DNA of 64,000 bases from Kofleriaceae bacterium (GTDB taxonomy: Bacteria; Myxococcota_A; Polyangia; Haliangiales; Haliangiaceae), in contig JAGPCY010000025.1 in NCBI GenBank assembly GCA_018057825.1, positions 1-64,000 on the forward strand, given 5' to 3'. Shown piece by piece: positions 1 to 64,000 of this stretch; position 1 is the first letter of the stretch; each line of letters starts with the position of its first letter. The notes under the pieces were generated by a model. It ran no database searches, was not told the origin of the DNA, and saw only the letters and a program-made list of their open reading frames with translations. The translations under genes were made by a program, and so were the position numbers.

Positions 1-192
<192 letters not shown>

Positions 193-265
193 CCCCCCCC
201 GCGGCCTTGCCGCGATCCCCTCTCCCCCGCTTCTACCCGACGATCCGATCAGCTACCGTCCCTCA

Positions 266-1348
266 ATGACCGCCGAGGCCAAGGCCGCGCTCCGCCTGAC
301 CGCCTACGCTCGCGGCGGTGGTTGAGCGGCCAAGCTTCGGCTGCCGGACCTCGTGCAGGTCCTCGATGAAGATCCGCCGTGCGGCGATGGTGGCGCCAGC
401 GCCATCGTGGTCGATCACGCCCACAAGGACGACGCCGCGGTCGTGGCCGGGCCGCGCCCAGGCTACGGCCTGGTCCTCACCGCCGACGTCATCGCGCCCC
501 TGGTCGACGAGCCCGAGGCCTTCGGCGCGATCGCCGCGTGCAACGCGCTGTCCGACGTGTACGCGATGGGCGGCGAGCCGCGCTTCGCGCTCAACCTGGC
601 GTTCTTTCCCGATGACAAGCTGCCGCTCGACGTGCTGGTCGCGATCCAGCGCGGCGCCGCGGCGATGTGCCGGCGCGCCGGGGCCGCGGTGGTCGGCGGT
701 CACACCGTGCGCGATCCCGAGCTCAAGTTCGGGCTGTCGGTCACGGGCGAGGTCGCCCTCGACGCGGTGTGGGCCAACACCGCGGCGCTGCCGGGCCAGA
801 TCTTGATCCTCACCAAGCCCCTGGGCACCGGCGTGATCGGGCAGGCCATCAAGACCGAGGCCGCCAGCCGGGCCGAGATCGACGCCGCGGTCGCCGCCAT
901 GACCACGCTCAACCGCGACGCCGCCGCGGTCGGCCGCGCGGTCGGGGTCACCGCCGCCACCGACGTCACCGGCTTCGGCCTCCTCGGTCACCTGCGCAAC
1001 ATCGTCCGCGGCTCGGGGCTGTCGGCGACCCTCGAGGTCGGCGCGCTGCCGGTCTTGCCCGGCGTCTGGGATCACCTCGCCGCCGGCCGGGTCCCAGGCG
1101 GCACCAAGATCAACCGCGGCTTCCTCGAGCCGATCGTCACCTGGCGCGGCCCCGAGGCCGACCGCGAGCGCGTGCTCACCCTGGCGTGCGACGCCCAGAC
1201 CAGCGGGGGCCTGCTCTTGTGCGTGCCGCCGGCGCAGGTCGACGCCGCGGTCGCCGGTCTCACCGCGCGCGGCGTGACCGCGGCGGTGATCGGCGCCTTG
1301 ACCGAGCGCGACAGCGACGGCGGCGAGCGGCCGATCATCCTGCGCTAG
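266..1348 (+). CDS. selD: selenide, water dikinase SelD, selenocysteine-containing
   Basis: Makes selenophosphate from selenide and ATP, the selenium donor for Sec-tRNA synthesis. The ATG at 266 opens a 360-residue product only if the in-frame TGA at 323-325 is read as selenocysteine. This gives residues LTAYARGGGUAAKL, matching the SelD N-terminus in which Cys or Sec is followed three residues later by an essential Lys (here U20 and K23). Downstream lie the ALSDVYAMGG segment (about residue 97), the GGHT motif and DVTGFGLLGH (about 233), all typical of SelD; the length is close to the family norm (~347). A conventional caller would start at GTG 353 and lose the catalytic end. No clear Shine-Dalgarno was seen. 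The stop overlaps that of the convergent DJ-1 gene in a shared CTAG. The Sec reading rests on motif alignment plus a hairpin after the UGA. Confidence 0.93.
323..362 (+). promoter_or_regulatory. UGA(Sec) codon and bacterial SECIS-like hairpin of selD
   Basis: TGA at 323-325 is followed by a perfect 6-bp stem, GGACCT (346-351) with AGGTCC (357-362), closing a five-base loop CGTGC (352-356). The loop begins 26 bases after the UGA and has G as its second base. Both agree with the published bacterial SECIS pattern (loop 16-37 nt from UGA, a G in the first two loop bases). The hairpin is seen in the sequence; binding by SelB is inferred. Confidence 0.75.
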
Positions 1349-2091
1349 GCACGCAGCCGGGCCAGGAACGCGCGCGCGAAGCGGTAGGCGTCGCCCGGCC
1401 AGCGCGCCGAGACGTAGCGGCCATCCTCGACGATGAAGGTCGCGGTGTCGTCGGTGCGATCGCCGCGGCGGGTCATGGTCCGCGGGCCGCGGACGAACTG
1501 CGTCGCCGGATCGGCCAGGGCCGCCCGGACCTCGTCCTCGACGTAGGCCGGGTAGGTCCGGTAGTAGCGGCCGAGCTTCCAGAACGTGAGCAGGTAGGCC
1601 GAGCGCTCCATGTACTTCGGCAGGCAGGTCGTGCGGCTGCCGGCCAGGACGCTGGCGCCGGTCGCGGGATCGATCGAGCGGGCCAGGGCGAGGACCCCAT
1701 GACAGATCGCGCCGACCGGACGAGCGAGGGCCCAGAAGCGAGCGATCTGCGCGTGCAGCGCGGTCGCGCCCAGGTACTGCTTCATCCCCGGCGCGTGGCC
1801 ACCCGGCAGGATCAGGCCGTCGAAGTCGGCGACGTCGAGGTCGGCCCACGGCGTCGGCCGCTGGAAGCCGGGGTGCTCGGTCAGCTCCTGGTAGAACGCC
1901 TTGGGCTCGGGGTAGGCGCCGAGCTGGCCGAACAGCACGCCGGTCAAGAGCAGCGGATCGGCCGCCGGGGTGGCGCCGGCCTCGGTCGCGAACACCACCT
2001 CGTGTCCGGCCTCGAGCGCCAGCTTCCACGGCACCGCCACCTCGGTCACGTCGAAGTCGCGATCGGGCAACGGCATCCACACGCGGGCCAT
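1345..2091 (-). CDS. DJ-1/PfpI family protein (class I amidotransferase-like fold)
   Basis: A 248-residue DJ-1/PfpI superfamily protein. The nucleophile elbow GAICHGV carries a Cys at about residue 129, and LILPGGHAPG lies upstream, as in the Hsp31/PfpI group. Members act as glyoxalases, deglycases, chaperones or hydrolases; the substrate cannot be told from sequence. No signal peptide is visible, so it is probably cytoplasmic. It is convergent with selD, the two stop codons sharing CTAG, and divergent from the RNase gene 45 bases away. The start ATG gives MARVWMPLP, a normal first beta strand for this fold. The C-terminal third is longer than in minimal DJ-1. Confidence 0.85.
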   Translation of the reverse strand: MARVWMPLPDRDFDVTEVAVPWKLALEAGHEVVFATEAGATPAADPLLLTGVLFGQLGAYPEPKAFYQELTEHPGFQRPTPWADLDVADFDGLILPGGHAPGMKQYLGATALHAQIARFWALARPVGAICHGVLALARSIDPATGASVLAGSRTTCLPKYMERSAYLLTFWKLGRYYRTYPAYVEDEVRAALADPATQFVRGPRTMTRRGDRTDDTATFIVEDGRYVSARWPGDAYRFARAFLARLRA

Positions 2092-2136
2092 GGCCGCGAT
2101 GCTACGCGGCGTCGACGGAACTTGCTACCGTGGCCC

Positions 2137-2709
2137 ATGGCCTCGCCGCGCCGCCTGCGCCGTCCGCGTCGCGCGCCGACCTTCGCGGTGGTGCTGGCGC
2201 TCTTGATCGGGGTGGCGGTCGCGTGGCGACAGAGCCGCGAGCGCGCCGCGCCGGCCGAGGCGCCGTCCCGCGTGGACGAGGGCGCGCCGTCCGTCCCTGC
2301 GCCGCCCGTCCCCGCGCCCTCGAACCCTGCGCCGCCCGTCCCTGCGCCGCCCGCCCCCGCGCCGCCGAGCCCGGCGCCACCGCGCGCGCCGACCGGCCCC
2401 GGGCCCTCGGCCGCCGCCCTCGACCTCTCGTGGCTGGCCGATCCCGACGAGCAGGCCACCGTGGCCGCGGTCGCCGCCGCGATCGATCGCGGTGGACCGT
2501 TTCGCTACCGCAAGGACGGCGCGATCTTCGAGAACCGCGAGGGCCGCCTGCCGCGTCGGGCCCGCGGCTACTGGCGCGAGTACACCGTGCCGACGCCGGG
2601 CGAGGACGATCGCGGCGCGCGGCGCCTGGTCGGCGGCGATCGCCGCGAGCTGTACTACACCCGCGATCACTACCGCTCGTTCCGCGTCGTCCGCGGCGCC
2701 GCGCCGTGA
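2137..2709 (+). CDS. secreted/anchored barnase-type guanyl-specific ribonuclease
   Basis: Single-strand RNase of the barnase/RNase Sa family. The 190-residue protein has a basic N-terminus, a hydrophobic helix (residues ~15-30) acting as signal or anchor, a long Pro-Ala-Val linker (~45-85) and a C-terminal RNase domain (~95-190). The domain shows the family's FENREGRLP, YTVPTPG, GARRLVGG and YYTRDHYRSF blocks. The catalytic triad is intact: Glu148 (in REYTVP), Arg162/163 and His178, spaced as Glu73, Arg87 and His102 of barnase. No barstar-like inhibitor is adjacent, as expected if the enzyme is exported and never active in the cytoplasm. A role in predation or RNA scavenging is inference. An earlier in-frame start is unlikely because the frame upstream is antisense to the DJ-1 gene. 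Confidence 0.88.
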   Translation: MASPRRLRRPRRAPTFAVVLALLIGVAVAWRQSRERAAPAEAPSRVDEGAPSVPAPPVPAPSNPAPPVPAPPAPAPPSPAPPRAPTGPGPSAAALDLSWLADPDEQATVAAVAAAIDRGGPFRYRKDGAIFENREGRLPRRARGYWREYTVPTPGEDDRGARRLVGGDRRELYYTRDHYRSFRVVRGAAP

Positions 2710-2717
2710 TCGGGGCG

Positions 2718-3023
2718 CTACTTCGTCGGCAGCTCGGCGAACGCGATCAGGTAGCGCGTGATCGCGGCCGCCTCCTCGGGCTCGAGGCTCGAGCGCTCGC
2801 GCATGTCTTCGACCTCGGACGGCCAGTCGGCGATCGTGGCGTCCCTCGGCGACGGCGTCTGATGGCAGCCGCTGCAGTGCGAGATCAGGAGCTGTCGGCC
2901 GTGATTGAGCTCGGCGACCGCGACGTTGGCGCGGGCGGCGTCGGCCTCGGTGGCGACCGGCACCCACGGACCGCGGCAGGCCGCGACCGCCAGCGCCAGC
3001 GCGGCCAGCGCCCGTCGGCTCAT
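2718..3023 (-). CDS. small mono-heme cytochrome c lipoprotein
   Basis: 101 residues. The N-terminus MSRRALAALALAVAAC ends in a lipobox (Cys16), so it should be lipidated and face the periplasm or surface. One heme-attachment site, CSGCH, lies at residues 50-54, followed by a TPSPRDATIADWPSEV stretch and a short helical tail. The ATG overlaps the stop of the upstream outer-membrane protein gene by four bases, so the two are translationally coupled and probably share the Fur-like control region at 3770. Its likely role is electron transfer next to that outer-membrane protein; the partner is not known. Confidence 0.8.
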   Translation of the reverse strand: MSRRALAALALAVAACRGPWVPVATEADAARANVAVAELNHGRQLLISHCSGCHQTPSPRDATIADWPSEVEDMRERSSLEPEEAAAITRYLIAFAELPTK

Positions 3024-3766
3024 AGCGACAGGCCGAAGATCGCCCGCACCGACAGCTTGTCGGCGCGGTCGTTGAGCCCGAAGCCCGCCGTGGTGGTGAC
3101 CCACAGGGACGCGGTCGGCGCCCACGACACCGCCGGACCGGCCCAGGTGGTGAAGGTCTCGTCGAGCTCGCTGAACTCGAAGTCGGCCCAGGTCTCGGCG
3201 CCCAGCTTCCAGGCCGGGGTGGCCTCGTAGGTGACGCCGATCGCGTAGCCGTTCTCGAGCTCGGTCTCGTCGACGTCGGCGCCGAACTCGACCTCGGCGA
3301 TCAGGTTGGCCGCCACCGTCACCTTGCCGAAGTCGCGGGCCAGGATCGCCTTGACCTCGCCGGCGTAGGCGCTGGCGCCGAACGCCCGGGCCAGCTCGCC
3401 GTAGGCGACCACGTCGACCGGCAGCTCGCCGCGCTCGGCGAAGCGGTAGCGGCTGCGCAGCTTCACCTCGGACAGCACCAGGCCGGTGGCGGCAGTGCCG
3501 CCGCTGGCCTGGTCGAACACGTGATAGAGCGACACGTCCCACCGGTCGGTCACGCCGTGCTCGAACTCGAGCTGGAGCTGGTTGGACTCGGGCGCGCCGT
3601 CGTCCCAGGTCGCCCGGTTCCAGGTCGAGTACACCTCGACCTCGGTCTGGCCCTCGGGCATCGTCATGTACTCGTAGGTCCGAGTGAACGAGCGCCGGTC
3701 GGCGGTGGCGGTGGTGGCGAACGCGCCGACCAGGGCGAGGGCGGCGGCGAGGTGGATGGGCTGCAT
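3020..3766 (-). CDS. outer-membrane beta-barrel protein
   Basis: 248 residues with a cleavable signal peptide (hydrophobic LAAALALVGAFATTA, predicted cleavage near ATA-DRR). The rest alternates polar and hydrophobic residues and ends ..AIFGLSL, as outer-membrane barrels do. Segments such as WDVSLYHVFDQ and KLRSRYRF look like barrel strands. The ATG at 3766 is chosen rather than the upstream ATG at 3790, because the upstream codons lie inside a Fur-like inverted repeat and -10 element. First gene of a two-gene unit with the cytochrome lipoprotein. The closest functional family is not recognised. Confidence 0.72.
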   Translation of the reverse strand: MQPIHLAAALALVGAFATTATADRRSFTRTYEYMTMPEGQTEVEVYSTWNRATWDDGAPESNQLQLEFEHGVTDRWDVSLYHVFDQASGGTAATGLVLSEVKLRSRYRFAERGELPVDVVAYGELARAFGASAYAGEVKAILARDFGKVTVAANLIAEVEFGADVDETELENGYAIGVTYEATPAWKLGAETWADFEFSELDETFTTWAGPAVSWAPTASLWVTTTAGFGLNDRADKLSVRAIFGLSL

Positions 3767-3769
3767 CGG

Positions 3770-3809
3770 AATAATGAAAACCATTTTCATGTCCGGTTCG
3801 GACTGTCAA
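3770..3809 (-). promoter_or_regulatory. Fur-family operator overlapping a TTGACA promoter
   Basis: On the + strand AATAATGAAAACCATTTTC (3770-3788) matches the classical 19-base Fur box at 15 of 19 positions; ATGAAAA-3-TTTTCAT (3774-3790) is an exact inverted repeat. Reading the minus strand, a perfect TTGACA -35 lies at 3809-3804 and a GAAAAT-like -10 inside the box, about 15 bases on, so repressor binding would block the outer-membrane gene. The mRNA leader would be only about ten bases. Fur, Zur, PerR and Mur sites are similar, so the metal is uncertain. Confidence 0.6.
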
Positions 3810-3836
3810 GCGCCAGGCGGTGTACGGTTTGTCGCA

Positions 3837-4835
3837 ATGCCCCCCCGCGACGGCTTCGTCGGCGCCATCGGCGCCACCCCGCTCATCCGCATCCCCAGCC
3901 TGTCCGCGGCGACCGGCTGCACCATCCTCGGCAAGGCCGAGCACCTGAACCCGGGGGGCAGCGTCAAGGATCGCGCGGCCCGGGCCATCGTCGCCGCCGC
4001 CGAGGCCGCCGGCCGCTTGGGCGGCGACGGCCCGACCGAGATCGTCGAGGGCACGGCCGGCAACACCGGCATCGGCCTGGCCCTGGTGGCGCGGGCCCGC
4101 GGCTACCGCTGCACGATCGTCATGCCCGACAACCTGGCGCCGGAGAAGATCGAGCTCCTGCGCGCGCTGGGCGCCGACCTCCACCTGGTGCCGCCGGCGC
4201 CGTTCGCCGACGCCGGCAACTACTACCACGTGGCCCGTCGGCTGGCCGAGGCGCGCGGCGCGTTCTGGGCCGATCAGTTCGAGAACCCGGCCAACGCCCA
4301 GGCCCACTACGACACCACCGGCCCCGAGCTCCTGGCCGACGCCGGCCACCTCGACGGCTTCGTCGCCAGCGCCGGCACCGGCGGCACGATCGCCGGGGTG
4401 TCGCGCTACCTCGCCGAGGCCGCGCCCGCGGCCCAGGCCTGGCTCATCGACTGCGAGGGCAGCTCGCTCTACAGCCACGTCACCCGCGGCACCCTCGACG
4501 CCACCGGCGGCAGCGTCCTCGAGGGCATCGGCATCCGCCGCATCACCGCCAACTTCGCCGGCGCCAAGCTCGCGGGCGCCTTCGTCGGCACCGATCGCGA
4601 GGCGATCGAGATGGTCCACTGGCTCCTGGCCCGAGACGGCCTGTTCGTCGGTGGCTCGGCGGCGCTCGGCTGCGTCGGCGCGGTCAAGCTGGCCCGCCGC
4701 CTCGGCCCGGGCGCCACGATCGCCACGATCTTGTGCGACGGCGCCGGCCGCTACGCGTCGCGGCTGTTCTCGGCCGAGTGGCTGGCGGCCAAGGGCCTGA
4801 CCCCGCGCGCCACCGACCTGTCGTTCGTCGCGTGA
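3837..4835 (+). CDS. cysteine synthase / cystathionine beta-synthase family PLP enzyme
   Basis: A 332-residue fold-type II PLP enzyme. The PLP lysine is in NPGGSVKDRAA (about residue 43), followed by EGTAGNTGIGLA (substrate loop), SAGTGGTIAGVSRYL (phosphate-binding loop) and GGSAALG near the end. This is the O-acetylserine sulfhydrylase/CBS pattern; there is no C-terminal CBS domain. It could make cysteine or act as a one-domain cystathionine beta-synthase. The ATG at 3837 gives MPPRDGFVGAIGATPLIRI, the normal family start. It diverges from the Fur-box promoter of the outer-membrane gene, the intergenic space being only about 70 bases. The 3' end faces the minus-strand heme lipoprotein gene. 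Confidence 0.92.
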   Translation: MPPRDGFVGAIGATPLIRIPSLSAATGCTILGKAEHLNPGGSVKDRAARAIVAAAEAAGRLGGDGPTEIVEGTAGNTGIGLALVARARGYRCTIVMPDNLAPEKIELLRALGADLHLVPPAPFADAGNYYHVARRLAEARGAFWADQFENPANAQAHYDTTGPELLADAGHLDGFVASAGTGGTIAGVSRYLAEAAPAAQAWLIDCEGSSLYSHVTRGTLDATGGSVLEGIGIRRITANFAGAKLAGAFVGTDREAIEMVHWLLARDGLFVGGSAALGCVGAVKLARRLGPGATIATILCDGAGRYASRLFSAEWLAAKGLTPRATDLSFVA

Positions 4836-4851
4836 GCGCGGGCGCCGCGCG

Positions 4852-6486
4852 TCATCGCGGCGTCCAGTACTCGACCTCGTCGGCGAGCATCCGGCCGAGC
4901 TGATCGCCGCTGTCGATCGCGAAGGCGTAGTCGGTCGGGAAGTTGTTGCGGACCTGGACTCGACCGTGGGCCGGGAAGGCCGAGGGGTCGGACAAGATCT
5001 CCTCGCTGCGCAGGCCGGTGCCGCCGTGCTGGTGGCAGCCGACGCAGCTCGACCCGGCGTTGCCCGCGCCGACCTCGAGAAACGGGTTCGAGCACCAGCT
5101 CGGGCCGTCGTGGACCGCGGCCAGCGCGTCGCCCAGCGAGCCGGGCTGGCCGCCGCGGGGATCGCGATCGCCCTCGGCGAAGCTGGTGACGACGCACATC
5201 TTGTAGTTGCGCCAGATCGTGTCGGCGAGCGCCGCCGGGCGATCGGCGCCGAAGTCGTCGTCGGGCGACGGCGACCACCACAGCGTCACCCACAGCCAGT
5301 GGTCGAGCTCCTTGGTCATGAGGTGCAGCCCGGCCAGGCGGTAGCGGTTGCCGTTGGGCAAGACCGCGGTGTAGATGCGGTCGGCGCCTGGGTCGTCGTC
5401 GCCGATCGCGGTCCACTGGGGCGCCGGGCTGGCGGTCATCGCCGCCAGGCTCGCCGCCGAGGTGTCGAAGCGCGGCACGGTGAAGCCCAGCTCGGCGCGC
5501 CGCCAGTCGGCCTTGACCACCGCGGCGTCGAGGGGATACGGCCCGGCCAGGCACGCCGCCCAGGCCGGGTCGGCCTCTTGATACTCGATCGTCACCCGCG
5601 CCGCGCCGGCCTCGCCGTCGCCGACCAGCTCGACCCACACCGGGCCCGGGCCGGCGACCGCGCACGCGGTGCCAGCGCAGTCGTGGTCGTCGGCGGTCGG
5701 CGGTGCGTCCCGGCGCAGCCGCAGCGTGCCGACGCCGTCGACCTGGGCGGTCAGGCTCTCGCCGGCGCCGACGTAGTACGGGCCCCACGCCGCGCGACCA
5801 CACGCGGCCAGCGCGACCGCCTCGCGCGCCACCCGCCGCGGCCCCGGGGTCGCGCCGTCGGCGATCGCCGGTGGCCGCGGCTGGCCGAGGCACGCCAGGA
5901 TCTCGCGGTAGCTGGCCAGGACGTGGCGGGCCGCGCCCGGGCTGTACATCACGCGATCGATGCCGCCGACCCCGACGACCTCGGGCGCGGTGTCGACCGC
6001 CGCCGCGTAGGCCGCGAACCGCTCCGGGGTCCAGGTCGGCAGCTCGTCGAGGGCGGTCGGGTTCCAGGCCTCGAGTTCGTCGAGCATGGCCTCGGTCAGC
6101 GGCGCCCGCGCGGTCCGCTCCGCCGGGGCCAGCGACCGGAACCCGCGATCGAACATCCGGGTCAGGTCGTCCTTGCCGTACCAGGTGTGCCAGCGCGGCA
6201 GGTGAGGGCTCGGCGCTCCCGGCGCCAGCGCGAACGGCACCGGCGCGACCGCGCGCTCGACCGCGGCCCAGGCCGCCGCCCGTCGGGCCGCCTGGGAGCG
6301 CGCCAGCTCGTCGTCGCGGCCGCGCAGCAGGCCATCGGCCGGGTAGGGCGAGGCGCGCCCCACCAGCTTGCGATCGGCCACCGTCAACGCCGCGGTCGCG
6401 ACCTCGTCCTCGCACGCCAACGGCGGCGGCTCGCCGCACCCGGCCAGCGCCAGGGTCACGACCAAGCCTGCGCGGGCGCGCGCCAT
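4852..6486 (-). CDS. large lipoprotein with one C-terminal c-type heme motif
   Basis: 544 residues. Residues 1-17 end in the lipobox LALAGC. A single heme-binding CVGCH sits near residue 480, in a stretch SSCVGCHQHGGTG close to the C-terminus. The long central part has paired cysteines and Trp-rich segments but no family recognised here. It begins two bases after the stop of the next gene upstream and so is the last member of a run of three heme-motif lipoprotein genes (4852-10243). An export-linked redox protein working with its neighbours is inferred. The ATG at 6486 is preferred over a GTG two codons earlier. Confidence 0.75.
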   Translation of the reverse strand: MARARAGLVVTLALAGCGEPPPLACEDEVATAALTVADRKLVGRASPYPADGLLRGRDDELARSQAARRAAAWAAVERAVAPVPFALAPGAPSPHLPRWHTWYGKDDLTRMFDRGFRSLAPAERTARAPLTEAMLDELEAWNPTALDELPTWTPERFAAYAAAVDTAPEVVGVGGIDRVMYSPGAARHVLASYREILACLGQPRPPAIADGATPGPRRVAREAVALAACGRAAWGPYYVGAGESLTAQVDGVGTLRLRRDAPPTADDHDCAGTACAVAGPGPVWVELVGDGEAGAARVTIEYQEADPAWAACLAGPYPLDAAVVKADWRRAELGFTVPRFDTSAASLAAMTASPAPQWTAIGDDDPGADRIYTAVLPNGNRYRLAGLHLMTKELDHWLWVTLWWSPSPDDDFGADRPAALADTIWRNYKMCVVTSFAEGDRDPRGGQPGSLGDALAAVHDGPSWCSNPFLEVGAGNAGSSCVGCHQHGGTGLRSEEILSDPSAFPAHGRVQVRNNFPTDYAFAIDSGDQLGRMLADEVEYWTPR

Positions 6487-6488
6487 GA

Positions 6489-8288
6489 TCACTGCTCTAG
6501 CATGAGCGCGGCGTCGCTGGCAGCGACGTATTCGCGCCCGCCGGCCGCCAGGTCGCGGACGATGAAGTAGATCCAGCCATCGCTGCGGAAGTGCGGGTAC
6601 AGCGCGTACTGCCCGGGCTTCATCGTCGTCAGGCGCCGGGTCACGCCGGTCGCGATCTCGGTCACGAAGATGTTGGCCGCGCCCTGGGTGCGCAGGGCCA
6701 CGAAGGCCGGGTCGGACTGGCTGGCGTAGCCGAGGTCCTGCCAGTCGGCGGCCTCGACGTAGTGGTGCCAGACCATCCACCGCTCGTCGAACGACAGCGC
6801 CGGCTTGCCGCCGCGCACGCAGTAGCGCGCGATCTCCGGAAGCTGGATGTCGTAGCTGGTGCCGTTCGGGGTCGCGACCACCTTGCGCATGAGGAAGAGC
6901 GACTTGCCGCCGGCCGCCGCCACCCGGCTGACGATGAGCTTGGCCGACGGCGAGATGATGACGTCGCCCTCAAGCGGCAGCGGCTTGCGGATCGAGTCGC
7001 CGGGCGTGAACTGGGTGCCGGTATGGACCAGCGGCGTGAGATCGATCGCGGCGTTGGACGAGAACGCCGACGACGGATCCGAGCTGGTCACCGAGCGGCC
7101 GCCGTTGTCGTTGGTGAACTGGCCGTCGACCGTCCAGTAGTCGCCGTTGCGGGCCGCGCCCATGTGCTGGTACAGGCCGACCGCGGTGGTGCGTAGGCAC
7201 TCGGGCTCGTTGAAGGTGATCTGGGTCGGGCCCGCGGTGAGCAGCGACTGGTCGCAGATGCGGGCGCTGCCGCTCTGCAGCGCGAAGCCCGAGTTGTCGG
7301 GGAAAAAGCCAGGGTCGTACTGGGCCGCCGCCGGGATCTCGCGATCGGTCATGAGATCGATCACCGTCGAGCGATAGGTCTGGCTGGCGGCCGCCGCGCC
7401 GCCGTGGGACACGAACCGGCCGTCGGCCGAGCTGCGGGTCCAGTAGTTCGAGCGGTAGTTGTTGATGCGCAGCACGCGGATGACCTGGCCGGCCATCGGC
7501 GCGGCCCAGCCCGCGCTGAAGGTGTCGGCCTCGCTGTCGGGATACGTCGACAAGCACTGCCGCGCGGTGGTGGCGCCCGAGCAGCCGAACATCAGGAGGC
7601 CGGCCTCCTGGTTGAGCGCGCGCCAGCCGCTGGTCCGCATCGCGGCGACGTGGCTGGCGACCTCGGTCGTGACGTTGGTGGTGCAGTCGTTGGGCGGCGG
7701 GTCGTCGGGGACCACGGTGTCGAGGAGCGGCAGGCCGCGGGCGAACCACTCGGCGAGCTGATCGAACTCGCCCTGGGTCAGCGTGCTGGTGCCGCGCGGC
7801 ATCGCGGCCTCCTCGACGAAGTGGCCGAGCTGGACCGGGCCGTCGGTGGTGCCGAACCCGAGGTTGAACACGTAGCGGAACCAGTCGAGGCGGGCGGCGA
7901 CGGCGTAGATGCCGAGGCGGTCCGGCGGCCAGCCCGAGGTCGTGACCCCAGGCTGCGCGCGCAGGCAGTCGACGATCGTCGCGCCCTCCGCCGACGTCAT
8001 CGGCATCGTCATCGATAGGCAGCGGGTCACGACCGCCGACGAGGTCGCCTCCCAGGCGCGCACCCGATCGCGGGTCACCGCGTGACAGCCCTGGCATCGC
8101 TCGGTCAGGAGCGCGGCCGCCGCGGGCGCCAGCTCGGCGTCGGGGGTCGACAGCGGGTTGCGCAGGGCGGGGATCGCGAAGGCGTCGACCGGCGCGTCGA
8201 CCGGCTGAGCGTCGATCGAACCACCGTCGCCGCCGCTGCAGGCGACGAGCGCGACCAGGCAAGCGCTACCGAGGAGGCGAGCTGACAT
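6489..8288 (-). CDS. cytochrome c-like lipoprotein with C-terminal propeller-like region (paralogue 1)
   Basis: 599 residues. Lipobox Cys17 is followed by a spacer with repeated DAP/VDA (to ~40). A heme motif CQGCH lies at 65-69, then Met-rich segments that could provide the second heme ligand. The C-terminal half contains TolB/WD40-like strands (SADGRFVSHGG, SPSAKLIVSRV, HFRSDGWIYFIV). It shares long conserved blocks with the next gene upstream: DPGFFPDNSGF, FNEPEC, SFDERW, DWxxLGYAS and PHFRSDGW. The two are therefore tandem duplicates. Stop and start are almost joined to the downstream heme lipoprotein, so they are likely cotranscribed. Exact function unknown. Confidence 0.78.
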   Translation of the reverse strand: MSARLLGSACLVALVACSGGDGGSIDAQPVDAPVDAFAIPALRNPLSTPDAELAPAAAALLTERCQGCHAVTRDRVRAWEATSSAVVTRCLSMTMPMTSAEGATIVDCLRAQPGVTTSGWPPDRLGIYAVAARLDWFRYVFNLGFGTTDGPVQLGHFVEEAAMPRGTSTLTQGEFDQLAEWFARGLPLLDTVVPDDPPPNDCTTNVTTEVASHVAAMRTSGWRALNQEAGLLMFGCSGATTARQCLSTYPDSEADTFSAGWAAPMAGQVIRVLRINNYRSNYWTRSSADGRFVSHGGAAAASQTYRSTVIDLMTDREIPAAAQYDPGFFPDNSGFALQSGSARICDQSLLTAGPTQITFNEPECLRTTAVGLYQHMGAARNGDYWTVDGQFTNDNGGRSVTSSDPSSAFSSNAAIDLTPLVHTGTQFTPGDSIRKPLPLEGDVIISPSAKLIVSRVAAAGGKSLFLMRKVVATPNGTSYDIQLPEIARYCVRGGKPALSFDERWMVWHHYVEAADWQDLGYASQSDPAFVALRTQGAANIFVTEIATGVTRRLTTMKPGQYALYPHFRSDGWIYFIVRDLAAGGREYVAASDAALMLEQ

Positions 8289-8461
8289 GGTCGTGGATCG
8301 TGCCGCAAGCCGAGGCCGCGGTCACGATCTCGCCGACGGGCTTCGGCTGTTAGAGCCTGGCCGCCGTGCGACCCAGCCGCCTCGGTCCGTGGCCGGACCG
8401 TTCACCCGCCGAGGATGTGGTATCGGGTGCGACCTGCCTTCACGCCCGCCGAGCCAGCGGC

Positions 8462-10243
8462 TCAGCTCCCGAAGATCAGCGCGGCGTCGCTGGCCGCCGC
8501 GACCTCGCCGCCGCCGGGCACGCCCTTGACGACGAAGTACAGCCAGCCGTCGCTGCGGAAGTGCGGGAAGACCGCCTCCTGGCCGGGCTCGACGTTGGTG
8601 ATCGCGCGGGTCACGCCGGTGCGCAGGTCGAGCAGGTAGACGTTGGTCGTGGTCGTGCTGCGGCGGGCGACGAAGGCCGGGTCGCTGGCGCTGGCGTAGC
8701 CCAGGCCGGCCCAGTCGTTGGGCCCGACCTCGTGGTGGTAGGTGAGCCAGCGCTCGTCGAAGCTGAAGGCCGGCTTGCCGCCGTTGACGCAGTAGCGGGC
8801 CACCGTCGGCGTGGTCACCGAGTACGTCGACCCGGTCAGGGTCGCGTTGAGCGCGCGCATGACGAAGCCGTTCTGCTGGTTGCCGCTGCCGGCGACGCGG
8901 CTGAGCAGGAGCTTGGCCGACGGCGAGATGATGGTGTCGCCCGCGCTCGGGTTGGCGACCGGGATCTGCTGCCGCGAGCTGTAGGCGGTGCCGTTCCACA
9001 CCATCGCGGTCAGGCGATCGACCGAGTCCGAGCCGAACCACGCCGCGGGATCGCCGCCGCCGTTGTCGGACACGAAGGCGCCGTTGACGGTCCAGTAGTC
9101 GCCGCCGCGGGCCGCGCCCAGGTGCTGATAGAGGCCGACCACGCCGACCCGCGAACACTCGGGCTCGTTGAAGGTGACCCGGGTCGGGTTGCTGTTGAGC
9201 AGCGACTGTCGGCACCACGGGCTGGCGCCGCCCTGGAGGACGAAGCCGGAGTTGTCGGGGAAGAAGCCGGGGTCGTAGGACGCGTCGGCCGGGATCTCGC
9301 GGCCGGTCATGAGGTCGATGATCGTCGAGCGGCCGGCGCTGCCGCCGCCGTGGGCGACGTAGCGACCATCGGCCGAGCTGCGGGTCCAGAACGACGACGA
9401 GTAACCGTACTCGTGGAGGAGGCGGATCTTGGTCGACGGCGCCGCCGAGGTCCACCCGGTGGCCCAGGTCTCGCTGGTCGACAGCGGGAACGACGACAGG
9501 CAGTCGGCCGGGTTCGCGGCGCCGGCGCACCCGAGCATGAGCAGGTTGGCGTCGCGGTTGATCGCGCCCCAGCCCTCGGTGCGCATCGTCTCGACGTGGG
9601 TCGCGACCTCGGGCCCGATCATCTGGGTGCAGCCGGGCGGCAGCGGATCCTCGGGCACCACGGTCGCTAGCTCGGGCAGGCCGCGGGCGAACCACTCGGC
9701 GATGATGTCGAACTCGACCTGGTTGAGCTTGAGCTGATCGCCGCGCGGCATCGGCACGTCGTTCAGCCAGGCCGCCCACTCGGCGCTCGCGGGGCCGTAG
9801 GCCATCGTGAACACCGCCTCGAACCAGGCCAGGTTGCCGGCGGTGGTGTAGATGCCGAGGCGCGGCGGCGCCTTGGGCAGCCCACCCTCGCTCAGACACG
9901 CGATGATCGCGCGGGCCTCGGTCTGGTTGGTCGGCGTCGTGTCGGACATGCAGCCGGCGTCGGCGCTCTGGGTCTCGGCCAGCCACGACGCGAACCGGCC
10001 GCGGGTCAGGCCGTGGCACTCGTCGCACGCCGAGCGGCTGCCGATGCCGAGGCGCTCGGCGGCGCGCTGGGCGAGCTGCAGGTCGGGCAGGTCGACCGGG
10101 TTGCGGAACGCCGGCAGGACGACCGGCGCGTCGATCGGCACGGCGTCGATCGGCGTGGCGTCGGGGTTATCGCCGCTGCCGCCGCTGCAGGCGGCGGCCA
10201 GGGCGAGCAGGAGCGCGGGGGCGAGGCGGGCGCGGTCAAACAT
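8462..10243 (-). CDS. cytochrome c-like lipoprotein with C-terminal propeller-like region (paralogue 2)
   Basis: 593 residues. Lipobox LAAAC (Cys19), Asp-Ala-Pro spacer (DATPIDAVPIDAP), heme motif CDECH at 73-77 and a C-terminal propeller-like half. It aligns end to end with the downstream paralogue, including WTRSSADGRYVAHGG, YDPGFFPDNSGFVLQ, the two-Cys FNEPECS block and the closing AASDAALIF. A 173-base gap separates the two, so the second copy may have its own promoter. The three consecutive c-heme lipoproteins suggest a surface electron-transfer or oxidative module. This is inference; neither protein matches a family named here. Confidence 0.78.
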   Translation of the reverse strand: MFDRARLAPALLLALAAACSGGSGDNPDATPIDAVPIDAPVVLPAFRNPVDLPDLQLAQRAAERLGIGSRSACDECHGLTRGRFASWLAETQSADAGCMSDTTPTNQTEARAIIACLSEGGLPKAPPRLGIYTTAGNLAWFEAVFTMAYGPASAEWAAWLNDVPMPRGDQLKLNQVEFDIIAEWFARGLPELATVVPEDPLPPGCTQMIGPEVATHVETMRTEGWGAINRDANLLMLGCAGAANPADCLSSFPLSTSETWATGWTSAAPSTKIRLLHEYGYSSSFWTRSSADGRYVAHGGGSAGRSTIIDLMTGREIPADASYDPGFFPDNSGFVLQGGASPWCRQSLLNSNPTRVTFNEPECSRVGVVGLYQHLGAARGGDYWTVNGAFVSDNGGGDPAAWFGSDSVDRLTAMVWNGTAYSSRQQIPVANPSAGDTIISPSAKLLLSRVAGSGNQQNGFVMRALNATLTGSTYSVTTPTVARYCVNGGKPAFSFDERWLTYHHEVGPNDWAGLGYASASDPAFVARRSTTTTNVYLLDLRTGVTRAITNVEPGQEAVFPHFRSDGWLYFVVKGVPGGGEVAAASDAALIFGS

Positions 10244-10398
10244 CAGGCGGCTCCGTCATGAGAAGATCCGTCGGCGTCAGCAAGAAGGTGGCCAAGACAC
10301 GTCGCGCGCGGTTCCGCGGCGTTGGGCGTGCGACCAGAGGCTGACTGTGACCGCGATGGTACACCGTCCTCAGTTTTCCGCCGCCATCGCGGACGCTC

Positions 10399-10931
<533 letters not shown>

Positions 10932-10932
<1 letters not shown>

Positions 10933-11383
10933 CAGGCCCGCACCATCTCGACGTGAGGGATGCCGTCCTCGTCGTAGGGCTCCCCGTCGGGGACGAAGCC
11001 GAACCCGCCGTAGAACCGCTCGAGGTAGCGCTGGGCGCCGAGCCGGATCGGCCCCGGGCCCCAGCGTTCGGCGCATCGGGCGATCGCCTCGGCCAAAAGC
11101 GCGCGGCCCAGGCCGGTGCCGCGGGCCGCCGCCGCGGTGATCACCCGGCCGATGCACGCCTCGGCGAAGCGCGCGCCGGGCGCGAACAGCCGGGCGTAGG
11201 CCAGGATCGCGCCGTCGTCCGCCTCGGCCCACAGGTGGATCGCGTCGCGATCGCGACCGTCGGCGTCCTGGTACGGGCAGGTCTGCTCGACCACGAACAC
11301 CGCCTGGCGCACCGCGAGGATCCGGTACAGCTCGTCGACGGTGAGCTCGGCCCACGTCGCGCAGCGCCAGCGCGTCGGCGCGG

Positions 11384-11387
<4 letters not shown>
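10932..11387 (-). CDS. ElaA-type GNAT N-acetyltransferase
   Basis: 151 residues. The ElaA-like segment [19 protein letters not shown] and the acetyl-CoA loop RGTGLGRAL (motif A, R/Q-x-x-G-x-G/A) are both present, then [14 protein letters not shown], a typical GNAT ending. Start ATG overlaps the upstream pilT-like stop by four bases (ATGA) and its own stop overlaps the LOG gene, so translation is coupled across three genes. Acceptor substrate unknown. Confidence 0.88.
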
Positions 11388-12466
<1,079 letters not shown>

Positions 12467-12494
12467 GGGGCTCCAACCGGCGGGTCCGGTGCGA

Positions 12495-15347
12495 CTAGTT
12501 TAGATCACCCTTGGGTGGGTTCTCACCCGGCGCGGGCGTCTCATCGTCCCGCTGGCGCAGGCTCTCGATCAGCGGCCGGGCCCGGGGCAGCCCGGCCGGG
12601 GCCGGGGTCGCGACCGCCCGCCGCTCGCGCCAGCCGGCCGGGCGGTGGGGCTGGGTGTCCTCGCTGGGCTCGCCCTCGGGCACCGCGTCGTCGCTCGGGG
12701 CCAGGTCGGCGTCCAGGGTGGCCAGCGGGCGCAGGGCCTCGATGAGCGGCTGGTGGGGCGCCAGGGAGCTGGTGGCCGGGAGTCGCACCTCTCCCGACCC
12801 GGTCGCCACCGACATCGCGTCTTCATCGCTGTCGACCGCGTCGTCGGACACCTCGAAGTCGTCGGGCTCGAACCCGGCCGGCGGCGCCGGCAGCGGCGCC
12901 GGTTCGCCCTCGGCCAGGGCCTGGATCGAGCGGCGGACCGCGGCCTTGATGCGCGGGAACGGCGGCCCCGGCCGGGCCAGGTAGTAGCCCTGGCCGTAGC
13001 GGATGCCGAGCGCGCGCAGCGCCATCAGATCGTCGATGGTCTCGATGCCCTCGGCCACCACCACCGCGTCGATCGCGTCGGCGATGTGGGCCATCGACCG
13101 CAACATCTCGCGCTTGACCGACGACCGCGCGACCCCGCGGGTCAGGACGTCGCTGATCTTGATGAAGTGCGGCCGGAGCGCCATCACCGTCTCGAGGTTG
13201 GAGTGGCGCGTGCCGACGTCGTCGATCGCGACCCCGAAGCCCATGCTGGTGTAGATCGCCAGGGCCCGGCGGAACGCCGCGAAGTTCTCGATCGCCAGGC
13301 GCTCGCTGATCTCGAAGACGATGTTGGCCGGGGTCAGGGTGGCGGCGGCCAGGAGGTGGCTGACCTCGATCTCGATGAAGCTGGCGTCGTAGAACGACAG
13401 CGGCAGGAGGTTGACGAACAGGCGATGGACCGGCTCGAGGCCAACCGCGCGCCGCAGGGCGCCGCGGAAGCACGCGCGATCGAGCTCGAAGGTCAGGTCG
13501 ACCTCGTCGGCGACCGCGAACAGCGTGGCCGGCGACTCCATGCGCGTGCCGCGCGGGCCGCGGGTCAGGGCCTCGTGGCCGAAGATCTCGCCGGTCTCGA
13601 TCGACACGATCGGCTGGTACACCGGCACCAGGGCGTCGCCGAGGATGATGTCCTGCAGCACCGCCTTGTCGCGCAGCGCGCTGCGCTCGCGGGCCAGTCG
13701 GGCCGCCGCGGTGGCCTCGCTGACCAGGCGCGCGACCAGGCGCTCGGGCCGCAGCATCGGGTTCGACAGCACCCGGGCCGAGCCGACGTGGACCCGCAGC
13801 TCGTCGCGCAGGAGCTCGCGCACCGACTGCGCCAGGGCCGCGGCCACCGCCTCGGCGACCGCGGTCGCCAGGCGCTCGAGGTCGACCTGGCTGGCGTCGC
13901 GCGGCGACAGCAAGCACAGGTAGGCGTCGTCGGCGGCGGCCCGGCAGATCAGATCGCCCGGGCGCAGGAGCGGCCCGCGCAGGCGATCGAGCACCAGACC
14001 GGCGCGCTCGTAGAGCTCGGCGTGGGGCGCGACGCCGAGCTCGATGCGGATGCGCTCGAGCTGGCCCAGGTCGACGTACAGGCAGCTCATCGCCCGGTCG
14101 CGCTGCAGGATGCCGGTGACCTCGGCCATCCGGTCGTGGTACGGGCGGAAGCGATCGGCGATCGGCTCGGGCGCGGTGACCAGGGCCGCGGCCTGGCTGC
14201 TGCCGTCGCCGGTGAGGAAGTGGACCCGGCCGCGGGCGTCGGGTCGGCTCGAGGCCTTGGCGGCGGCGAGCGCGGCCTCGGCCGCGGTCAGGAGCGCGTC
14301 GGGCGCGGTGGCGTCGTCGGGCAGCGCGGCCACGCCGACGGTCACGGTCAGCGGTCGATCGGCGGCCGGGCTGGTGACCCCGGCGGCGCGGGCCCAGCTC
14401 CGCACCAGATCGGCCGAGGCGATCGTGTCGCGGATGCGGTTGGCCTTGGCGATCGCGCCGGCCTTGGTGGTCTCGGGCAGGATCAGCGCGAACTCCTCGC
14501 CGCCGAACCGGGCGGCGATGTCGCTGCCGCGGACCCGGCTGGGGGCGTCGCCGGCGGTGAGCAGCTCGGCGACCCGGCGCAAGAGGTCGTCGCCGGCCTG
14601 ATAGCCGAGCGCGTGGTTGACCTGGGCGAAGCCGTCGACGTCGAGCAGCAACAGCGCCAACCCGCCGCCGGTCCGCTGGCTGCGCGCGACCTCCTCGCGC
14701 AGCCGCTCCTGGAAGATGCCGTGGTTGTACAGCCCGGTCAGGGCGTCGCGGAAGGACGCCGTGGCTAGCTCCTCGGACACCCGCTCGAGCTGCGCCGCGG
14801 CGTGGCCGAACTCCGCGCCCTGGGCGTCGAGGCTGCGCTGGAGCTGATGCTCGCGGGCCAGCAGGCGATCATTCATCTCGCGCAGCTCGCCGACCAACCG
14901 GTGGTTCTCGACCGCCAGCCGGTGGGCGTGGGCCAGCTCGCCGATCAGCGTCGCCAGCTCGGGCGGCCGCCACGGCTTGCGCACGACGTAGTTGACGCCG
15001 CCGCTGTTGACCGCGGCCATGACGGTGTCGGCGTCGGCGTAGCCGGTGACCAGGACCCGACGGACCTCGGGGCGCAGGCGCTGGGCCTGGGCCAGAAGCT
15101 CGACGCCGTTCATCGTCGGCATCCGGAAGTCGACGATCAAGACCGCGATGTCGGCGCGCTCGGCCAAGACCGCGAGGGCGGCCGCCGGCAGCGCCTCGGT
15201 GAGGACCTCGCAGCGGCGGCGCAGCGCGCGATCGAGGAGGTCGAGGTTGTGGGGTTCGTCGTCGACGCACAGCACCACCGGGCGAGCGGTGGGGGCCTCG
15301 GCGTCGGCGGTGTCAACGGGGGCGCGAGGATCGTCGGGTACGGCCAA
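12495..15347 (-). CDS. response regulator with GGDEF and EAL domains (c-di-GMP turnover)
   Basis: 950 residues. Order: receiver (about 22-145; phosphoacceptor Asp73 in IVDFRMP, conserved Thr and Lys present); a helical linker; a GGDEF domain with intact GGEEF at 282-286; a second, GGDEF-like region without the motif (about 395-550); an EAL domain starting [11 protein letters not shown] with [18 protein letters not shown] (usually DDFG) and EGIE; and a disordered Pro/Glu-rich tail. It could both make and break cyclic-di-GMP. No histidine kinase is adjacent. First gene of a minus-strand set with pilT, GNAT and LOG. Confidence 0.93.
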
Positions 15348-15449
15348 TGTCGCTGGCGATTATAGAGGCAGGCCCGGGTGCCGGCGCAAGCATGATCCGG
15401 CGCGGCGCCGCGCGGGTCGCTGACGATCTCTGTTACGATCGCGGTGGCC

Positions 15450-16433
15450 ATGCGCGGCAAGCGAGTCTTGTTCTTCGACCCGGATGCGCGGGCCCGACGC
15501 GTCGCCGAGCGCGCCCTGGCCGCCACCGGCTCGGCGGTGGTGTCGGCGCCGGACTGCGAGGCGCTGCTCGCGGCGATGGACGGCGAGCGCTGGGACCTGA
15601 TGATGGTGTCCTACGATCCGCCGCTGCGCGATGACCCGCGGTGGACCGCGCGGCTGGAGAACTTCGACGCCCGCTACCCCGGGGCCAAGCTGGTCTTGCA
15701 CACCACCGCGCCGACCGAGGACACGCTGCCGCTCCTCGCGACCCGGCCGTTTCTGCGCAACGTGATCGCCAAGAACGAGGAGCCCCTCGAGCCCGACGAG
15801 CTGATCATCACCGCCGAGAAGCTCCTGCGCCAGGACCTGTTCGGCCTGGGCAAGTACCTCCTGTGGGGCGTCGAGCCCTACCGGGTCGAGATCCGCGACT
15901 CGCGGCACAAGCTCGACTACCTGCAGGAGGTGGCCAGCTACGCCACCGCCCTGGGCTGCAACGAGCGCGTCGTCGAGCTGGTCGAGACCGTCGCCGACGA
16001 GCTGGTGACCAACGCGATCTACAACGCGCCGCGCACCGAGGCCGGCGAGCCCAAGTACGCCCGGCGTTCGCGCCGCGAGCCGGTCGAGCTGACCGACGGT
16101 GAGGTCGGGACCCTGGAGTTCGCGTGCGACGGCGACTACATCGCGATCGCGCAGATCGATCCGTTCGGGGCGCTGACGCAGGAGACCGTGGTCAGCTACT
16201 TGAACCGCTGTCTGGTCAAGGGCCCCGAGCAGCTCTCCGAGGCCTCGGGCGGCGCTGGCATCGGCCTGTACCGGGTGTTCCAGTCGCTGTCGAAGTTCGT
16301 GATCAACGTCGACCCTGGCCACAAGACCGAGGTGATCTGCCTGATCGATCTGCGGCTGTCGATGAAGCGGTTCCGCCAGCAGGCCAAGTCCTTCCACATC
16401 TTCATCCACGACCCGCCGGGAGGTCCGGCATGA
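15450..16433 (+). CDS. pseudo-receiver plus HATPase (anti-sigma/RsbW-like) protein
   Basis: 327 residues. The N-terminal ~120 residues look like a receiver, but the phosphoacceptor position in [10 protein letters not shown] is Ser where receivers have Asp. The C-terminal part is a GHKL ATPase: N-box [17 protein letters not shown] and G-box [11 protein letters not shown]. There is no dimerisation/phosphoacceptor His domain, so it is more like a serine-protein kinase or switch ATPase than a classic sensor kinase. The ATG at 15450 is used (a GTG lies two codons upstream). ATGA overlap with the next gene, a STAS-like protein, suggests partner switching. Confidence 0.78.
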
Positions 16434-16912
16434 TCCCGCGTACGCCGTTCGCGATCGAGGTCGGCCACGCCGGCGGCGTCGATCGCGTCACGATCGCCGG
16501 CATCATCGACGAGAACGCCGATCTGGCGCCGCTGGTCGCGCTGGGCGCCCACCCGATCGAGGTGTCGATGCGCGGCGTCCGGCGCATCAACTCGTTCGGC
16601 GTCCGCGCGTGGATCGACGCTGTCCGCAAGATCCCGAGCGCGGTGGCGCTGACTTTCGTGCAGTGCCCGCCGCCGGTCGTCGATCAGTGCAACATGGTCG
16701 CCGGCTTCCTCGGCCACGGCGTCCTGGCGTCGTTCTTCGCGCCCATGGTGTGCGCCGAGTGCGACGAGCAGCTCGACCAGCTCTTCCACACCGACGCCTG
16801 CCGCGCCAACGGCGGCAAGCTGCCGCCGACGCCCTGTCCACGCTGCGGTCGACCGATGGAGGTCGACGATCTCGAGGAGCAGTACCTGTTGTTCGTCCGA
16901 GAGAGCCGGTAG
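16430..16912 (+). CDS. STAS-like protein with C-terminal zinc ribbon
   Basis: 160 residues. Residues 1-95 resemble a STAS/anti-sigma-antagonist domain ([10 protein letters not shown], then [16 protein letters not shown], the usual position of the phospho-Ser loop, here with Ser in INSFGVR). The C-terminal part has two CxxC pairs (CAEC about 105 and CPRC about 142), a likely zinc ribbon. A good Shine-Dalgarno (GGGAGG) lies just before the ATG, inside the end of the HATPase gene. The pair looks like a kinase/antagonist module. The function of the zinc ribbon is unknown. The hexamer array starts three bases after the stop. Confidence 0.72.
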
Positions 16913-16915
16913 GGA

Positions 16916-17041
16916 GAGAGACGGAGGCGGAGGCGGAGACCGAGACCGAGACGGAGGCCGAGACCGAGGCGGAGGCGGAGACCGAGGCCGAGACGGAGGC
17001 CGAGACCGAGTCCGAGACCGAGTCCGAGACCGAGGTCGAGT
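16916..17041. repeat. hexamer satellite array B (GAGACC/GAGGCN)
   Basis: About 21 units of the hexamer seen at 1-192, here with the purine-rich strand (GAGACC, GAGGCC, GAGGCG) on top, so inverted relative to the other four arrays. It fills the whole gap between two convergent genes, with 3 bases to the left stop and 2 to the right one. Confidence 0.95.
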
Positions 17042-17043
17042 GC

Positions 17044-18513
17044 CTAGCGGGTTTGGACGTTACGCGAGGGCTCGAAGCGCGGCGACACCCCGGCCGGTGC
17101 GATGGTCGGGTTGACGCCGAGCGGGGTGTAGACCTGGAACCGGCCGGTCGCGCCGCCGCCGCCGCCCGGGCTCGACACGCCGCCTTCGCCGGGACCCGGC
17201 GCGGAGAGCCCCACCGCGCCCACGCCGCCCGGGCCCGACGTGCCGCCGATGGACGCGCCCCCCGGGGCCGCAGTGGTGGTCGTGCGGCTGCCGTCGCGGC
17301 CGGGGTTGGCGCTGCCGCCCGAGTCGTTGATCGCGCCGCCGCCGCCGCCGCCGCCGTTCGCGTAGAAGTTGCCCTGGAGCGACACCGCCGCGCCCTGGAT
17401 GACGGCGTAGCCGCCGGCGCCGCCGCCACCGCCGCCGCGAAGGTTCAGCACGTCGCCACCGGTCAGATCGCGCCCACCGTCACCGCCGCCGCCCCCGACG
17501 TCGATGATCGCCGGGCTACCGACGCTGACCGTGCCCTTGCACGAGATCAGGGTGACCGCGCCGCCGCCGCCGCCGCCGGCGACGCCCAGCAACAACGACG
17601 GGATCGCCGCGCGCTGGCCGCCGAGCAGGACCGTGCTGGTCAAGGGGTCGAAGACCGGTCCGCCGGCGAGGCCGCCGCCCCGCGAGCTGGTCGAGCCACC
17701 GTTGCCACCGGCGACGAACCCGCCGCCGCCGCCAGCGCCCGAGGTCGCGGTCGAGGTGCCGCTGGACACTGCGCGCGTACCGCCGCCGGGGCCGTTGCTG
17801 GTGCCGCTGGCCGACGCGTCGAGCGTGCCGGTGATCGTGAGGCCGGTGTCGGCGACCAAGGCCACCGCTCGTCCTCCGATGAACGTGGCGGTCACGCCGG
17901 TGGGCACGGAGATCGTCCCGTGGCGGATGACGCAGATCGGCGGGCCGCCGGCCTGCGCGACGATCCCGCCGTTGCAGTTGGTGTCGAGGCTGGTGTCGAT
18001 CGTCCCGGTCTGCGCCGTGAAGCTCGCCGAGGTCGCGGGCATATCGCAGACGTTCGGCAGGTAGACCGGCACGATGTACTTGCAGTGCGCCTGGCCGGTG
18101 GCTTCACAGCCGAGCGCGCAGGACTCGGTGCCAGCCGGGAGCCCGTCGGGGCCGCAGGTCCCCAGGGTCGTGGGGTTCACGCACGCGACGTTGTTCGGGA
18201 TGCAGGTGTTGCAGCGGCCGGCGGTGGCGTTACAGCCCGGCGCCCCGCAGGCCATCGTCGTCGTGCCGTTGCCCGCGGCGTTGCAGAAGATCGCGTCATC
18301 GCCGCTGCAGCTCTCGAAGGCGTTGGGCGTACACGCGAAGCCGTCGATCGGCGGGGCGTCGATCGGCAGCGGCGCGTCGATGGCCGTCGGGGCGTCGATG
18401 GCCGCCGGGGCGTCGGTCGGATCGACGGCCGCGTCCGGGTCCTTGGAGCTGACCGAGCCGCAGGCGGCGGCAGCGCAGAGCCATGCGAGGGCAAACCCAG
18501 CCGATCGAGTCAT
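17044..18513 (-). CDS. secreted Cys-rich/Gly-rich lipoprotein
   Basis: 489 residues. Lipobox AAAAC (Cys18) and an Asp-Ala-Pro spacer (AAIDAPTAIDAP) to about 58. A Cys-rich module (58-150) has repeated CxxxxxxxC pairs (FESCSGDDAIFC, GRCNTCIP, TLGTCGPDG). The long C-terminal region is dominated by GGGGG runs separated by short beta-like strands (GTISV, ATFIGG, AAIIDV). It resembles Gly-rich surface proteins of myxobacteria that may form a polyglycine or beta-solenoid-like layer. No enzymatic motif. Adhesin or matrix role is inference. Confidence 0.78.
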   Translation of the reverse strand: MTRSAGFALAWLCAAAACGSVSSKDPDAAVDPTDAPAAIDAPTAIDAPLPIDAPPIDGFACTPNAFESCSGDDAIFCNAAGNGTTTMACGAPGCNATAGRCNTCIPNNVACVNPTTLGTCGPDGLPAGTESCALGCEATGQAHCKYIVPVYLPNVCDMPATSASFTAQTGTIDTSLDTNCNGGIVAQAGGPPICVIRHGTISVPTGVTATFIGGRAVALVADTGLTITGTLDASASGTSNGPGGGTRAVSSGTSTATSGAGGGGGFVAGGNGGSTSSRGGGLAGGPVFDPLTSTVLLGGQRAAIPSLLLGVAGGGGGGAVTLISCKGTVSVGSPAIIDVGGGGGDGGRDLTGGDVLNLRGGGGGGAGGYAVIQGAAVSLQGNFYANGGGGGGGAINDSGGSANPGRDGSRTTTTAAPGGASIGGTSGPGGVGAVGLSAPGPGEGGVSSPGGGGGATGRFQVYTPLGVNPTIAPAGVSPRFEPSRNVQTR

Positions 18514-18559
18514 CCCTGCAGGGTGCCACAGATCCCCGGCGCCACGCCTGATCTCGCGC

Positions 18560-19492
18560 TCAGCCGTAGTGGTACGCGGACAGGGCCAGGCCGAGGATGG
18601 TGCCGGTGTACGCGACGCGGCCGGGGTCCGCGCCGGCGGCGCCGGCCACGACCATCATGGGCAAGAGGTGCTCCTCGCGCGGGTGAGCGGCGCGCGCGCT
18701 CGGCGCCTCGGACCACGCGGCCAGGGCGCGATCGCGCTCCTCGCCGGCGCGGACGCCGACCTCGCGCAGCCAGCCGTCGAAGGCGGCGGCGATCGGGCGT
18801 GCCCGCGGGTTGCCGAACCCGCGCAGGTCGTGGAAGGTCATGCCGCTGCCGACGATGAACACGCCCTCGTCGCGCAGCGGCGCCAGGGCCCGACCGATCG
18901 CCAGGTGGTGCGCCGGGTCGAGGCCGCGCACCAGGCTGAGCTGCACGGTCGGGATGTCGGCGTCGGGGTAGGCCAGCTTGAGCGGCACGAAGGTGCCGTG
19001 GTCGAAGCCGCGGGCGCGGTCCTCGCCGTTGGCGATGCCGGCGCCGTCGAGGAGCGCGCGCACCCGGGCCGCCACCGCGGGGCTGCCCGGCGCCGGCCAG
19101 GTGAGCTGGTACGACGCCGGCGGGAAGCCGTAGTAGTCGTAGAGCATGGGCGGCCGCTCGGCGGTCGACACCGTGGCCACGCGCTCCTCCCAGTGGGCCG
19201 AGATCATGAGGATCGCCTTGGGTCGCGTGGTCGGGACCTGGGCCACGCTGCGCAGGTAGGCGGCCAGCGCGGCCTGCTCGTCGGGGCTCCCGATGCCGGT
19301 CTCGACGAACGGCCACGGGCCGCCGCCGTGGGGCACGAACACCACCGGCAGGCGTCCGGTCGGAGCCGCGGGGCGAGTCGCGCGGTCGGCCTCGGGTTCG
19401 CCGCCGCAGCCCAGCGTGGCGGCGGTCGCAACGGCGCCGGCCGCGAGCAAGACCTCGCGGCGGGTCGGATCAGTGGCGGTCGGCGTGGTCAT
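18560..19492 (-). CDS. Tat-exported DODA-type class III extradiol dioxygenase
   Basis: 310 residues. The N-terminus TRREVLLAAGAVATAATLGC has a twin-arginine signal ending in a lipobox-like Cys, so export by Tat is likely. The domain belongs to the 4,5-DOPA/LigB-type dioxygenases (YgiD group): HGGGPWPF, SAHWEE, GFDHGTFVPLKL and REEHLLPMMV contain the expected His ligands of the non-haem metal. It should open catechol-type rings. Export is unusual, since family members are normally cytoplasmic. The alternative upstream starts add only low-complexity Arg-rich sequence, so the ATG at 19492 is preferred. Confidence 0.88.
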   Translation of the reverse strand: MTTPTATDPTRREVLLAAGAVATAATLGCGGEPEADRATRPAAPTGRLPVVFVPHGGGPWPFVETGIGSPDEQAALAAYLRSVAQVPTTRPKAILMISAHWEERVATVSTAERPPMLYDYYGFPPASYQLTWPAPGSPAVAARVRALLDGAGIANGEDRARGFDHGTFVPLKLAYPDADIPTVQLSLVRGLDPAHHLAIGRALAPLRDEGVFIVGSGMTFHDLRGFGNPRARPIAAAFDGWLREVGVRAGEERDRALAAWSEAPSARAAHPREEHLLPMMVVAGAAGADPGRVAYTGTILGLALSAYHYG

Positions 19493-19656
19493 ACACCGAT
19501 CGTGGCCTCGCTGCGGTCGCGGCGGTAGCCCGGTTCGCGGAACACTTCGTTCGCCGGAGACGGCGCGACCGCTGCGCGTCGTGTAGACCGGGTCGGGCGC
19601 CGGTCGAACGCGGGAAGGGATCGACGCGACTGCTGGCGGGCCGTAGGATCTGCTCC

Positions 19657-20373
19657 GTGGCTGCCACGAAGCGAGCGACGGGCCGGTTGTTGGCGTTGGC
19701 GGCGTGTGGCGCGGTCGCTGGGGTTGCCGCTCATCGTTGGCGGGTGTCCCAGCTCCCGACAGCCCCTCGTCTGGCGGCACGAGAGGAGCCTCGCGACGTG
19801 GAAGAGCCGCGCGAGGCTCGTCGCCGCGCCGCTTCAACGCGCGCTGGTTCGTACACGCCGAGCCGAGTGGCGCTCGGGCCGTCGCCGCGAGGGCGTCCGA
19901 CGCGTCCGCTCATCGACACCACCGAGACGGTGGCCCCGATCGCAGAGCTGACCCGCGACGACACCTGGGCGAGCCCAATGGAGGAGGTCGTCATCGCGCA
20001 TGCGAAGGCGAATCTGGCGGACTTTCTACCGGACGCGACCTGGGGCTGGGCGACTTGCATGACCACGACCTGCGACTTGGAGTTCACGTTCCCCGACGGC
20101 GATGCCGAGTTCGCCTCGGTCGTCGCGCCGTTCATCGCGGGGCCCTTCACGCGCTCCCGCGACGTCTGGTCCGATGGCGCCGGGCGCAGCACCATGCGGA
20201 TCACCGTCAGCTACGTGGAGCGTGACTCGGAAACTCGCCTCGAGCCGAGTCGTTTCGGGGAGGCCCTCGACCGCCTGCCACCTCGCTACATCGAGTGGCG
20301 TGAACGAATCCGCAACAACGTGGCCGCCGCGAAGGCGGAGGTCGCGGCCGCGGCCGGTGCGCCAGCTCCATGA
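19657..20373 (+). CDS. hypothetical exported protein
   Basis: 238 residues from a GTG start (the upstream context is weak, so the start is uncertain). The hydrophobic N-terminus LLALAACGAVAGVAA could be a lipobox (Cys17) or anchor; it is followed by an Arg/Glu-rich linker. The C-terminal ~130 residues contain WGWATCMTTTCDLEF, two Cys six apart, with no family recognised. Third-position base use is visibly more A/T than in neighbours. It overlaps the next gene by four bases (ATGA). Confidence 0.7.
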   Translation: MAATKRATGRLLALAACGAVAGVAAHRWRVSQLPTAPRLAAREEPRDVEEPREARRRAASTRAGSYTPSRVALGPSPRGRPTRPLIDTTETVAPIAELTRDDTWASPMEEVVIAHAKANLADFLPDATWGWATCMTTTCDLEFTFPDGDAEFASVVAPFIAGPFTRSRDVWSDGAGRSTMRITVSYVERDSETRLEPSRFGEALDRLPPRYIEWRERIRNNVAAAKAEVAAAAGAPAP

Positions 20374-20954
20374 GACTCGGCCTGGTCGCCGCACATCTCC
20401 TCGCCCCCCTCGCAGGCGCGACCGTGGCCTATTGCTTGGCTCACACGTTCACGTCGGGCCCCCGCACGACGCGAGCCGTTGATGTGAGCCCCGACCGCTC
20501 GGCGGACGTCGACCAGCGCCGCCCTCCGACCGGAAGCGCACCCAGAGTTCCACGGGGCGAAGCGGCCCAGGTCGCCAGCGCCGTGACCGACATCGCAGCG
20601 TCCCCGGATCGGTTGAGCCACTCGGTACACGGCGGCGTTGGGGGCGCGATGTCGATCGCAGGCAACCTGGCGCAGGGCGAGCTGAACCTGCGACTCGAGG
20701 CCGAGTGCCCCACGATCGCGGACAACCTCGAACGCGTGAAGGTCCGCCTGCGGGTCGAAGCGCTCGGGCCGACCCAGGTGGTGCGGGTGAGCGAGTTGGT
20801 TCGGCTCGAATCGACCGAGGACGCCGAGCTGGACGCCTGCGTCGACCGTGCGCTGACCGGGGTGGTGGAGAGTGCGAGCGTCCGACCGAGCGAGGAGGTC
20901 CCCGAGGCTGACTTCGACTTGATCCTGTACCTTACCCGCCTCGGTCCGACCTAG
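20370..20954 (+). CDS. hypothetical membrane-anchored protein
   Basis: 194 residues. N-terminal hydrophobic helix (LVAAHLLAPLAGATVAYCLA), a charged linker and a globular tail ending in DFDLILYLTRLGPT. The tail has the look of a TonB-C-like or MlaE-like strand pattern but no motif is convincing. Coupled to the previous gene by ATGA, and both share lower GC than their surroundings, so they probably moved together. Ends just before hexamer array C. Confidence 0.7.
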   Translation: MRLGLVAAHLLAPLAGATVAYCLAHTFTSGPRTTRAVDVSPDRSADVDQRRPPTGSAPRVPRGEAAQVASAVTDIAASPDRLSHSVHGGVGGAMSIAGNLAQGELNLRLEAECPTIADNLERVKVRLRVEALGPTQVVRVSELVRLESTEDAELDACVDRALTGVVESASVRPSEEVPEADFDLILYLTRLGPT

Positions 20955-20966
20955 CGTCGCGATCGC

Positions 20967-21040
20967 CCTCGGACTCGGCCTCGGATTCGGCCTCGGATTC
21001 GGCCTCGGCCTCGGGCTCGGGCTCGGCCTCGGACTCGGTC
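20967..21040. repeat. hexamer satellite array C
   Basis: About 12 degenerate hexamers (CTCGGA, CTCGGC, TTCGGC, CTCGGG) between the ends of two convergent genes. The shortest and most diverged of the five arrays. Confidence 0.88.
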
Positions 21041-21043
21041 GCG

Positions 21044-22597
21044 CTACTTCGCCGGCGCGGGCGCGGGCGCAGCGGGCGCAGCGGGCGTCGCGGGCGTCGC
21101 GGGCGCGGGCGTCGCGGGCGCGGCCGGCGTCGGGACCACCGCGCCGGCGGGCAAGAGCGCGCGGGCGGCGAGCTGGCCGCGGCGGGCGTCGTCGAGGGCC
21201 TCGCCGAGGATGCGGGCCGCCTCCTGGGGCGCGTGGAAGCCCATCGAGTTCTCGGCGGCGATGAAGTCGAGGCGCCACTGCGCCTTGCGCTGGAAGGCGA
21301 GGGCGGGCGCCAGGGCCTCGGGGCTCACCCCGGCGGCCTTGGCCGCCACGATGGTGTCGATCAGCTCGACGATGGCGGCGCCGCCGCGCTGCATGAGCGC
21401 GTAGTTGCGATCCTGGATGACGCCGACCCGGGCGACCAACTCGTTCTCGGAGGCGCGGTGGCAGGTCTGGCACGCGCGGTTGACGTTGAGCAGCGGGCTG
21501 CGCACCCAGTGGTCGGAGATCTTGGTCGCGCCCTGACGCATGTACGGCATGTGGCAGTCGGCGCACGACACGCCGCTGCGGGCGTGGATGCCCTGGCTCC
21601 ACAGCTCGAACTCGGGGTGCTGGGCCTTCAGGATCGGCGCGCCGGTCTCCTTGTGCGTGTAGTCGAGGAACGCGGAGCCGTCGGGGAACTTCAGCTCGTC
21701 CCAGAACGCCTCGACCTGCTCGACCGCCAGCCCCTTGGCCCACGGGAAGGTCAGCGGCATCTTGGTCGAGCAGTAGTACTCGACGTGGCACTGGCCACAC
21801 ACGAACGATCGCATCTCGCCCCGGGTGGCGTCGCGATTGGCGTCGTAGGTGCCCTTCTTGCCGTTCTCTCGCCACTCGGCGATCGACGAGAACGCCGGGA
21901 CCGGTGCGTCCGACGCCGCCAGCGCCGCGATGCCGCGCAGGAAGCCCGGGCGGGTCACGCGCAACGCCATCGTCTTGGGATCGTGGCAGTCGACGCAGCT
22001 CACCGGGTGGGCGTGGCCCGAGTCGTGGAGCTGCTTGCTGGCTTCCTGGTACGTGAGCTTGTGGGTGGCGTCCATGCCGGCGAAGGCGTCGCCGTTCCCG
22101 AGCTTGCGGTACAGCGGCATGATCGACGCGTGGCAGTGCAGGCACGAGCCCGACTGCGGCTTGCTCAGGCGGTCCGTGGCCTCTTGATCGACGAGCATGT
22201 AGGCGTGGCCGCGGCGATCGCGGTAGTCGATCGAGAACGCGTAGCCGAGGAACATCCGCTTGAGCCACGGGTCGCGCTCGATCTTCTCGTCGGGCATGGC
22301 CTCGGAGCCGCCGTGACCGCCGTACTTGGTCGAGGTCTTCTGCGCCGTGCGCTTGTAGCCGTCGTACTGCGCGGGCCAGTTGGCGGCCCACTTCGCGGGA
22401 TCGGTGTCGTCCTCGCCGACCTCGACCAGCCGGACGAAGGTGTTCTTGGCCTCGGTCTTGTGCTGCGTGATGCTCACCAGGAGCGCGCCGACCGCGGCCG
22501 AGGCCAGGAGGCCGAGCACGGTGGCGGCGATCCAGAAGCGGCGTCGACGCGTGGCCTTGCGATCGGGGGCAGGAGAGTCAGCGGTGGAGTCAGACAT
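21044..22597 (-). CDS. nrfA: pentaheme cytochrome c nitrite reductase NrfA (heme-1 CxxCH variant)
   Basis: Reduces nitrite to ammonium with six electrons at the periplasmic face. 517 residues: an N-terminal membrane anchor (residues 21-42) and five heme sites, CLHCH (152), CVDCH (201), CGQCH (267), CADCH (345) and CQTCH (376). Flanks match Nrf[20 protein letters not shown] and HAQW-like [13 protein letters not shown], giving the catalytic Tyr and His. The first site, which in the classical enzyme is CxxCK, is CxxCH here. The C-terminus is a low-complexity Pro-Ala tail after residue ~475. It starts one base after the nrfH stop, so nrfH-nrfA form an operon. Confidence 0.93.
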
Positions 22598-22598
22598 G

Positions 22599-23087
22599 TC
22601 AGCGCTCCGAGGACGAAGGGGGGCCGCCGATGCCCGCAGGCGATGGGTGGCCGACCTGGGCGTGGCAGTGGACGCAGGCGATGGGCGCCCGCGGTCCGGG
22701 GTTGGTGTGAGCGATGGCGTCGGCGTGGCAGCGCCGGCAGTTGGTCTCGAGGATGCGGGCGTTGGGGCCCTTGATGCGGATCGGCTCGGTGAACCCGCCG
22801 GTGGTGAAGGCGCGCGAGTGGTGCCAGCCGTTGGACATCTTGGCCAGGTACTTGGCGACGAAGGTCGTCGGCAGGTGACAGTCGCTGCAGGTCGCGACCG
22901 CGTGGTGACTGCCGTGCTGCCAGCCGTCGAGGTGCGGCTGCATGACGTGGCAGTTGGCGCAGGCCTCGGGCTTGGTGCTGAAGTACGAGAAGGCCTGGCC
23001 TTGGACCATGGTCACCAGCGACAGGCCGACGAACAGCGCCACCGAGAACAACCCAGCGACGGACCAGCTCCAGCGAACTCGACGCAC
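22599..23087 (-). CDS. nrfH: NrfH tetraheme quinol dehydrogenase
   Basis: 162 residues of the NapC/NirT family. One transmembrane helix (about 9-29) anchors it; four heme sites follow: CANCH (43, with the following V-M giving the CxxCHxM motif of NrfH heme 1), CSDCH (67), CRRCH (117) and CVHCH (138). It takes electrons from menaquinol and passes them to NrfA. The GTG start at 23087 is preceded by a strong Shine-Dalgarno, AAGGAGAG at 23098-23091, which decides it. Tail Pro/Ser-rich. Directly upstream of nrfA. Confidence 0.93.
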
Positions 23088-23334
23088 GCTCTCTCCTTAC
23101 GCTCGCGCCTCACGCGACGCCAGTTACGGTGCGCGAAAACGCCCCTCACGGGAGGTCGACCTCGCGGACCCACGTGATGGAACGCGGGCTGCATAGCGAT
23201 CATATCGATCGTCGTCGCGGCCGGCCTCGCCGACCGTCCAGATCTCCGGACGTCGGCGGGGGCGTCGTCCAGCGCGGTGGAGACGGCGGACGCGCGTTCA
23301 CCCCAGATGGGCGGATCGCGGGCTGGAACAGGCC

Positions 23335-24309
23335 GTGCAATCCGGTCCGCGCGTGTGGCCCTCGCTCCTCGTCATCGCCGTGTTCGCGGTTGGCTGCGCC
23401 GTCGAGGAGCCGCGCTTCACGCCCCTGGCGGAGGACGCCGCGGAGCCCGACGCCGCGGAGCCCGACGCCGCGGAGCCCGACGCCGCGGAGCCCGACGCGG
23501 GGATCGATGCGGCCCCCGACGCCGCGAGCGATGCGCCGATCGACACGCCGATCGACACACCGATCGACACGCCGGTGGGGCCGACGCTGGTGGCCGCGGC
23601 GGTGCCGCTGCGCGTCGCGGTCGGGGACACCGCAGCGGTCACCCTCACCGTGGCGGGGCGACCGTCCTCGACCGTCACCTGGTCGCTCACGCCCAGCGGC
23701 GGCACCTTCTCGCCCGCCAGCGGCGCCGTCGCCACCTCGAGCGCCGGCGTCGCGGTGATCGCCACGACCTTCACCGCGGCCTCGCCCGGCGATCACGGTC
23801 AGCTCGTGACCTTGGTCGACGGTGGCACGACCGCGGCGCCCTTCGAGCTGCGGGCCCGGACCCTCCGGCGGCTCGGCGAGGTCGCGCCGTTCCCCGACAC
23901 CCAGGGGCTGGCGATCGCCGCCAATGCCCTGGTGGGTCAGAGCGTGTTCATCGATCGCGACGCTGTGATCATGCGGCTGGGCGTGATCGCGCAGACCGGC
24001 GGGGGCAACGCGCGCATGGCGCTCTACGCCAACGGCGCCAGCGCTCCGACCGCGCTGGTCGCGGCTACCGGCATCGCGCCGCTCACCGGCGTGGCCCAGG
24101 AGCTGCCCGTGTCGACCCCGGTGGCGGTGTCGGCCGGCACGTACTGGGTCATGGCGGCCTTCGATGTCGCCGCACCGATCCGCCGGTCGAGCGCGAACAC
24201 GACCTTGGCCTACGCGGTTCACCCGCTGACCCAGCCGCCGCCGGATCCGATCGCCACGGTCGGCGTGACCAACCGCGTCCTCAACTACTACGTCGTCGTC
24301 GCCGACTGA
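23335..24309 (+). CDS. lipoprotein with DAAEP repeats and Ig-like domain
   Basis: 324 residues from a GTG start. Signal with lipobox FAVGC (Cys21), then four copies of DAAEP and a run of DAPIDTP (40-82), a flexible spacer. Residues ~85-180 resemble an Ig-like/Big domain (VTWSLTPSGGTFSPASG). The rest has no recognised family but ends in a strand-like NYYVVVAD. Surface-exposed structural or binding protein is likely. The 23088-23334 region upstream, between it and the divergent nrfH, holds no repeat or RNA that I recognise. Confidence 0.75.
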   Translation: MQSGPRVWPSLLVIAVFAVGCAVEEPRFTPLAEDAAEPDAAEPDAAEPDAAEPDAGIDAAPDAASDAPIDTPIDTPIDTPVGPTLVAAAVPLRVAVGDTAAVTLTVAGRPSSTVTWSLTPSGGTFSPASGAVATSSAGVAVIATTFTAASPGDHGQLVTLVDGGTTAAPFELRARTLRRLGEVAPFPDTQGLAIAANALVGQSVFIDRDAVIMRLGVIAQTGGGNARMALYANGASAPTALVAATGIAPLTGVAQELPVSTPVAVSAGTYWVMAAFDVAAPIRRSSANTTLAYAVHPLTQPPPDPIATVGVTNRVLNYYVVVAD

Positions 24310-24331
24310 TCACCTACCCAACCGGAGCTCC

Positions 24332-25450
24332 ATGTCGACTCTCAGCGCTGCGATCCTCGGCTCGCTCCTCGCCGTCACCGCCCTGACCCGGGCCTGCGGG
24401 TCGGGCCCTGGCACCAGCACAGCCGCGATCACGTTGCGGCCGTGCGACGCGGTCAACGTCTGTACCCGACCGGGCACCGAGTGTCGGCCCGTCGATGGCG
24501 TCAACCTGTGCGTCTACGTCTGTCCGACCCAGGGCGGGATGGCCGGCGCTACCTGCGGCGCGTCGGAGTTCACGCTCGACGGGAACGACCCCGCGGCCTG
24601 TCGTTGCGTCGAGCAGCATCCGGCCGGGCGCGTCTGTCGGAGCGACGCCGACTGCGGCTACGGCCCCGACGTCAAGGCGCCCGGGCCGGCCCACCTGTGC
24701 GCGACCCAGGGCGGCGCGTCGACCTGTCTGCCGGTCGGGGTGGCCTGTCGCTCCGACGCGGACTGCGGAGGTCGATACTGCGATCCCAGCGCGCAGCTCT
24801 GCACGTCGTGCACGCCCACGCCCGAGATCTGCGGCAACGGACGCGACGACGATTGCGTCGGCGGCGACCTGGCGTGCCCGCCCGTGTGTACCGGGCCCCA
24901 GGCGTGCGAGTCCGGAGGTTGCGCCGGCGCGCGGCCGTGCCTCGACGGCAGGGCCCTGGGCGAGTGCGCCGCGCCGCGCCGCTGCCCCGAGGGCTGGACC
25001 TGGGACGGCCAGGCCTGCGCCTGGGTGTCGCCGTTCGAGCCACGGTTCGTGAAGTACTACCCGCACAGCGCCGACAACAATCGGCTCGCCGCGACCGGCA
25101 CGATCGGTCATCCCGCGCCCGGCGGCGTCCCCGCGCCGGTCTACGCCGAGATCATCCTCGAGCAGTGGAGCACGCCTCCCGCCGACGGTGGCGGCAACCA
25201 CTGCGGCAAGGGCGATGCCGTCACGGCCTGGGTCGGGTGCGTCCACTCGAACGGCGTGCGCGGCTGGGGGCGCGACGTCCGCGATCATGAGTGGCAGAGC
25301 AACGTGATGATCCCAGTCAGGTGCGATCCCGGCGACACCATCGGGGTGTGGAAGTACTCGTGGGGCTACAACGTGGGGGGGCACTGCACGCGGCAGCTCA
25401 GCGTGCGCGTGATCCGCAACCACGATCCGGTCGCGACCTGCGCCTGGTAG
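24332..25450 (+). CDS. Cys-rich secreted protein
   Basis: 372 residues, 22 bases after the previous gene and probably cotranscribed. A short signal (LSAAILGSLLAVTAL) ends at ACGSG. Residues 35-230 are rich in Cys (CRSDADCGYGPD and CRSDADCGGRYC, two copies of a CxSDADCG module typical of myxobacterial extracellular proteins), with a MopE-like EICGNGRDDDCVGGD. The C-terminal 150 residues contain Trp/Tyr-rich beta strands. Disulphide-stabilised surface protein; no catalytic motif. Confidence 0.75.
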   Translation: MSTLSAAILGSLLAVTALTRACGSGPGTSTAAITLRPCDAVNVCTRPGTECRPVDGVNLCVYVCPTQGGMAGATCGASEFTLDGNDPAACRCVEQHPAGRVCRSDADCGYGPDVKAPGPAHLCATQGGASTCLPVGVACRSDADCGGRYCDPSAQLCTSCTPTPEICGNGRDDDCVGGDLACPPVCTGPQACESGGCAGARPCLDGRALGECAAPRRCPEGWTWDGQACAWVSPFEPRFVKYYPHSADNNRLAATGTIGHPAPGGVPAPVYAEIILEQWSTPPADGGGNHCGKGDAVTAWVGCVHSNGVRGWGRDVRDHEWQSNVMIPVRCDPGDTIGVWKYSWGYNVGGHCTRQLSVRVIRNHDPVATCAW

Positions 25451-25457
25451 CGCGCGG

Positions 25458-26363
25458 TCAGCGCTTGCGCCGCGATCGCGATGGGGCGGTGGGGACGGGC
25501 GGGCTCGGCGCCGCCGCGGCGGCCAGGCGCTCGCGGGCCAGGCCGACGTAGCCCGGGTCGGCGTCGCCGACCAGGTAGCGTCGCCCGAGGCGGCGGGCGA
25601 CCACCGCGGTGGTGCCGCTGCCGACGAAGGGATCGACCACGAGCTGGCCCGGCGACGACGACGCGGCGATGAACTTCTCGATCAGCGCCTCGGGCTTCTG
25701 GGTGGCGTGAGCGGTCTTCTCGGCCATGCCGTTGCACAGGACCGGCAGGTCGAACACGTCGCGGGGCTTGGCGCCGCCGGGGTGCGGCTCCCAGCGATCG
25801 CGGCGCACGCCGCGGCCGTACTGCGACGACACCGCCTGGACTCGCTCGGGGTAGCGGGTGGTGTGGGCGTTGTACGGGATCCGGACCGCGTCGACGTCGA
25901 TGCCGCGGCCGGCAGTGCACCGCAGGTGCAGGATCGACTCGTGGGACCGGCCCCAGTCGCGGCCGAGGTTGGCCTTGTTCTTGTACGACCACACCAGCCA
26001 CCGGCAGTCGGCGAAGCGCCGCGCCGACCGGGCCTTGACCTCGGCCAGGATCTCGGAGAACCCGCACACGTAGGCCGAGCCGTGGGGCGCCAAGGCGCGG
26101 CGGACCTCGGCCAGCCAGCGATCGCACCAATCGACGTAGACGGCCTCCGACGGGAACAGGTCCCACGACGCCTTGCCGATCGCGTAGGGCGGATCGGTGA
26201 CGACCAGATCGGCGCCGCCGTCGGGGATCCGGGCCAGGAGCGCGAACACGTCGGTCCGCCACAGCTCGCCGGCGTCCTCGACCCAGGCCCGGGTCGGCGC
26301 GTCGCCGCGCAGGTCGGCGGGGACCGCCAGCTCGACGGCGACCCGGGGCGGGCGTTTGGGCAC
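25458..26363 (-). CDS. site-specific DNA methyltransferase (beta-class, N4/N6)
   Basis: 301 residues. Motif IV VTDPPYAIG lies near residue 55 and the SAM-binding motif I VDPFVGSGTTA (about 248) comes after it, the beta-class order of DNA amino-methyltransferases. KPEALIEKFI precedes the SAM site, as in this group. It should methylate adenine N6 or cytosine N4 in a short target. No restriction enzyme or specificity subunit is adjacent, so it is an orphan: regulatory, a relic or solitary defence. C-terminal Ser/Arg-rich tail. Converges on the Cys-rich protein's 3' end. Confidence 0.9.
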   Translation of the reverse strand: MPKRPPRVAVELAVPADLRGDAPTRAWVEDAGELWRTDVFALLARIPDGGADLVVTDPPYAIGKASWDLFPSEAVYVDWCDRWLAEVRRALAPHGSAYVCGFSEILAEVKARSARRFADCRWLVWSYKNKANLGRDWGRSHESILHLRCTAGRGIDVDAVRIPYNAHTTRYPERVQAVSSQYGRGVRRDRWEPHPGGAKPRDVFDLPVLCNGMAEKTAHATQKPEALIEKFIAASSSPGQLVVDPFVGSGTTAVVARRLGRRYLVGDADPGYVGLARERLAAAAAPSPPVPTAPSRSRRKR

Positions 26364-26420
26364 GGGCCGACGCTACTGCGCGGTGGCGCGGTTGTCACCG
26401 TCGCGGGTCACCGCCGGTGG

Positions 26421-29400
26421 TCACGGCGCGCCGAGGATCGCCCGGCGCTGAGCCGCGAAGTCGATCGCCAGCGGAATGAGCGTCGCGCCCGGCTGGCCGA
26501 GGATCCGGCGGTAGTAGGCCAGGGCGTCGTCGCGTAGCCCGTAGGTCTCGGCGATCCGTCCAAGCGCGTACCAGTCGGAGTCCTCGAACGTCTTGTCCCC
26601 GACCCCGGTCACGATCTGCTGCCAGGCCTTGTAGGGTTCGCCGGCCTCGGCGAGGGCGACCGCGTAGGTGTTGCGCGCGTTCCGTGAGGCGTCCTTCGTG
26701 ATGACCGGTTCGATCGTCGCGACCGCCGCGGGATCGCCGAGGTAGGCCTGGAGCCAGGCCGCGTTGTTGTAGATCTGCGGCTCGCGCGGGCGCTTCGCGA
26801 TCGCGGCCGCGACCGCGGCGCGGGCGGCGACTCGGTCGGTGCGCGCCACCAGCGCGGCGCGGGTGATCGCGCGATCGAGGTCGGGGTCCGCGGCCAGGGC
26901 GCGATCGAGGGCCGCGATCGCGTCGGGCACGCGGTTGGCCAGGACCAGCGCCGTCGCCATGGCCTCGGGGACGACCTGGGAGTCGTCGAGGAGTGCGGCC
27001 AGGGCCTCGAGCGCCGCCACCGCCTCCGGTCCGCGGCGCGCGGCCCGGTGCGCGATCGCCAGGCGGTCGGCGCAGCTCGCGCGATCGGCGCGTTCGCTCA
27101 GGCCGGCGCACGACGTGAGGCGCGGCGTCGCCCACGCGGGGTCGCGCTCGGCCAGGATGAGCGCGGCCACCAGCTCGAGGGTGGCGGCCGGCGCCGTCGC
27201 CAGCGCGCCCCGGTGACGGGTCAGGAACGCGCCGACCTCGGTCTTGCTCATGGGGCCGAGATCGTCGGTCAGCCAGGTCGCGAGGCGCCGGGCCCACGCC
27301 AGGTCGCGGCGGGCCACTGCCTCGGCCAGCTCGCGACCGATCGCGGCGCCTTCCTGGTTCGTGCCGACCACGACCGCGCGGCCGCGTCGGTTGGCGACGT
27401 AGAAGACCAGGTGCACGTTGATGATGGTGGCCTCGACCCGCCAGCCGCGCTTGCCGTCGGCGGTGACGGTGGTCGTCAGGCTCGCGATGAGGAGGTCGCG
27501 GCGGACCTCGACCGGCAGGGCGCGCATCGACGCCGCGATCGAGCCGCTCGAGGGATCGAGCTGGCGATCGCGCTCGACCTCGTCGGTCCACGGGCGGTTG
27601 GTCGCTGGCCAGGCGCCGCCGTGGGCCGCGAAGAGCGCGCCCGTCGCCATCGCCGGGTCGCTGGCGTCGATGCGCCGAGGATCGATCGGCCGCAGGCGGT
27701 CCTGCATCCTGCGCTCGAGGGCGGGGACCTGGATCGAGCGCCCGACCTGCCGCATGCGGTCGTACGCGCGGTTGACCATCAGCGCGCCGGTCGCGAACGT
27801 GGCCAGCGCGCTGCGCACGTCGGGCGGCGCCCCGGCCAGGGCCGGCTCGAGGCTCTGCCCGCGCAGCGCCGCCGACAGCACGGCGGCCTTGCGGCGGCTC
27901 TCGGCGCCGGTCATCCCCGGGCCCAGCTCCTCGAGGCGCGCGGCGTCGCCGGCGAACGCGAGCAGGGTCAGGATCACGTCGTCCTGATCGGCCTCGCCGT
28001 CGGCCTTCGCCGCCAGCCGCAGGTCGGTGGCCTCGCGCAGCCGTGCCGGGGCGACCGCGATCACGCCGGTGCGATCGACCGCGAGCAGCTCGGCCAGGTT
28101 CAGCCGCGCGCCCTGGTGGCGGGGATTCAAGGCCAGCGCCTTGCGCAGCGCGGTCTCGGCGCTGACGAGATCGGCGCCAGGGAGGTTCAAGCGCCCGGTC
28201 TCGTCGTGGCGCAGAACATGCCCGAGGATCGTCCAGCCGTCGGCGGCGCCGGGCTCGGCCTTGGTGCCGGCGGTGGCGGCGCGGCGCGCGGCCAGGCCCA
28301 TGCCGGTCGCCAGGTAGGTCAGGGCGAGCTGGCTGTGGTGGAGCGCCTCGCCGGGGTGGAGCGCGATCAGCCGCTGGCACTCGGCGATCGCCGCCGCCGC
28401 CTGGCCGTCGGCGAGGAGGCGGGCGGCGTCGCGCGCGATCACCAGGTGCAGCCGGTCGAGCTTGCCGAAGCGCTGGACCGCCGCCCGGGTGGCGCGCAGC
28501 TCGTCGGCGGTGATCCGCCGCTTGCCGGTGTCGAGCTCGACCTTGACCGTGTAGAGGTCGCCGGCCCGCGCGTGGGTCGTCGTCAGGGTCATCGTCCCGA
28601 GCTTGCGGATCTCGGGCGGCGGCAACGACTGCGGCGTGTGGCCCGGGGGCAGGTGCAGGCGGTTCTCGATCTGATAGCGGTGCGGCGCGGTCCACACGTA
28701 GTCGACCGTGCGCTCCGCGATCGCGGCCTCGATCTCGTCGTCGTCAGACGTGAAGGTGTCGGGCAGCTTGGCCAGGGCGTCGTAGCCGCTCAGGTACACC
28801 GCGACCTGATCGCGCTCGGTGAACGCCAGGCCGCTGCGCTCGGCCTCGACCGTCAGCGAGAACGGCGTGGCGACGTCGTCGGGGTCGGAGTGCGCGAGCC
28901 GGACGAACCGCCCGCTGTACTCGCCGTCGACGTAGCCGCGCAGCGCGTCCTCCAGGTCGGCGCGCGCGGTGCGGCGGACCCAGCCGCGCTGGTCGTCGGC
29001 GAAGACCCCGGTCTGGGTCGAGGTCTCGATCACCCGCGCGCCGTCGAGCTCGGCCAGGTGGTAGTCGCGGACCTCGTGGACCAGGTTGTCGGCGGGACCA
29101 CCGCTCGGGGTGGTCACCAGGGCGCGCACCCCGGGGCCCGCGATCAGCGCTCGTCGGCCCTGATCGCGCACCGGGAGCTGGCCGACCGGCAGGAGGTCCT
29201 CGGTGGCGTCGATCCACAGGTCCTTGCCGGCGACGACGACCCGGACGATCGCGTGGTCGAAGCCGCCCTGGCCGGGCAAGGCCGGGTCGACGTCCCAGCC
29301 CGGGCCGGTCGACAGGAGCGCGACGTCGGCGGTGAAGCCGGCGCGGCGCAAGAGCGCGATGAGAAGCGTCGCCTTGTCCTTGCAGTCGCCGAACCCGCGG

Positions 29401-30362
29401 GCCAGGGTCTCGCGCGGCGCGGCCGGGATCATCGCCGAGTCGCCGAGCTCGATGCCGGTGTAGCGGACCTTGGCGTGGAGCCAGGCGACGATGCGGGCGA
29501 CGGTGGCGCGGTCGCGTGGCCCGGCCAGCTCGGGCGGCAGCTCGATCGGCTCGGCCAGCTTGGCCTCGACCAACCCGCGGTAGTCGGCGGCGACCGCGGC
29601 CCAGGTCGCGCCGGTGGTGAGGCCGACCAGCGGGTTCACCACCAGATCCGACGGCGACGCCGGCGGCGCCACGGTCCGCGCCGCGGTGCCGCGGAGGTCC
29701 CAGCGCAGCTCCGTGCGATCGCCGACCTGGCGCCGGTTCGGCTTGGGCAGGCTCGGGCCGCGGGTCACCAGGGTGATCGGCCGGGCGGTCGGGTGACTGA
29801 TCGTCAACGTGTAGCGCGCGATCGGCTGGTCGCGATTGACCCCCTCCCACGACACCGAGCCGGCCGCCGACAGCGGCTCGCGATCGGTGGTGACGAACTC
29901 CTCCTCGACGACCGCGCCGACGACCAGCCGGGGCAGCGGCACGCTCAGATCGCGGCGGTCGGAGAACACCTGGGGCGACTCCATCACCGCGGGCGCGTCG
30001 TGGATCAGGGCCAGATCGAAGGGCGTGACCGCGCCGTCGGGACCGATAACGCGGCCGCGCACCGTCGGCCGCTCCTGATAGAACGGCCGCCACCCCAGGC
30101 GCAGGGTGCCCCAGTCGTCGGCGCCGACCGCCTGCCGGATCGCGAACACCAGGCGTTCGCGCCGCTCGACCCGGCCGCGGGCGTCGACCGCGATCGCGAT
30201 GTCGTTGCGCAAGACCGTCACCGCCGCGTCAGCGGGGACGGCCTTGGCCGCGGCCAAGAGCTCGGCGGGCGACGCCGAGAACGCGGGTTGATCGAGCGGC
30301 TCCGCGCTGACCGCCGCCGCTGTCAACGCCAACACGAGGGACCAGGACACCACCTTACGCAT
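26421..30362 (-). CDS. large exported DUF3857/transglutaminase-like protein with TPR repeats
   Basis: 1313 residues. Signal peptide (residues 1-20), then a DUF3857-like domain (about 20-260; ends in the RWDLRGT block). A transglutaminase-like core (about 290-420) has Cys in GFGDCKDKATLL, His in GFDHAIVRV and Asp in WIDATED, the family's triad. The remainder (about 600-1313) is helical with repeated ALALNPRH and RALAADPDL units, which are TPR-like. The whole gene may be an exported surface protein of unknown substrate. Reading frame intact. A single gene, with 56 bases to the methyltransferase start. Confidence 0.82.
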   Translation of the reverse strand: MRKVVSWSLVLALTAAAVSAEPLDQPAFSASPAELLAAAKAVPADAAVTVLRNDIAIAVDARGRVERRERLVFAIRQAVGADDWGTLRLGWRPFYQERPTVRGRVIGPDGAVTPFDLALIHDAPAVMESPQVFSDRRDLSVPLPRLVVGAVVEEEFVTTDREPLSAAGSVSWEGVNRDQPIARYTLTISHPTARPITLVTRGPSLPKPNRRQVGDRTELRWDLRGTAARTVAPPASPSDLVVNPLVGLTTGATWAAVAADYRGLVEAKLAEPIELPPELAGPRDRATVARIVAWLHAKVRYTGIELGDSAMIPAAPRETLARGFGDCKDKATLLIALLRRAGFTADVALLSTGPGWDVDPALPGQGGFDHAIVRVVVAGKDLWIDATEDLLPVGQLPVRDQGRRALIAGPGVRALVTTPSGGPADNLVHEVRDYHLAELDGARVIETSTQTGVFADDQRGWVRRTARADLEDALRGYVDGEYSGRFVRLAHSDPDDVATPFSLTVEAERSGLAFTERDQVAVYLSGYDALAKLPDTFTSDDDEIEAAIAERTVDYVWTAPHRYQIENRLHLPPGHTPQSLPPPEIRKLGTMTLTTTHARAGDLYTVKVELDTGKRRITADELRATRAAVQRFGKLDRLHLVIARDAARLLADGQAAAAIAECQRLIALHPGEALHHSQLALTYLATGMGLAARRAATAGTKAEPGAADGWTILGHVLRHDETGRLNLPGADLVSAETALRKALALNPRHQGARLNLAELLAVDRTGVIAVAPARLREATDLRLAAKADGEADQDDVILTLLAFAGDAARLEELGPGMTGAESRRKAAVLSAALRGQSLEPALAGAPPDVRSALATFATGALMVNRAYDRMRQVGRSIQVPALERRMQDRLRPIDPRRIDASDPAMATGALFAAHGGAWPATNRPWTDEVERDRQLDPSSGSIAASMRALPVEVRRDLLIASLTTTVTADGKRGWRVEATIINVHLVFYVANRRGRAVVVGTNQEGAAIGRELAEAVARRDLAWARRLATWLTDDLGPMSKTEVGAFLTRHRGALATAPAATLELVAALILAERDPAWATPRLTSCAGLSERADRASCADRLAIAHRAARRGPEAVAALEALAALLDDSQVVPEAMATALVLANRVPDAIAALDRALAADPDLDRAITRAALVARTDRVAARAAVAAAIAKRPREPQIYNNAAWLQAYLGDPAAVATIEPVITKDASRNARNTYAVALAEAGEPYKAWQQIVTGVGDKTFEDSDWYALGRIAETYGLRDDALAYYRRILGQPGATLIPLAIDFAAQRRAILGAP

Positions 30363-30431
30363 GGCGCGAATCTAGATCGACCTGGCGCAGCGATCTAGAC
30401 GGCCCGCGTCGACCGCGGCACAGTGCCGGCC

Positions 30432-31025
30432 ATGTCCGACGACGTCCCCGTCACCGACGCGCCGCTCATTCACCCGACCGCGGTGGTCGAGCGCGGCGCG
30501 CGCATCGGCGCCGGCACCAAGATCTGGCACTTCGCCCACGTCATGCCCGGGGCCGAGCTCGGCGCCGACTGCGTCGTCGGCCACGCCTGCTACATCGGCA
30601 ACGTCACGATCGGCGACCGCTGCCGGATCCAGAATCACGTCTCGGTATTCGACGGCGTCACCCTCGAGGACGAGGTCCTCCTCGGCCCGTCGTGTGTGTT
30701 CACCAACGTCAAGCACCCGCGGGCCCACGTGTCGCGCAAGGAGGAGTTCGCGCCGACCCGGGTCGGGCGCGGCGCGACCGTCGGCGCCAACGCCACCGTG
30801 GTGTGCGGGGTCACGATCGGCGCCTACGCCTTCATCGGCGCCGGCGCCGCGGTGGCCAGCGACGTCGCGCCCCACGCCCTGGTGGTCGGGGTGCCGGCCC
30901 GGTGGATCGGCTGGGCCTGCCGGTGTGGCGAGCGCCTGCCCGGCTTCGACGGCACCGGCATCTCGACCTGCGGCCGATGTGGCGATCGCTACCGCACGGT
31001 CGGCGCCGGCATCGCGCTGGCGTGA
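30432..31025 (+). CDS. WbpD-like acyltransferase (left-handed beta helix) with zinc ribbon tail
   Basis: 197 residues. Hexapeptide repeats (VVERGARIGAGTKI, GATVGANATVVCGVTIG) form a left-handed beta helix of the UDP-2-acetamido-3-amino-glucuronate N-acetyltransferase type. IWHFAHVMPGAE and FTNVKHPRAHVSRKEEF carry the family's His and Lys residues. The last ~35 residues add two CxC/CGxCG pairs, a zinc ribbon. It probably acts in polysaccharide or O-antigen sugar synthesis, though no other sugar gene is nearby. The ATG at 30432 is used rather than the GTG three codons upstream. Confidence 0.87.
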   Translation: MSDDVPVTDAPLIHPTAVVERGARIGAGTKIWHFAHVMPGAELGADCVVGHACYIGNVTIGDRCRIQNHVSVFDGVTLEDEVLLGPSCVFTNVKHPRAHVSRKEEFAPTRVGRGATVGANATVVCGVTIGAYAFIGAGAAVASDVAPHALVVGVPARWIGWACRCGERLPGFDGTGISTCGRCGDRYRTVGAGIALA

Positions 31026-31035
31026 CCGCGCTCGA

Positions 31036-32049
31036 TCAGCGCGGGCGGTAGTACTCGCGCAGCGCCAGGAGCAGCGCGAGCGGATCGAAGCCGAGGAGCG
31101 CGAAGGGATGCGCGCCCGACTCGCGCATCGCGGTGCGGGCGCGGTCGGCCAGCTCGGCGGCGCGATCGCGGGCGGCCTGGGGCAGGAGCGCGGCCAGGGC
31201 GCCGACCCCGCGCTGGGCGACCGCCGCGACGGTGGCGCTGCCCAGGAGGCCGAGCAGCCAGGCCGGGGCCGGCTCGAGGACGATCCGCTTGGCGTTGACC
31301 TCGCGGCCCAGGGTGTCGGGCGGACCGACGATCAGCTTGTCGATCGTGGCGCGCTCGAGGAAGACCGCCAGGCTGGGCCGGGCCAGGCGCTCGCCGATGG
31401 CCTTGGTGACGCGGCGGTGGGCGGTCTGCCAGTCGCGGGCCAGCTCGGCCTCGGGGACGCGGTCGGCGATCGCGGCGTGGGTCGTCACCACCGCGACGTC
31501 GCCCTTGCGCTTGACCGCGATCACCGAGGCGGCGACCGAGCGGCGATCGTCGGCGATGACGTAGGCGGCCAGGGCGCTGTCGTCCGGGATCAGGAGATCG
31601 AACGTGCGCTGCAAGGGTTCGTAGTGCGGCGCCGGCAAGAGCTCGAGGAGCGCTGGCTCCGACCACACGCCGCGCCCGCTGGCGGCCTTGAGCGCGCGCA
31701 GCGCGGCCAGCCCGGCGGCCGCCAGGTCGTCGTCGACCGCGAGGGTCCGTTCGAGCTCGGCGGTCACGTCGGCCAGGGCCGCGCGGTCGATCGCGACGAT
31801 CGCGCCGACGCCGAGGGCCCGCTTCGCCGCGCGCAGGTTGGCCGGGGTCGGCGGCAGGTGGAGCGCGCCGGGGTCGACCGCGCCGCGGGCGTCGGCGCCC
31901 GCGACCACCAGGCGCAGCACCCGGTCGCCGTCGAGGATCGCCACCGCGAAGCGGGGCGCGGTCCGCACCGGCGGCGGGATCAGGAGCTCGAGCCAGGTGC
32001 GCCAGTGGCGCGGCTCGACGTCGGTGATCCGCAGGTCACGCGCCAGCAT
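31036..32049 (-). CDS. hypothetical protein
   Basis: 337 residues, start ATG at 32049. Not recognised. It begins MLARDLRITDVEPRHWRTWLELL and is mostly helical with many Ala/Leu and a few beta-like stretches (FAVAILDGDRVLRLVVAG). The C-terminus has hydrophobic helices (LLGLLGSATVAAVA, FALLGFDPLALLLALREY) that may be membrane-associated. No signal peptide. It converges on the acetyltransferase 3' end with a ten-base gap and diverges from the barrel gene. Confidence 0.65.
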   Translation of the reverse strand: MLARDLRITDVEPRHWRTWLELLIPPPVRTAPRFAVAILDGDRVLRLVVAGADARGAVDPGALHLPPTPANLRAAKRALGVGAIVAIDRAALADVTAELERTLAVDDDLAAAGLAALRALKAASGRGVWSEPALLELLPAPHYEPLQRTFDLLIPDDSALAAYVIADDRRSVAASVIAVKRKGDVAVVTTHAAIADRVPEAELARDWQTAHRRVTKAIGERLARPSLAVFLERATIDKLIVGPPDTLGREVNAKRIVLEPAPAWLLGLLGSATVAAVAQRGVGALAALLPQAARDRAAELADRARTAMRESGAHPFALLGFDPLALLLALREYYRPR

Positions 32050-32113
32050 GTGTGCAGGCTAACTGTTCGCGGCCCGGCTTGAAAGTCCGACAGGGTCGGG
32101 CCACCCTGCCGCC

Positions 32114-32617
32114 ATGCACAAGAACATCTCGATCGTCACGGGTCTCGGTGCGTTGCTCCTCGGCCTCGGCGCCGCTCAGGCCGGCGGCTCCAAGGGCTCG
32201 ATCGGCGTCGGCGGTGAGGCCCAGATCAACGGCCAGCTCGGCGGCCTGTCGATGAACTACGACATGGGCGAGTTCCACGTCGGCGGCTTCTTCGGGTTCT
32301 CCGACGACGGCGAGGACGACGACACCGACATCGCGATCGGCGGGCGCTTCTACTATCACATCCACTCGTCGGCGATGGCCGACTTCGGCGTCGGTGGCTC
32401 GGTCGGCATCGGCTTCATCGGCGATCGCACGCCGGCGATCGACGAGAACCAGACCTGGGTCTTCATCGAGCCGGGCCTGCAGATGCGCGCCTTCATCGCG
32501 TCGAACGTCGCGCTGTCGTTCACCGGCGGCATCACGCTCGGCGTCGCCGACGCCGAGGGCGTCGCGGTCACCGCCCAGCCGGTCGCCCTGGCCGGCGCGC
32601 ACTATTACTTCTTCTGA
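32114..32617 (+). CDS. small outer-membrane beta-barrel protein
   Basis: 167 residues with a signal peptide (ITGLGALLLGLGAAQA-like, residues 5-23). Then an OmpA/opacity-like barrel of about 145 residues: alternating Gly/aromatic strands such as FHVGGFFGFSDDG and GRFYYHIHSS, ending in HYYFF, a C-terminal aromatic that fits Bam recognition. Probably eight strands. No enzymatic residues. It precedes the P-loop ATPase by 45 bases, with a hairpin between. Confidence 0.78.
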   Translation: MHKNISIVTGLGALLLGLGAAQAGGSKGSIGVGGEAQINGQLGGLSMNYDMGEFHVGGFFGFSDDGEDDDTDIAIGGRFYYHIHSSAMADFGVGGSVGIGFIGDRTPAIDENQTWVFIEPGLQMRAFIASNVALSFTGGITLGVADAEGVAVTAQPVALAGAHYYFF

Positions 32618-32629
32618 TCGACGCCGGCG

Positions 32630-32649
32630 GTCGCCGTCGTCGCGGCGAC
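32630..32649 (+). terminator. possible terminator hairpin
   Basis: A perfect 7-bp stem, GTCGCCG with CGGCGAC, closes a six-base loop between the barrel gene stop and the P-loop ATPase start. No T tract follows, so it would be a weak or Rho-dependent stop, or merely GC-rich chance. Confidence 0.3.
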
Positions 32650-32662
32650 GCCCTGTGGTACG

Positions 32663-33985
32663 GTGTGGTTCGTGTCGCGCGACGCGCTCCTGCGACTCCA
32701 TCAGCTCACCGACGCCGATCGCGCGCCGCCCGACCCCAGCCTGTGCGTCGAGGGCCGGGCCCCGGTGGCGCGGCGGCTCGCCGGGCGGCTCGCGGTCGAT
32801 CCCGGGCTGGCCACCAAGTGCCTGCTGTACGGCGCCCGCGGCGGCGGCAAGAGCACGCAGATGCACGATCTCAAGCGTCGGCTGTCCGGCGTGTTCGAGG
32901 TCATCGACGTCGATCTCGACCGCAGCGGCGTGGCGATCGCCGGCCTCACCGCCTTCGACCTGATGTACATCGTCGGCGTGGCCGCCTTGCGGTTGGTCAC
33001 CGGTAACCCGAAGGCCCAGGACGCGCTGCACCAGGCCCTGGCCCGGGCCTACGTCAGCGAGGACCAGGAGCGCGAGCAGCTCGGCAAGGTCGACCAGGCC
33101 CTCGACGGGATCGTCGGCTTCGGCGAGGCGGCGGTCATGATCACTGCGGCCGTCGGCGGCGTGACAGTGCCCGCGGCGATCGCGGTCGGCGCGATCAAGG
33201 GGGCCAAGCACGGCCTCCGCTTGCGCCGCGGGGCCAAGGAGGTGGTCGCGGCGACCTCGCCGCCGGGCCGCCAGATGCAGGACGCGGTCGAGGCCGCGTT
33301 CGAGGCGGCGCGTGGGGCGACCGGCCGCAAGCTGGCGGTGCTGATCGATGGGCTCGAGAAGGTCAACGGTGGCGCCGCGGCGTGGATGCGCGAGACCTTC
33401 GAGCACACGCGCCTGCTCACCGACACCTCGGTGACGATGGTGGTGGCGGCGCCGCCGTGTCCCTTCACCGACACCAACGCCGCGGCCGACGTCGGCTGGC
33501 GCTCCGAGGTCGTCTACGGCTTCGCCCCCGACGACCTGCCGTCCCTCGAGGAGGCCATGGCGCGGCGGTGCCAGGCCGCGGGCTACCTGGTCCACGACGC
33601 GGCCGTACCGGGGCTGCTCGGGCGGCTCGCCGTCGAGGCCGGCGGCCACCCGCGCCACGCCATGCAGCTCCTCCACGAGTGCGCGGTCAACGCCTTGACC
33701 GATCAGCGCGATGTCCTGGCGGCGCGCGACGTCGACGCCGCGATCCGCGGCCTGCGCGAACAGCTCGAGATGGGCCTGGCCGAGCCGAGCTACCAGGTGC
33801 TCGATCAGGTCGACCGGCGGCATCGGCTGCCCGGAGATGATCTGGCGCCGCGGCTCTTCAGCGACGGTCGGATCTTGGTCCACCCGCCGACCGAGGCCCA
33901 GGCTCACAGCTATCACGTCCACCCGCAGCTCCGCCGCGCGCTCGCGCAGTATCGCGACAGTCTCGATGGGGGCGCCCGCGCATGA
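32663..33985 (+). CDS. P-loop NTPase, first gene of a paired NTPase module
   Basis: 440 residues from a GTG start (another GTG is three codons downstream). Walker A GARGGGKST at 57-65, Walker B KLAVLIDGLEK near 224. Between them is a long helical region containing a hydrophobic segment (AAVMITAAVGGVTVPAAIAV, about 155-175) that could insert in the membrane or bundle with partners. The C-terminal ~100 residues look like a winged-helix tail (AGGHPRHAMQLLHECAVNAL). It resembles AAA/STAND ATPases. ATGA overlap makes it obligatorily coupled to the NACHT gene. No effector domain is recognised. Confidence 0.8.
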   Translation: MWFVSRDALLRLHQLTDADRAPPDPSLCVEGRAPVARRLAGRLAVDPGLATKCLLYGARGGGKSTQMHDLKRRLSGVFEVIDVDLDRSGVAIAGLTAFDLMYIVGVAALRLVTGNPKAQDALHQALARAYVSEDQEREQLGKVDQALDGIVGFGEAAVMITAAVGGVTVPAAIAVGAIKGAKHGLRLRRGAKEVVAATSPPGRQMQDAVEAAFEAARGATGRKLAVLIDGLEKVNGGAAAWMRETFEHTRLLTDTSVTMVVAAPPCPFTDTNAAADVGWRSEVVYGFAPDDLPSLEEAMARRCQAAGYLVHDAAVPGLLGRLAVEAGGHPRHAMQLLHECAVNALTDQRDVLAARDVDAAIRGLREQLEMGLAEPSYQVLDQVDRRHRLPGDDLAPRLFSDGRILVHPPTEAQAHSYHVHPQLRRALAQYRDSLDGGARA

Positions 33986-36558
33986 CCGCCCCGCTCGACG
34001 CCACGGTCGCGTGGCTCGGGCTCGCGACCCGCGGCTGGGGGCTGGTGGTGGTGGCGCCGGGGCAGCAGCGGTCGGTGGCCGAAGCGCTCGCGGCGCGGGT
34101 CCCGACCCGCGCGGTGGTCGCGCTCGATCCCGCGTGGAGCGACGACGAGGACGCGTTCCTCGAGCGCCTGTCCGACGCACCGGAGGGCGGCGTGGTGTTC
34201 GTCGACGCGGCGGTTGGCCTCGAGCAGGAGGTCGCGCTCTGGCGCGCCCTCAACGGCCGCCGCGACTGGCTGGCCGATCGCGGCGTGTGGGTGATCGTCG
34301 CGTCGCATCGTCAGGTCGCGCGGCTGACGGCCCACGCCGGGGACCTCGCGTCGGTGGCGCGGCGCTGCGAGGTCGTCGCGTTCGCGCCCCGGGCGCTGTC
34401 CGAGGTCGAGCAGGCGGTGGCGCGCGCGGAGCTCCACGCCCACTACCAGCGGCGCTTCGGGCGGCTCGATCTCCGCGGCTTCATCCGCAGCGAGCGCGAG
34501 GACGTGTCATTCCCGGTCGAGGCGATCTACCAGCCGCTGCGCGCGAGCAGTGATTCGCGGTATCCGGTGGTCTCCGTCGCGCCGGACCCCGCCGCGCCGA
34601 GATGGCTGTCGATCGTCGACCTGCTGGCGGCGCGGCGCGCGCGCGATCCACGCGTCCCGCACCTGGTCGAGGCGCAGCCGTCGCCGACCCTCCTGGTCGG
34701 TGGCCCAGGCAGCGGCAAGAGCTTCTTCCTGCGCCACTGCGCGATCGCGGCCAGCGGCGCCGCGCGCTTCGCCGGGCAGGATCGGCCGCTGCCGATCTAC
34801 CTGGCGCTGGCGGCGCTGCGCGCGCGGACCGTCGACGGCGCCCTGGTCGACCTCGCCGTCGACGAGCTCCTCGAGGCCGGGCTGGCGGCGGCTCACCTCG
34901 TGGTCGCCGAGGCCGAGGCCGGGCGCGCCCTGTTCCTGCTCGACGGCCTCGACGAGGTCGGTGACGCGCGGCGCGCGGTGGCCGAGCAGGTCGCGGCCCT
35001 GGTGGCGCGCTTCCCGGCCTGCCCGGTGGTCGTGACCTCGCGGCCCGGCGGCCTGGCCGCGGCGGCGAAGGACGCGGTCCAGCTCGAGATCGCGCCCCTC
35101 GACGGGCCGGCGGTCACGGCGCTCCTGTCGGCGTGGTGCGAGCTGTACGAGGTCGAGCGGGTCGGCGCCGAGGCGGCGCCGCGCGGTCGCGCTGAGGGGG
35201 AAGCGCTCGCGCGCGAGGTCCTGGCCTCGCCGGCCATCGACGGGCTGGCGCGGACGCCGCTCCTGGCCACGATCATCGCGATCGTCCACCGCGCCGGCGT
35301 GCGCCTCCCCGAACACCGGGTCGAGCTCTACGAGCACATGACCCGGATCCTGGTCGAGCGCTGGAACCAGCTCCGCTCCCATCAGGTCGAGGCGTCGCCT
35401 CCGGTCCGGGTCGCCGACGCGCTGCGCCTGCTCGGTCCGGTGGCGCTGCGCCTGGTCGAGCAGGGGCGCGACGGCGCGGTCGATGAGGCCGCGCTGCGCG
35501 GCATGCTCGCGCCGGAGCTGGCCCGCGGCGCGGTGCGCGGGTTCGTCGACGTCGACAGCGCGCTCGCCACGTTCCGCGACAGCCTCGGCCTTCTGGTCGA
35601 GCAGGCGCCGCAGGTCTACGGCTTCCTGCACAAGACCTTGGCCGAGTTCCTGGCGGCCCACGAGCTGGTGCGGACCGGTGGCCTGTCGACGCTGGTCGCC
35701 ACCGGCGAGGCCTTCGCGCCGCGCTGGCGCGAGGTCGTGCTCCTGGCCCTCGGGATCGTGGGCACAGTCCACGCCAACGATCGCTTGATGGAGCAGTGCG
35801 TGACCGGGTTGATCGCGGCCGCGCGGAGCCGGCGCGCCGGGCGCAGCGAGGACGTCCCGGCGCTCCTGGCCGGGGTCCTGGTGGACGATCCCGACCTGAC
35901 CCCGGACCTGGCCGACGCGCTCCTCGATGAGCTGGTGCCAGCCTGGTGGTTCGACGCCTTGCCGGGGGAGTTCTCGGCGTTCCGGCGACTGCGCGACGTG
36001 CCAGGGCGGTGGAGCGAAGGGCTGTCGAAGCGGCTCGACGCGGCCTACGCGGCGGGGCTCCGGATACCGGTGACCGACGCGAGCGATGTCGTGCGGCTCA
36101 CGGATGCCTACTCGCAACTCGAGCGCGTTTCACGTCCGAGGTGGTTGTGCGAGTGGATGGTGCGCTGCACGGTGTCGCCGTGGAAGTCTCTATCGGGCCA
36201 CCTCCTTGAGGAGGACGGCCAGGTGGACGTTGGCTCAGGTCTCCTCATGACCTGGGTGTTGGCGCGCGCGGTGGCGTTGGGTCTAGGCAGGGCATTTCGA
36301 GTCGAGGCTGGCAAGGTGGTGGAGATCGAGGTTCGTGAGGTGAGAGACCTCGAAGCGTCGCTGCCCTCGCTGTTGACCTTCTTTCTCTTCGAACCGCCGG
36401 TCGAGAAGCGCGCCGCGCTCCTCCCTCCGCTCCTCGAGCTCTGGCGCGAGGTCGCCGCGCGCGATCCCGATGGCCCGGCGCCGCCGGCCTCGGTCGAGGA
36501 GGCCCATGCGATCTACGGCCCGCGGCCGCGGAGCGAACCGGCGGTCGCGGCGCGCTAG
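33982..36558 (+). CDS. NACHT-type STAND NTPase, second gene of a paired NTPase module
   Basis: 858 residues. N-terminal domain (1-160) is an alpha/beta region without Walker A (strands VVVAP, GGVVFVDAAVG, GVWVIVASH; the LNGRRDWLADRGVWVIVAS pattern is common at the start of bacterial STAND proteins). NACHT core: Walker A GGPGSGKS at 240-247, Walker B LFLLDGLDEVGD about 317-328, VVVTSRPGG (sensor) and a helical ARC2-like part with PLLATIIAIVHR and FLHKTLAEFLAAHELV. The C-terminal ~200 residues hold no repeat I recognise, and part has different codon use (36040-36370). Cytoplasmic. Its stop shares CTAG with the convergent GH35-like gene. A role in phage defence or signalling is inference from family resemblance. 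Confidence 0.85.
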   Translation: MTAPLDATVAWLGLATRGWGLVVVAPGQQRSVAEALAARVPTRAVVALDPAWSDDEDAFLERLSDAPEGGVVFVDAAVGLEQEVALWRALNGRRDWLADRGVWVIVASHRQVARLTAHAGDLASVARRCEVVAFAPRALSEVEQAVARAELHAHYQRRFGRLDLRGFIRSEREDVSFPVEAIYQPLRASSDSRYPVVSVAPDPAAPRWLSIVDLLAARRARDPRVPHLVEAQPSPTLLVGGPGSGKSFFLRHCAIAASGAARFAGQDRPLPIYLALAALRARTVDGALVDLAVDELLEAGLAAAHLVVAEAEAGRALFLLDGLDEVGDARRAVAEQVAALVARFPACPVVVTSRPGGLAAAAKDAVQLEIAPLDGPAVTALLSAWCELYEVERVGAEAAPRGRAEGEALAREVLASPAIDGLARTPLLATIIAIVHRAGVRLPEHRVELYEHMTRILVERWNQLRSHQVEASPPVRVADALRLLGPVALRLVEQGRDGAVDEAALRGMLAPELARGAVRGFVDVDSALATFRDSLGLLVEQAPQVYGFLHKTLAEFLAAHELVRTGGLSTLVATGEAFAPRWREVVLLALGIVGTVHANDRLMEQCVTGLIAAARSRRAGRSEDVPALLAGVLVDDPDLTPDLADALLDELVPAWWFDALPGEFSAFRRLRDVPGRWSEGLSKRLDAAYAAGLRIPVTDASDVVRLTDAYSQLERVSRPRWLCEWMVRCTVSPWKSLSGHLLEEDGQVDVGSGLLMTWVLARAVALGLGRAFRVEAGKVVEIEVREVRDLEASLPSLLTFFLFEPPVEKRAALLPPLLELWREVAARDPDGPAPPASVEEAHAIYGPRPRSEPAVAAR

Positions 36559-38420
36559 CCGCCGACGATCAGCCAGCGGGCGCCGTGGGCGGGCACGTCG
36601 AGGGCGACCTCGCCGTCGCGCACGGTCAGGGCGGTGCCGTCGAGCGCGTCGTGGAGGCTCGCGTCGTGCGGGACGGCGATGACGGCGCGGGCCGGCTTGG
36701 CGCCGCGGTGCTCGACGAAGACCGCGCGGACCCGGCCGTCGACGGTGAGCCAGGGCGTGACGACGATCCCGGCGGGGCGGAGCGCGTACCAGGCGTCGCG
36801 TGGGGCCAGGGCCGCGAGGTCGGCGGCCAGGCCGGGCAGATCGTCGAGGGACCCGGCGCGCATGAGGCCGAGGCGGCGCGGCGCGGCGCCGGCCAGGGGC
36901 TGATCGAGCTCGTCGCGGGTCGGGGTGTCGGGGCCGATCACGATGACTCGGCGCTCGGCGGACAGCGTGCGCAAGGTGTCCCAGGTCGCGGTCTCGATCC
37001 GCGCCAGGGTCGGATGGACGATCGCGCGGGCGCCGAGGCTCGCGGCCGGCGCGTCGGCGGCCACGGCGACGTAGCCGACCTGGCCGAGCTCGAGGGCGGC
37101 GACCACCGCGTCGCGCCAACGGCGGGCGCGCGCGGCGTCGGGATCGTCGGACAGCTCGGCGGCGCCGCCCGGGCCGAGGGCCAGCAGCTCGAGGGCGGCC
37201 TCGGGCAGGGGCGCGACCAGCGACCGCGCGCGGCCGAAGGCGGCGTCGGCCCGCGGCACGATCAGCGCGACCTCGGCCTGGCGGTGGAGCGCCGGTAGAT
37301 CGTGGCGCTCGAGGGCGGCGAGCAGCCGCGCGACCCGGCGGCCCTCGGCGGTGACCGCGCCGTCGCCGTCGACCAGCCCGCCCAGCCAGCGATCGGTCGC
37401 GACGCCCATGGTCCAGGTCGCGCCGCGGGCACCGGCGGCCAGCGCGGCCAGGGTCACCGCGGCGCGTTCGTCGTCCGTCGTCGGCGCGAAGTGCGCGGCG
37501 TGACCGGCCGGCAGGCGGACCAGGGCCGGGGCGCCAGCCATCGCCAGGCGGAGCGCGATCGGCGCGCGCGGGCCGGTGCCCGAGGCCAGGTCGAGCTGGC
37601 GCGGCCACGGCGTGGCGTCGTGATCGCCGCTGGGATCGACGGGCGGCGCGCCGCCGATCAGCGCCAGGCCGGCGAGGCCCACCTCGTCGAGGAGCGTCGA
37701 CCACCGGCGCGCCGCTCGCCCGAGGGCGCCGGCGTTCCACCGGACCCAGGCCGCGGCCCGGGCGCCGTCGACGTCGGACCACCGCCGCGGCGGCTCCTCA
37801 TCGCGGTGGACCCGCCAGGCCGCGAGCGCGTCGGGGTGGTAGTCGACGTCGTAGGCGCCGCCGCGCACGGCGTGGGCCAGGCCGCCGTCGAGGCCAACCG
37901 CGACGATCGGCCCGTGGGGTGCGGTCCGCGGCGCCGCGACCTCGCCGACCGCGCGGTACCAGGTCGCGAGCTCGGCGGTGAAGCGGTCCGAGGCCAAGGA
38001 CGGCAGCGGGAACGCGCGCGGCGCCAGCGGCAGCCAGGCCGGCGTGTCGCGGCTGGTCCGCGCCCACAGCGCGCCGTCCGCGACGATGCGGTCGGGCAGC
38101 GCCGCGTGGGTCTCGGTGAGCGAGGACAGCGGTCCGAGCTGCAAGACCGCGCCCAGGTCGGCGGCGGCCACGGCGTCGAGAAAGCCGCCGAGATCGCGGT
38201 CGCCCGCGAAGTCGTAGCGCCCGGCGTCGCGCTCGTGGATCGCCCACGGCACCGGCACCTCGACGAGCGTCAGGCCGAGCTCGCGCAGCGCCGCCAGGGC
38301 CCGCGGCCAGCGCCCGCGCGGCAGCCGCCAGTACGCGACGGTGGCGGCCCGCCACGGTCGGGCGGCGCCGTCGACTACCAGCCCGCGATCGTCGAACCAG
38401 GAGCGGCGATGTGCTTCCAC
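36555..38420 (-). CDS. GH35-like (beta-galactosidase-fold) protein lacking the usual catalytic Glu motif
   Basis: 621 residues from GTG 38420. The N-terminus resembles glycoside hydrolase family 35: [19 protein letters not shown], then LRELGLTLVEVPVPWAIHER and YDFAGDRDLGGFLDAV. At the place of the acid/base motif (GPIxxxQxENE) it has HGPIVAVGLDGGL, with no Glu, and the second expected Glu was not found by eye. It may be a non-catalytic relative or a different sugar-acting enzyme. The gene overlaps the Nudix gene by 46 bases. No signal peptide visible, so it is likely cytoplasmic. Confidence 0.75.
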   Translation of the reverse strand: MEAHRRSWFDDRGLVVDGAARPWRAATVAYWRLPRGRWPRALAALRELGLTLVEVPVPWAIHERDAGRYDFAGDRDLGGFLDAVAAADLGAVLQLGPLSSLTETHAALPDRIVADGALWARTSRDTPAWLPLAPRAFPLPSLASDRFTAELATWYRAVGEVAAPRTAPHGPIVAVGLDGGLAHAVRGGAYDVDYHPDALAAWRVHRDEEPPRRWSDVDGARAAAWVRWNAGALGRAARRWSTLLDEVGLAGLALIGGAPPVDPSGDHDATPWPRQLDLASGTGPRAPIALRLAMAGAPALVRLPAGHAAHFAPTTDDERAAVTLAALAAGARGATWTMGVATDRWLGGLVDGDGAVTAEGRRVARLLAALERHDLPALHRQAEVALIVPRADAAFGRARSLVAPLPEAALELLALGPGGAAELSDDPDAARARRWRDAVVAALELGQVGYVAVAADAPAASLGARAIVHPTLARIETATWDTLRTLSAERRVIVIGPDTPTRDELDQPLAGAAPRRLGLMRAGSLDDLPGLAADLAALAPRDAWYALRPAGIVVTPWLTVDGRVRAVFVEHRGAKPARAVIAVPHDASLHDALDGTALTVRDGEVALDVPAHGARWLIVGG

Positions 38421-39190
38421 GTGCGATCCTCGAGGACGAAACGGGTGGGGCCGACGGCCAGCGGATGATCGGCGGGCATCGGTGCGCTGTCGCCGGTGCC
38501 GGCGGTGAGGTATTCGGGATCCCACGGCAAGAGCAGCGCGAAGCCACCGCCGGGCGCGGGCGCCAGCCGCGGCATGATCGGGTGGTCGCAGGCGGCGCGG
38601 GCCGTGGCCGCGGCCACCACGTCGGCGACGGTCGCGCAGCCGCGCAGCTCGCCCAGCGTCCGGACCTGGGGCGGCGGCAAGGCCAGCGCCCCGGCCTCGG
38701 CCAGCGCCGCGGCCGGGGTCCGCCAGGCCTGGTCGACGGTCTCGGTGTCGTCGAAGCGCGGCTCCTGACCGGCCGGCAGCGCGGCGACGTAGAACCGCGC
38801 CGAGAACCGCTTGGGCTCGGCCGACGGCGTGATCCAGTGCGCGTAGTAGGTCAGGCGCTCGAGGGCGAGGGTCACCCCGGCCTCGGCCAGGAGCGCGGCG
38901 AAGTCGGCGCCGGCGAGCTGCCGGGCGCGCAGCGCGGCGAGGGTGTCGGGCGCGACCGGCGCATCGCTCAAGAGCACCCCGGCCTCCTCGAACAGCTCGC
39001 GGGCCGCGGTCACGCGCGGATCGCCGTCGCCGGGATCGGCGGCGCCGCCCGGGAACACGAAGGCGCCGCCCATGAACGACGCGTTCTTGCGCCGGCGCAG
39101 CAGGAACACCTCGACCCCGGCCGCGCCGTCGCGCACGAGGATCACGGAGGCGGCGTCGCGCGGCGTCGGGAACACGCCTCGCTGTAGCAC
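38375..39190 (-). CDS. Nudix hydrolase
   Basis: About 271 residues. The Nudix region [16 protein letters not shown] with [11 protein letters not shown] fits the subgroup with a one-residue longer box (GG-x-D...RE-x-x-EE-x-G). N-terminal block [15 protein letters not shown] matches CoA/nucleotide Nudix proteins. The start is uncertain: GTG 39190 is used; ATG at 39232 would overlap the divergent propeller gene by two bases, and GTG 39175 is also possible. Substrate unknown. Stop lies inside the GH35-like gene start. Confidence 0.85.
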
Positions 39191-39230
39191 CGAGCGGCGG
39201 CGCGGCGCAACGGCGGTGTATACCCACGCC

Positions 39231-40340
39231 ATGAGCGCCGCTCGCGTGTCCGTGGTCGTGCCGCTGGCCGTGGTCCTGGCCTGCGGCGGCGAGCGCAAGG
39301 CCGCGCCCGCTCCCCCGCCATCCGCGGTCGCCGTCGACGCCGCCGCGATGGTCGCGCCGCCGAGCGACGCGGCGAGCTCGGTCGACGCCGGCCTCGACCT
39401 GGGCTTCGTCCGCGGCGAGGTCATCACCGTCGGTCAGGTCGACGGCCACCAGCGCCCGCTGGTCCTCGACCCGACCACCGCGACCTGGCGCGCGGTCGGC
39501 GGCGGCGACGACGATCTGTTCCCGACCGGGCATCGCCTGCGCGGCGCGATCTTGTGCATCGCCGCCCACGGCCACGACGAGCACGATCACCTCGAGCAGT
39601 TCGCCCTGGTCCGCGGCGCCACCGTCGAGCGCTTCGGCCCGACCGCGCAGCTCGTCCGCAATCCGACCCTCGCCCCCGACGGCGGGCTGGTCTTCGAGGC
39701 CAACCTCGCGAGCTTCCGCGATCTGTTCGCCCTCGATCGCCGCGGCAAGCTCCGGCGCCTCACCGATCACCCGGCCGGGAACTTCGAGCCGGCGCTGTCG
39801 CCCGACGGGCGCACCGTGGCCTTCGCGTCGTCGCGTGACGGCAACGCCGAGCTGTACCTGCAGCCGTTGGCCGGCGGCGCGCCGACCCGCCTGACCGACG
39901 AGCGGCGCGACGACTGGGGCCCGGCCTGGTCGCCCGACGGCGCGCGCCTGGCCTTCCTGTCCGATCGCGACGGCCGCGAGCGCGTCTACCTGATGGCCGC
40001 CGACGGCACCGGCGCGGCCCGGGTCACCAGCCACCGCGACAACGGCGGCGAGGCCGAGCCGCGGTGGTCCCCCGACGGTAGCCGGCTGGCGCTCCTGCGC
40101 GGCTTCGGCGCCGACCTGGTGATCGACGTGGTCGAGGTCGCGACCGGCGCCGTCCGCACGGTGACGCCGACCGGCAGTAACGACGTCGCCTACGCCTGGA
40201 GCCCCGACGGTGGGCACCTGGCGGTCGCCCGCCGGGTCGGGCGCGCGCGCCGGCTGGCCTTCGTCCGGGTTTCGGACGGCCTGGAGGTCGCGGCGGTGGC
40301 CAGCGACAGCGAGCTGGTCCGCTGGCTGCCGGCGCCGTGA
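39231..40340 (+). CDS. TolB-like beta-propeller lipoprotein
   Basis: 369 residues. Lipobox VVLAC (Cys18), Pro/Asp spacer (to ~60), then PD40/WD40-like repeats: [54 protein letters not shown] and [10 protein letters not shown], at least five blades. This is the TolB propeller family, usually periplasmic scaffold or substrate-binding lids. ATG 39231 is fixed by the signal peptide. Head-to-head with Nudix, tail-to-tail with the arylamine acetyltransferase. Confidence 0.85.
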
Positions 40341-40347
40341 TCGGCGC

Positions 40348-41196
40348 TCAGGTGAGCCCGGCCAGGCCGGGGGTCGCCAGCCGCAGGTCGGCCGGCACCG
40401 CCAGGCCGAACTGCTCCGCCAGGACCGCCCGCAGCTCGGTCCAGGTGGCGAGCTCGGTGGTGGCCGCCGTGCCGTCCTTGGTCCGTCGGGTCAACACCCG
40501 ATCGACCAGGGTCAGGCGCCCGGTCGGCGTGGCCCGCGCCGCGATCAGTCGATCGCGGAAGTGCGAGCGCGGGTGCTGGCTGGTGTACCAGTTGCCGACG
40601 ATCCGATCGATCTCGGGCATCTCCTCGAGCGTGAACTCGCACACGTCGCGCCAGGCCTCGCCCAGCTTGATCTGATGGAACAGCCGGGCCTCGGGGCCGC
40701 GCCGCTCGAGGCCGTCCCACCGGCCGTCGGCGACCAGCCGGCGCGGCTCGTGGGCGGTCGCCTGCTCGACGTCGAGAGTCAGGCGCAGGCTCGAGGTCAA
40801 CGACCAGGCGCCGATCCCGACGTCGCACAGGTACGGGCCGTCATCGGTGTCGACCCGGACGAAGACGTGGGTGCGGGCCGGGGTGAAGTCGCGCGCCCGA
40901 TCGATGCGAACCCGGGCCGACAGCGGCCGGGCCGCGAACCCGAGCGCGGTGAGGACGTGGAGGAGGAGCGAGTTCTGCTCGAAGCAGTAGCCGCCGCGCC
41001 GCGCGCCGATCAGCTTGGCCTCGACCGCGGCCGGGTCGAGGTCGACGCCGCGGCCGAGCAAGACGTCGAGGTTCTCGAAGGGGATCGCGCTGACGTGGGC
41101 CAGGGCCAGGGCGTCGAGGGTCGCGACGGTCGGCGCGGTCGGGCCGGCGTAGCCGATCCGGGCGAAGTAGGCGGCGAGGTCGGGGCGGTAGGTCAC
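40348..41196 (-). CDS. arylamine N-acetyltransferase
   Basis: 282 residues, the usual length. Catalytic triad: Cys71 in RRGGYCFEQN, His110 in RTHVFV, Asp125 in LCDVGIG. The N-terminus PFENLDVLLGR is diagnostic. Transfers acetyl or longer acyl groups from CoA to arylamines or hydrazines; in bacteria some act on natural-product intermediates. It starts one base after the stop of the WYL-type regulator gene and is likely coexpressed or regulated by it. Confidence 0.92.
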   Translation of the reverse strand: MTYRPDLAAYFARIGYAGPTAPTVATLDALALAHVSAIPFENLDVLLGRGVDLDPAAVEAKLIGARRGGYCFEQNSLLLHVLTALGFAARPLSARVRIDRARDFTPARTHVFVRVDTDDGPYLCDVGIGAWSLTSSLRLTLDVEQATAHEPRRLVADGRWDGLERRGPEARLFHQIKLGEAWRDVCEFTLEEMPEIDRIVGNWYTSQHPRSHFRDRLIAARATPTGRLTLVDRVLTRRTKDGTAATTELATWTELRAVLAEQFGLAVPADLRLATPGLAGLT

Positions 41197-41197
41197 G

Positions 41198-41851
41198 TCA
41201 GGCCGACGGTAGCTCGCCGGACGGCAGCGCGGTGGCGCGGTCGATCTTGTCCAGGCGGAACTGGCGATCCTCGCCGAGCTCGAGGTCGACGCAGTTGAGG
41301 AGCGTCACGCTGCGGTCGAACACCAGGCTGCGGATGCGGATCAGGCGCGTGACGAAGGTGTACGGGTTCTTCTGATAGACGATCCGCAGCGCGCGATCCT
41401 CGAACCACGCGGTCTCGATCGCCCGGCGCACCGCCGGCGCGATCGGCAAGGCCGGCACGCCGATGAACTGCAGGGCGTCGAGCAGGCCGAGCAGCTCGCG
41501 CTGGGCCGAGGTCGACAGCGCGCCGCGGATCTTGTCGAGGGCGCCGGCCAAGGTCTCGGTGAACGGCAAGAGCCGCTGGCTGGTCGCCATCTGGCCGAGC
41601 GCCACCACCAGGGCGGCCTCGCGGGCGGTCAGGTTGATCGGCGGGAGCTGGTAGCTCTTGTCGAGGGCGTAGCCGCCGCCCCGGCCGCGATCGGCGCGCA
41701 GCGGCAGCCCGCCGTCCTGAAGCGTCGCCAGGTCGCGGTAGATCGTGCGGACCGTGACCCCGAAGCGCTCGGCCAGGGTCTCGGCGGTGACCCCGGTCCG
41801 ACGGGCGCGCAGGGCCTCGGCCAGGGCGAACAGGCGGGCCTTGCGGTTCAT
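41198..41851 (-). CDS. HTH/WYL-type (YafY-like) transcriptional regulator, short form
   Basis: 217 residues. N-terminal winged helix (TAETLAERFGVTVRTIYRDLATL) is DeoR/YafY type, followed by a ligand-sensing part with a WYL-like region RIVYQKNPYTFVTRLIRIRSL. At ~217 residues it lacks the usual C-terminal WYL extension (full-length members are ~310). Likely senses a ligand and controls the acetyltransferase downstream. Stop and next start are one base apart. Confidence 0.85.
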   Translation of the reverse strand: MNRKARLFALAEALRARRTGVTAETLAERFGVTVRTIYRDLATLQDGGLPLRADRGRGGGYALDKSYQLPPINLTAREAALVVALGQMATSQRLLPFTETLAGALDKIRGALSTSAQRELLGLLDALQFIGVPALPIAPAVRRAIETAWFEDRALRIVYQKNPYTFVTRLIRIRSLVFDRSVTLLNCVDLELGEDRQFRLDKIDRATALPSGELPSA

Positions 41852-41928
41852 GGTGCGGCGCCAGTGTACCTGACCGAAGAACCTGACAGAAGACTGTCAG
41901 GGCAACTGTCAGCGCAGCCGCGGCGCGT

Positions 41929-42276
41929 TCACCCCAGGGCGGCGCGCAGGCCGTCGGGCGTGAACCCGACGATCAGCGTGTCGCCGATGCGGAGCGCTGG
42001 GGCCCGCAGCCGACCGGTGGGCCCCAGCACCAGGGCCCGGAGCTCGTCGTCGCTCGGCCCGCTGGCCAGCTCGACGGTCACGGTCTTCTTGCCCTTGGCG
42101 ACGACCAGGCGCTTGGCCCGGCGCACCAGCGCCAGGGCGGCCTCGGCCTCGATGGGTTGCTTGTCGGCGCGGACGGTCTCGGTGATGGCGAGCTGGTTGG
42201 TCGCAAGAAACTCCTGCGATCGGGTGCAGCTCGTTCAACCGTTGCGGTGGAAGTACCAATCGATCGGGCGCGGCAT
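41929..42276 (-). CDS. ArsC/thioredoxin-fold selenoprotein with UxxC redox motif
   Basis: 115 residues from ATG 42276 if the in-frame TGA at 42237-42235 is selenocysteine: the N-terminus reads IDWYFHRNGUTSCTRSQEFL, so residues 14-17 are U-T-S-C. A UxxC motif at the end of the first beta strand, then a helix, is the thioredoxin/ArsC arrangement, and other myxobacterial ArsC-family proteins have C-x-x-C here. The C-terminal half (VAKGKKTVTVELA, LRAPALRIGDTLIVGF) contains the expected cis-Pro segment (APAL). A conventional caller would keep only the last 65 codons (GTG 42126) and lose the active site. Redox role likely; substrate unknown. Divergent from the signal-peptidase-like gene. Confidence 0.88.
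42202..42237 (-). promoter_or_regulatory. UGA(Sec) codon and SECIS-like hairpin of the UxxC gene
   Basis: Reading the minus strand: TGA 42237-42235, 16 bases, then a 7-bp stem CGCAGGA (42218-42212) with TCTTGCG (42208-42202), including one G-U pair, and a loop GTT. The loop begins 23 bases after the UGA and starts with G, as in bacterial SECIS elements. The structure is seen by eye; no energy was computed. Confidence 0.7.
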
Positions 42277-42331
42277 GGGCGGTGGATACCACGGCTTGCG
42301 CGGCGGTGGCGACGGCGGGCAGACTGCCGCC

Positions 42332-43225
42332 ATGACGACGCGCGATCCGATCGGGGTGCGGCTGGGGGCGGCCGCGCTGTCCCTCGCGGTGCCTGGCGCC
42401 GGGCAGCTCCTGCGCGGCCGGCTGCGCCGCGGCCTGGCCTGGTTCGCGGCCTGCGGCGTGCTCTGGTACCTCCTGCCGTGGACCGGGCCGATCGGGCTGC
42501 TCATCGCCCTCGGCGTGCGCGTCCTCGCGGTCGCGGTCGACGCCGCGGTGATCGCCGGCGGTCCGCGCCTGTCGGCCGGTCGGCTCATCGGCCTGTGCCT
42601 GGCGATGGCGGCGACGATGGTCGCGCTCGGGGTCGTGTTTCGCACCCAGGTGATGCGCGGCTACCGCATGCCGTCGGCCGGCATGAACCCGACCGTGGCG
42701 ATCGGCGATCTGTTCTACGTCGACCTGCGGGATCGCGCCGGCGCCCTGGGCGCGCCGATCGTCTTTCTCCACCCGGGGACCGGCGCCGAGTTCATCCAGC
42801 GGGTGGTCGCGGTCGCCGGCGATCGGGTGGCGATCCGCGACGGGGTCCTGTGGCGCAACGGCGCTGCGGTGCCGACCGGGCCGGCTGCTCCGTGCCGCTA
42901 TGACGATCGCCGCCTCGACCGCTGGCAGGTCGCGACCGCGACCTGTCGCGAGGAGCGCCTGGGCGGTCGGCGCTACCAGGTGGTGTTCGACGCGCGCCAG
43001 CAGTTTCCGGCGCCCGACGACGCCGCGGTCGACGGCGTCGCCGCCCACGAGGTCGTGGTCCCGCCCGGCCACGTCTTCGTCATGGGCGACAACCGCCCCA
43101 ATAGCAACGACTCGCGGTCCTGGGGCCCGCTGCCCACCGATCGGATCGTCGGCACCGCGCTCTACGTCTGGCTATCGCAGGGCCCCGAGGGCGTGCGCTG
43201 GTCGCGGCTCGGCACCCGGTTCTGA
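42332..43225 (+). CDS. signal peptidase I homologue lacking the Ser/Lys dyad
   Basis: 297 residues. Several N-terminal hydrophobic helices (to ~95), then the S26 domain. Box B reads RMPSAGMNPT: aligned with the E. coli motif IPSGSMMPT, Gly stands in place of the nucleophile Ser. Box D reads FIQRVVAVAGD where the general base Lys of IKRAVGLPGD is Gln. Box E MGDNRPNSNDSR is well conserved. The fold is kept but both catalytic residues are not where expected, so it may be inactive, or use the preceding Ser. A normal LepB would be needed elsewhere. ATG 42332 follows a 55-base gap from the selenoprotein. Confidence 0.85.
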   Translation: MTTRDPIGVRLGAAALSLAVPGAGQLLRGRLRRGLAWFAACGVLWYLLPWTGPIGLLIALGVRVLAVAVDAAVIAGGPRLSAGRLIGLCLAMAATMVALGVVFRTQVMRGYRMPSAGMNPTVAIGDLFYVDLRDRAGALGAPIVFLHPGTGAEFIQRVVAVAGDRVAIRDGVLWRNGAAVPTGPAAPCRYDDRRLDRWQVATATCREERLGGRRYQVVFDARQQFPAPDDAAVDGVAAHEVVVPPGHVFVMGDNRPNSNDSRSWGPLPTDRIVGTALYVWLSQGPEGVRWSRLGTRF

Positions 43226-43274
43226 TTGCGCGGCGGCCCTAGACGCGCTCCTCGCCGGTCGGCACACTGGCCGC

Positions 43275-43580
43275 ATGCGCGCAGCCAAGTCCCCGGTCGC
43301 GGTGTCGCCGACGGAGCGCTCGACGTGGCTGCGCTCGCTGCGTGACGCATCGCCCTACGACGTGCCCCGCGGGTGTCGCTGGGCCGTGACCTACGTCGGT
43401 GATCTGTCGCTGCAGATCAAGCGCCTGCGCGAGACCGGCGACGAGTTGACCGCGCGGATGACCGAGCCGGAGTTCCGCCACCGCTTCCCCCGGCCGGGCC
43501 GCTACTGGCTCGAGCCCCTCGATCAGCGCGGCAAGCGCTGCAAGGGCACGAGCTACGCCTACTACGATCGCGCCGAGTAA
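43275..43580 (+). CDS. small hypothetical protein
   Basis: 101 residues; start ATG 43275. Basic, cytoplasmic, with no motif I know ([17 protein letters not shown], then [22 protein letters not shown]). Codon use is normal for this genome. It lies between the signal-peptidase homologue and uvrB (convergent). Reality rests on codon bias and the position. Confidence 0.55.
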
Positions 43581-43595
43581 GGGAGATCGGCGCGG

Positions 43596-45620
43596 TCACC
43601 GCATCTGCAGCTCCATCCGCTCGAGCTCGCGGGCCTGATCGCGCAGCGCTGCCGCCAGCTCGAAGTCGAGGTCGTCGGCCGCGGTCCGCATCGCCGAGCG
43701 CAGCTTGTCGATCGCGGTCCGCAGCGAGCCCAGGTCGTCGATGGCCCCGACCTTGGCGACCCCCGACGCGGTGGCGATCGCCTTGGCGCTCTTGCCCTTC
43801 TTGGGCAACGGCTCGGCCACGGTGACGTCGAGGATGGCCCGGGTCACGGTGCGCGGGGTGATGCCGTGGCGGCGGTTGTGGGCCTCTTGCAGCGCGCGCC
43901 GCCGCTCGGTCTCGGCCACCGCGTGGGCGATCGAGTCGGTCCGCTTGTCGGCGTAGAGGATCACCTTGCCGTCGACGTTGCGGGCGGCCCGGCCGATGGT
44001 CTGGATGAGCGACCGGGTCGAGCGCAGGAAGCCCTCCTTGTCGGCGTCGAGGATCGCGACCAGCGACACCTCGGGCAGGTCGAGGCCCTCGCGCAGGAGG
44101 TTGATGCCGATCAGCACGTCGAACTCGCCGCGCCGCAGGTCGCGGATGATCTGGATGCGCTCGAGGGTGTCGACGTCGGAGTGCAGGTACTTCACCCGGA
44201 CCCCGGCCTCGGCGTAGTACTCGGTCAGGTCCTCGGCCATCCGCTTGGTCAGGGTCGTGACCAGGACCCGATGGCCCGACGCGACCCGGGCCCGGATCTC
44301 GCCCAGCAGGTGATCGACCTGGTGGGCCACCGGCCGCACCTCGATCACCGGATCGAGCAGCCCGGTGGGCCGGATGATCTGCTCGATCACCACGCCCTGG
44401 GCCTCGGCCAGCTCCCAGTCGGCCGGGGTCGCCGAGACGTAGATCGCCTGGCCGACCCGGGCCCGCCACTCGTCGAACCGCAGCGGCCGGTTGTCGAGGG
44501 CGCTGGGCAGGCGGAAGCCGTAGTCGACCAGGGTCTCCTTGCGCGACCGGTCGCCGGCGTACATGCCGCCGATCTGCGGCACGGTCTGGTGCGACTCGTC
44601 GACGAACAACAGGAAGTCGCGCGGGAAGTAGTCGATGAGCGTGGTCGGCGGCGCGCCGGCGGCCCGCCCGGCCAGGTGGCGCGAGTAGTTCTCGATGCCG
44701 GAGCAGAAGCCCATCTGCTCGAGCGACTCGAGGTCGTACATCGTGCGCTGCTCGAGGCGCTGGCGCTCGAGCAGCTTGCCGGCCGCGGCCAGCTCGTCGA
44801 GGCGGCCGCGCAGCTCGACCCGGATGTCGGCGATCGCCCGCTTGAGCTGATCGGCCGGGGTGGCGTAGTGCGAGGCCGGGAAGACCGTCACCTCGTCGAG
44901 GCGGCGCTTGCTGGTGGCGCGCAGCGCGTCGAACTCGTGGAGGGCCTCGATCTCGTCGCCCCACAGCTCGACCCGGATCGCGGTGTCGGCCTCGTAGGCC
45001 GGGAAGATCTCGAGCACGTCGCCGCGGACCCGGAAGGTGCCGCGGTGGAAGTCGAGGTCGTTGCGCTCGTACTGCAGCTCGACCAGCCGGCGCAGGATGG
45101 CGTCGCGCGGCGTCGACGCGCCGACCTTGAGCTCGAGGGTCATCGCGGCGTAGGACTCGCGGGCGCCGATGCCGTAGATGCACGACACCGAGGCGACGAT
45201 GATCACGTCGCGGCGCGACAGGAGCGCGAAGGTCGCGGCGTGGCGCATCCGATCGATCTCTTCGTTGATGATCGAGTCCTTCTCGATGAAGGTATCGGTG
45301 GTCGGGACGTAGGCCTCGGGCTGGTAGTAGTCGTAGTAGCTGACGAAGTAGTGGACGGCGTTGTCGGGGAACAGCTCCTTCAGCTCGCCGTAGAGCTGGG
45401 CGGCCAGGATCTTGTTGTGGACCATGATCAAGGTCGGCCGCTGGGTCGCGGCGATGACGTTGGCCACGGTGTAGGTCTTGCCCGACCCGGTGATCCCGAG
45501 CAGGACCTGGGCGGCGTCGCCGCGGTGGAGGCCGTCGATCAGGTCGGCGATCGCCTTGGGCTGGTCCCCGGCCGGCGGGAACGGGCTGCGCAACTGGAAG
45601 AGCGGCTTCGACGCGGCCAT
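43596..45620 (-). CDS. uvrB: excinuclease ABC subunit B
   Basis: Damage-verifying helicase of nucleotide excision repair: it receives DNA from UvrA and loads UvrC. 674 residues, full length. Walker A GITGSGKT (about 42-49), beta-hairpin [18 protein letters not shown] (motif II), IGRAARN region and a UVR domain at the end ([19 protein letters not shown]). ATG 45620 gives the canonical start. No SOS box is apparent in the 37 bases upstream. Its neighbours are functionally unrelated. Confidence 0.97.
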
Positions 45621-45657
45621 CGCCGGGCAGTCTAGCCCCCTTCGTGACCAGGGCCTG

Positions 45658-46263
45658 TCAGGTTTGGCCGGCCGGGGCAGGGTGGGCGGCCAGGGCGTCC
45701 CAGCACGCGGCCTCGGCGGTGGCCAGGGTCGCCGGCGACAGCTCGAGGCGCCCCGCCCAGCCGGCGCGCATCATCCGGGTGAAGGCGCCGAACACCAGCT
45801 CCATGAACAGGTACGGATCGCCGGGCCGGATCACCCCCGCGGCCTGGGCGGCGCGGATGAACCCGGCGCCGAACTCGTGCATCCCGGTGTCGACGCGGAG
45901 GCTCTCGCCGTCGAGGTAGCCCTCGTGGTGGTGGAGCTCGAGGAAGGCGAAGGCGTCGCGATGCTCGGCCGCGAACGTGGCCATGACCCGCCAGATCCCC
46001 GCGAACTGCGCCCGCGGCGAGGCGCCGGGCGGAAACGCCGCGTAGACCCGGCGGGCGACCTCGTCCTTCCACCGCCGGTAGAGCACGTTGACCAGGGCGA
46101 CCTTGCTCGGGAAGTAGTGGTAGATCGTGCCGGCGGCGACGTTGGCGGCGCGGGCGATCTCGGGGACCGCGGTGCCGTCGTAGCCGCGCTCGACGAAGAG
46201 CCGGAGGGCCGCGGCCAGGATCGCGTCGTACTTCTCGTGGCCGCCGGCCGGGGGACGTCCCAT
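45658..46263 (-). CDS. TetR-family transcriptional regulator
   Basis: 201 residues. N-terminal HTH ([40 protein letters not shown]) is a textbook TetR domain; the C-terminal ligand domain has no name. The gene reads away from the lipoprotein/hydrolase unit and its start is 1 base from an 18-base palindrome overlapping its own predicted -10, so autoregulation and control of the divergent operon are probable. Confidence 0.92.
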
Positions 46264-46300
46264 ACCGAATGAATGTTCGGTTTTTTCGCGGGGATGTCAA
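46264..46300 (-). promoter_or_regulatory. TetR operator 1 and promoter of the regulator
   Basis: ACCGAATGAATGTTCGGT (46264-46281) is a 6-6-6 inverted repeat. On the minus strand a perfect TTGACA (46300-46295) lies 17 bases upstream of an AACATT-like -10 (46277-46272), which is inside the palindrome. Binding there would shut off the regulator gene. Confidence 0.65.
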
Positions 46301-46318
46301 CCAGCGTCGCAATCTCTA

Positions 46319-46376
46319 TTGACATTGGGATGATGGATGGATAAATCGACCCAGTAACCGAATGAACGTTCATTCG
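46319..46376 (+). promoter_or_regulatory. TetR operator 2 and promoter of the lipoprotein/hydrolase unit
   Basis: TTGACA at 46319-46324, followed after 16-17 bases by a weak ATAAAT/TAAATC -10. Just downstream CGAATGAACGTTCATTCG (46359-46376) is a perfect 18-base palindrome that shares ACCGAATGAA-GTTC with operator 1. The operator sits shortly after the expected transcription start, a normal position for repression. Confidence 0.65.
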
Positions 46377-46403
46377 ATTAACTGCCACCGAAGGACCCTC
46401 CCC

Positions 46404-46922
46404 ATGCGCACCCCGATCCGCGTCTTGACCTCGTCCTTGCTCGTCTGGGCCACCGCCTGCAGCGGCGGCGCCGCCCTCACCCCGGCCGACGTCGTCGACC
46501 TGCCCCCTGGCACCGCGACCGGCACCGCGGCCAGCGGCACCTACGACCTCGAGCTGTACACCGTGGCCTGCCGCGGCCAGTGCATGGTTCGCAACGGCAA
46601 CCTGACCGGCAGCGCCTGCGACGTCGGTGAGGTCGACACCGCGATCCTCGCGGTGACCCAGCGCGACGGCGCGCTCGACATGGACGCCGACGGCCTGATC
46701 TTCGAGCGCCTCGACGGCGGCCTCGACGCCGACGGCCGCTTCACCGTCGGCGGCTACGCGACCGCCCAGGCCGGCGCGGTGATCGCCATGGTCCTCGCCG
46801 ACGGTGCCTTGACCGCCGAGGGCTTCACCGGCACCGCGACCCAGCGCGCCCACGGCAGCGCCTCGGGCCTCGACTTCGACTGCACCGCCGAGCTCGAGCT
46901 GACCGGCCGGCGCCTCCGCTAG
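46404..46922 (+). CDS. small lipoprotein of unknown function
   Basis: 172 residues. Lipobox ATAC (Cys19) after a short signal. The mature part is beta-rich with two Cys pairs (VACRGQC, GSACDVGE) and a final DFDCTAELELTG strand. An upstream ATG at 46362 would put 14 non-signal residues in front and lies in the operator, so ATG 46404 is preferred. First gene of the unit facing the TetR regulator; 25 bases before the hydrolase gene. Confidence 0.75.
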   Translation: MRTPIRVLTSSLLVWATACSGGAALTPADVVDLPPGTATGTAASGTYDLELYTVACRGQCMVRNGNLTGSACDVGEVDTAILAVTQRDGALDMDADGLIFERLDGGLDADGRFTVGGYATAQAGAVIAMVLADGALTAEGFTGTATQRAHGSASGLDFDCTAELELTGRRLR

Positions 46923-46947
46923 TTGTCCATCCACAGAGGAGCCCACC

Positions 46948-47868
46948 ATGTCCCGCCTGGCCTTCGCCCTCGCCGTCGTCACCACCACCGCCCTCGCTGG
47001 CTGTCCCGAGCTGCCGCCCGGCGACATCACCTCACCGTACTACTGGAGCGACTACTTCCTGGCCAAGTACGAGCGCGAGCGCGCCGTCGGGCCGCTCGAG
47101 CCCGGGCCGCCGCCGCTGGCCGAGCCGCGCGCGGTCCTGCTCATCACCGGCGTGACGATCTCCGCCGAGTGGTTCGAGCCGATCATCGCGCGCCTCGAGC
47201 GCGATGGCTTTCGGCCGGTGGTCTACGAGCCGCCGGCGCTCTTGACCGGCGATCTGTTCGAGGCCTCGGCCGACCTCGACCGCGTGGTCGAGCAGGTCCG
47301 GCGCGACAGCGGCCAGGACAAGATCGACATCCTGGCCGAGTGCACCGGTGGGCTGATCGCTCGCCACTACGTGCAGTCGCTGGGCGGCGCGCCCAAGGTG
47401 TCGCGCCTGGTCACCTTCGTCTCGCCGCAGCACGGGCTGCCCAAGGCGCCGTGGGCGGCGAGCATCGCCGGCTGGCCGGCCCTCGACGACCTGACGCCGG
47501 GCAGCGCCTTTCTGGCCGCGGTCAACGACGCCCCGCTGCCGCGCGACCTGCCCATTACGTCGATCTACACCTGCACCGACGAGTACATCCAGCCGTACCA
47601 GACCTCGATCATCCCCGGCGCGACCAACATCGGGTTGTGCGACGGCACGGTGAAGCACTTCCAGACCTTCTGGGATCCCGAGGTCTACCGGATCATGCAC
47701 GGCGCCCTGGTCGCCCCGGTGCCCGGCGACGGGACCCCGCCCGAGTCGTCGGAGGCCGCAGAGCCCGAGGCCGGCGGTTGCGACGCCGGGGGCGGCGCGG
47801 CGTCGTGGGGCGTGGTCGTCGGGGTGGTGGCGGGCTGGTGGCGCCGGCGGCGCCGGGGCCGGGGCTAA
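46948..47868 (+). CDS. alpha/beta hydrolase-like lipoprotein with Cys in the nucleophile elbow and MYXO-CTERM tail
   Basis: 306 residues. N-terminal signal with lipobox ALAGC (Cys19). The body resembles class-2 lipases/PGAP1-like hydrolases: LLITGVTISAEWFEP (oxyanion region), then DILAECTGGLIARHY, the elbow where Ser is normally found (HSxGG); here it is Cys132. A late His lies in VKHFQTFWDP. The C-terminus GGCDAGGG, a hydrophobic helix and RRRRRGRG form a MYXO-CTERM tail for myxosortase handling. Preceded by a good SD (GAGGAG). Second gene of the TetR-controlled unit. Substrate unknown. Confidence 0.83.
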   Translation: MSRLAFALAVVTTTALAGCPELPPGDITSPYYWSDYFLAKYERERAVGPLEPGPPPLAEPRAVLLITGVTISAEWFEPIIARLERDGFRPVVYEPPALLTGDLFEASADLDRVVEQVRRDSGQDKIDILAECTGGLIARHYVQSLGGAPKVSRLVTFVSPQHGLPKAPWAASIAGWPALDDLTPGSAFLAAVNDAPLPRDLPITSIYTCTDEYIQPYQTSIIPGATNIGLCDGTVKHFQTFWDPEVYRIMHGALVAPVPGDGTPPESSEAAEPEAGGCDAGGGAASWGVVVGVVAGWWRRRRRGRG

Positions 47869-47925
47869 CGGCGGCCCGACGTTTTTTCTCGATCTGCGCC
47901 GCCGCGCTCGGGATACCATCGGACC

Positions 47926-48852
47926 ATGTCCGGGTCGCGACTCTGGGGTCTCGCGCTCGTCGCGCTGGTCGCGGCCTGCGCCGCGCCGCCGCCCGGGACT
48001 TCGGCGCGGGCCCTGGCGACCGACGATCCGCCGCCGCTGTCGCCCGAGGCCTGGCTGTCGCTCGCCGGCGATCCGTCGGTGGTCGCGGTCCACGACGACG
48101 TCGCCCTGGTGTGCGCGCGACCGACCGTCGACGGCGACGCCGTGGCGGCGCGGTGCGACGCCGCCGAGATGGCCCGAGACGGCAGCCGCGCCTTCCTCGG
48201 GCGCGACGACCTGATGGCGGTCGGGCGCCTCGACCCCAACCGCCTGGTGCTGGCCACGGTCGCCGGCGCGCTCATGATCCGCACCGGCGATGGCGTCGAG
48301 CGCGCGATCGCCACCCACGCCGCCGATCCGCGCCTGACCTCGCTGCGCCGGATCGTCGCGTTCACCCAGTACCCGGCCGACGCGCGCGACGCCCAGCCGG
48401 CGGCTGGCAAGCTGGTCGCCCTCGACCTCGACCGCGGCGCTCGCTGGGTCATCGCCGACGATCCGCTGGCGTCGTCGCCGGCGGTGGCGCTCGACGGGCG
48501 CCGCGCGGTGTACGTCTCGGCCCGCACCGGCCTGGCGTCGCTGTACGTCGTCGCGCCCGGCCAGGCGCCGCGGCAGCTCACCAACGTCGGCAAGCGCGCG
48601 GTCGACGACGACTTCGTGCCGGTGCCGGGCCGCGAGTGGATCTGGCTCGACGAACGGCGCGCGGTCTATACCGCCACCTACGGCGGCAACGCCTGGCTGT
48701 GGGCGATCGACGTCGACACCGGCCGCGCCGCGCCGCTGCGCCCTGGGCGGCGGCCCCGTCGAGCTGGGACCCAGGTCGAGGCGGTCACCGACGATCAGAT
48801 CGTCGCGATCTCGGTGGCCGAGATCGCGGCCCGCCTGGAGGTCAGCCGATGA
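47926..48852 (+). CDS. lipoprotein with propeller-like repeats
   Basis: 308 residues. Lipobox VAAC (Cys18). The mature part has repeated beta-sheet motifs resembling TolB/YncE blades (PAVALDGRRAVYVSARTG, ERRAVYTATYGGNAWLWAID). No catalytic residues recognised. Its stop overlaps the start of the M23 peptidase gene (ATGA), so the two are coupled. Probably an exported scaffold. Confidence 0.75.
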   Translation: MSGSRLWGLALVALVAACAAPPPGTSARALATDDPPPLSPEAWLSLAGDPSVVAVHDDVALVCARPTVDGDAVAARCDAAEMARDGSRAFLGRDDLMAVGRLDPNRLVLATVAGALMIRTGDGVERAIATHAADPRLTSLRRIVAFTQYPADARDAQPAAGKLVALDLDRGARWVIADDPLASSPAVALDGRRAVYVSARTGLASLYVVAPGQAPRQLTNVGKRAVDDDFVPVPGREWIWLDERRAVYTATYGGNAWLWAIDVDTGRAAPLRPGRRPRRAGTQVEAVTDDQIVAISVAEIAARLEVSR

Positions 48853-50099
48853 CCCGGCGGGTGCTGGCGGTCGCGCTCGGCCTGGGGATCTCCGGCGGCG
48901 TCGCCCACGCCGGGCCGTACCGCTGGCCGACGATCTCAGCGCGGGTCAACTACCACGTCGATCACGGCAACCTCACCGACTACGCCTGCGGCCGCGTCAC
49001 CTACAGCGGCCACCGCGGCTCGGACATCGGCGTGCCGCGCAACACCGCCGTGGTCGCCGCCGCCGATGGCTGGGTCAAGCACCGCACCGACGGGTTCGGC
49101 GATGGCTTCCTCGGCTCGACCGATGGCGGAGGCTTTGGCAACGCGGTCGCCCTCTATCACGGCGACGGCGCCGAGACGATCTATGGCCACCTCACGGTCG
49201 GCTCGGGCATCCCGGCCCTGGGCGCGACCATCGCCTGTGGCGCCGCGATCGGCCGCTCGGGCACCTCGGGCAACTCGAGTGGCCCACACCTGCACTTCGA
49301 GACCCGGGTCGGGGTCAGCGAGACTGGCTCGTACTACTCGGGCCAGCACCGCGATCCCTACGCCGGGAGCTGCAATCAGATCGAGAGCGGCTGGGTCGCG
49401 CAGAACACAGGCGGGACGCCCAGCGCCACCTGCGCCGCCGGCTCGGCGATGACCGACGACGCCGGCTTCGTCGCCGACGTGACGATCCCCGATGGCACCG
49501 AGGTCGTGGCCGGCACCCCCTTCGTCAAGACCTGGCGCCTGCGCAACACTGGCACCACCACCTGGGGCGCCGGCTACGCCTTGACTCACCAGGACGGGCC
49601 GGCCTTCGGCGGCGCGCCGATCCCGGCGGCGGCGGCGCCCGGCGCGACCGTCGACCTGACCGCGACCCTGGTCGCCGACGGCACCGGCCTCCAGCGGTCG
49701 CGCTGGCGGATGACCCACGACGGCGTCGGCTTCGGCGAGATCGTCTGGGTCGAGATCACCGCGGTCGCCACCCCGGCGGTCGACGGCGACGGCGATGGGG
49801 TCGGACCCGGGCAGGACTGCGACGACAGCGATCCGGCAGTCCACCCCGGCGCGGTCGAGATGTGCGACGGGCAGGACGCCGACTGCGATGGCGTCGTCGA
49901 CGATGATCTGATGCGGGCCTGCTGCGACACCGGACTCCAGGCCTGCGTCGACGGCGCCTGGGCCGCGTGCTCGGTGACCTGCGACGAGGAGAGCGAGGAC
50001 GACGGCGGCTGCTCGACCAGCGGCGCGCCGCCCCTGGGCGCGGTCGGCCTGGGCCTGGGCCTGGCCGCGCTGGTCCGTCGGCGTAGACTGCCGCGGTGA
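48849..50099 (+). CDS. M23 peptidase with NBR1-Ig-like, MopE-like and MYXO-CTERM regions
   Basis: 416 residues. Signal peptide (1-20), M23 endopeptidase (GHRGSDIGVP and PHLHFE, the HxxxD and HxH zinc ligands), then a NBR1-type Ig-like domain (FVKTWRLRNTGTTTW). Next are MopE-like repeats DGDGDGVGPGQDCDD and GQDADCDGVVDDD, which bind calcium, and a C-terminal MYXO-CTERM tail (GGCSTSG, hydrophobic helix, RRRRLPR). Should cut peptidoglycan cross-bridges, perhaps of prey. Coupled to the preceding lipoprotein, and its stop overlaps thiE (GTGA). Confidence 0.92.
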   Translation: MTRRVLAVALGLGISGGVAHAGPYRWPTISARVNYHVDHGNLTDYACGRVTYSGHRGSDIGVPRNTAVVAAADGWVKHRTDGFGDGFLGSTDGGGFGNAVALYHGDGAETIYGHLTVGSGIPALGATIACGAAIGRSGTSGNSSGPHLHFETRVGVSETGSYYSGQHRDPYAGSCNQIESGWVAQNTGGTPSATCAAGSAMTDDAGFVADVTIPDGTEVVAGTPFVKTWRLRNTGTTTWGAGYALTHQDGPAFGGAPIPAAAAPGATVDLTATLVADGTGLQRSRWRMTHDGVGFGEIVWVEITAVATPAVDGDGDGVGPGQDCDDSDPAVHPGAVEMCDGQDADCDGVVDDDLMRACCDTGLQACVDGAWAACSVTCDEESEDDGGCSTSGAPPLGAVGLGLGLAALVRRRRLPR

Positions 50100-50806
50100 A
50101 CGCCTCGGACTCGACGCGCCCGACCGGCCCGATCGGCCCAACTGCACCGCTCAGCCGCAGCGCCCGGCTCGCCCGCGTGCGCGGCGCCTACGCCATCCTC
50201 GACGTCGACGATCCCGCGCTGGCCAGGGCGCTGGTCGCGCCCGGCGCCGCCGCGGTGCTGCAGCTCCGCTTGAAGGACGCGTCGACCCGCGAGCTGGTCG
50301 CCGCCGGGCGGATGGCGCGCGAGGTCACCGCCGCCGCCGGCGCGCTCTTGATCGTGAACGATCGGCTCGACGTCGCCATGGCGGTCGGCGCCGATGGCGT
50401 CCACCTCGGCCAGGACGATCTGCCCCTGGCCGCAGCCCAGGGGGCCCTCGGCCCGGCCCGCGGCGCGATGCTGATCGGGATCTCGACCCACGACCTGACC
50501 CAGGTCGCCGCGGCGGTGGCGGGCGGCGCCGACTACCTGGGCTTCGGGCCGGTGTTCGCGACCACGACCAAGGCGCGCCCCGACCCGGTGGTCGGCCTGG
50601 CTGGCCTGGCCGCCGCCTGCGCCCGTGCCGCCCCGGTGCCGGTGGTCGCGATCGGGGGCCTCGGCCTGGCCGATGCGGTCGCGATCCACGGGACCGGCGC
50701 CGCCGCGGCGTGCGCGATCGCGGCCGTCAACCGCGCCGCCGACCCGGCGGCCGCGGCCCGGGCGTTGGGCGCCCCTTGGGGCGTCGGCCCGACCGCTGCG
50801 GCGTGA
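50096..50806 (+). CDS. thiE: thiamine-phosphate synthase
   Basis: 236 residues. Couples HMP-PP with the thiazole phosphate to form thiamine phosphate. LQLRLKDAS (substrate site), LIVNDRLDVA, GVHLGQDDLPL and FGPVFATTTKA (pyrophosphate loop) are all classical. GTG start at 50096 overlaps the peptidase stop by four bases. There is no TPP riboswitch in the short space, as the gene is inside the overlapping unit. N-terminal 25 residues are an Arg/Pro-rich extension. Confidence 0.94.
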   Translation: MNASDSTRPTGPIGPTAPLSRSARLARVRGAYAILDVDDPALARALVAPGAAAVLQLRLKDASTRELVAAGRMAREVTAAAGALLIVNDRLDVAMAVGADGVHLGQDDLPLAAAQGALGPARGAMLIGISTHDLTQVAAAVAGGADYLGFGPVFATTTKARPDPVVGLAGLAAACARAAPVPVVAIGGLGLADAVAIHGTGAAAACAIAAVNRAADPAAAARALGAPWGVGPTAAA

Positions 50807-50876
50807 TACCTTGCCGCCCCGCCGCGCGTAGTGAATGTGACGCCCGCCGGCGCGTCTCACCCAAGAGGTTCCCCCG

Positions 50877-51182
50877 ATGATCAAGCTCGCCCTCGCCGCC
50901 CTCTCGGCCACCCTGGTCGCCACCCTGACGCTCGTCACCCTGTCGCCTTCTGCCGAGGCCTCGGCCCCGTGCAAGGCCAAGAAGATCGAGTCGAAGCTCC
51001 TGACCGAGGCGTGCAAGGCCGGTGGTCAGAAGGCGGCCAAGGACGCGATGAAGAAGTGGATGAAGACCGCGAAGAAGCAGGACCCCAAGGTCACCTGCCA
51101 GACCTGCCACACCAAGCTGGCCGGTGACTACCCGAAGAAGAAGGACGCCTGGGACCTCTACAAGAAGTTCGGCGGCGAGTAG
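50877..51182 (+). CDS. small exported mono-heme cytochrome c-like protein
   Basis: 101 residues. Signal peptide (LALAALSATLVATLTLVTL, cleavage near AEA-SAP), then a very Lys-rich helical domain with heme motif CQTCH at about residues 74-78 (KVTCQTCHTKLAGDYPKKK). High positive charge suggests it docks to an acidic partner. No class named. Ends just before hexamer array D. Confidence 0.82.
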   Translation: MIKLALAALSATLVATLTLVTLSPSAEASAPCKAKKIESKLLTEACKAGGQKAAKDAMKKWMKTAKKQDPKVTCQTCHTKLAGDYPKKKDAWDLYKKFGGE

Positions 51183-51204
51183 TCGACCACACCCGGCCAC
51201 GCGA

Positions 51205-51460
51205 CCTCGGCCTCGGTCTCCGACTCGGCCTCGGCCTCGGTCTCCGACTCGGCCTCGGCCTCGGTCTCCGACTCGGCCTCCGCCTCGGCCTCCGCCTCGG
51301 TCTCTGACTCGTCTCTGACTCGGTCTCGGCCTCCGACTCGGTCTCGGCCTCGGACTCGGTCTCGGTCTCGGCCTCGGTCTCCGACTCGGTCTCGGTCTCC
51401 GACTCGGTCTCGGCCTCCGACTCGGTCTCGGTCTCCGCCTCCGCCTCGGACTCCGCCTCT
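51205..51460. repeat. hexamer satellite array D
   Basis: About 43 hexamers (CTCGGT, CTCGGC, CTCCGA, CTCTGA), with a short-range super-order in which GACTCGGCCTCGG blocks recur. It fills the 308-base gap between the cytochrome gene and the convergent YbgF-like gene; nothing else is visible in the gap. Confidence 0.95.
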
Positions 51461-51490
51461 CCCCGGCCGCTTCCCCTCACGCTCGCGCGC

Positions 51491-52336
51491 CTACGACGTG
51501 CACTTGCTCTTGTTCTTGGCCGCGGCCTTCAGATCCTTGTCCATGGTCTCGGCCCGCTTGAACACGTTCGAGCTCGGGTACTTCTGGCGCAAGAGCGCCA
51601 GGTACGCGCGGCCCTCGGAGCAGTTCTTCAGCTTGGCCGCGGCCTCGGCGGCGCGGTAGAGCGCGTCGTCCGCCAGCGAGCTCGTCGCGAACTTGTCGTA
51701 GACCTTCTGGAACTCGCGGATCGCCGAGTCCCAGTCCTGCTCTTGGAAGTAGGCCTCGCCGCGGAAGTACTGCGCGTCGTCGGCGCGATCGTGGGTGGCG
51801 AAGCCGACCGCCAGCTTCTTGTAGGCGTCCCGCGCCTCGTTCCACTTCTGCGCCTTGAAGGCGTCGGTGCCCTGGGTCCACAGGTCGTCGGGGTTCTGGC
51901 CCGCGACCGCCGGGTTGGTGGCGCCGCCGCCGGTCGGCGGGACCTTGCCACCCTCGAGCACCGCCAGGCGCGCCTCGAGAGCTGCCATCCGCTCCTCGCT
52001 GGCCAGGCGCTGCTTCTCGAGCTGCGCCGCCAGGTCGTCCATCATGTTCTTGGCCGCCGACACCAGGCCGGTCGACACCCGTATGTCGTTGCGCAGGGCG
52101 TCGACGTCGGCGCCCAGGTCGGCGCTGTTGCGCTTGAGCACCTTGGTCGCCTCGTCGATCACCTTCTTCAGCTCGCCGACCTGACCGTCGAGCTCGCCCT
52201 CCTTGGTGACCAGGCGCTCCTCGAGCTCCCGGACGTCCTTGCGCAGGGCCGCGCCCTCGCTCTTGGTCGTGACCCAGAAACAGCCGGACGCGCCGACGAC
52301 GGCGCACAACATGGTGACGGCGGGGAGCGACTTCAT
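51491..52336 (-). CDS. YbgF/CpoB-like lipoprotein with coiled coil and TPR
   Basis: 281 residues. Lipobox GASGC (Cys19), a coiled coil (about 30-125: LRKDVRELEERLVTKEGEL, QLEKQRLASEERMAALEARL), a Gly/Pro/Thr linker, then three TPR-like repeats (about 155-260: WNEARDAYKKLAVGF, DWDSAIREFQKVYDKF). This is the YbgF order, a Tol-Pal partner coordinating cell-wall synthesis with constriction. Directly downstream of the Pal-like gene, with 41 bases between, so the pairing supports it. The Lys-rich C-terminus is unusual. Confidence 0.87.
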   Translation of the reverse strand: MKSLPAVTMLCAVVGASGCFWVTTKSEGAALRKDVRELEERLVTKEGELDGQVGELKKVIDEATKVLKRNSADLGADVDALRNDIRVSTGLVSAAKNMMDDLAAQLEKQRLASEERMAALEARLAVLEGGKVPPTGGGATNPAVAGQNPDDLWTQGTDAFKAQKWNEARDAYKKLAVGFATHDRADDAQYFRGEAYFQEQDWDSAIREFQKVYDKFATSSLADDALYRAAEAAAKLKNCSEGRAYLALLRQKYPSSNVFKRAETMDKDLKAAAKNKSKCTS

Positions 52337-52377
52337 GGCGGACGGACTCCTGGCTAGGGCGCGCTCGCGAGGCAGCG

Positions 52378-53148
52378 TCAGCGCCACTGGAACTCGACGC
52401 GGCGATCCTTGTCCTCGCCCTGGCCCGTCGGCTCGGTCTCGCCCTTGGGCACGACCTGGAGCTTGGCCGGATCGACGCCCAGGCGCGCCAGGTAGTCGGC
52501 CACGGTCTGGGCCCGGCGCTCCGACAGCGCGATGTTGTACTCGTCGGTGCCGGAGCCGTCGGTGTGGCCCATCACGTAGACCGAGCGGTCCTGGCTCTTG
52601 TTGATGCAGGCGCTGTTGGCGTCGAGGCGGTCGCGCTCGCTGGCGGCGATCGACGAGTCGTCGTAGCCGAAGTAGATCGTCTCGAGGCTGCAGGTCGCGC
52701 CGGTCGACGCGCCCTGCCACGGCTTCTGGCAGTAGCCGTCGACGCAGTCCTCGTCGTCGGCGCAGTCGTCGTCGCTCTGGCATGCGGTCGGGCGCTGGCA
52801 GGCGCCGGCCTGGCACTTCCCGCCCGGCCCACACTCGCTGTCCTTGGCGCAGGCCTGGCAGGCCCCGGCCTGGCAGACCTTGCCGTCGGGGCAGTCGCTG
52901 TCCTTGCCGCACTCGGGCTTGGCCACGCACGCGCCCTGGTCGCAGCGCTGGCCATCGCCGCAGTCGGCGTCGCTGCCGCACATGACGCACTGGCGGTTGA
53001 CGCACACCAGCCCGTCCTTGCAGTCCTCGGTCGAGTCGCACGACGGGTTCTTGGGCTTCTTCTTGCCGCAGCTCGCGACCAGCCCGACCACGGCCAGGGC
53101 GAAGGCCACGATCGCGAGCGAGAAGCGGAGCCGGCCGACGGGACGCAT
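52378..53148 (-). CDS. Pal/OmpA-family lipoprotein with Cys-rich insert
   Basis: 256 residues. Lipobox LVASC (Cys27), then a Cys-rich domain (35-150) of repeated CxxDxDCxDGxxC units, and a C-terminal OmpA domain (TIYFGYDDSSIAASERDRL, VMGHTDGSGTDEYNIALSERRA). The OmpA region binds peptidoglycan. The Cys-rich part is a lineage-specific addition probably exposed on the surface. Upstream of the YbgF-like gene; the two likely form a Tol-Pal-type unit. Confidence 0.88.
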   Translation of the reverse strand: MRPVGRLRFSLAIVAFALAVVGLVASCGKKKPKNPSCDSTEDCKDGLVCVNRQCVMCGSDADCGDGQRCDQGACVAKPECGKDSDCPDGKVCQAGACQACAKDSECGPGGKCQAGACQRPTACQSDDDCADDEDCVDGYCQKPWQGASTGATCSLETIYFGYDDSSIAASERDRLDANSACINKSQDRSVYVMGHTDGSGTDEYNIALSERRAQTVADYLARLGVDPAKLQVVPKGETEPTGQGEDKDRRVEFQWR

Positions 53149-53245
53149 GGCTGGAAGCTACGAGCCTGGCCCGGCCGAGTCAAATAAGGCGGGCCCTGAC
53201 CGCGGCGCGGTGGCGGCCGGGCCGCGGTGGTAGCCTGCCGGCGCC

Positions 53246-54615
<1,370 letters not shown>

Positions 54616-54619
<4 letters not shown>

Positions 54620-55551
54620 CGGCGGCGCGCGCGGTCGCGGTCGCGGTCTTGGTGGCGGCCGGCTGTGGCTCGCGCGAGGCCAAGCCGCGCCCGACCGCGA
54701 CGACGGTCGAGGTCGCCGACGCCGCGGCCGTGCCGTCGGCGGCAGCGTCGGTCCTGTCCTGGGCCGAGGTCGAGGGCCTGGCCCGGCCGACGATCGCGCC
54801 GGGGCCGGCGGCGCCCCTCGAGGCGGCCCTGGCGCTGGTGGTCGATCGCGACGTGCCCGAGGCCCTGCGCGACGTCGACACGACCCCGCCGCCCGACGCG
54901 ATCGCGACCTTGCCGCCGGAGCTGGCGCGCGCGGTGGCCGGCCTGGTGACGTGGGCCCAGGCCGAGGGGCGCCTGCCGACCTGGTCGTGTGATCCGTCGG
55001 CGGCGGCCGCGCAGGTCGCGACCGTGACGCTGGCCCGGGTGGCCCTGGCCCTGGCCGGCGACGACGGTGACGCACCGTCGGCTCGCGCGGTCCTGTACCT
55101 GGCCGATCGGCTGCGCGCCGAAGGACCCCATCTGCTGGCGGGCGCGATCGGCACCACCCTGGCCGGCCTGGTGCGGCAGTGGGCGGTCGGCCACGGCCAT
55201 CGACCGGCGCCGTGGGCCGCGCGCTACGACCTGTCCGGCGCGCGTCTGGTCCGGGTGATCGCCGCCGAGGCGGTGTGCTCGATGCGGCTGGTCGCGACCG
55301 CCGACGAGGCGGCCCTGGCGGGCGAGGTCGCGGCGGTCCGCGGCTACTGGCAAGACACCGTCACCGCGTACCGCGATCGGCCGGCTGATCCCGCCGGCAC
55401 CGACGCCCGCCTGGCCGCCCGCGACGCCGCCCTCCGAGCGTCCCCCGAGCGCCACCCGATCCTCGCGACCGTGATCGGGCCGACCGTGCGGGTCATGACC
55501 GAGCAGTTCGTCGACGACAACGCCTTCCGAACCTGGCGCGACGGACCGTAG
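54616..55551 (+). CDS. hypothetical lipoprotein
   Basis: 311 residues from a GTG start overlapping the regulator stop. Lipobox VAAGC (Cys17). The mature part is alpha-helical, Ala-rich, with repeated ALALVVDRDVPEALRDV-like segments and no family recognised. The coupling to a sigma-54 activator may mean that it lies downstream of the same signal. A good terminator hairpin follows at 55694. Confidence 0.72.
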
Positions 55552-55600
55552 ATTCAGAGCACCTCGGCGTTTCTCGGTGAACCCGGTGCGAAGCGCGCCG

Positions 55601-55661
55601 GGTCCGTGGTCACTACCGGGCGGGTATCCGGAACCCCAGGCGTGAACCAGCGGTTCCAGAG
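55601..55661 (+). repeat. isolated copy of the tmRNA-adjacent repeat
   Basis: The stretch around CGGGTATCCGGAACCCC followed by GGCGTGAACCAGCGG matches, in inverted orientation, the units at 59634-59970. It is diverged but clearly the same family. Lies between the 55551 stop and a terminator. Confidence 0.6.
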
Positions 55662-55693
55662 GTGGACGGGCAGGACGGGGAGGAGTGACGGAG

Positions 55694-55720
55694 ACGCCCT
55701 CGCGAAAGAGGGGGCGTTTT
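55694..55720 (+). terminator. intrinsic terminator
   Basis: ACGCCCTC, loop GCGAAA, then GAGGGGGCGT with a small bulge, followed by TTTT (and more T after CG). A plausible Rho-independent terminator for the NtrC/lipoprotein unit, located just before hexamer array E. Confidence 0.6.
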
Positions 55721-55738
55721 CGTTTGGACCCGGGCGGC

Positions 55739-56100
<362 letters not shown>

Positions 56101-56201
56101 AGCGCGCGCGCGTGTCCCATGGGACCGCCTTCACAGCGGACGCCCTGGCGGCCTCCTCCGGGGCCGCCAGCCTTGGCCTCGCGGTTGCTGTGGACGACCC
56201 C

Positions 56202-58058
56202 ATGCGCCCCAAGCTGCTCGCGTATCTGCCCCTGGCATTGCTCCTCGGATGCGGCGTCCGCCTGGATCCCGCCGCCGACGCCATCCGCTGGAACGATCAG
56301 CTCCACGGCGACCTGTGGTCGGTCTCGCGGTACCCCGAGGCCTTCGCGACGTTCCGCGCCCCCGACGGCCGCGTCAGAGACGTGATGCCCGGGTCCTCGG
56401 CCGACCTCCAGCGCCAGCTCCGGCGATCGCAGTGCTTCTGGATGCCGCCCGGTGAGGTCGCGGTGTCGTGGGAGCTGGTCGCGCGGGCCTTGCCGTCGAC
56501 CGACGCGGACTTCTACAGCCACCTCGAGGGCAATCCCGGGCGACCGACCGTGCCCATCGAGCTCGGGGCCTGCACGTTGACCGATCCCGTCGACCGCCAC
56601 CCGCCGGTCGACGAACACGGCGAGCCCATCGAGCTGGCCTTCGACAGCGAGCTAGCCCCCAAGGCCAACGCCGTCCTCACCGCCTGTACCGGGCCGGCGC
56701 TCATCGACAACCCGTGCCAGCCGATGACCACGACCTGCGCCGACGTGCCCGACCCGTGCCCGCCGACCCAGGTCGGCTACCCGCTGTGCGCGCAGCAGTG
56801 CCCGGTGCCGGTGGCGCGCGACACGACCTTCGAGCTCGAGGTGCGCGCTGATCTGTCGTCGACCGGCCTCGAGACGACCGACGATGAGCCGGTGGTGATC
56901 CGCTCCAAGCGCCTGGGCACGACCTTCAAGATCGCGGCGCCGTCGACCACCCTGGCGCGGCGCCTCGAGCGCGCCCCCGGCACGAATCGGTTCACCTGGA
57001 CGACGCCCGAGGCCGCGGATGGCTCGTGGGAAGAGAGCTTCTCGCCGACGCTGGTGGTGGCGCGCGTGCGGGTGCTCGCCGATCGCGCCGGCGATCGCCG
57101 CTACCTGCGGCCGCGGCGCATCGACGTCGGAGGTGCGGCCTGTGGCCCCGACGGCGGCGGCACCGTGACCCTCGAGCAATGTCCGATCCTGGGCGGCCTG
57201 ACCCCGACCAACTTCGCCAACGCCCTCGACGCCCGCCTGCTCTGGGGCGTCGAGCTCGAGCCGGCCGACGTGCGCACCGACACCCGCTACCTGATCGAGT
57301 TCGTCGTGATCGATCGCGGCGCCGTGGTCGGCAGCGGTCTGCCGGTCGTCACCTGGCGCGAGCCCTCCCTCGACCTCGGTGACTTCGACTACCGCGCGAC
57401 CGTCACGCGGCGGCTGTGGCTCGAGAACAACGGCGCGGGCCCGGTGGTCGTCACCGGCAACTCGACGAGCGCGCGGTTCCAGGTCCGCCCGGCCACCGGC
57501 GATCTCGGCGTCGGCGTGACGATCCCGGCCCACGGCAGCCTGGCCGTCGACGTGACCCGCCTGCCCCTGGCGACCGCGCCGCTCGGCGGGGCGATCGAGC
57601 GGACCACGATCGCGCTGTCGGCCAGCGGCCTCGCGATCCCGGCCACGGTGCGTGGGCGCGCGTTCAACTACGGGCCGCCGCTGGGCAGCCTCATTCACCC
57701 GAGCCCGCTGGCCGGCGACGCCCGCCGCTTCGTCGTCGTGAACAACTCGGCCAACCCGGCGCGCATCACCGGCGGAGCCCCGACCGGTGCCGACGCCGGC
57801 GCCCTCGACCTCGCGGCGATCGCGCCCTGCGCCGCCGACGAACCCCTGTGCAAGGGCGTGGTCCTGCGGGCCGGCGAGGTCCGCATCTACCAGGTGCAGC
57901 GCACCGCCACCTGTCCTCGCGCCTCCACCATCCCGGTTCGCCTCCAGGTCGAGGAGTGCATCACCCCGGGCGGCGCCTGCGACGGCGGCGACACCTGGCT
58001 CCCCGCCGCCGAGGTCACCGTCGACGTCAACCTCGCCCCCACCGCCGCCTGCCCCTGA
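56202..58058 (+). CDS. large lipoprotein with Ig-like (ASH-type) repeats
   Basis: 618 residues. Lipobox LLLGC (Cys17). N-terminal part with several Cys pairs ([24 protein letters not shown]); then beta-rich domains resembling choice-of-anchor/ASH modules ([41 protein letters not shown]), with a Cys-rich close. Function unknown; it may bind other surface proteins. ATG 56202 is chosen, as earlier in-frame starts lie close to the hexamer array and carry no signal. Confidence 0.77.
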
Positions 58059-58166
58059 CCTAAGCAGAGCGTGCGCAGTCGCCCGCGCCGGCGCGCATCG
58101 GCTGCGCGGAATCGCGCGGATCGCCCCGGCGGGGACGGCATCGCGCGTGCAGGCGGTTGGTGCTCG

Positions 58167-59606
58167 ATGTCGACCCGCACCGGTCACTTCGAGCGCATGT
58201 CCGCCGGCGACGCCACCTTCCTCGCGGTCGAGACCCCGCGCGCCCACATGCACGTCGGGGCCGTCGCGGTGTTCGACGGTGGACCGTTGACCGAGCCCGA
58301 CGGACGGCTGGCCTTCGAGCGCATCCGCGATCACCTGCTGGGCGCGCTCGCGGCCTTCCCGCGCTACCGCCAGCGCGTGGTCACCACGCCGGCGCTGGGC
58401 CAGCCGGTGTGGGTCGACGACGAGCACTTCGACGTCGGCTACCACCTGCGCCACACCCGCCTGCCGCTGCCCGGCGACCAGCGCCAGCTCAAGCGCCTGG
58501 CCGGGCGCATCTTCTCGCAGCGGCTCGATCGCGCGCACCCGCTGTGGGAGCTGTGGCTGGTCGAGGGCCTCGACGGCGGTCAGGTCGCGATCATCGCCAA
58601 GATCCACCACTGCCTCCTCGACGGCATCGCCGGCGTGAGCCTCCTGACCGCGCTCTTGCGCGGGACGCCCGACGCGACCGTTGCCGCGCCTCGGGGTTGG
58701 CCGGCGCCGCGCCCGGCGCCTCGTCGGCGCGAGCTGGTGCGCGGCGAGCTGGCCCATCACGTCGCGACCCTCGGTCGCGGCGCCCGTGCGCTGACGATCG
58801 CGCGCGAGCCGGCGACCTGGGACCGGGCCCGCGCGGGGGTCGCGGGGGCGATCGGCCTCTTGCGCCGTGGGCTCGTGCCCGCGTCGCCGACGCCGTGGAA
58901 CGCCCGCCACATCGGGCCCCATCGACGCTTCGACGTCGCGACCCTCGAACTCGGACGCATCAAGCTGGTGAAGGACTCTCTCGGGGGCACGGTCAACGAC
59001 GTCGCGCTGACCGTGGTCACCGGCGCCCTGGCCCGGACCCTCTTGCGCCACGGCGTCGATCCCTCGACCGTGCGCGACTTCCGCGCCCTGGTGCCGGTCA
59101 ACGTGCGCCCCGACGCCGCCCGCGGCGCCCTCGGCAACCACGTCGCGATGCTCCTGGCGCCGTTGCCCGTCGAGGTCGCGGAGCCCCTCGCGCGCTACCA
59201 GCGCGTACGCGAGACGACCCGCTGGCTCAAGCAGCAGGCCGGCCACACCGCCGGCGCCGCGCTCCTCACCCAGCTCGCCGACGCCACCGCCACCGGCCTC
59301 CTCGGCGCGATCTTCTCGACCGCGATCCGGCTGCGGGCCTTCAACGCCGTCGTCACCAACGTACCCGGCCCGCCGTTCCCGCTCTGGCTCCTCGGCGCAC
59401 GCCTCCACGAGATCTATCCCTTCGTGCCCTTGTTCGAGACCCAGGGCCTCGGCATCGCCCTCCTCAGCTACACCGGCCGCATGTTCGTCGGCCTGTCCGC
59501 CGACTGGCACGGCCTCGACGACCTCCACGACCTCGCCCTCGATCTCGACACCGAGCTCGCTCTCCTCGTCGACCTCGCCGCCTCCCAGCCAGCTTCCTCT
59601 GCCTGA
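58167..59606 (+). CDS. wax ester synthase/diacylglycerol acyltransferase (WS/DGAT)
   Basis: 479 residues. Makes wax esters or triacylglycerol from acyl-CoA and alcohol or diacylglycerol. Catalytic HHxxxDG is HHCLLDG at 147-153. The N-terminus MSAGDATFLAVETPRAHMHVG and the later NDVALTVVTGALARTLL and NVPGPPFPLWLLGA are hallmark blocks. Start ATG 58167 gives a standard N-terminus. Lipid bodies are known in myxobacteria. The stop precedes the repeat array by about 27 bases. Confidence 0.95.
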   Translation: MSTRTGHFERMSAGDATFLAVETPRAHMHVGAVAVFDGGPLTEPDGRLAFERIRDHLLGALAAFPRYRQRVVTTPALGQPVWVDDEHFDVGYHLRHTRLPLPGDQRQLKRLAGRIFSQRLDRAHPLWELWLVEGLDGGQVAIIAKIHHCLLDGIAGVSLLTALLRGTPDATVAAPRGWPAPRPAPRRRELVRGELAHHVATLGRGARALTIAREPATWDRARAGVAGAIGLLRRGLVPASPTPWNARHIGPHRRFDVATLELGRIKLVKDSLGGTVNDVALTVVTGALARTLLRHGVDPSTVRDFRALVPVNVRPDAARGALGNHVAMLLAPLPVEVAEPLARYQRVRETTRWLKQQAGHTAGAALLTQLADATATGLLGAIFSTAIRLRAFNAVVTNVPGPPFPLWLLGARLHEIYPFVPLFETQGLGIALLSYTGRMFVGLSADWHGLDDLHDLALDLDTELALLVDLAASQPASSA

Positions 59607-59633
59607 CTCGCCACGCGCTCCCGCCCAGCAATT

Positions 59634-59970
59634 GGCACGCCCCTCGCTGAAGGCTCCGGACCGCTTGGTTCACGCCCCGCGCTTCCGGAAACCCGTCCGG
59701 CAAATGGCACGCCCCCCTGCGCACCAGGCTCCGGACCGATTGGTTCACGCTCGGGGTTCCGGAAACCCGTCCGGTACGTGGCACCACCCCGCGCCCAGCA
59801 CCCCGGGTCCGAAAAGTAACGCCCCGGGGTTCCGGAAACCCGTCCGGCAAATGGCACCCCCCCCCCTCGCTGAAGGCTCCGGGCGGATTGGTTCACGCCC
59901 CGGGGTTCCGGAAACCCGTCCGGCAAATGGCACCACGCCCGCGCCCAGCACCCCGGGTCCGAAAAAAAAC
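59634..59970. repeat. ~74-bp tandem repeat array adjoining tmRNA
   Basis: Four units and a partial fifth, starting with GGCAC at 59634, 59706, 59780, 59853 and 59929 (spacing 72-76). Each contains TTCCGGAAACCCGTCCGG, with two alternating inner versions (GAAGGCTCCGGACCG-TTGGTTCACG and CCAGCACCCCGGGTCCGAAAA). The final unit runs into the A8 stretch next to the tmRNA 3' end. Short inverted repeats (GGTTCCGGAAACC) can form a hairpin in each. This accounts for the whole 367-base gap. Confidence 0.9.
59962..59969 (-). terminator. T tract after tmRNA
   Basis: Eight T on the minus strand lie four bases beyond the tRNA-like domain end at 59974. With the GC-rich acceptor/T-arm region it could serve as an intrinsic terminator for ssrA. 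Confidence 0.5.
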
Positions 59971-59973
59971 ACG

Positions 59974-60332
59974 TGGAGGCGGCGGGAATCGAACCCGCGT
60001 CCGAGAATGCTTCAGCCGGAGCTACTACGTGCGTAGCCATCGCTCGTCTTGTCTGGCCCTGACGGGAGGTGGATGGCAGCCACCGCCAGCGCGAGTCGGT
60101 CCTGTGTCTCGCCTATCGATCGATCGTCGCTACCGATAGGCCAGCCTGATTGTTTCGGCGGCGCGGGCTCCAGGCGGAAGCCTACGCAACCGTCGTGGTC
60201 CTGAGGTTAATCAGGCCGCGAGAGCAACAGCGTTGTCGTTCGCAGTTGCAGGGTTGCCCATTTTTACGTGGCCATGGGCGCCACGGCACGCAGCTCAGAC
60301 GTCGTCATCCTCGTCGAAACCGGTACGCCCCC
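59974..60332 (-). ncRNA. ssrA: tmRNA (transfer-messenger RNA)
   Basis: Rescues stalled ribosomes and tags the unfinished protein. The 5' end GGGGGCGTACCGGTTTCGAC and the 3' end GGGTTCGATTCCCGCC, then GCCTCCA, form the tRNA-like domain; GGGGGC pairs with GCCTCC. The internal reading frame GCG AAC GAC AAC GCT GTT GCT (60243-60214) encodes ANDNAVALAA, stop TGA at 60213-60211. With the charged Ala the full tag would be 11 residues, a proteolysis-type ending ALAA. The CCA end is not encoded. Length about 359 nt. Minus strand, divergent from the large secreted gene. Confidence 0.97.
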
Positions 60333-60581
60333 GTTGTCAGAGAGAGCCGGCGGCGTTGGTGCGCCGTCGGTCGGGCCCATGATGGGGCTGACCGGCGTGG
60401 GACGCAAGGGCCAAGCCGCGCGGGGGGACGCGGGCGCCGGGCCGCGGAACCCCAAGGCCCGCCGCGGGTTAGGTAGGTCACACGGCGGCCGACGGGCCTT
60501 CCGATCGCGCCGCCGGGCGCGGTAGCATTTCGCCACGCTCGTCTGGCTCGGGGGCCCGGCGCGCGAACCTTCGGAGCCTAC

Positions 60582-63500
60582 ATGCGCGGTTCTCGTTTCT
60601 TCGTCCTTCTGATGGTGGGGTGGCTCGGCGTGGTCGCGAGCGCGCGGACCGCGGCCGCAGACGTCACGGCGAACCCCACGGCCCACGACTACGGGAACCA
60701 GCAGATCGGGGTCGCGGATACGCCGCTCACGGTCGCGCTCAACAACGGTCCCGGGGGGATCATGGTCACGGTGCCGGCCACGGCCTGCGGCGGCGCGGTC
60801 GCGATCACCCCGAACGGCGTGCGGACGATCGCATCCAACGGCAACGACAGCCTGTCGTTCGTCTTCACGCCGATCGATCGCAACGCCCTCAACAACTGCG
60901 TGGTCACCCTGGACGCCGACAGCGGGACCGACCCGACCATCACGCTGAACGGCGACGGCGTCGCGTCGGACCTGAATATCACCGCCGGATCGATCGCCTT
61001 CAACACCCAGCGCCACAACGGCGGCACCCCCGAGACCCGCACCCTCACGATCCAGAACACCGGCGAGGTGGCGATCACCGCCGCCCAGCTCTCGGCGGTC
61101 CTGTCCAACACCACCGACTTCTCGATCGGCGCGCTCTCGGCGACGATCCCCGCGGGCGGCAGCGCGACCCTACCGGTGACCTTCAACCCGGCCGCGGTCG
61201 GCCCGAAGACCGGCACGTTGACGATCACCGCGGACAACGACTTTCCCGACGACACGATCGTCATCAACCTGACCGGCACCGGCACGCAGTCGGTGGTCAA
61301 CGTCCCGGCCAACCTCGACTTCGGCCAGGTCCCGGTGGCGACCGCCGGCAACGCCACGCTCACGGTCAGTAACGCCGGCGACGCGTCGGCCAACATCACG
61401 TCGATCGCAATCAGCGGACCCAACGCTGCGCGGTTCCGCTTCACCGACAACGGCTGCACTGGCCAGACCTGCACCGGGCTGCCGTCGATCCCCGCCAGCG
61501 GGTTCCTCGATCTGGTGCTGGCGTGTCAGCACACCGCCAGCGCGACCTTCACCGCGACCTTGACGGTCACCAGCGACGATGGCGTGTCGTCGACCGACGT
61601 CACGACCTTGGCGTGCGAGACCATCCCCGGGCCGCCGGCGGTGGCCGTGACCCCCGCGACCGTGGCGTTCCCGGGTACCCAGCGGGTCGGCACGCCCGCC
61701 TCCGTCCGCACCATCACGATCTCGAACGGCGCCGAGGCTGAGCTGCTGACCTACAGCGCCAGCACCTCGTCGGCGACCGAGTTCCCGCTTTCGTGCGCGG
61801 GCGGTGGCACCGGCTGTCTGTCGGGTATGCTGACTGCAAACAGCTCGGTCGACATTCAAGTCGGCTTCGTGCCGTCGACCACCGGCGGCCGCTCGGGCTC
61901 CGTCACGATCGCGACCAACGACACCAACCCGGCCGCCGACGCGATGAAGGTGGTGCCGGTGTCGGGCACCGGCGGCGTGTCGACCGCGGCGGGCGCCATG
62001 ACCCTGGCGTTCGGCGACGTCAACATCAGCACCGTCGGTGGCTCGAGCTTGACCTATCGCCTGACCAACTCCGGCACGGTGTCCCTCAACCTCGGCACCC
62101 TCGCGATCACCGGCGATCCGTTGACCTTCAACTTCAACCAGACCGGGTGCGCCGGGACCACCACGTGCGCCGGCGTGCCGGCGATCGCCCCCAGCGCCTT
62201 CACGGACCTGACGCTCCGCTGCGACCCGTCGTCGATCGGCAGCAAGACCGCGACGCTGACGATCCCCAGCGACGATCCGCTCACGCCCAAGACCGTCACG
62301 CTCACCTGCAACGGCACGACCCCCGACCAGGAGAACCTCGACCTGCCGGTGGCGGCGTTCCCCAACACCCGGGTCGGCACGCCGAGCGCGGCCCAGACCT
62401 TCCGCATCCGCAATAACGCCGGGGCCACCACGGCGCCCCTGGTGATCAACTCGATCACCAGCAGCTCGGCCGATTTCCTCGTGACCTGCACGCCGGCGCC
62501 GTGCGCGCGGACCGTTCCCGCCGGCGCGCTGGTCACGGTCAACGTCGTCTTCCAGCCGACCGCGACCGGGTCTCGCACCGGCACCATCGCGGTGCGCACC
62601 AACGACCTGGTCGACGGCACCACCGACGTGCCGGTGTCGGGGACCGGCGTCGAGCCGACGATCTCGCTGACCACGCCGGCCGGCGGCTCGCTCAGCTTCG
62701 CCGACACCCGGGTCAACACCGCGTCGGCGGCCCAGACGATCACGATCACCAACACCGGCTCGATGGACCTGACCATCAACTCGGTGACCAACTCCAACGC
62801 CGCCGACTTCATCCTCACCGGGCCGACCGGGGTCAGCACCGTCGGCGCCGGCATGACCCTGTCGTGGATGGTGCAGTGCGAGCCCAACACCCAGGGCACC
62901 CGCAACGGCACGATCACGATCGCCAACAACAGCGCCAATCAGACCTCGCTGCCGGTGTCGCTCACCTGCTCGGCGATCCGCGGCAACCTCACGGTGACCT
63001 CGTCGACGCCCTTCGCCTACAACACGGTCGGCAACCGCATCGACTTCGGCGCCACGTTCCTCGGCCAGACCAAGATGACCACGGTGACGATCGGCAACGA
63101 CGGCAACCGACCCGTCACGATCGTCACGCCGACCGTCACCGCCAGCCAGGGCTTCACCCTCGGCGCGCCGTCGGGCATGACCGTGCCGGCCGGCGGCAGC
63201 ATCACGCTGGTGGTGACCTTCCTGCCGACCTTGGTCACGCACGGCACCGCGACGGTGTCGATCGCCAGCGACTGGAACACCCTGGCCTTCGAGGTCACCG
63301 GCGACGGCCAGGACACCGGGACGATCTTCGCCCTCGACCCGCCGTGTCTGAACGGCATCTCGACGTTCTCGTTCGCCGCGCCGGTGGTCTTCGACGCCAC
63401 CGCCAGCCAGCAGTTCTGCTTCAAGAACCTCGGCGAGGCGCCGGCCCAGATCACCGGAGTCCAGCTCATCGACATGAGCCCGGGCGGCCCGAACTTCACG

Positions 63501-64000
63501 GTCTCGGGCATCCCGCTGGTCGCGCCGTTCCCGACCCTGGCCCGCGATCAGGCGCGGGTCTTCACGATCACCGCGGTGCCCAACGACACGATGCTGGGCA
63601 CGTTCTCGGCGACCCTGCGGATCACCACCACCTTGCCGGGCGCCGACGCGGTCCGGGACTTGACGGTGACCTACAGCTCGAGCGGCCCCGGCCTCACGGT
63701 TGGCCCGGCGATGGCCTTGGCCTTCGGCGGCGTCGACGTCGACGCCGGCCCGGCGATGTTGCCGCTGACGCTCCAGAACACCGGCACCGCGCCGCTGCCG
63801 ATCACCAACATCGCGCCCGGGCCCACCGGTCGCTTCTCGATCGTCGGCACCCCGCCGACCTCGATCGCGGTCGGCGCCACCGAGACCATCATGGTCAGCT
63901 ACGACCCGACGGTCGAGCGCTCGAGCGCGACCACCGAGTCGTCGACCTTCACGATCAACACCGGCCGGTACTTCATGGGCGGCGCCGCCCAGCCGACCGC
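60582..64000 (+). CDS. large secreted protein with repeated choice-of-anchor/ASH-type Ig-like domains (partial, runs off edge)
   Basis: Open from ATG 60582 to the right edge, at least 1139 residues. Signal peptide (FFVLLMVGWLGVVASARTAAA). Then ten or more beta-sandwich domains of about 100 residues with the recurrent pattern LDFGxVxVGTxSxxQTxTIxNxGxxxLTIxS ending xVxFxPTxxGxRxGTxxIxSN. Pairs such as NGCTGQTC, GCAGTTTCAG and CTPAPCAR are spaced Cys, likely disulphides. This fits ASPM-SPD-2-Hydin-type repeats. It may be an adhesin or end in a MYXO-CTERM tail beyond the window. No antisense gene is real here. The 249-base region upstream (60333-60581) has a TAGCAT-like -10 around 60525 only. Confidence 0.88.
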   Translation, partial: MRGSRFFVLLMVGWLGVVASARTAAADVTANPTAHDYGNQQIGVADTPLTVALNNGPGGIMVTVPATACGGAVAITPNGVRTIASNGNDSLSFVFTPIDRNALNNCVVTLDADSGTDPTITLNGDGVASDLNITAGSIAFNTQRHNGGTPETRTLTIQNTGEVAITAAQLSAVLSNTTDFSIGALSATIPAGGSATLPVTFNPAAVGPKTGTLTITADNDFPDDTIVINLTGTGTQSVVNVPANLDFGQVPVATAGNATLTVSNAGDASANITSIAISGPNAARFRFTDNGCTGQTCTGLPSIPASGFLDLVLACQHTASATFTATLTVTSDDGVSSTDVTTLACETIPGPPAVAVTPATVAFPGTQRVGTPASVRTITISNGAEAELLTYSASTSSATEFPLSCAGGGTGCLSGMLTANSSVDIQVGFVPSTTGGRSGSVTIATNDTNPAADAMKVVPVSGTGGVSTAAGAMTLAFGDVNISTVGGSSLTYRLTNSGTVSLNLGTLAITGDPLTFNFNQTGCAGTTTCAGVPAIAPSAFTDLTLRCDPSSIGSKTATLTIPSDDPLTPKTVTLTCNGTTPDQENLDLPVAAFPNTRVGTPSAAQTFRIRNNAGATTAPLVINSITSSSADFLVTCTPAPCARTVPAGALVTVNVVFQPTATGSRTGTIAVRTNDLVDGTTDVPVSGTGVEPTISLTTPAGGSLSFADTRVNTASAAQTITITNTGSMDLTINSVTNSNAADFILTGPTGVSTVGAGMTLSWMVQCEPNTQGTRNGTITIANNSANQTSLPVSLTCSAIRGNLTVTSSTPFAYNTVGNRIDFGATFLGQTKMTTVTIGNDGNRPVTIVTPTVTASQGFTLGAPSGMTVPAGGSITLVVTFLPTLVTHGTATVSIASDWNTLAFEVTGDGQDTGTIFALDPPCLNGISTFSFAAPVVFDATASQQFCFKNLGEAPAQITGVQLIDMSPGGPNFTVSGIPLVAPFPTLARDQARVFTITAVPNDTMLGTFSATLRITTTLPGADAVRDLTVTYSSSGPGLTVGPAMALAFGGVDVDAGPAMLPLTLQNTGTAPLPITNIAPGPTGRFSIVGTPPTSIAVGATETIMVSYDPTVERSSATTESSTFTINTGRYFMGGAAQPT

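What the first reader, a model, noticed from the sequence alone, without database searches (positions are those of the whole stretch)
41929..42276. Hidden UxxC selenoprotein of the ArsC/thioredoxin fold
The minus-strand gene would be called only as a 65-codon fragment. Extending it through TGA 42235-42237 gives a full thioredoxin-fold N-terminus with U14-T-S-C17 and an N-terminal strand IDWYFHRNG. Sec at the first position of a CxxC-type site is a strong family signature, and selD lies in the same window.
Basis: partly seen in the sequence, partly recalled or inferred. Interest (0 to 1): 0.85.

Follow-up and report, generated by a model that had tools for sequence, protein, structure and literature searches.

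The report
Selenocysteine redox protein, known family

Summary
Read through UGA 42235-42237 on the minus strand, the gene gives a 115-residue protein with U14-T-S-C17. It scores 122.6 bits (cut-off 85) against NCBIfam NF041106, "ArsC family (seleno)protein". Across the phylum, 77 of 379 genomes hold a member over the cut-off. In 76 of them the same column is an in-frame UGA; in one it is Cys. Eleven more homologues with Cys at that column lie mostly in Planctomycetota. A hairpin sits 22 nt after the UGA and meets the published bacterial SECIS rules. Its arms covary, Cys homologues lack it, and the genome has selA, selB, selD and tRNA-Sec. AlphaFold (pLDDT 92) gives an ArsC/Spx-type thioredoxin fold. 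So it is a selenoprotein (inferred; no protein evidence), but not a new kind: a 2026 review already lists this model with its UxxC motif. It is not a proven arsenate reductase: no ArsC or Spx model reaches its cut-off. Most likely it works as a glutaredoxin-like selenol/thiol oxidoreductase, with Sec14 attacking and Cys17 resolving. Substrate and reductant are unknown, and no conserved gene neighbourhood points to one.

The parts
41929..42276 (-). Coding sequence of a 115-aa ArsC-family (NF041106) selenoprotein, ATG to TGA stop
   Evidence: Translation with TGA=U; NF041106 122.6 bits, cut-off 85, residues 5-108; homologues co-linear over full length
42235..42237 (-). In-frame UGA read as selenocysteine, residue 14
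   Evidence: Same column is UGA in 76 genomes over the cut-off and Cys in G388 and 11 other homologues
42226..42228 (-). Cys17 codon, second residue of the UxxC motif (presumed resolving Cys)
   Evidence: Invariant in alignments A1 and A4
42201..42219 (-). Bacterial SECIS hairpin, 7-8 bp stem with loop A-G-U-U-U, loop 22 nt after the UGA
   Evidence: MFE -9.6 kcal/mol for the 23-nt stretch; 4 of 7 pairs show double compensatory change; absent in Cys homologues
41929..41931 (-). Terminal UGA, read as true stop
   Evidence: Homologues end at this point with UAA, UAG or UGA
293..1237 (+). selD (selenophosphate synthetase), itself with an in-frame TGA at 323-325 (GGGUAAK)
   Evidence: TIGR00476 305 bits, cut-off 125, one TGA inside; translation

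Best explanation
The gene encodes a selenoprotein of the known family NF041106. During translation SelB with tRNA-Sec, bound at the hairpin just after the UGA, inserts selenocysteine at position 14 instead of stopping (supported by comparative evidence, not seen directly). The protein folds like ArsC/Spx/glutaredoxin, with U14-T-S-C17 at the start of the first helix and Pro93 of the LRAP motif probably cis and next to it (inferred from the fold family). Most likely it is a small selenol/thiol oxidoreductase: Sec14 attacks a disulfide or other oxidised substrate, Cys17 resolves the intermediate through a Se-S bond, and a thioredoxin- or glutathione-type system regenerates it (inferred). Confidence that it is a selenoprotein is about 0.95; that it is a dithiol-type oxidoreductase about 0.7; the substrate is unknown.
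For: NF041106 match at 122.6 bits against a cut-off of 85. UGA conserved at this column in 76 genomes over the cut-off; natural Cys replacement in G388 and in 11 loci, mostly Planctomycetota. Genome has selA 524 bits, selB 276 bits, tRNA-Sec 75.4 bits, selD 305 bits, all over cut-off. 75 of 76 genomes with the Sec form have a selA match, against 174 of 302 others (Fisher p 1e-14). Hairpin: family mean z -2.14 against synonymous-codon shuffles, about 0 at five control positions; covariation in three registers with the loop G kept; Sec members -7.3 to -15.6 kcal/mol, Cys homologues -0.1 to -6.3, no overlap. It meets the bSECIS constraints in PMC13188914. AlphaFold pLDDT 92.4; best PDB matches ArsC-related and Spx, Z 8-9.
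Against: No protein or expression data. The window's own hairpin is not significant on its own against codon shuffles (z -1.19, p 0.14). One Sec-form genome, G223 (85% complete), shows no selA match. Five of six other genomes of the window's genus with a search result have no family member over the cut-off, and none has one. No conserved neighbour suggests a substrate or reductant. SECIS covariation is measured in coding sequence, and the sequences are related.
Confidence: 0.7

Rival explanations
1. It is a true arsenate reductase in which Sec14 attacks arsenate.
For: Family name and ArsC-like fold; V. cholerae arsenate reductase 3f0i at Z 8.1; the review notes that a group of other selenoproteins is linked to metal or arsenic resistance.
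Against: The arsC model TIGR00014 gives no match up to E 1 for this protein. The motif is LRAP where ArsC-type proteins have xRP, so the Arg next to the Pro is Ala in this family (that this Arg is catalytic in ArsC is from own knowledge). No recurring neighbour gene set; ars genes were not searched for one by one.
Confidence: 0.12
2. It is a redox-sensing regulator like Spx that binds RNA polymerase, with the U-C pair as the switch.
For: Best Foldseek hits are Spx structures, and the Spx family has the same CxxC position.
Against: Scores far under the Spx/MgsR cut-off (17.8 against 75 bits); low identity to Spx (16-21%).
Confidence: 0.08
3. Sec14 and Cys17 bind a soft metal or metalloid, so the protein is a metal carrier or sequestering protein.
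For: Proposed in the review for the UXX-star and SaoB/SaoC selenoproteins.
Against: The motif, helix position and Pro are those of dithiol oxidoreductases; no gene set recurs nearby.
Confidence: 0.06
4. Not a selenoprotein: the UGA is a real stop, and the reading frame beyond it is a remnant.
For: UGA is normally a stop; the window's own hairpin alone is not significant.
Against: Conservation on both sides of the UGA in 76 genomes, Cys homologues, SECIS covariation and the complete machinery.
Confidence: 0.02

Closest known systems
NCBIfam NF041106 (ArsC_rel_Se_1), 'ArsC family (seleno)protein'
   Same: Full-length match over the curated cut-off; UxxC at the same place; listed in PMC13188914 as 'Arsenate reductase-like protein', UxxC, 1 Sec
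   Different: Nothing of substance; 34-56% identical to the other members compared
GOS 'Arsenate reductase 2' (cd03032, UxxC), PMC2398784
   Same: ArsC-type domain with UxxC motif
   Different: Assigned there to cd03032, the Spx-type domain (own knowledge of the domain name); whether it is the same subfamily as NF041106 was not tested here
Spx (6gho, 3ihq, 1z3e)
   Same: Fold (Z 8-9) and CxxC position
   Different: 16-21% identity; below the Spx model cut-off; Cys not Sec
ArsC arsenate reductase (glutaredoxin type, TIGR00014; 3f0i)
   Same: Overall fold
   Different: No match to the arsC model; LRAP in place of xRP; second Cys in the motif
Glutaredoxin / NrdH
   Same: Motif at start of helix 1 and a late Pro followed by a GF turn
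   Different: Extra ArsC-type helices; scores below family cut-offs

Membership tests
NF041106 ArsC family (seleno)protein | Score over curated cut-off (85 bits) | tested here: met
   122.6 bits, profile 1-105 of 107
NF041106 ArsC family (seleno)protein | Sec or Cys at the first position of UxxC/CxxC | tested here: met
   U14/C17; column invariant as Sec or Cys
Bacterial selenoprotein | bSECIS hairpin: loop 3-9 nt, stem 4-16 bp, G in first two loop positions, 16-37 nt from UGA, MFE <= -7.5 kcal/mol | tested here: met
   Loop A-G-U-U-U, 7-8 bp, 22 nt, -9.6 kcal/mol
Bacterial selenoprotein | selA, selB, selD, tRNA-Sec in the genome | tested here: met
Bacterial selenoprotein | Selenium in the protein | not testable with these tools
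   No proteomics available
Arsenate reductase ArsC (TIGR00014) | Score over curated cut-off | tested here: not met
   Not among matches up to E 1
Arsenate reductase ArsC (TIGR00014) | Arsenate reduction | not testable with these tools
   Needs assay
Spx/MgsR (TIGR01617) | Score over curated cut-off (75 bits) | tested here: not met
   17.8 bits
Thioredoxin-like superfamily, ArsC/Spx type | Fold | tested here: met
   AlphaFold pLDDT 92.4, pTM 0.84; 3gkx Z 9.2, rmsd 2.6 over 88; 3ihq Z 9.1, rmsd 2.8 over 88

The most novel reading that the evidence does not exclude
The family is a selenol-based redox sensor that acts on transcription or on one partner protein like Spx, so that a Sec-Cys bond, not a disulfide, is the switch.
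Probability: 0.06. Interest if true: 0.6.

Novelty: new member of a known kind. Interest (0 to 1): 0.22.

Why it matters
It is a clean case of a gene that ordinary gene calling truncates, and it adds Sec/Cys pairs, a covarying bSECIS and a confident fold to a family whose function appears untested. It does not change what is known about selenoproteins.

Tried and rejected
Conserved operon: none found; neighbour genes recur only in small sets of loci. Plasmids: no match. Rfam scan of the window at gathering scores: only tmRNA, no SECIS family. Pfam: only a sub-threshold glutaredoxin match. A single alignment for the SECIS of the whole family was not used, because three stem registers exist (3' arm shifted by one base each); pairs were counted by register instead. 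The first multi-locus script read some loci on the wrong strand and was replaced. The genome-contig scan back-translates Cys, so it can find only Cys forms; its lack of Sec forms means nothing.

Full report
Observation. The minus strand at 41929-42276 reads MPRPIDWYFHRNG-U-TSC... to ALG when TGA 42235-42237 is translated. Without read-through only a 65-aa GTG ORF appears.

Family. The translated protein matches NCBIfam NF041106, 'ArsC family (seleno)protein', at 122.6 bits against a cut-off of 85. It has no Pfam match over threshold. In 379 genomes of the phylum, 77 hold a member over the cut-off; 76 have one in-frame TGA at the match and one (G388) has none. Extraction of the loci shows UGA at the U14 column and Cys in G388. 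A genome scan limited by design to Cys forms found 11 more, mostly Planctomycetota, with Cys at that exact column.

SECIS. The hairpin starts 15 nt after the UGA, with its loop 22 nt after it. In the window it has an A-G-U-U-U loop and -9.6 kcal/mol, which fits the published bSECIS constraints (PMC13188914). In 76 distinct Sec sequences the mean z against synonymous-codon shuffles is -2.14, against about 0 at five control positions in the same genes; the window alone is not significant (z -1.19, p 0.14). The stem comes in three registers with G27 always in the loop. In the window's register, 4 of 7 pairs show changes on both sides, 100% of cells pair, and no shuffle of 500 reaches the covariation score. 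Sec members span -7.3 to -15.6 kcal/mol and Cys homologues -0.1 to -6.3, without overlap.

Machinery. The genome has selA, selB, tRNA-Sec and selD, each over its cut-off. In the phylum sample, 75 of 76 genomes with the Sec form have a selA match, against 174 of 302 others. SelD in this window is itself interrupted by a TGA at the GGGUAAK active site.

Fold and mechanism. AlphaFold on the window protein with 11 homologues gives pLDDT 92.4 and pTM 0.84, with strands and helices of the ArsC/Spx type. The closest solved structures are an ArsC-related protein (3gkx, Z 9.2), Spx (3ihq, Z 9.1) and arsenate reductase (3f0i, Z 8.1). Sequence profiles agree. Sec14 at the start of the first helix with Cys17 one turn on is the layout of dithiol oxidoreductases (established knowledge); hence the proposed selenol attack and Se-S resolution. 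That step, the reductant and the substrate are inferred. The protein misses the ArsC model entirely and the Spx model by a wide margin, so it is filed under neither. No conserved neighbours help.

Phylogeny. On a tree of 95 rows, the window protein sits among Sec forms with long branches; the Planctomycetota and other Cys forms group together and G388 lies apart inside the Sec forms. Support is modest and the root arbitrary, so the direction of Sec/Cys change is not settled.

Known status. A 2026 review of prokaryotic selenoproteins lists NF041106 as 'Arsenate reductase-like protein', UxxC (PMC13188914); a UxxC ArsC-type protein was in the 2022 list (PMC9312934) and the 2008 ocean survey (PMC2398784). 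The finding is correct but belongs to a known kind; function remains open.

Noticed in passing
window 293-1237 (+): selD itself carries an in-frame TGA (323-325) at the GGGUAAK active site, so it too would be mis-called by standard gene finding.
   Followed up: partly
L145, L146, L147, L148 (genomes G013, G015, G002, G004): A second small UTSC protein, closer to Spx, with in-frame UGA and a hairpin after it, in the window's genus and family. The member scanned (L148) is under every NCBIfam cut-off (best TIGR01617, 48.9 against 75 bits), so it may be an uncatalogued subfamily.
   Followed up: partly
L138-L141: A clade with YGRAUTGC or GRIUTGC at the motif and a strong hairpin after the UGA. L138 scores 69.4 bits against NF041106, under the 85-bit cut-off. 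The search tool's match began after the UGA, so it reported no stop.
   Followed up: partly
L058 (genome G388): Cys form (CETC) in a genome that still has selA: a natural Sec/Cys exchange inside the phylum.
   Followed up: partly
L143 (genome G328): A divergent UTSC member (79.2 bits, just under the cut-off) whose hairpin after the UGA does not fit the family pattern.
   Followed up: no
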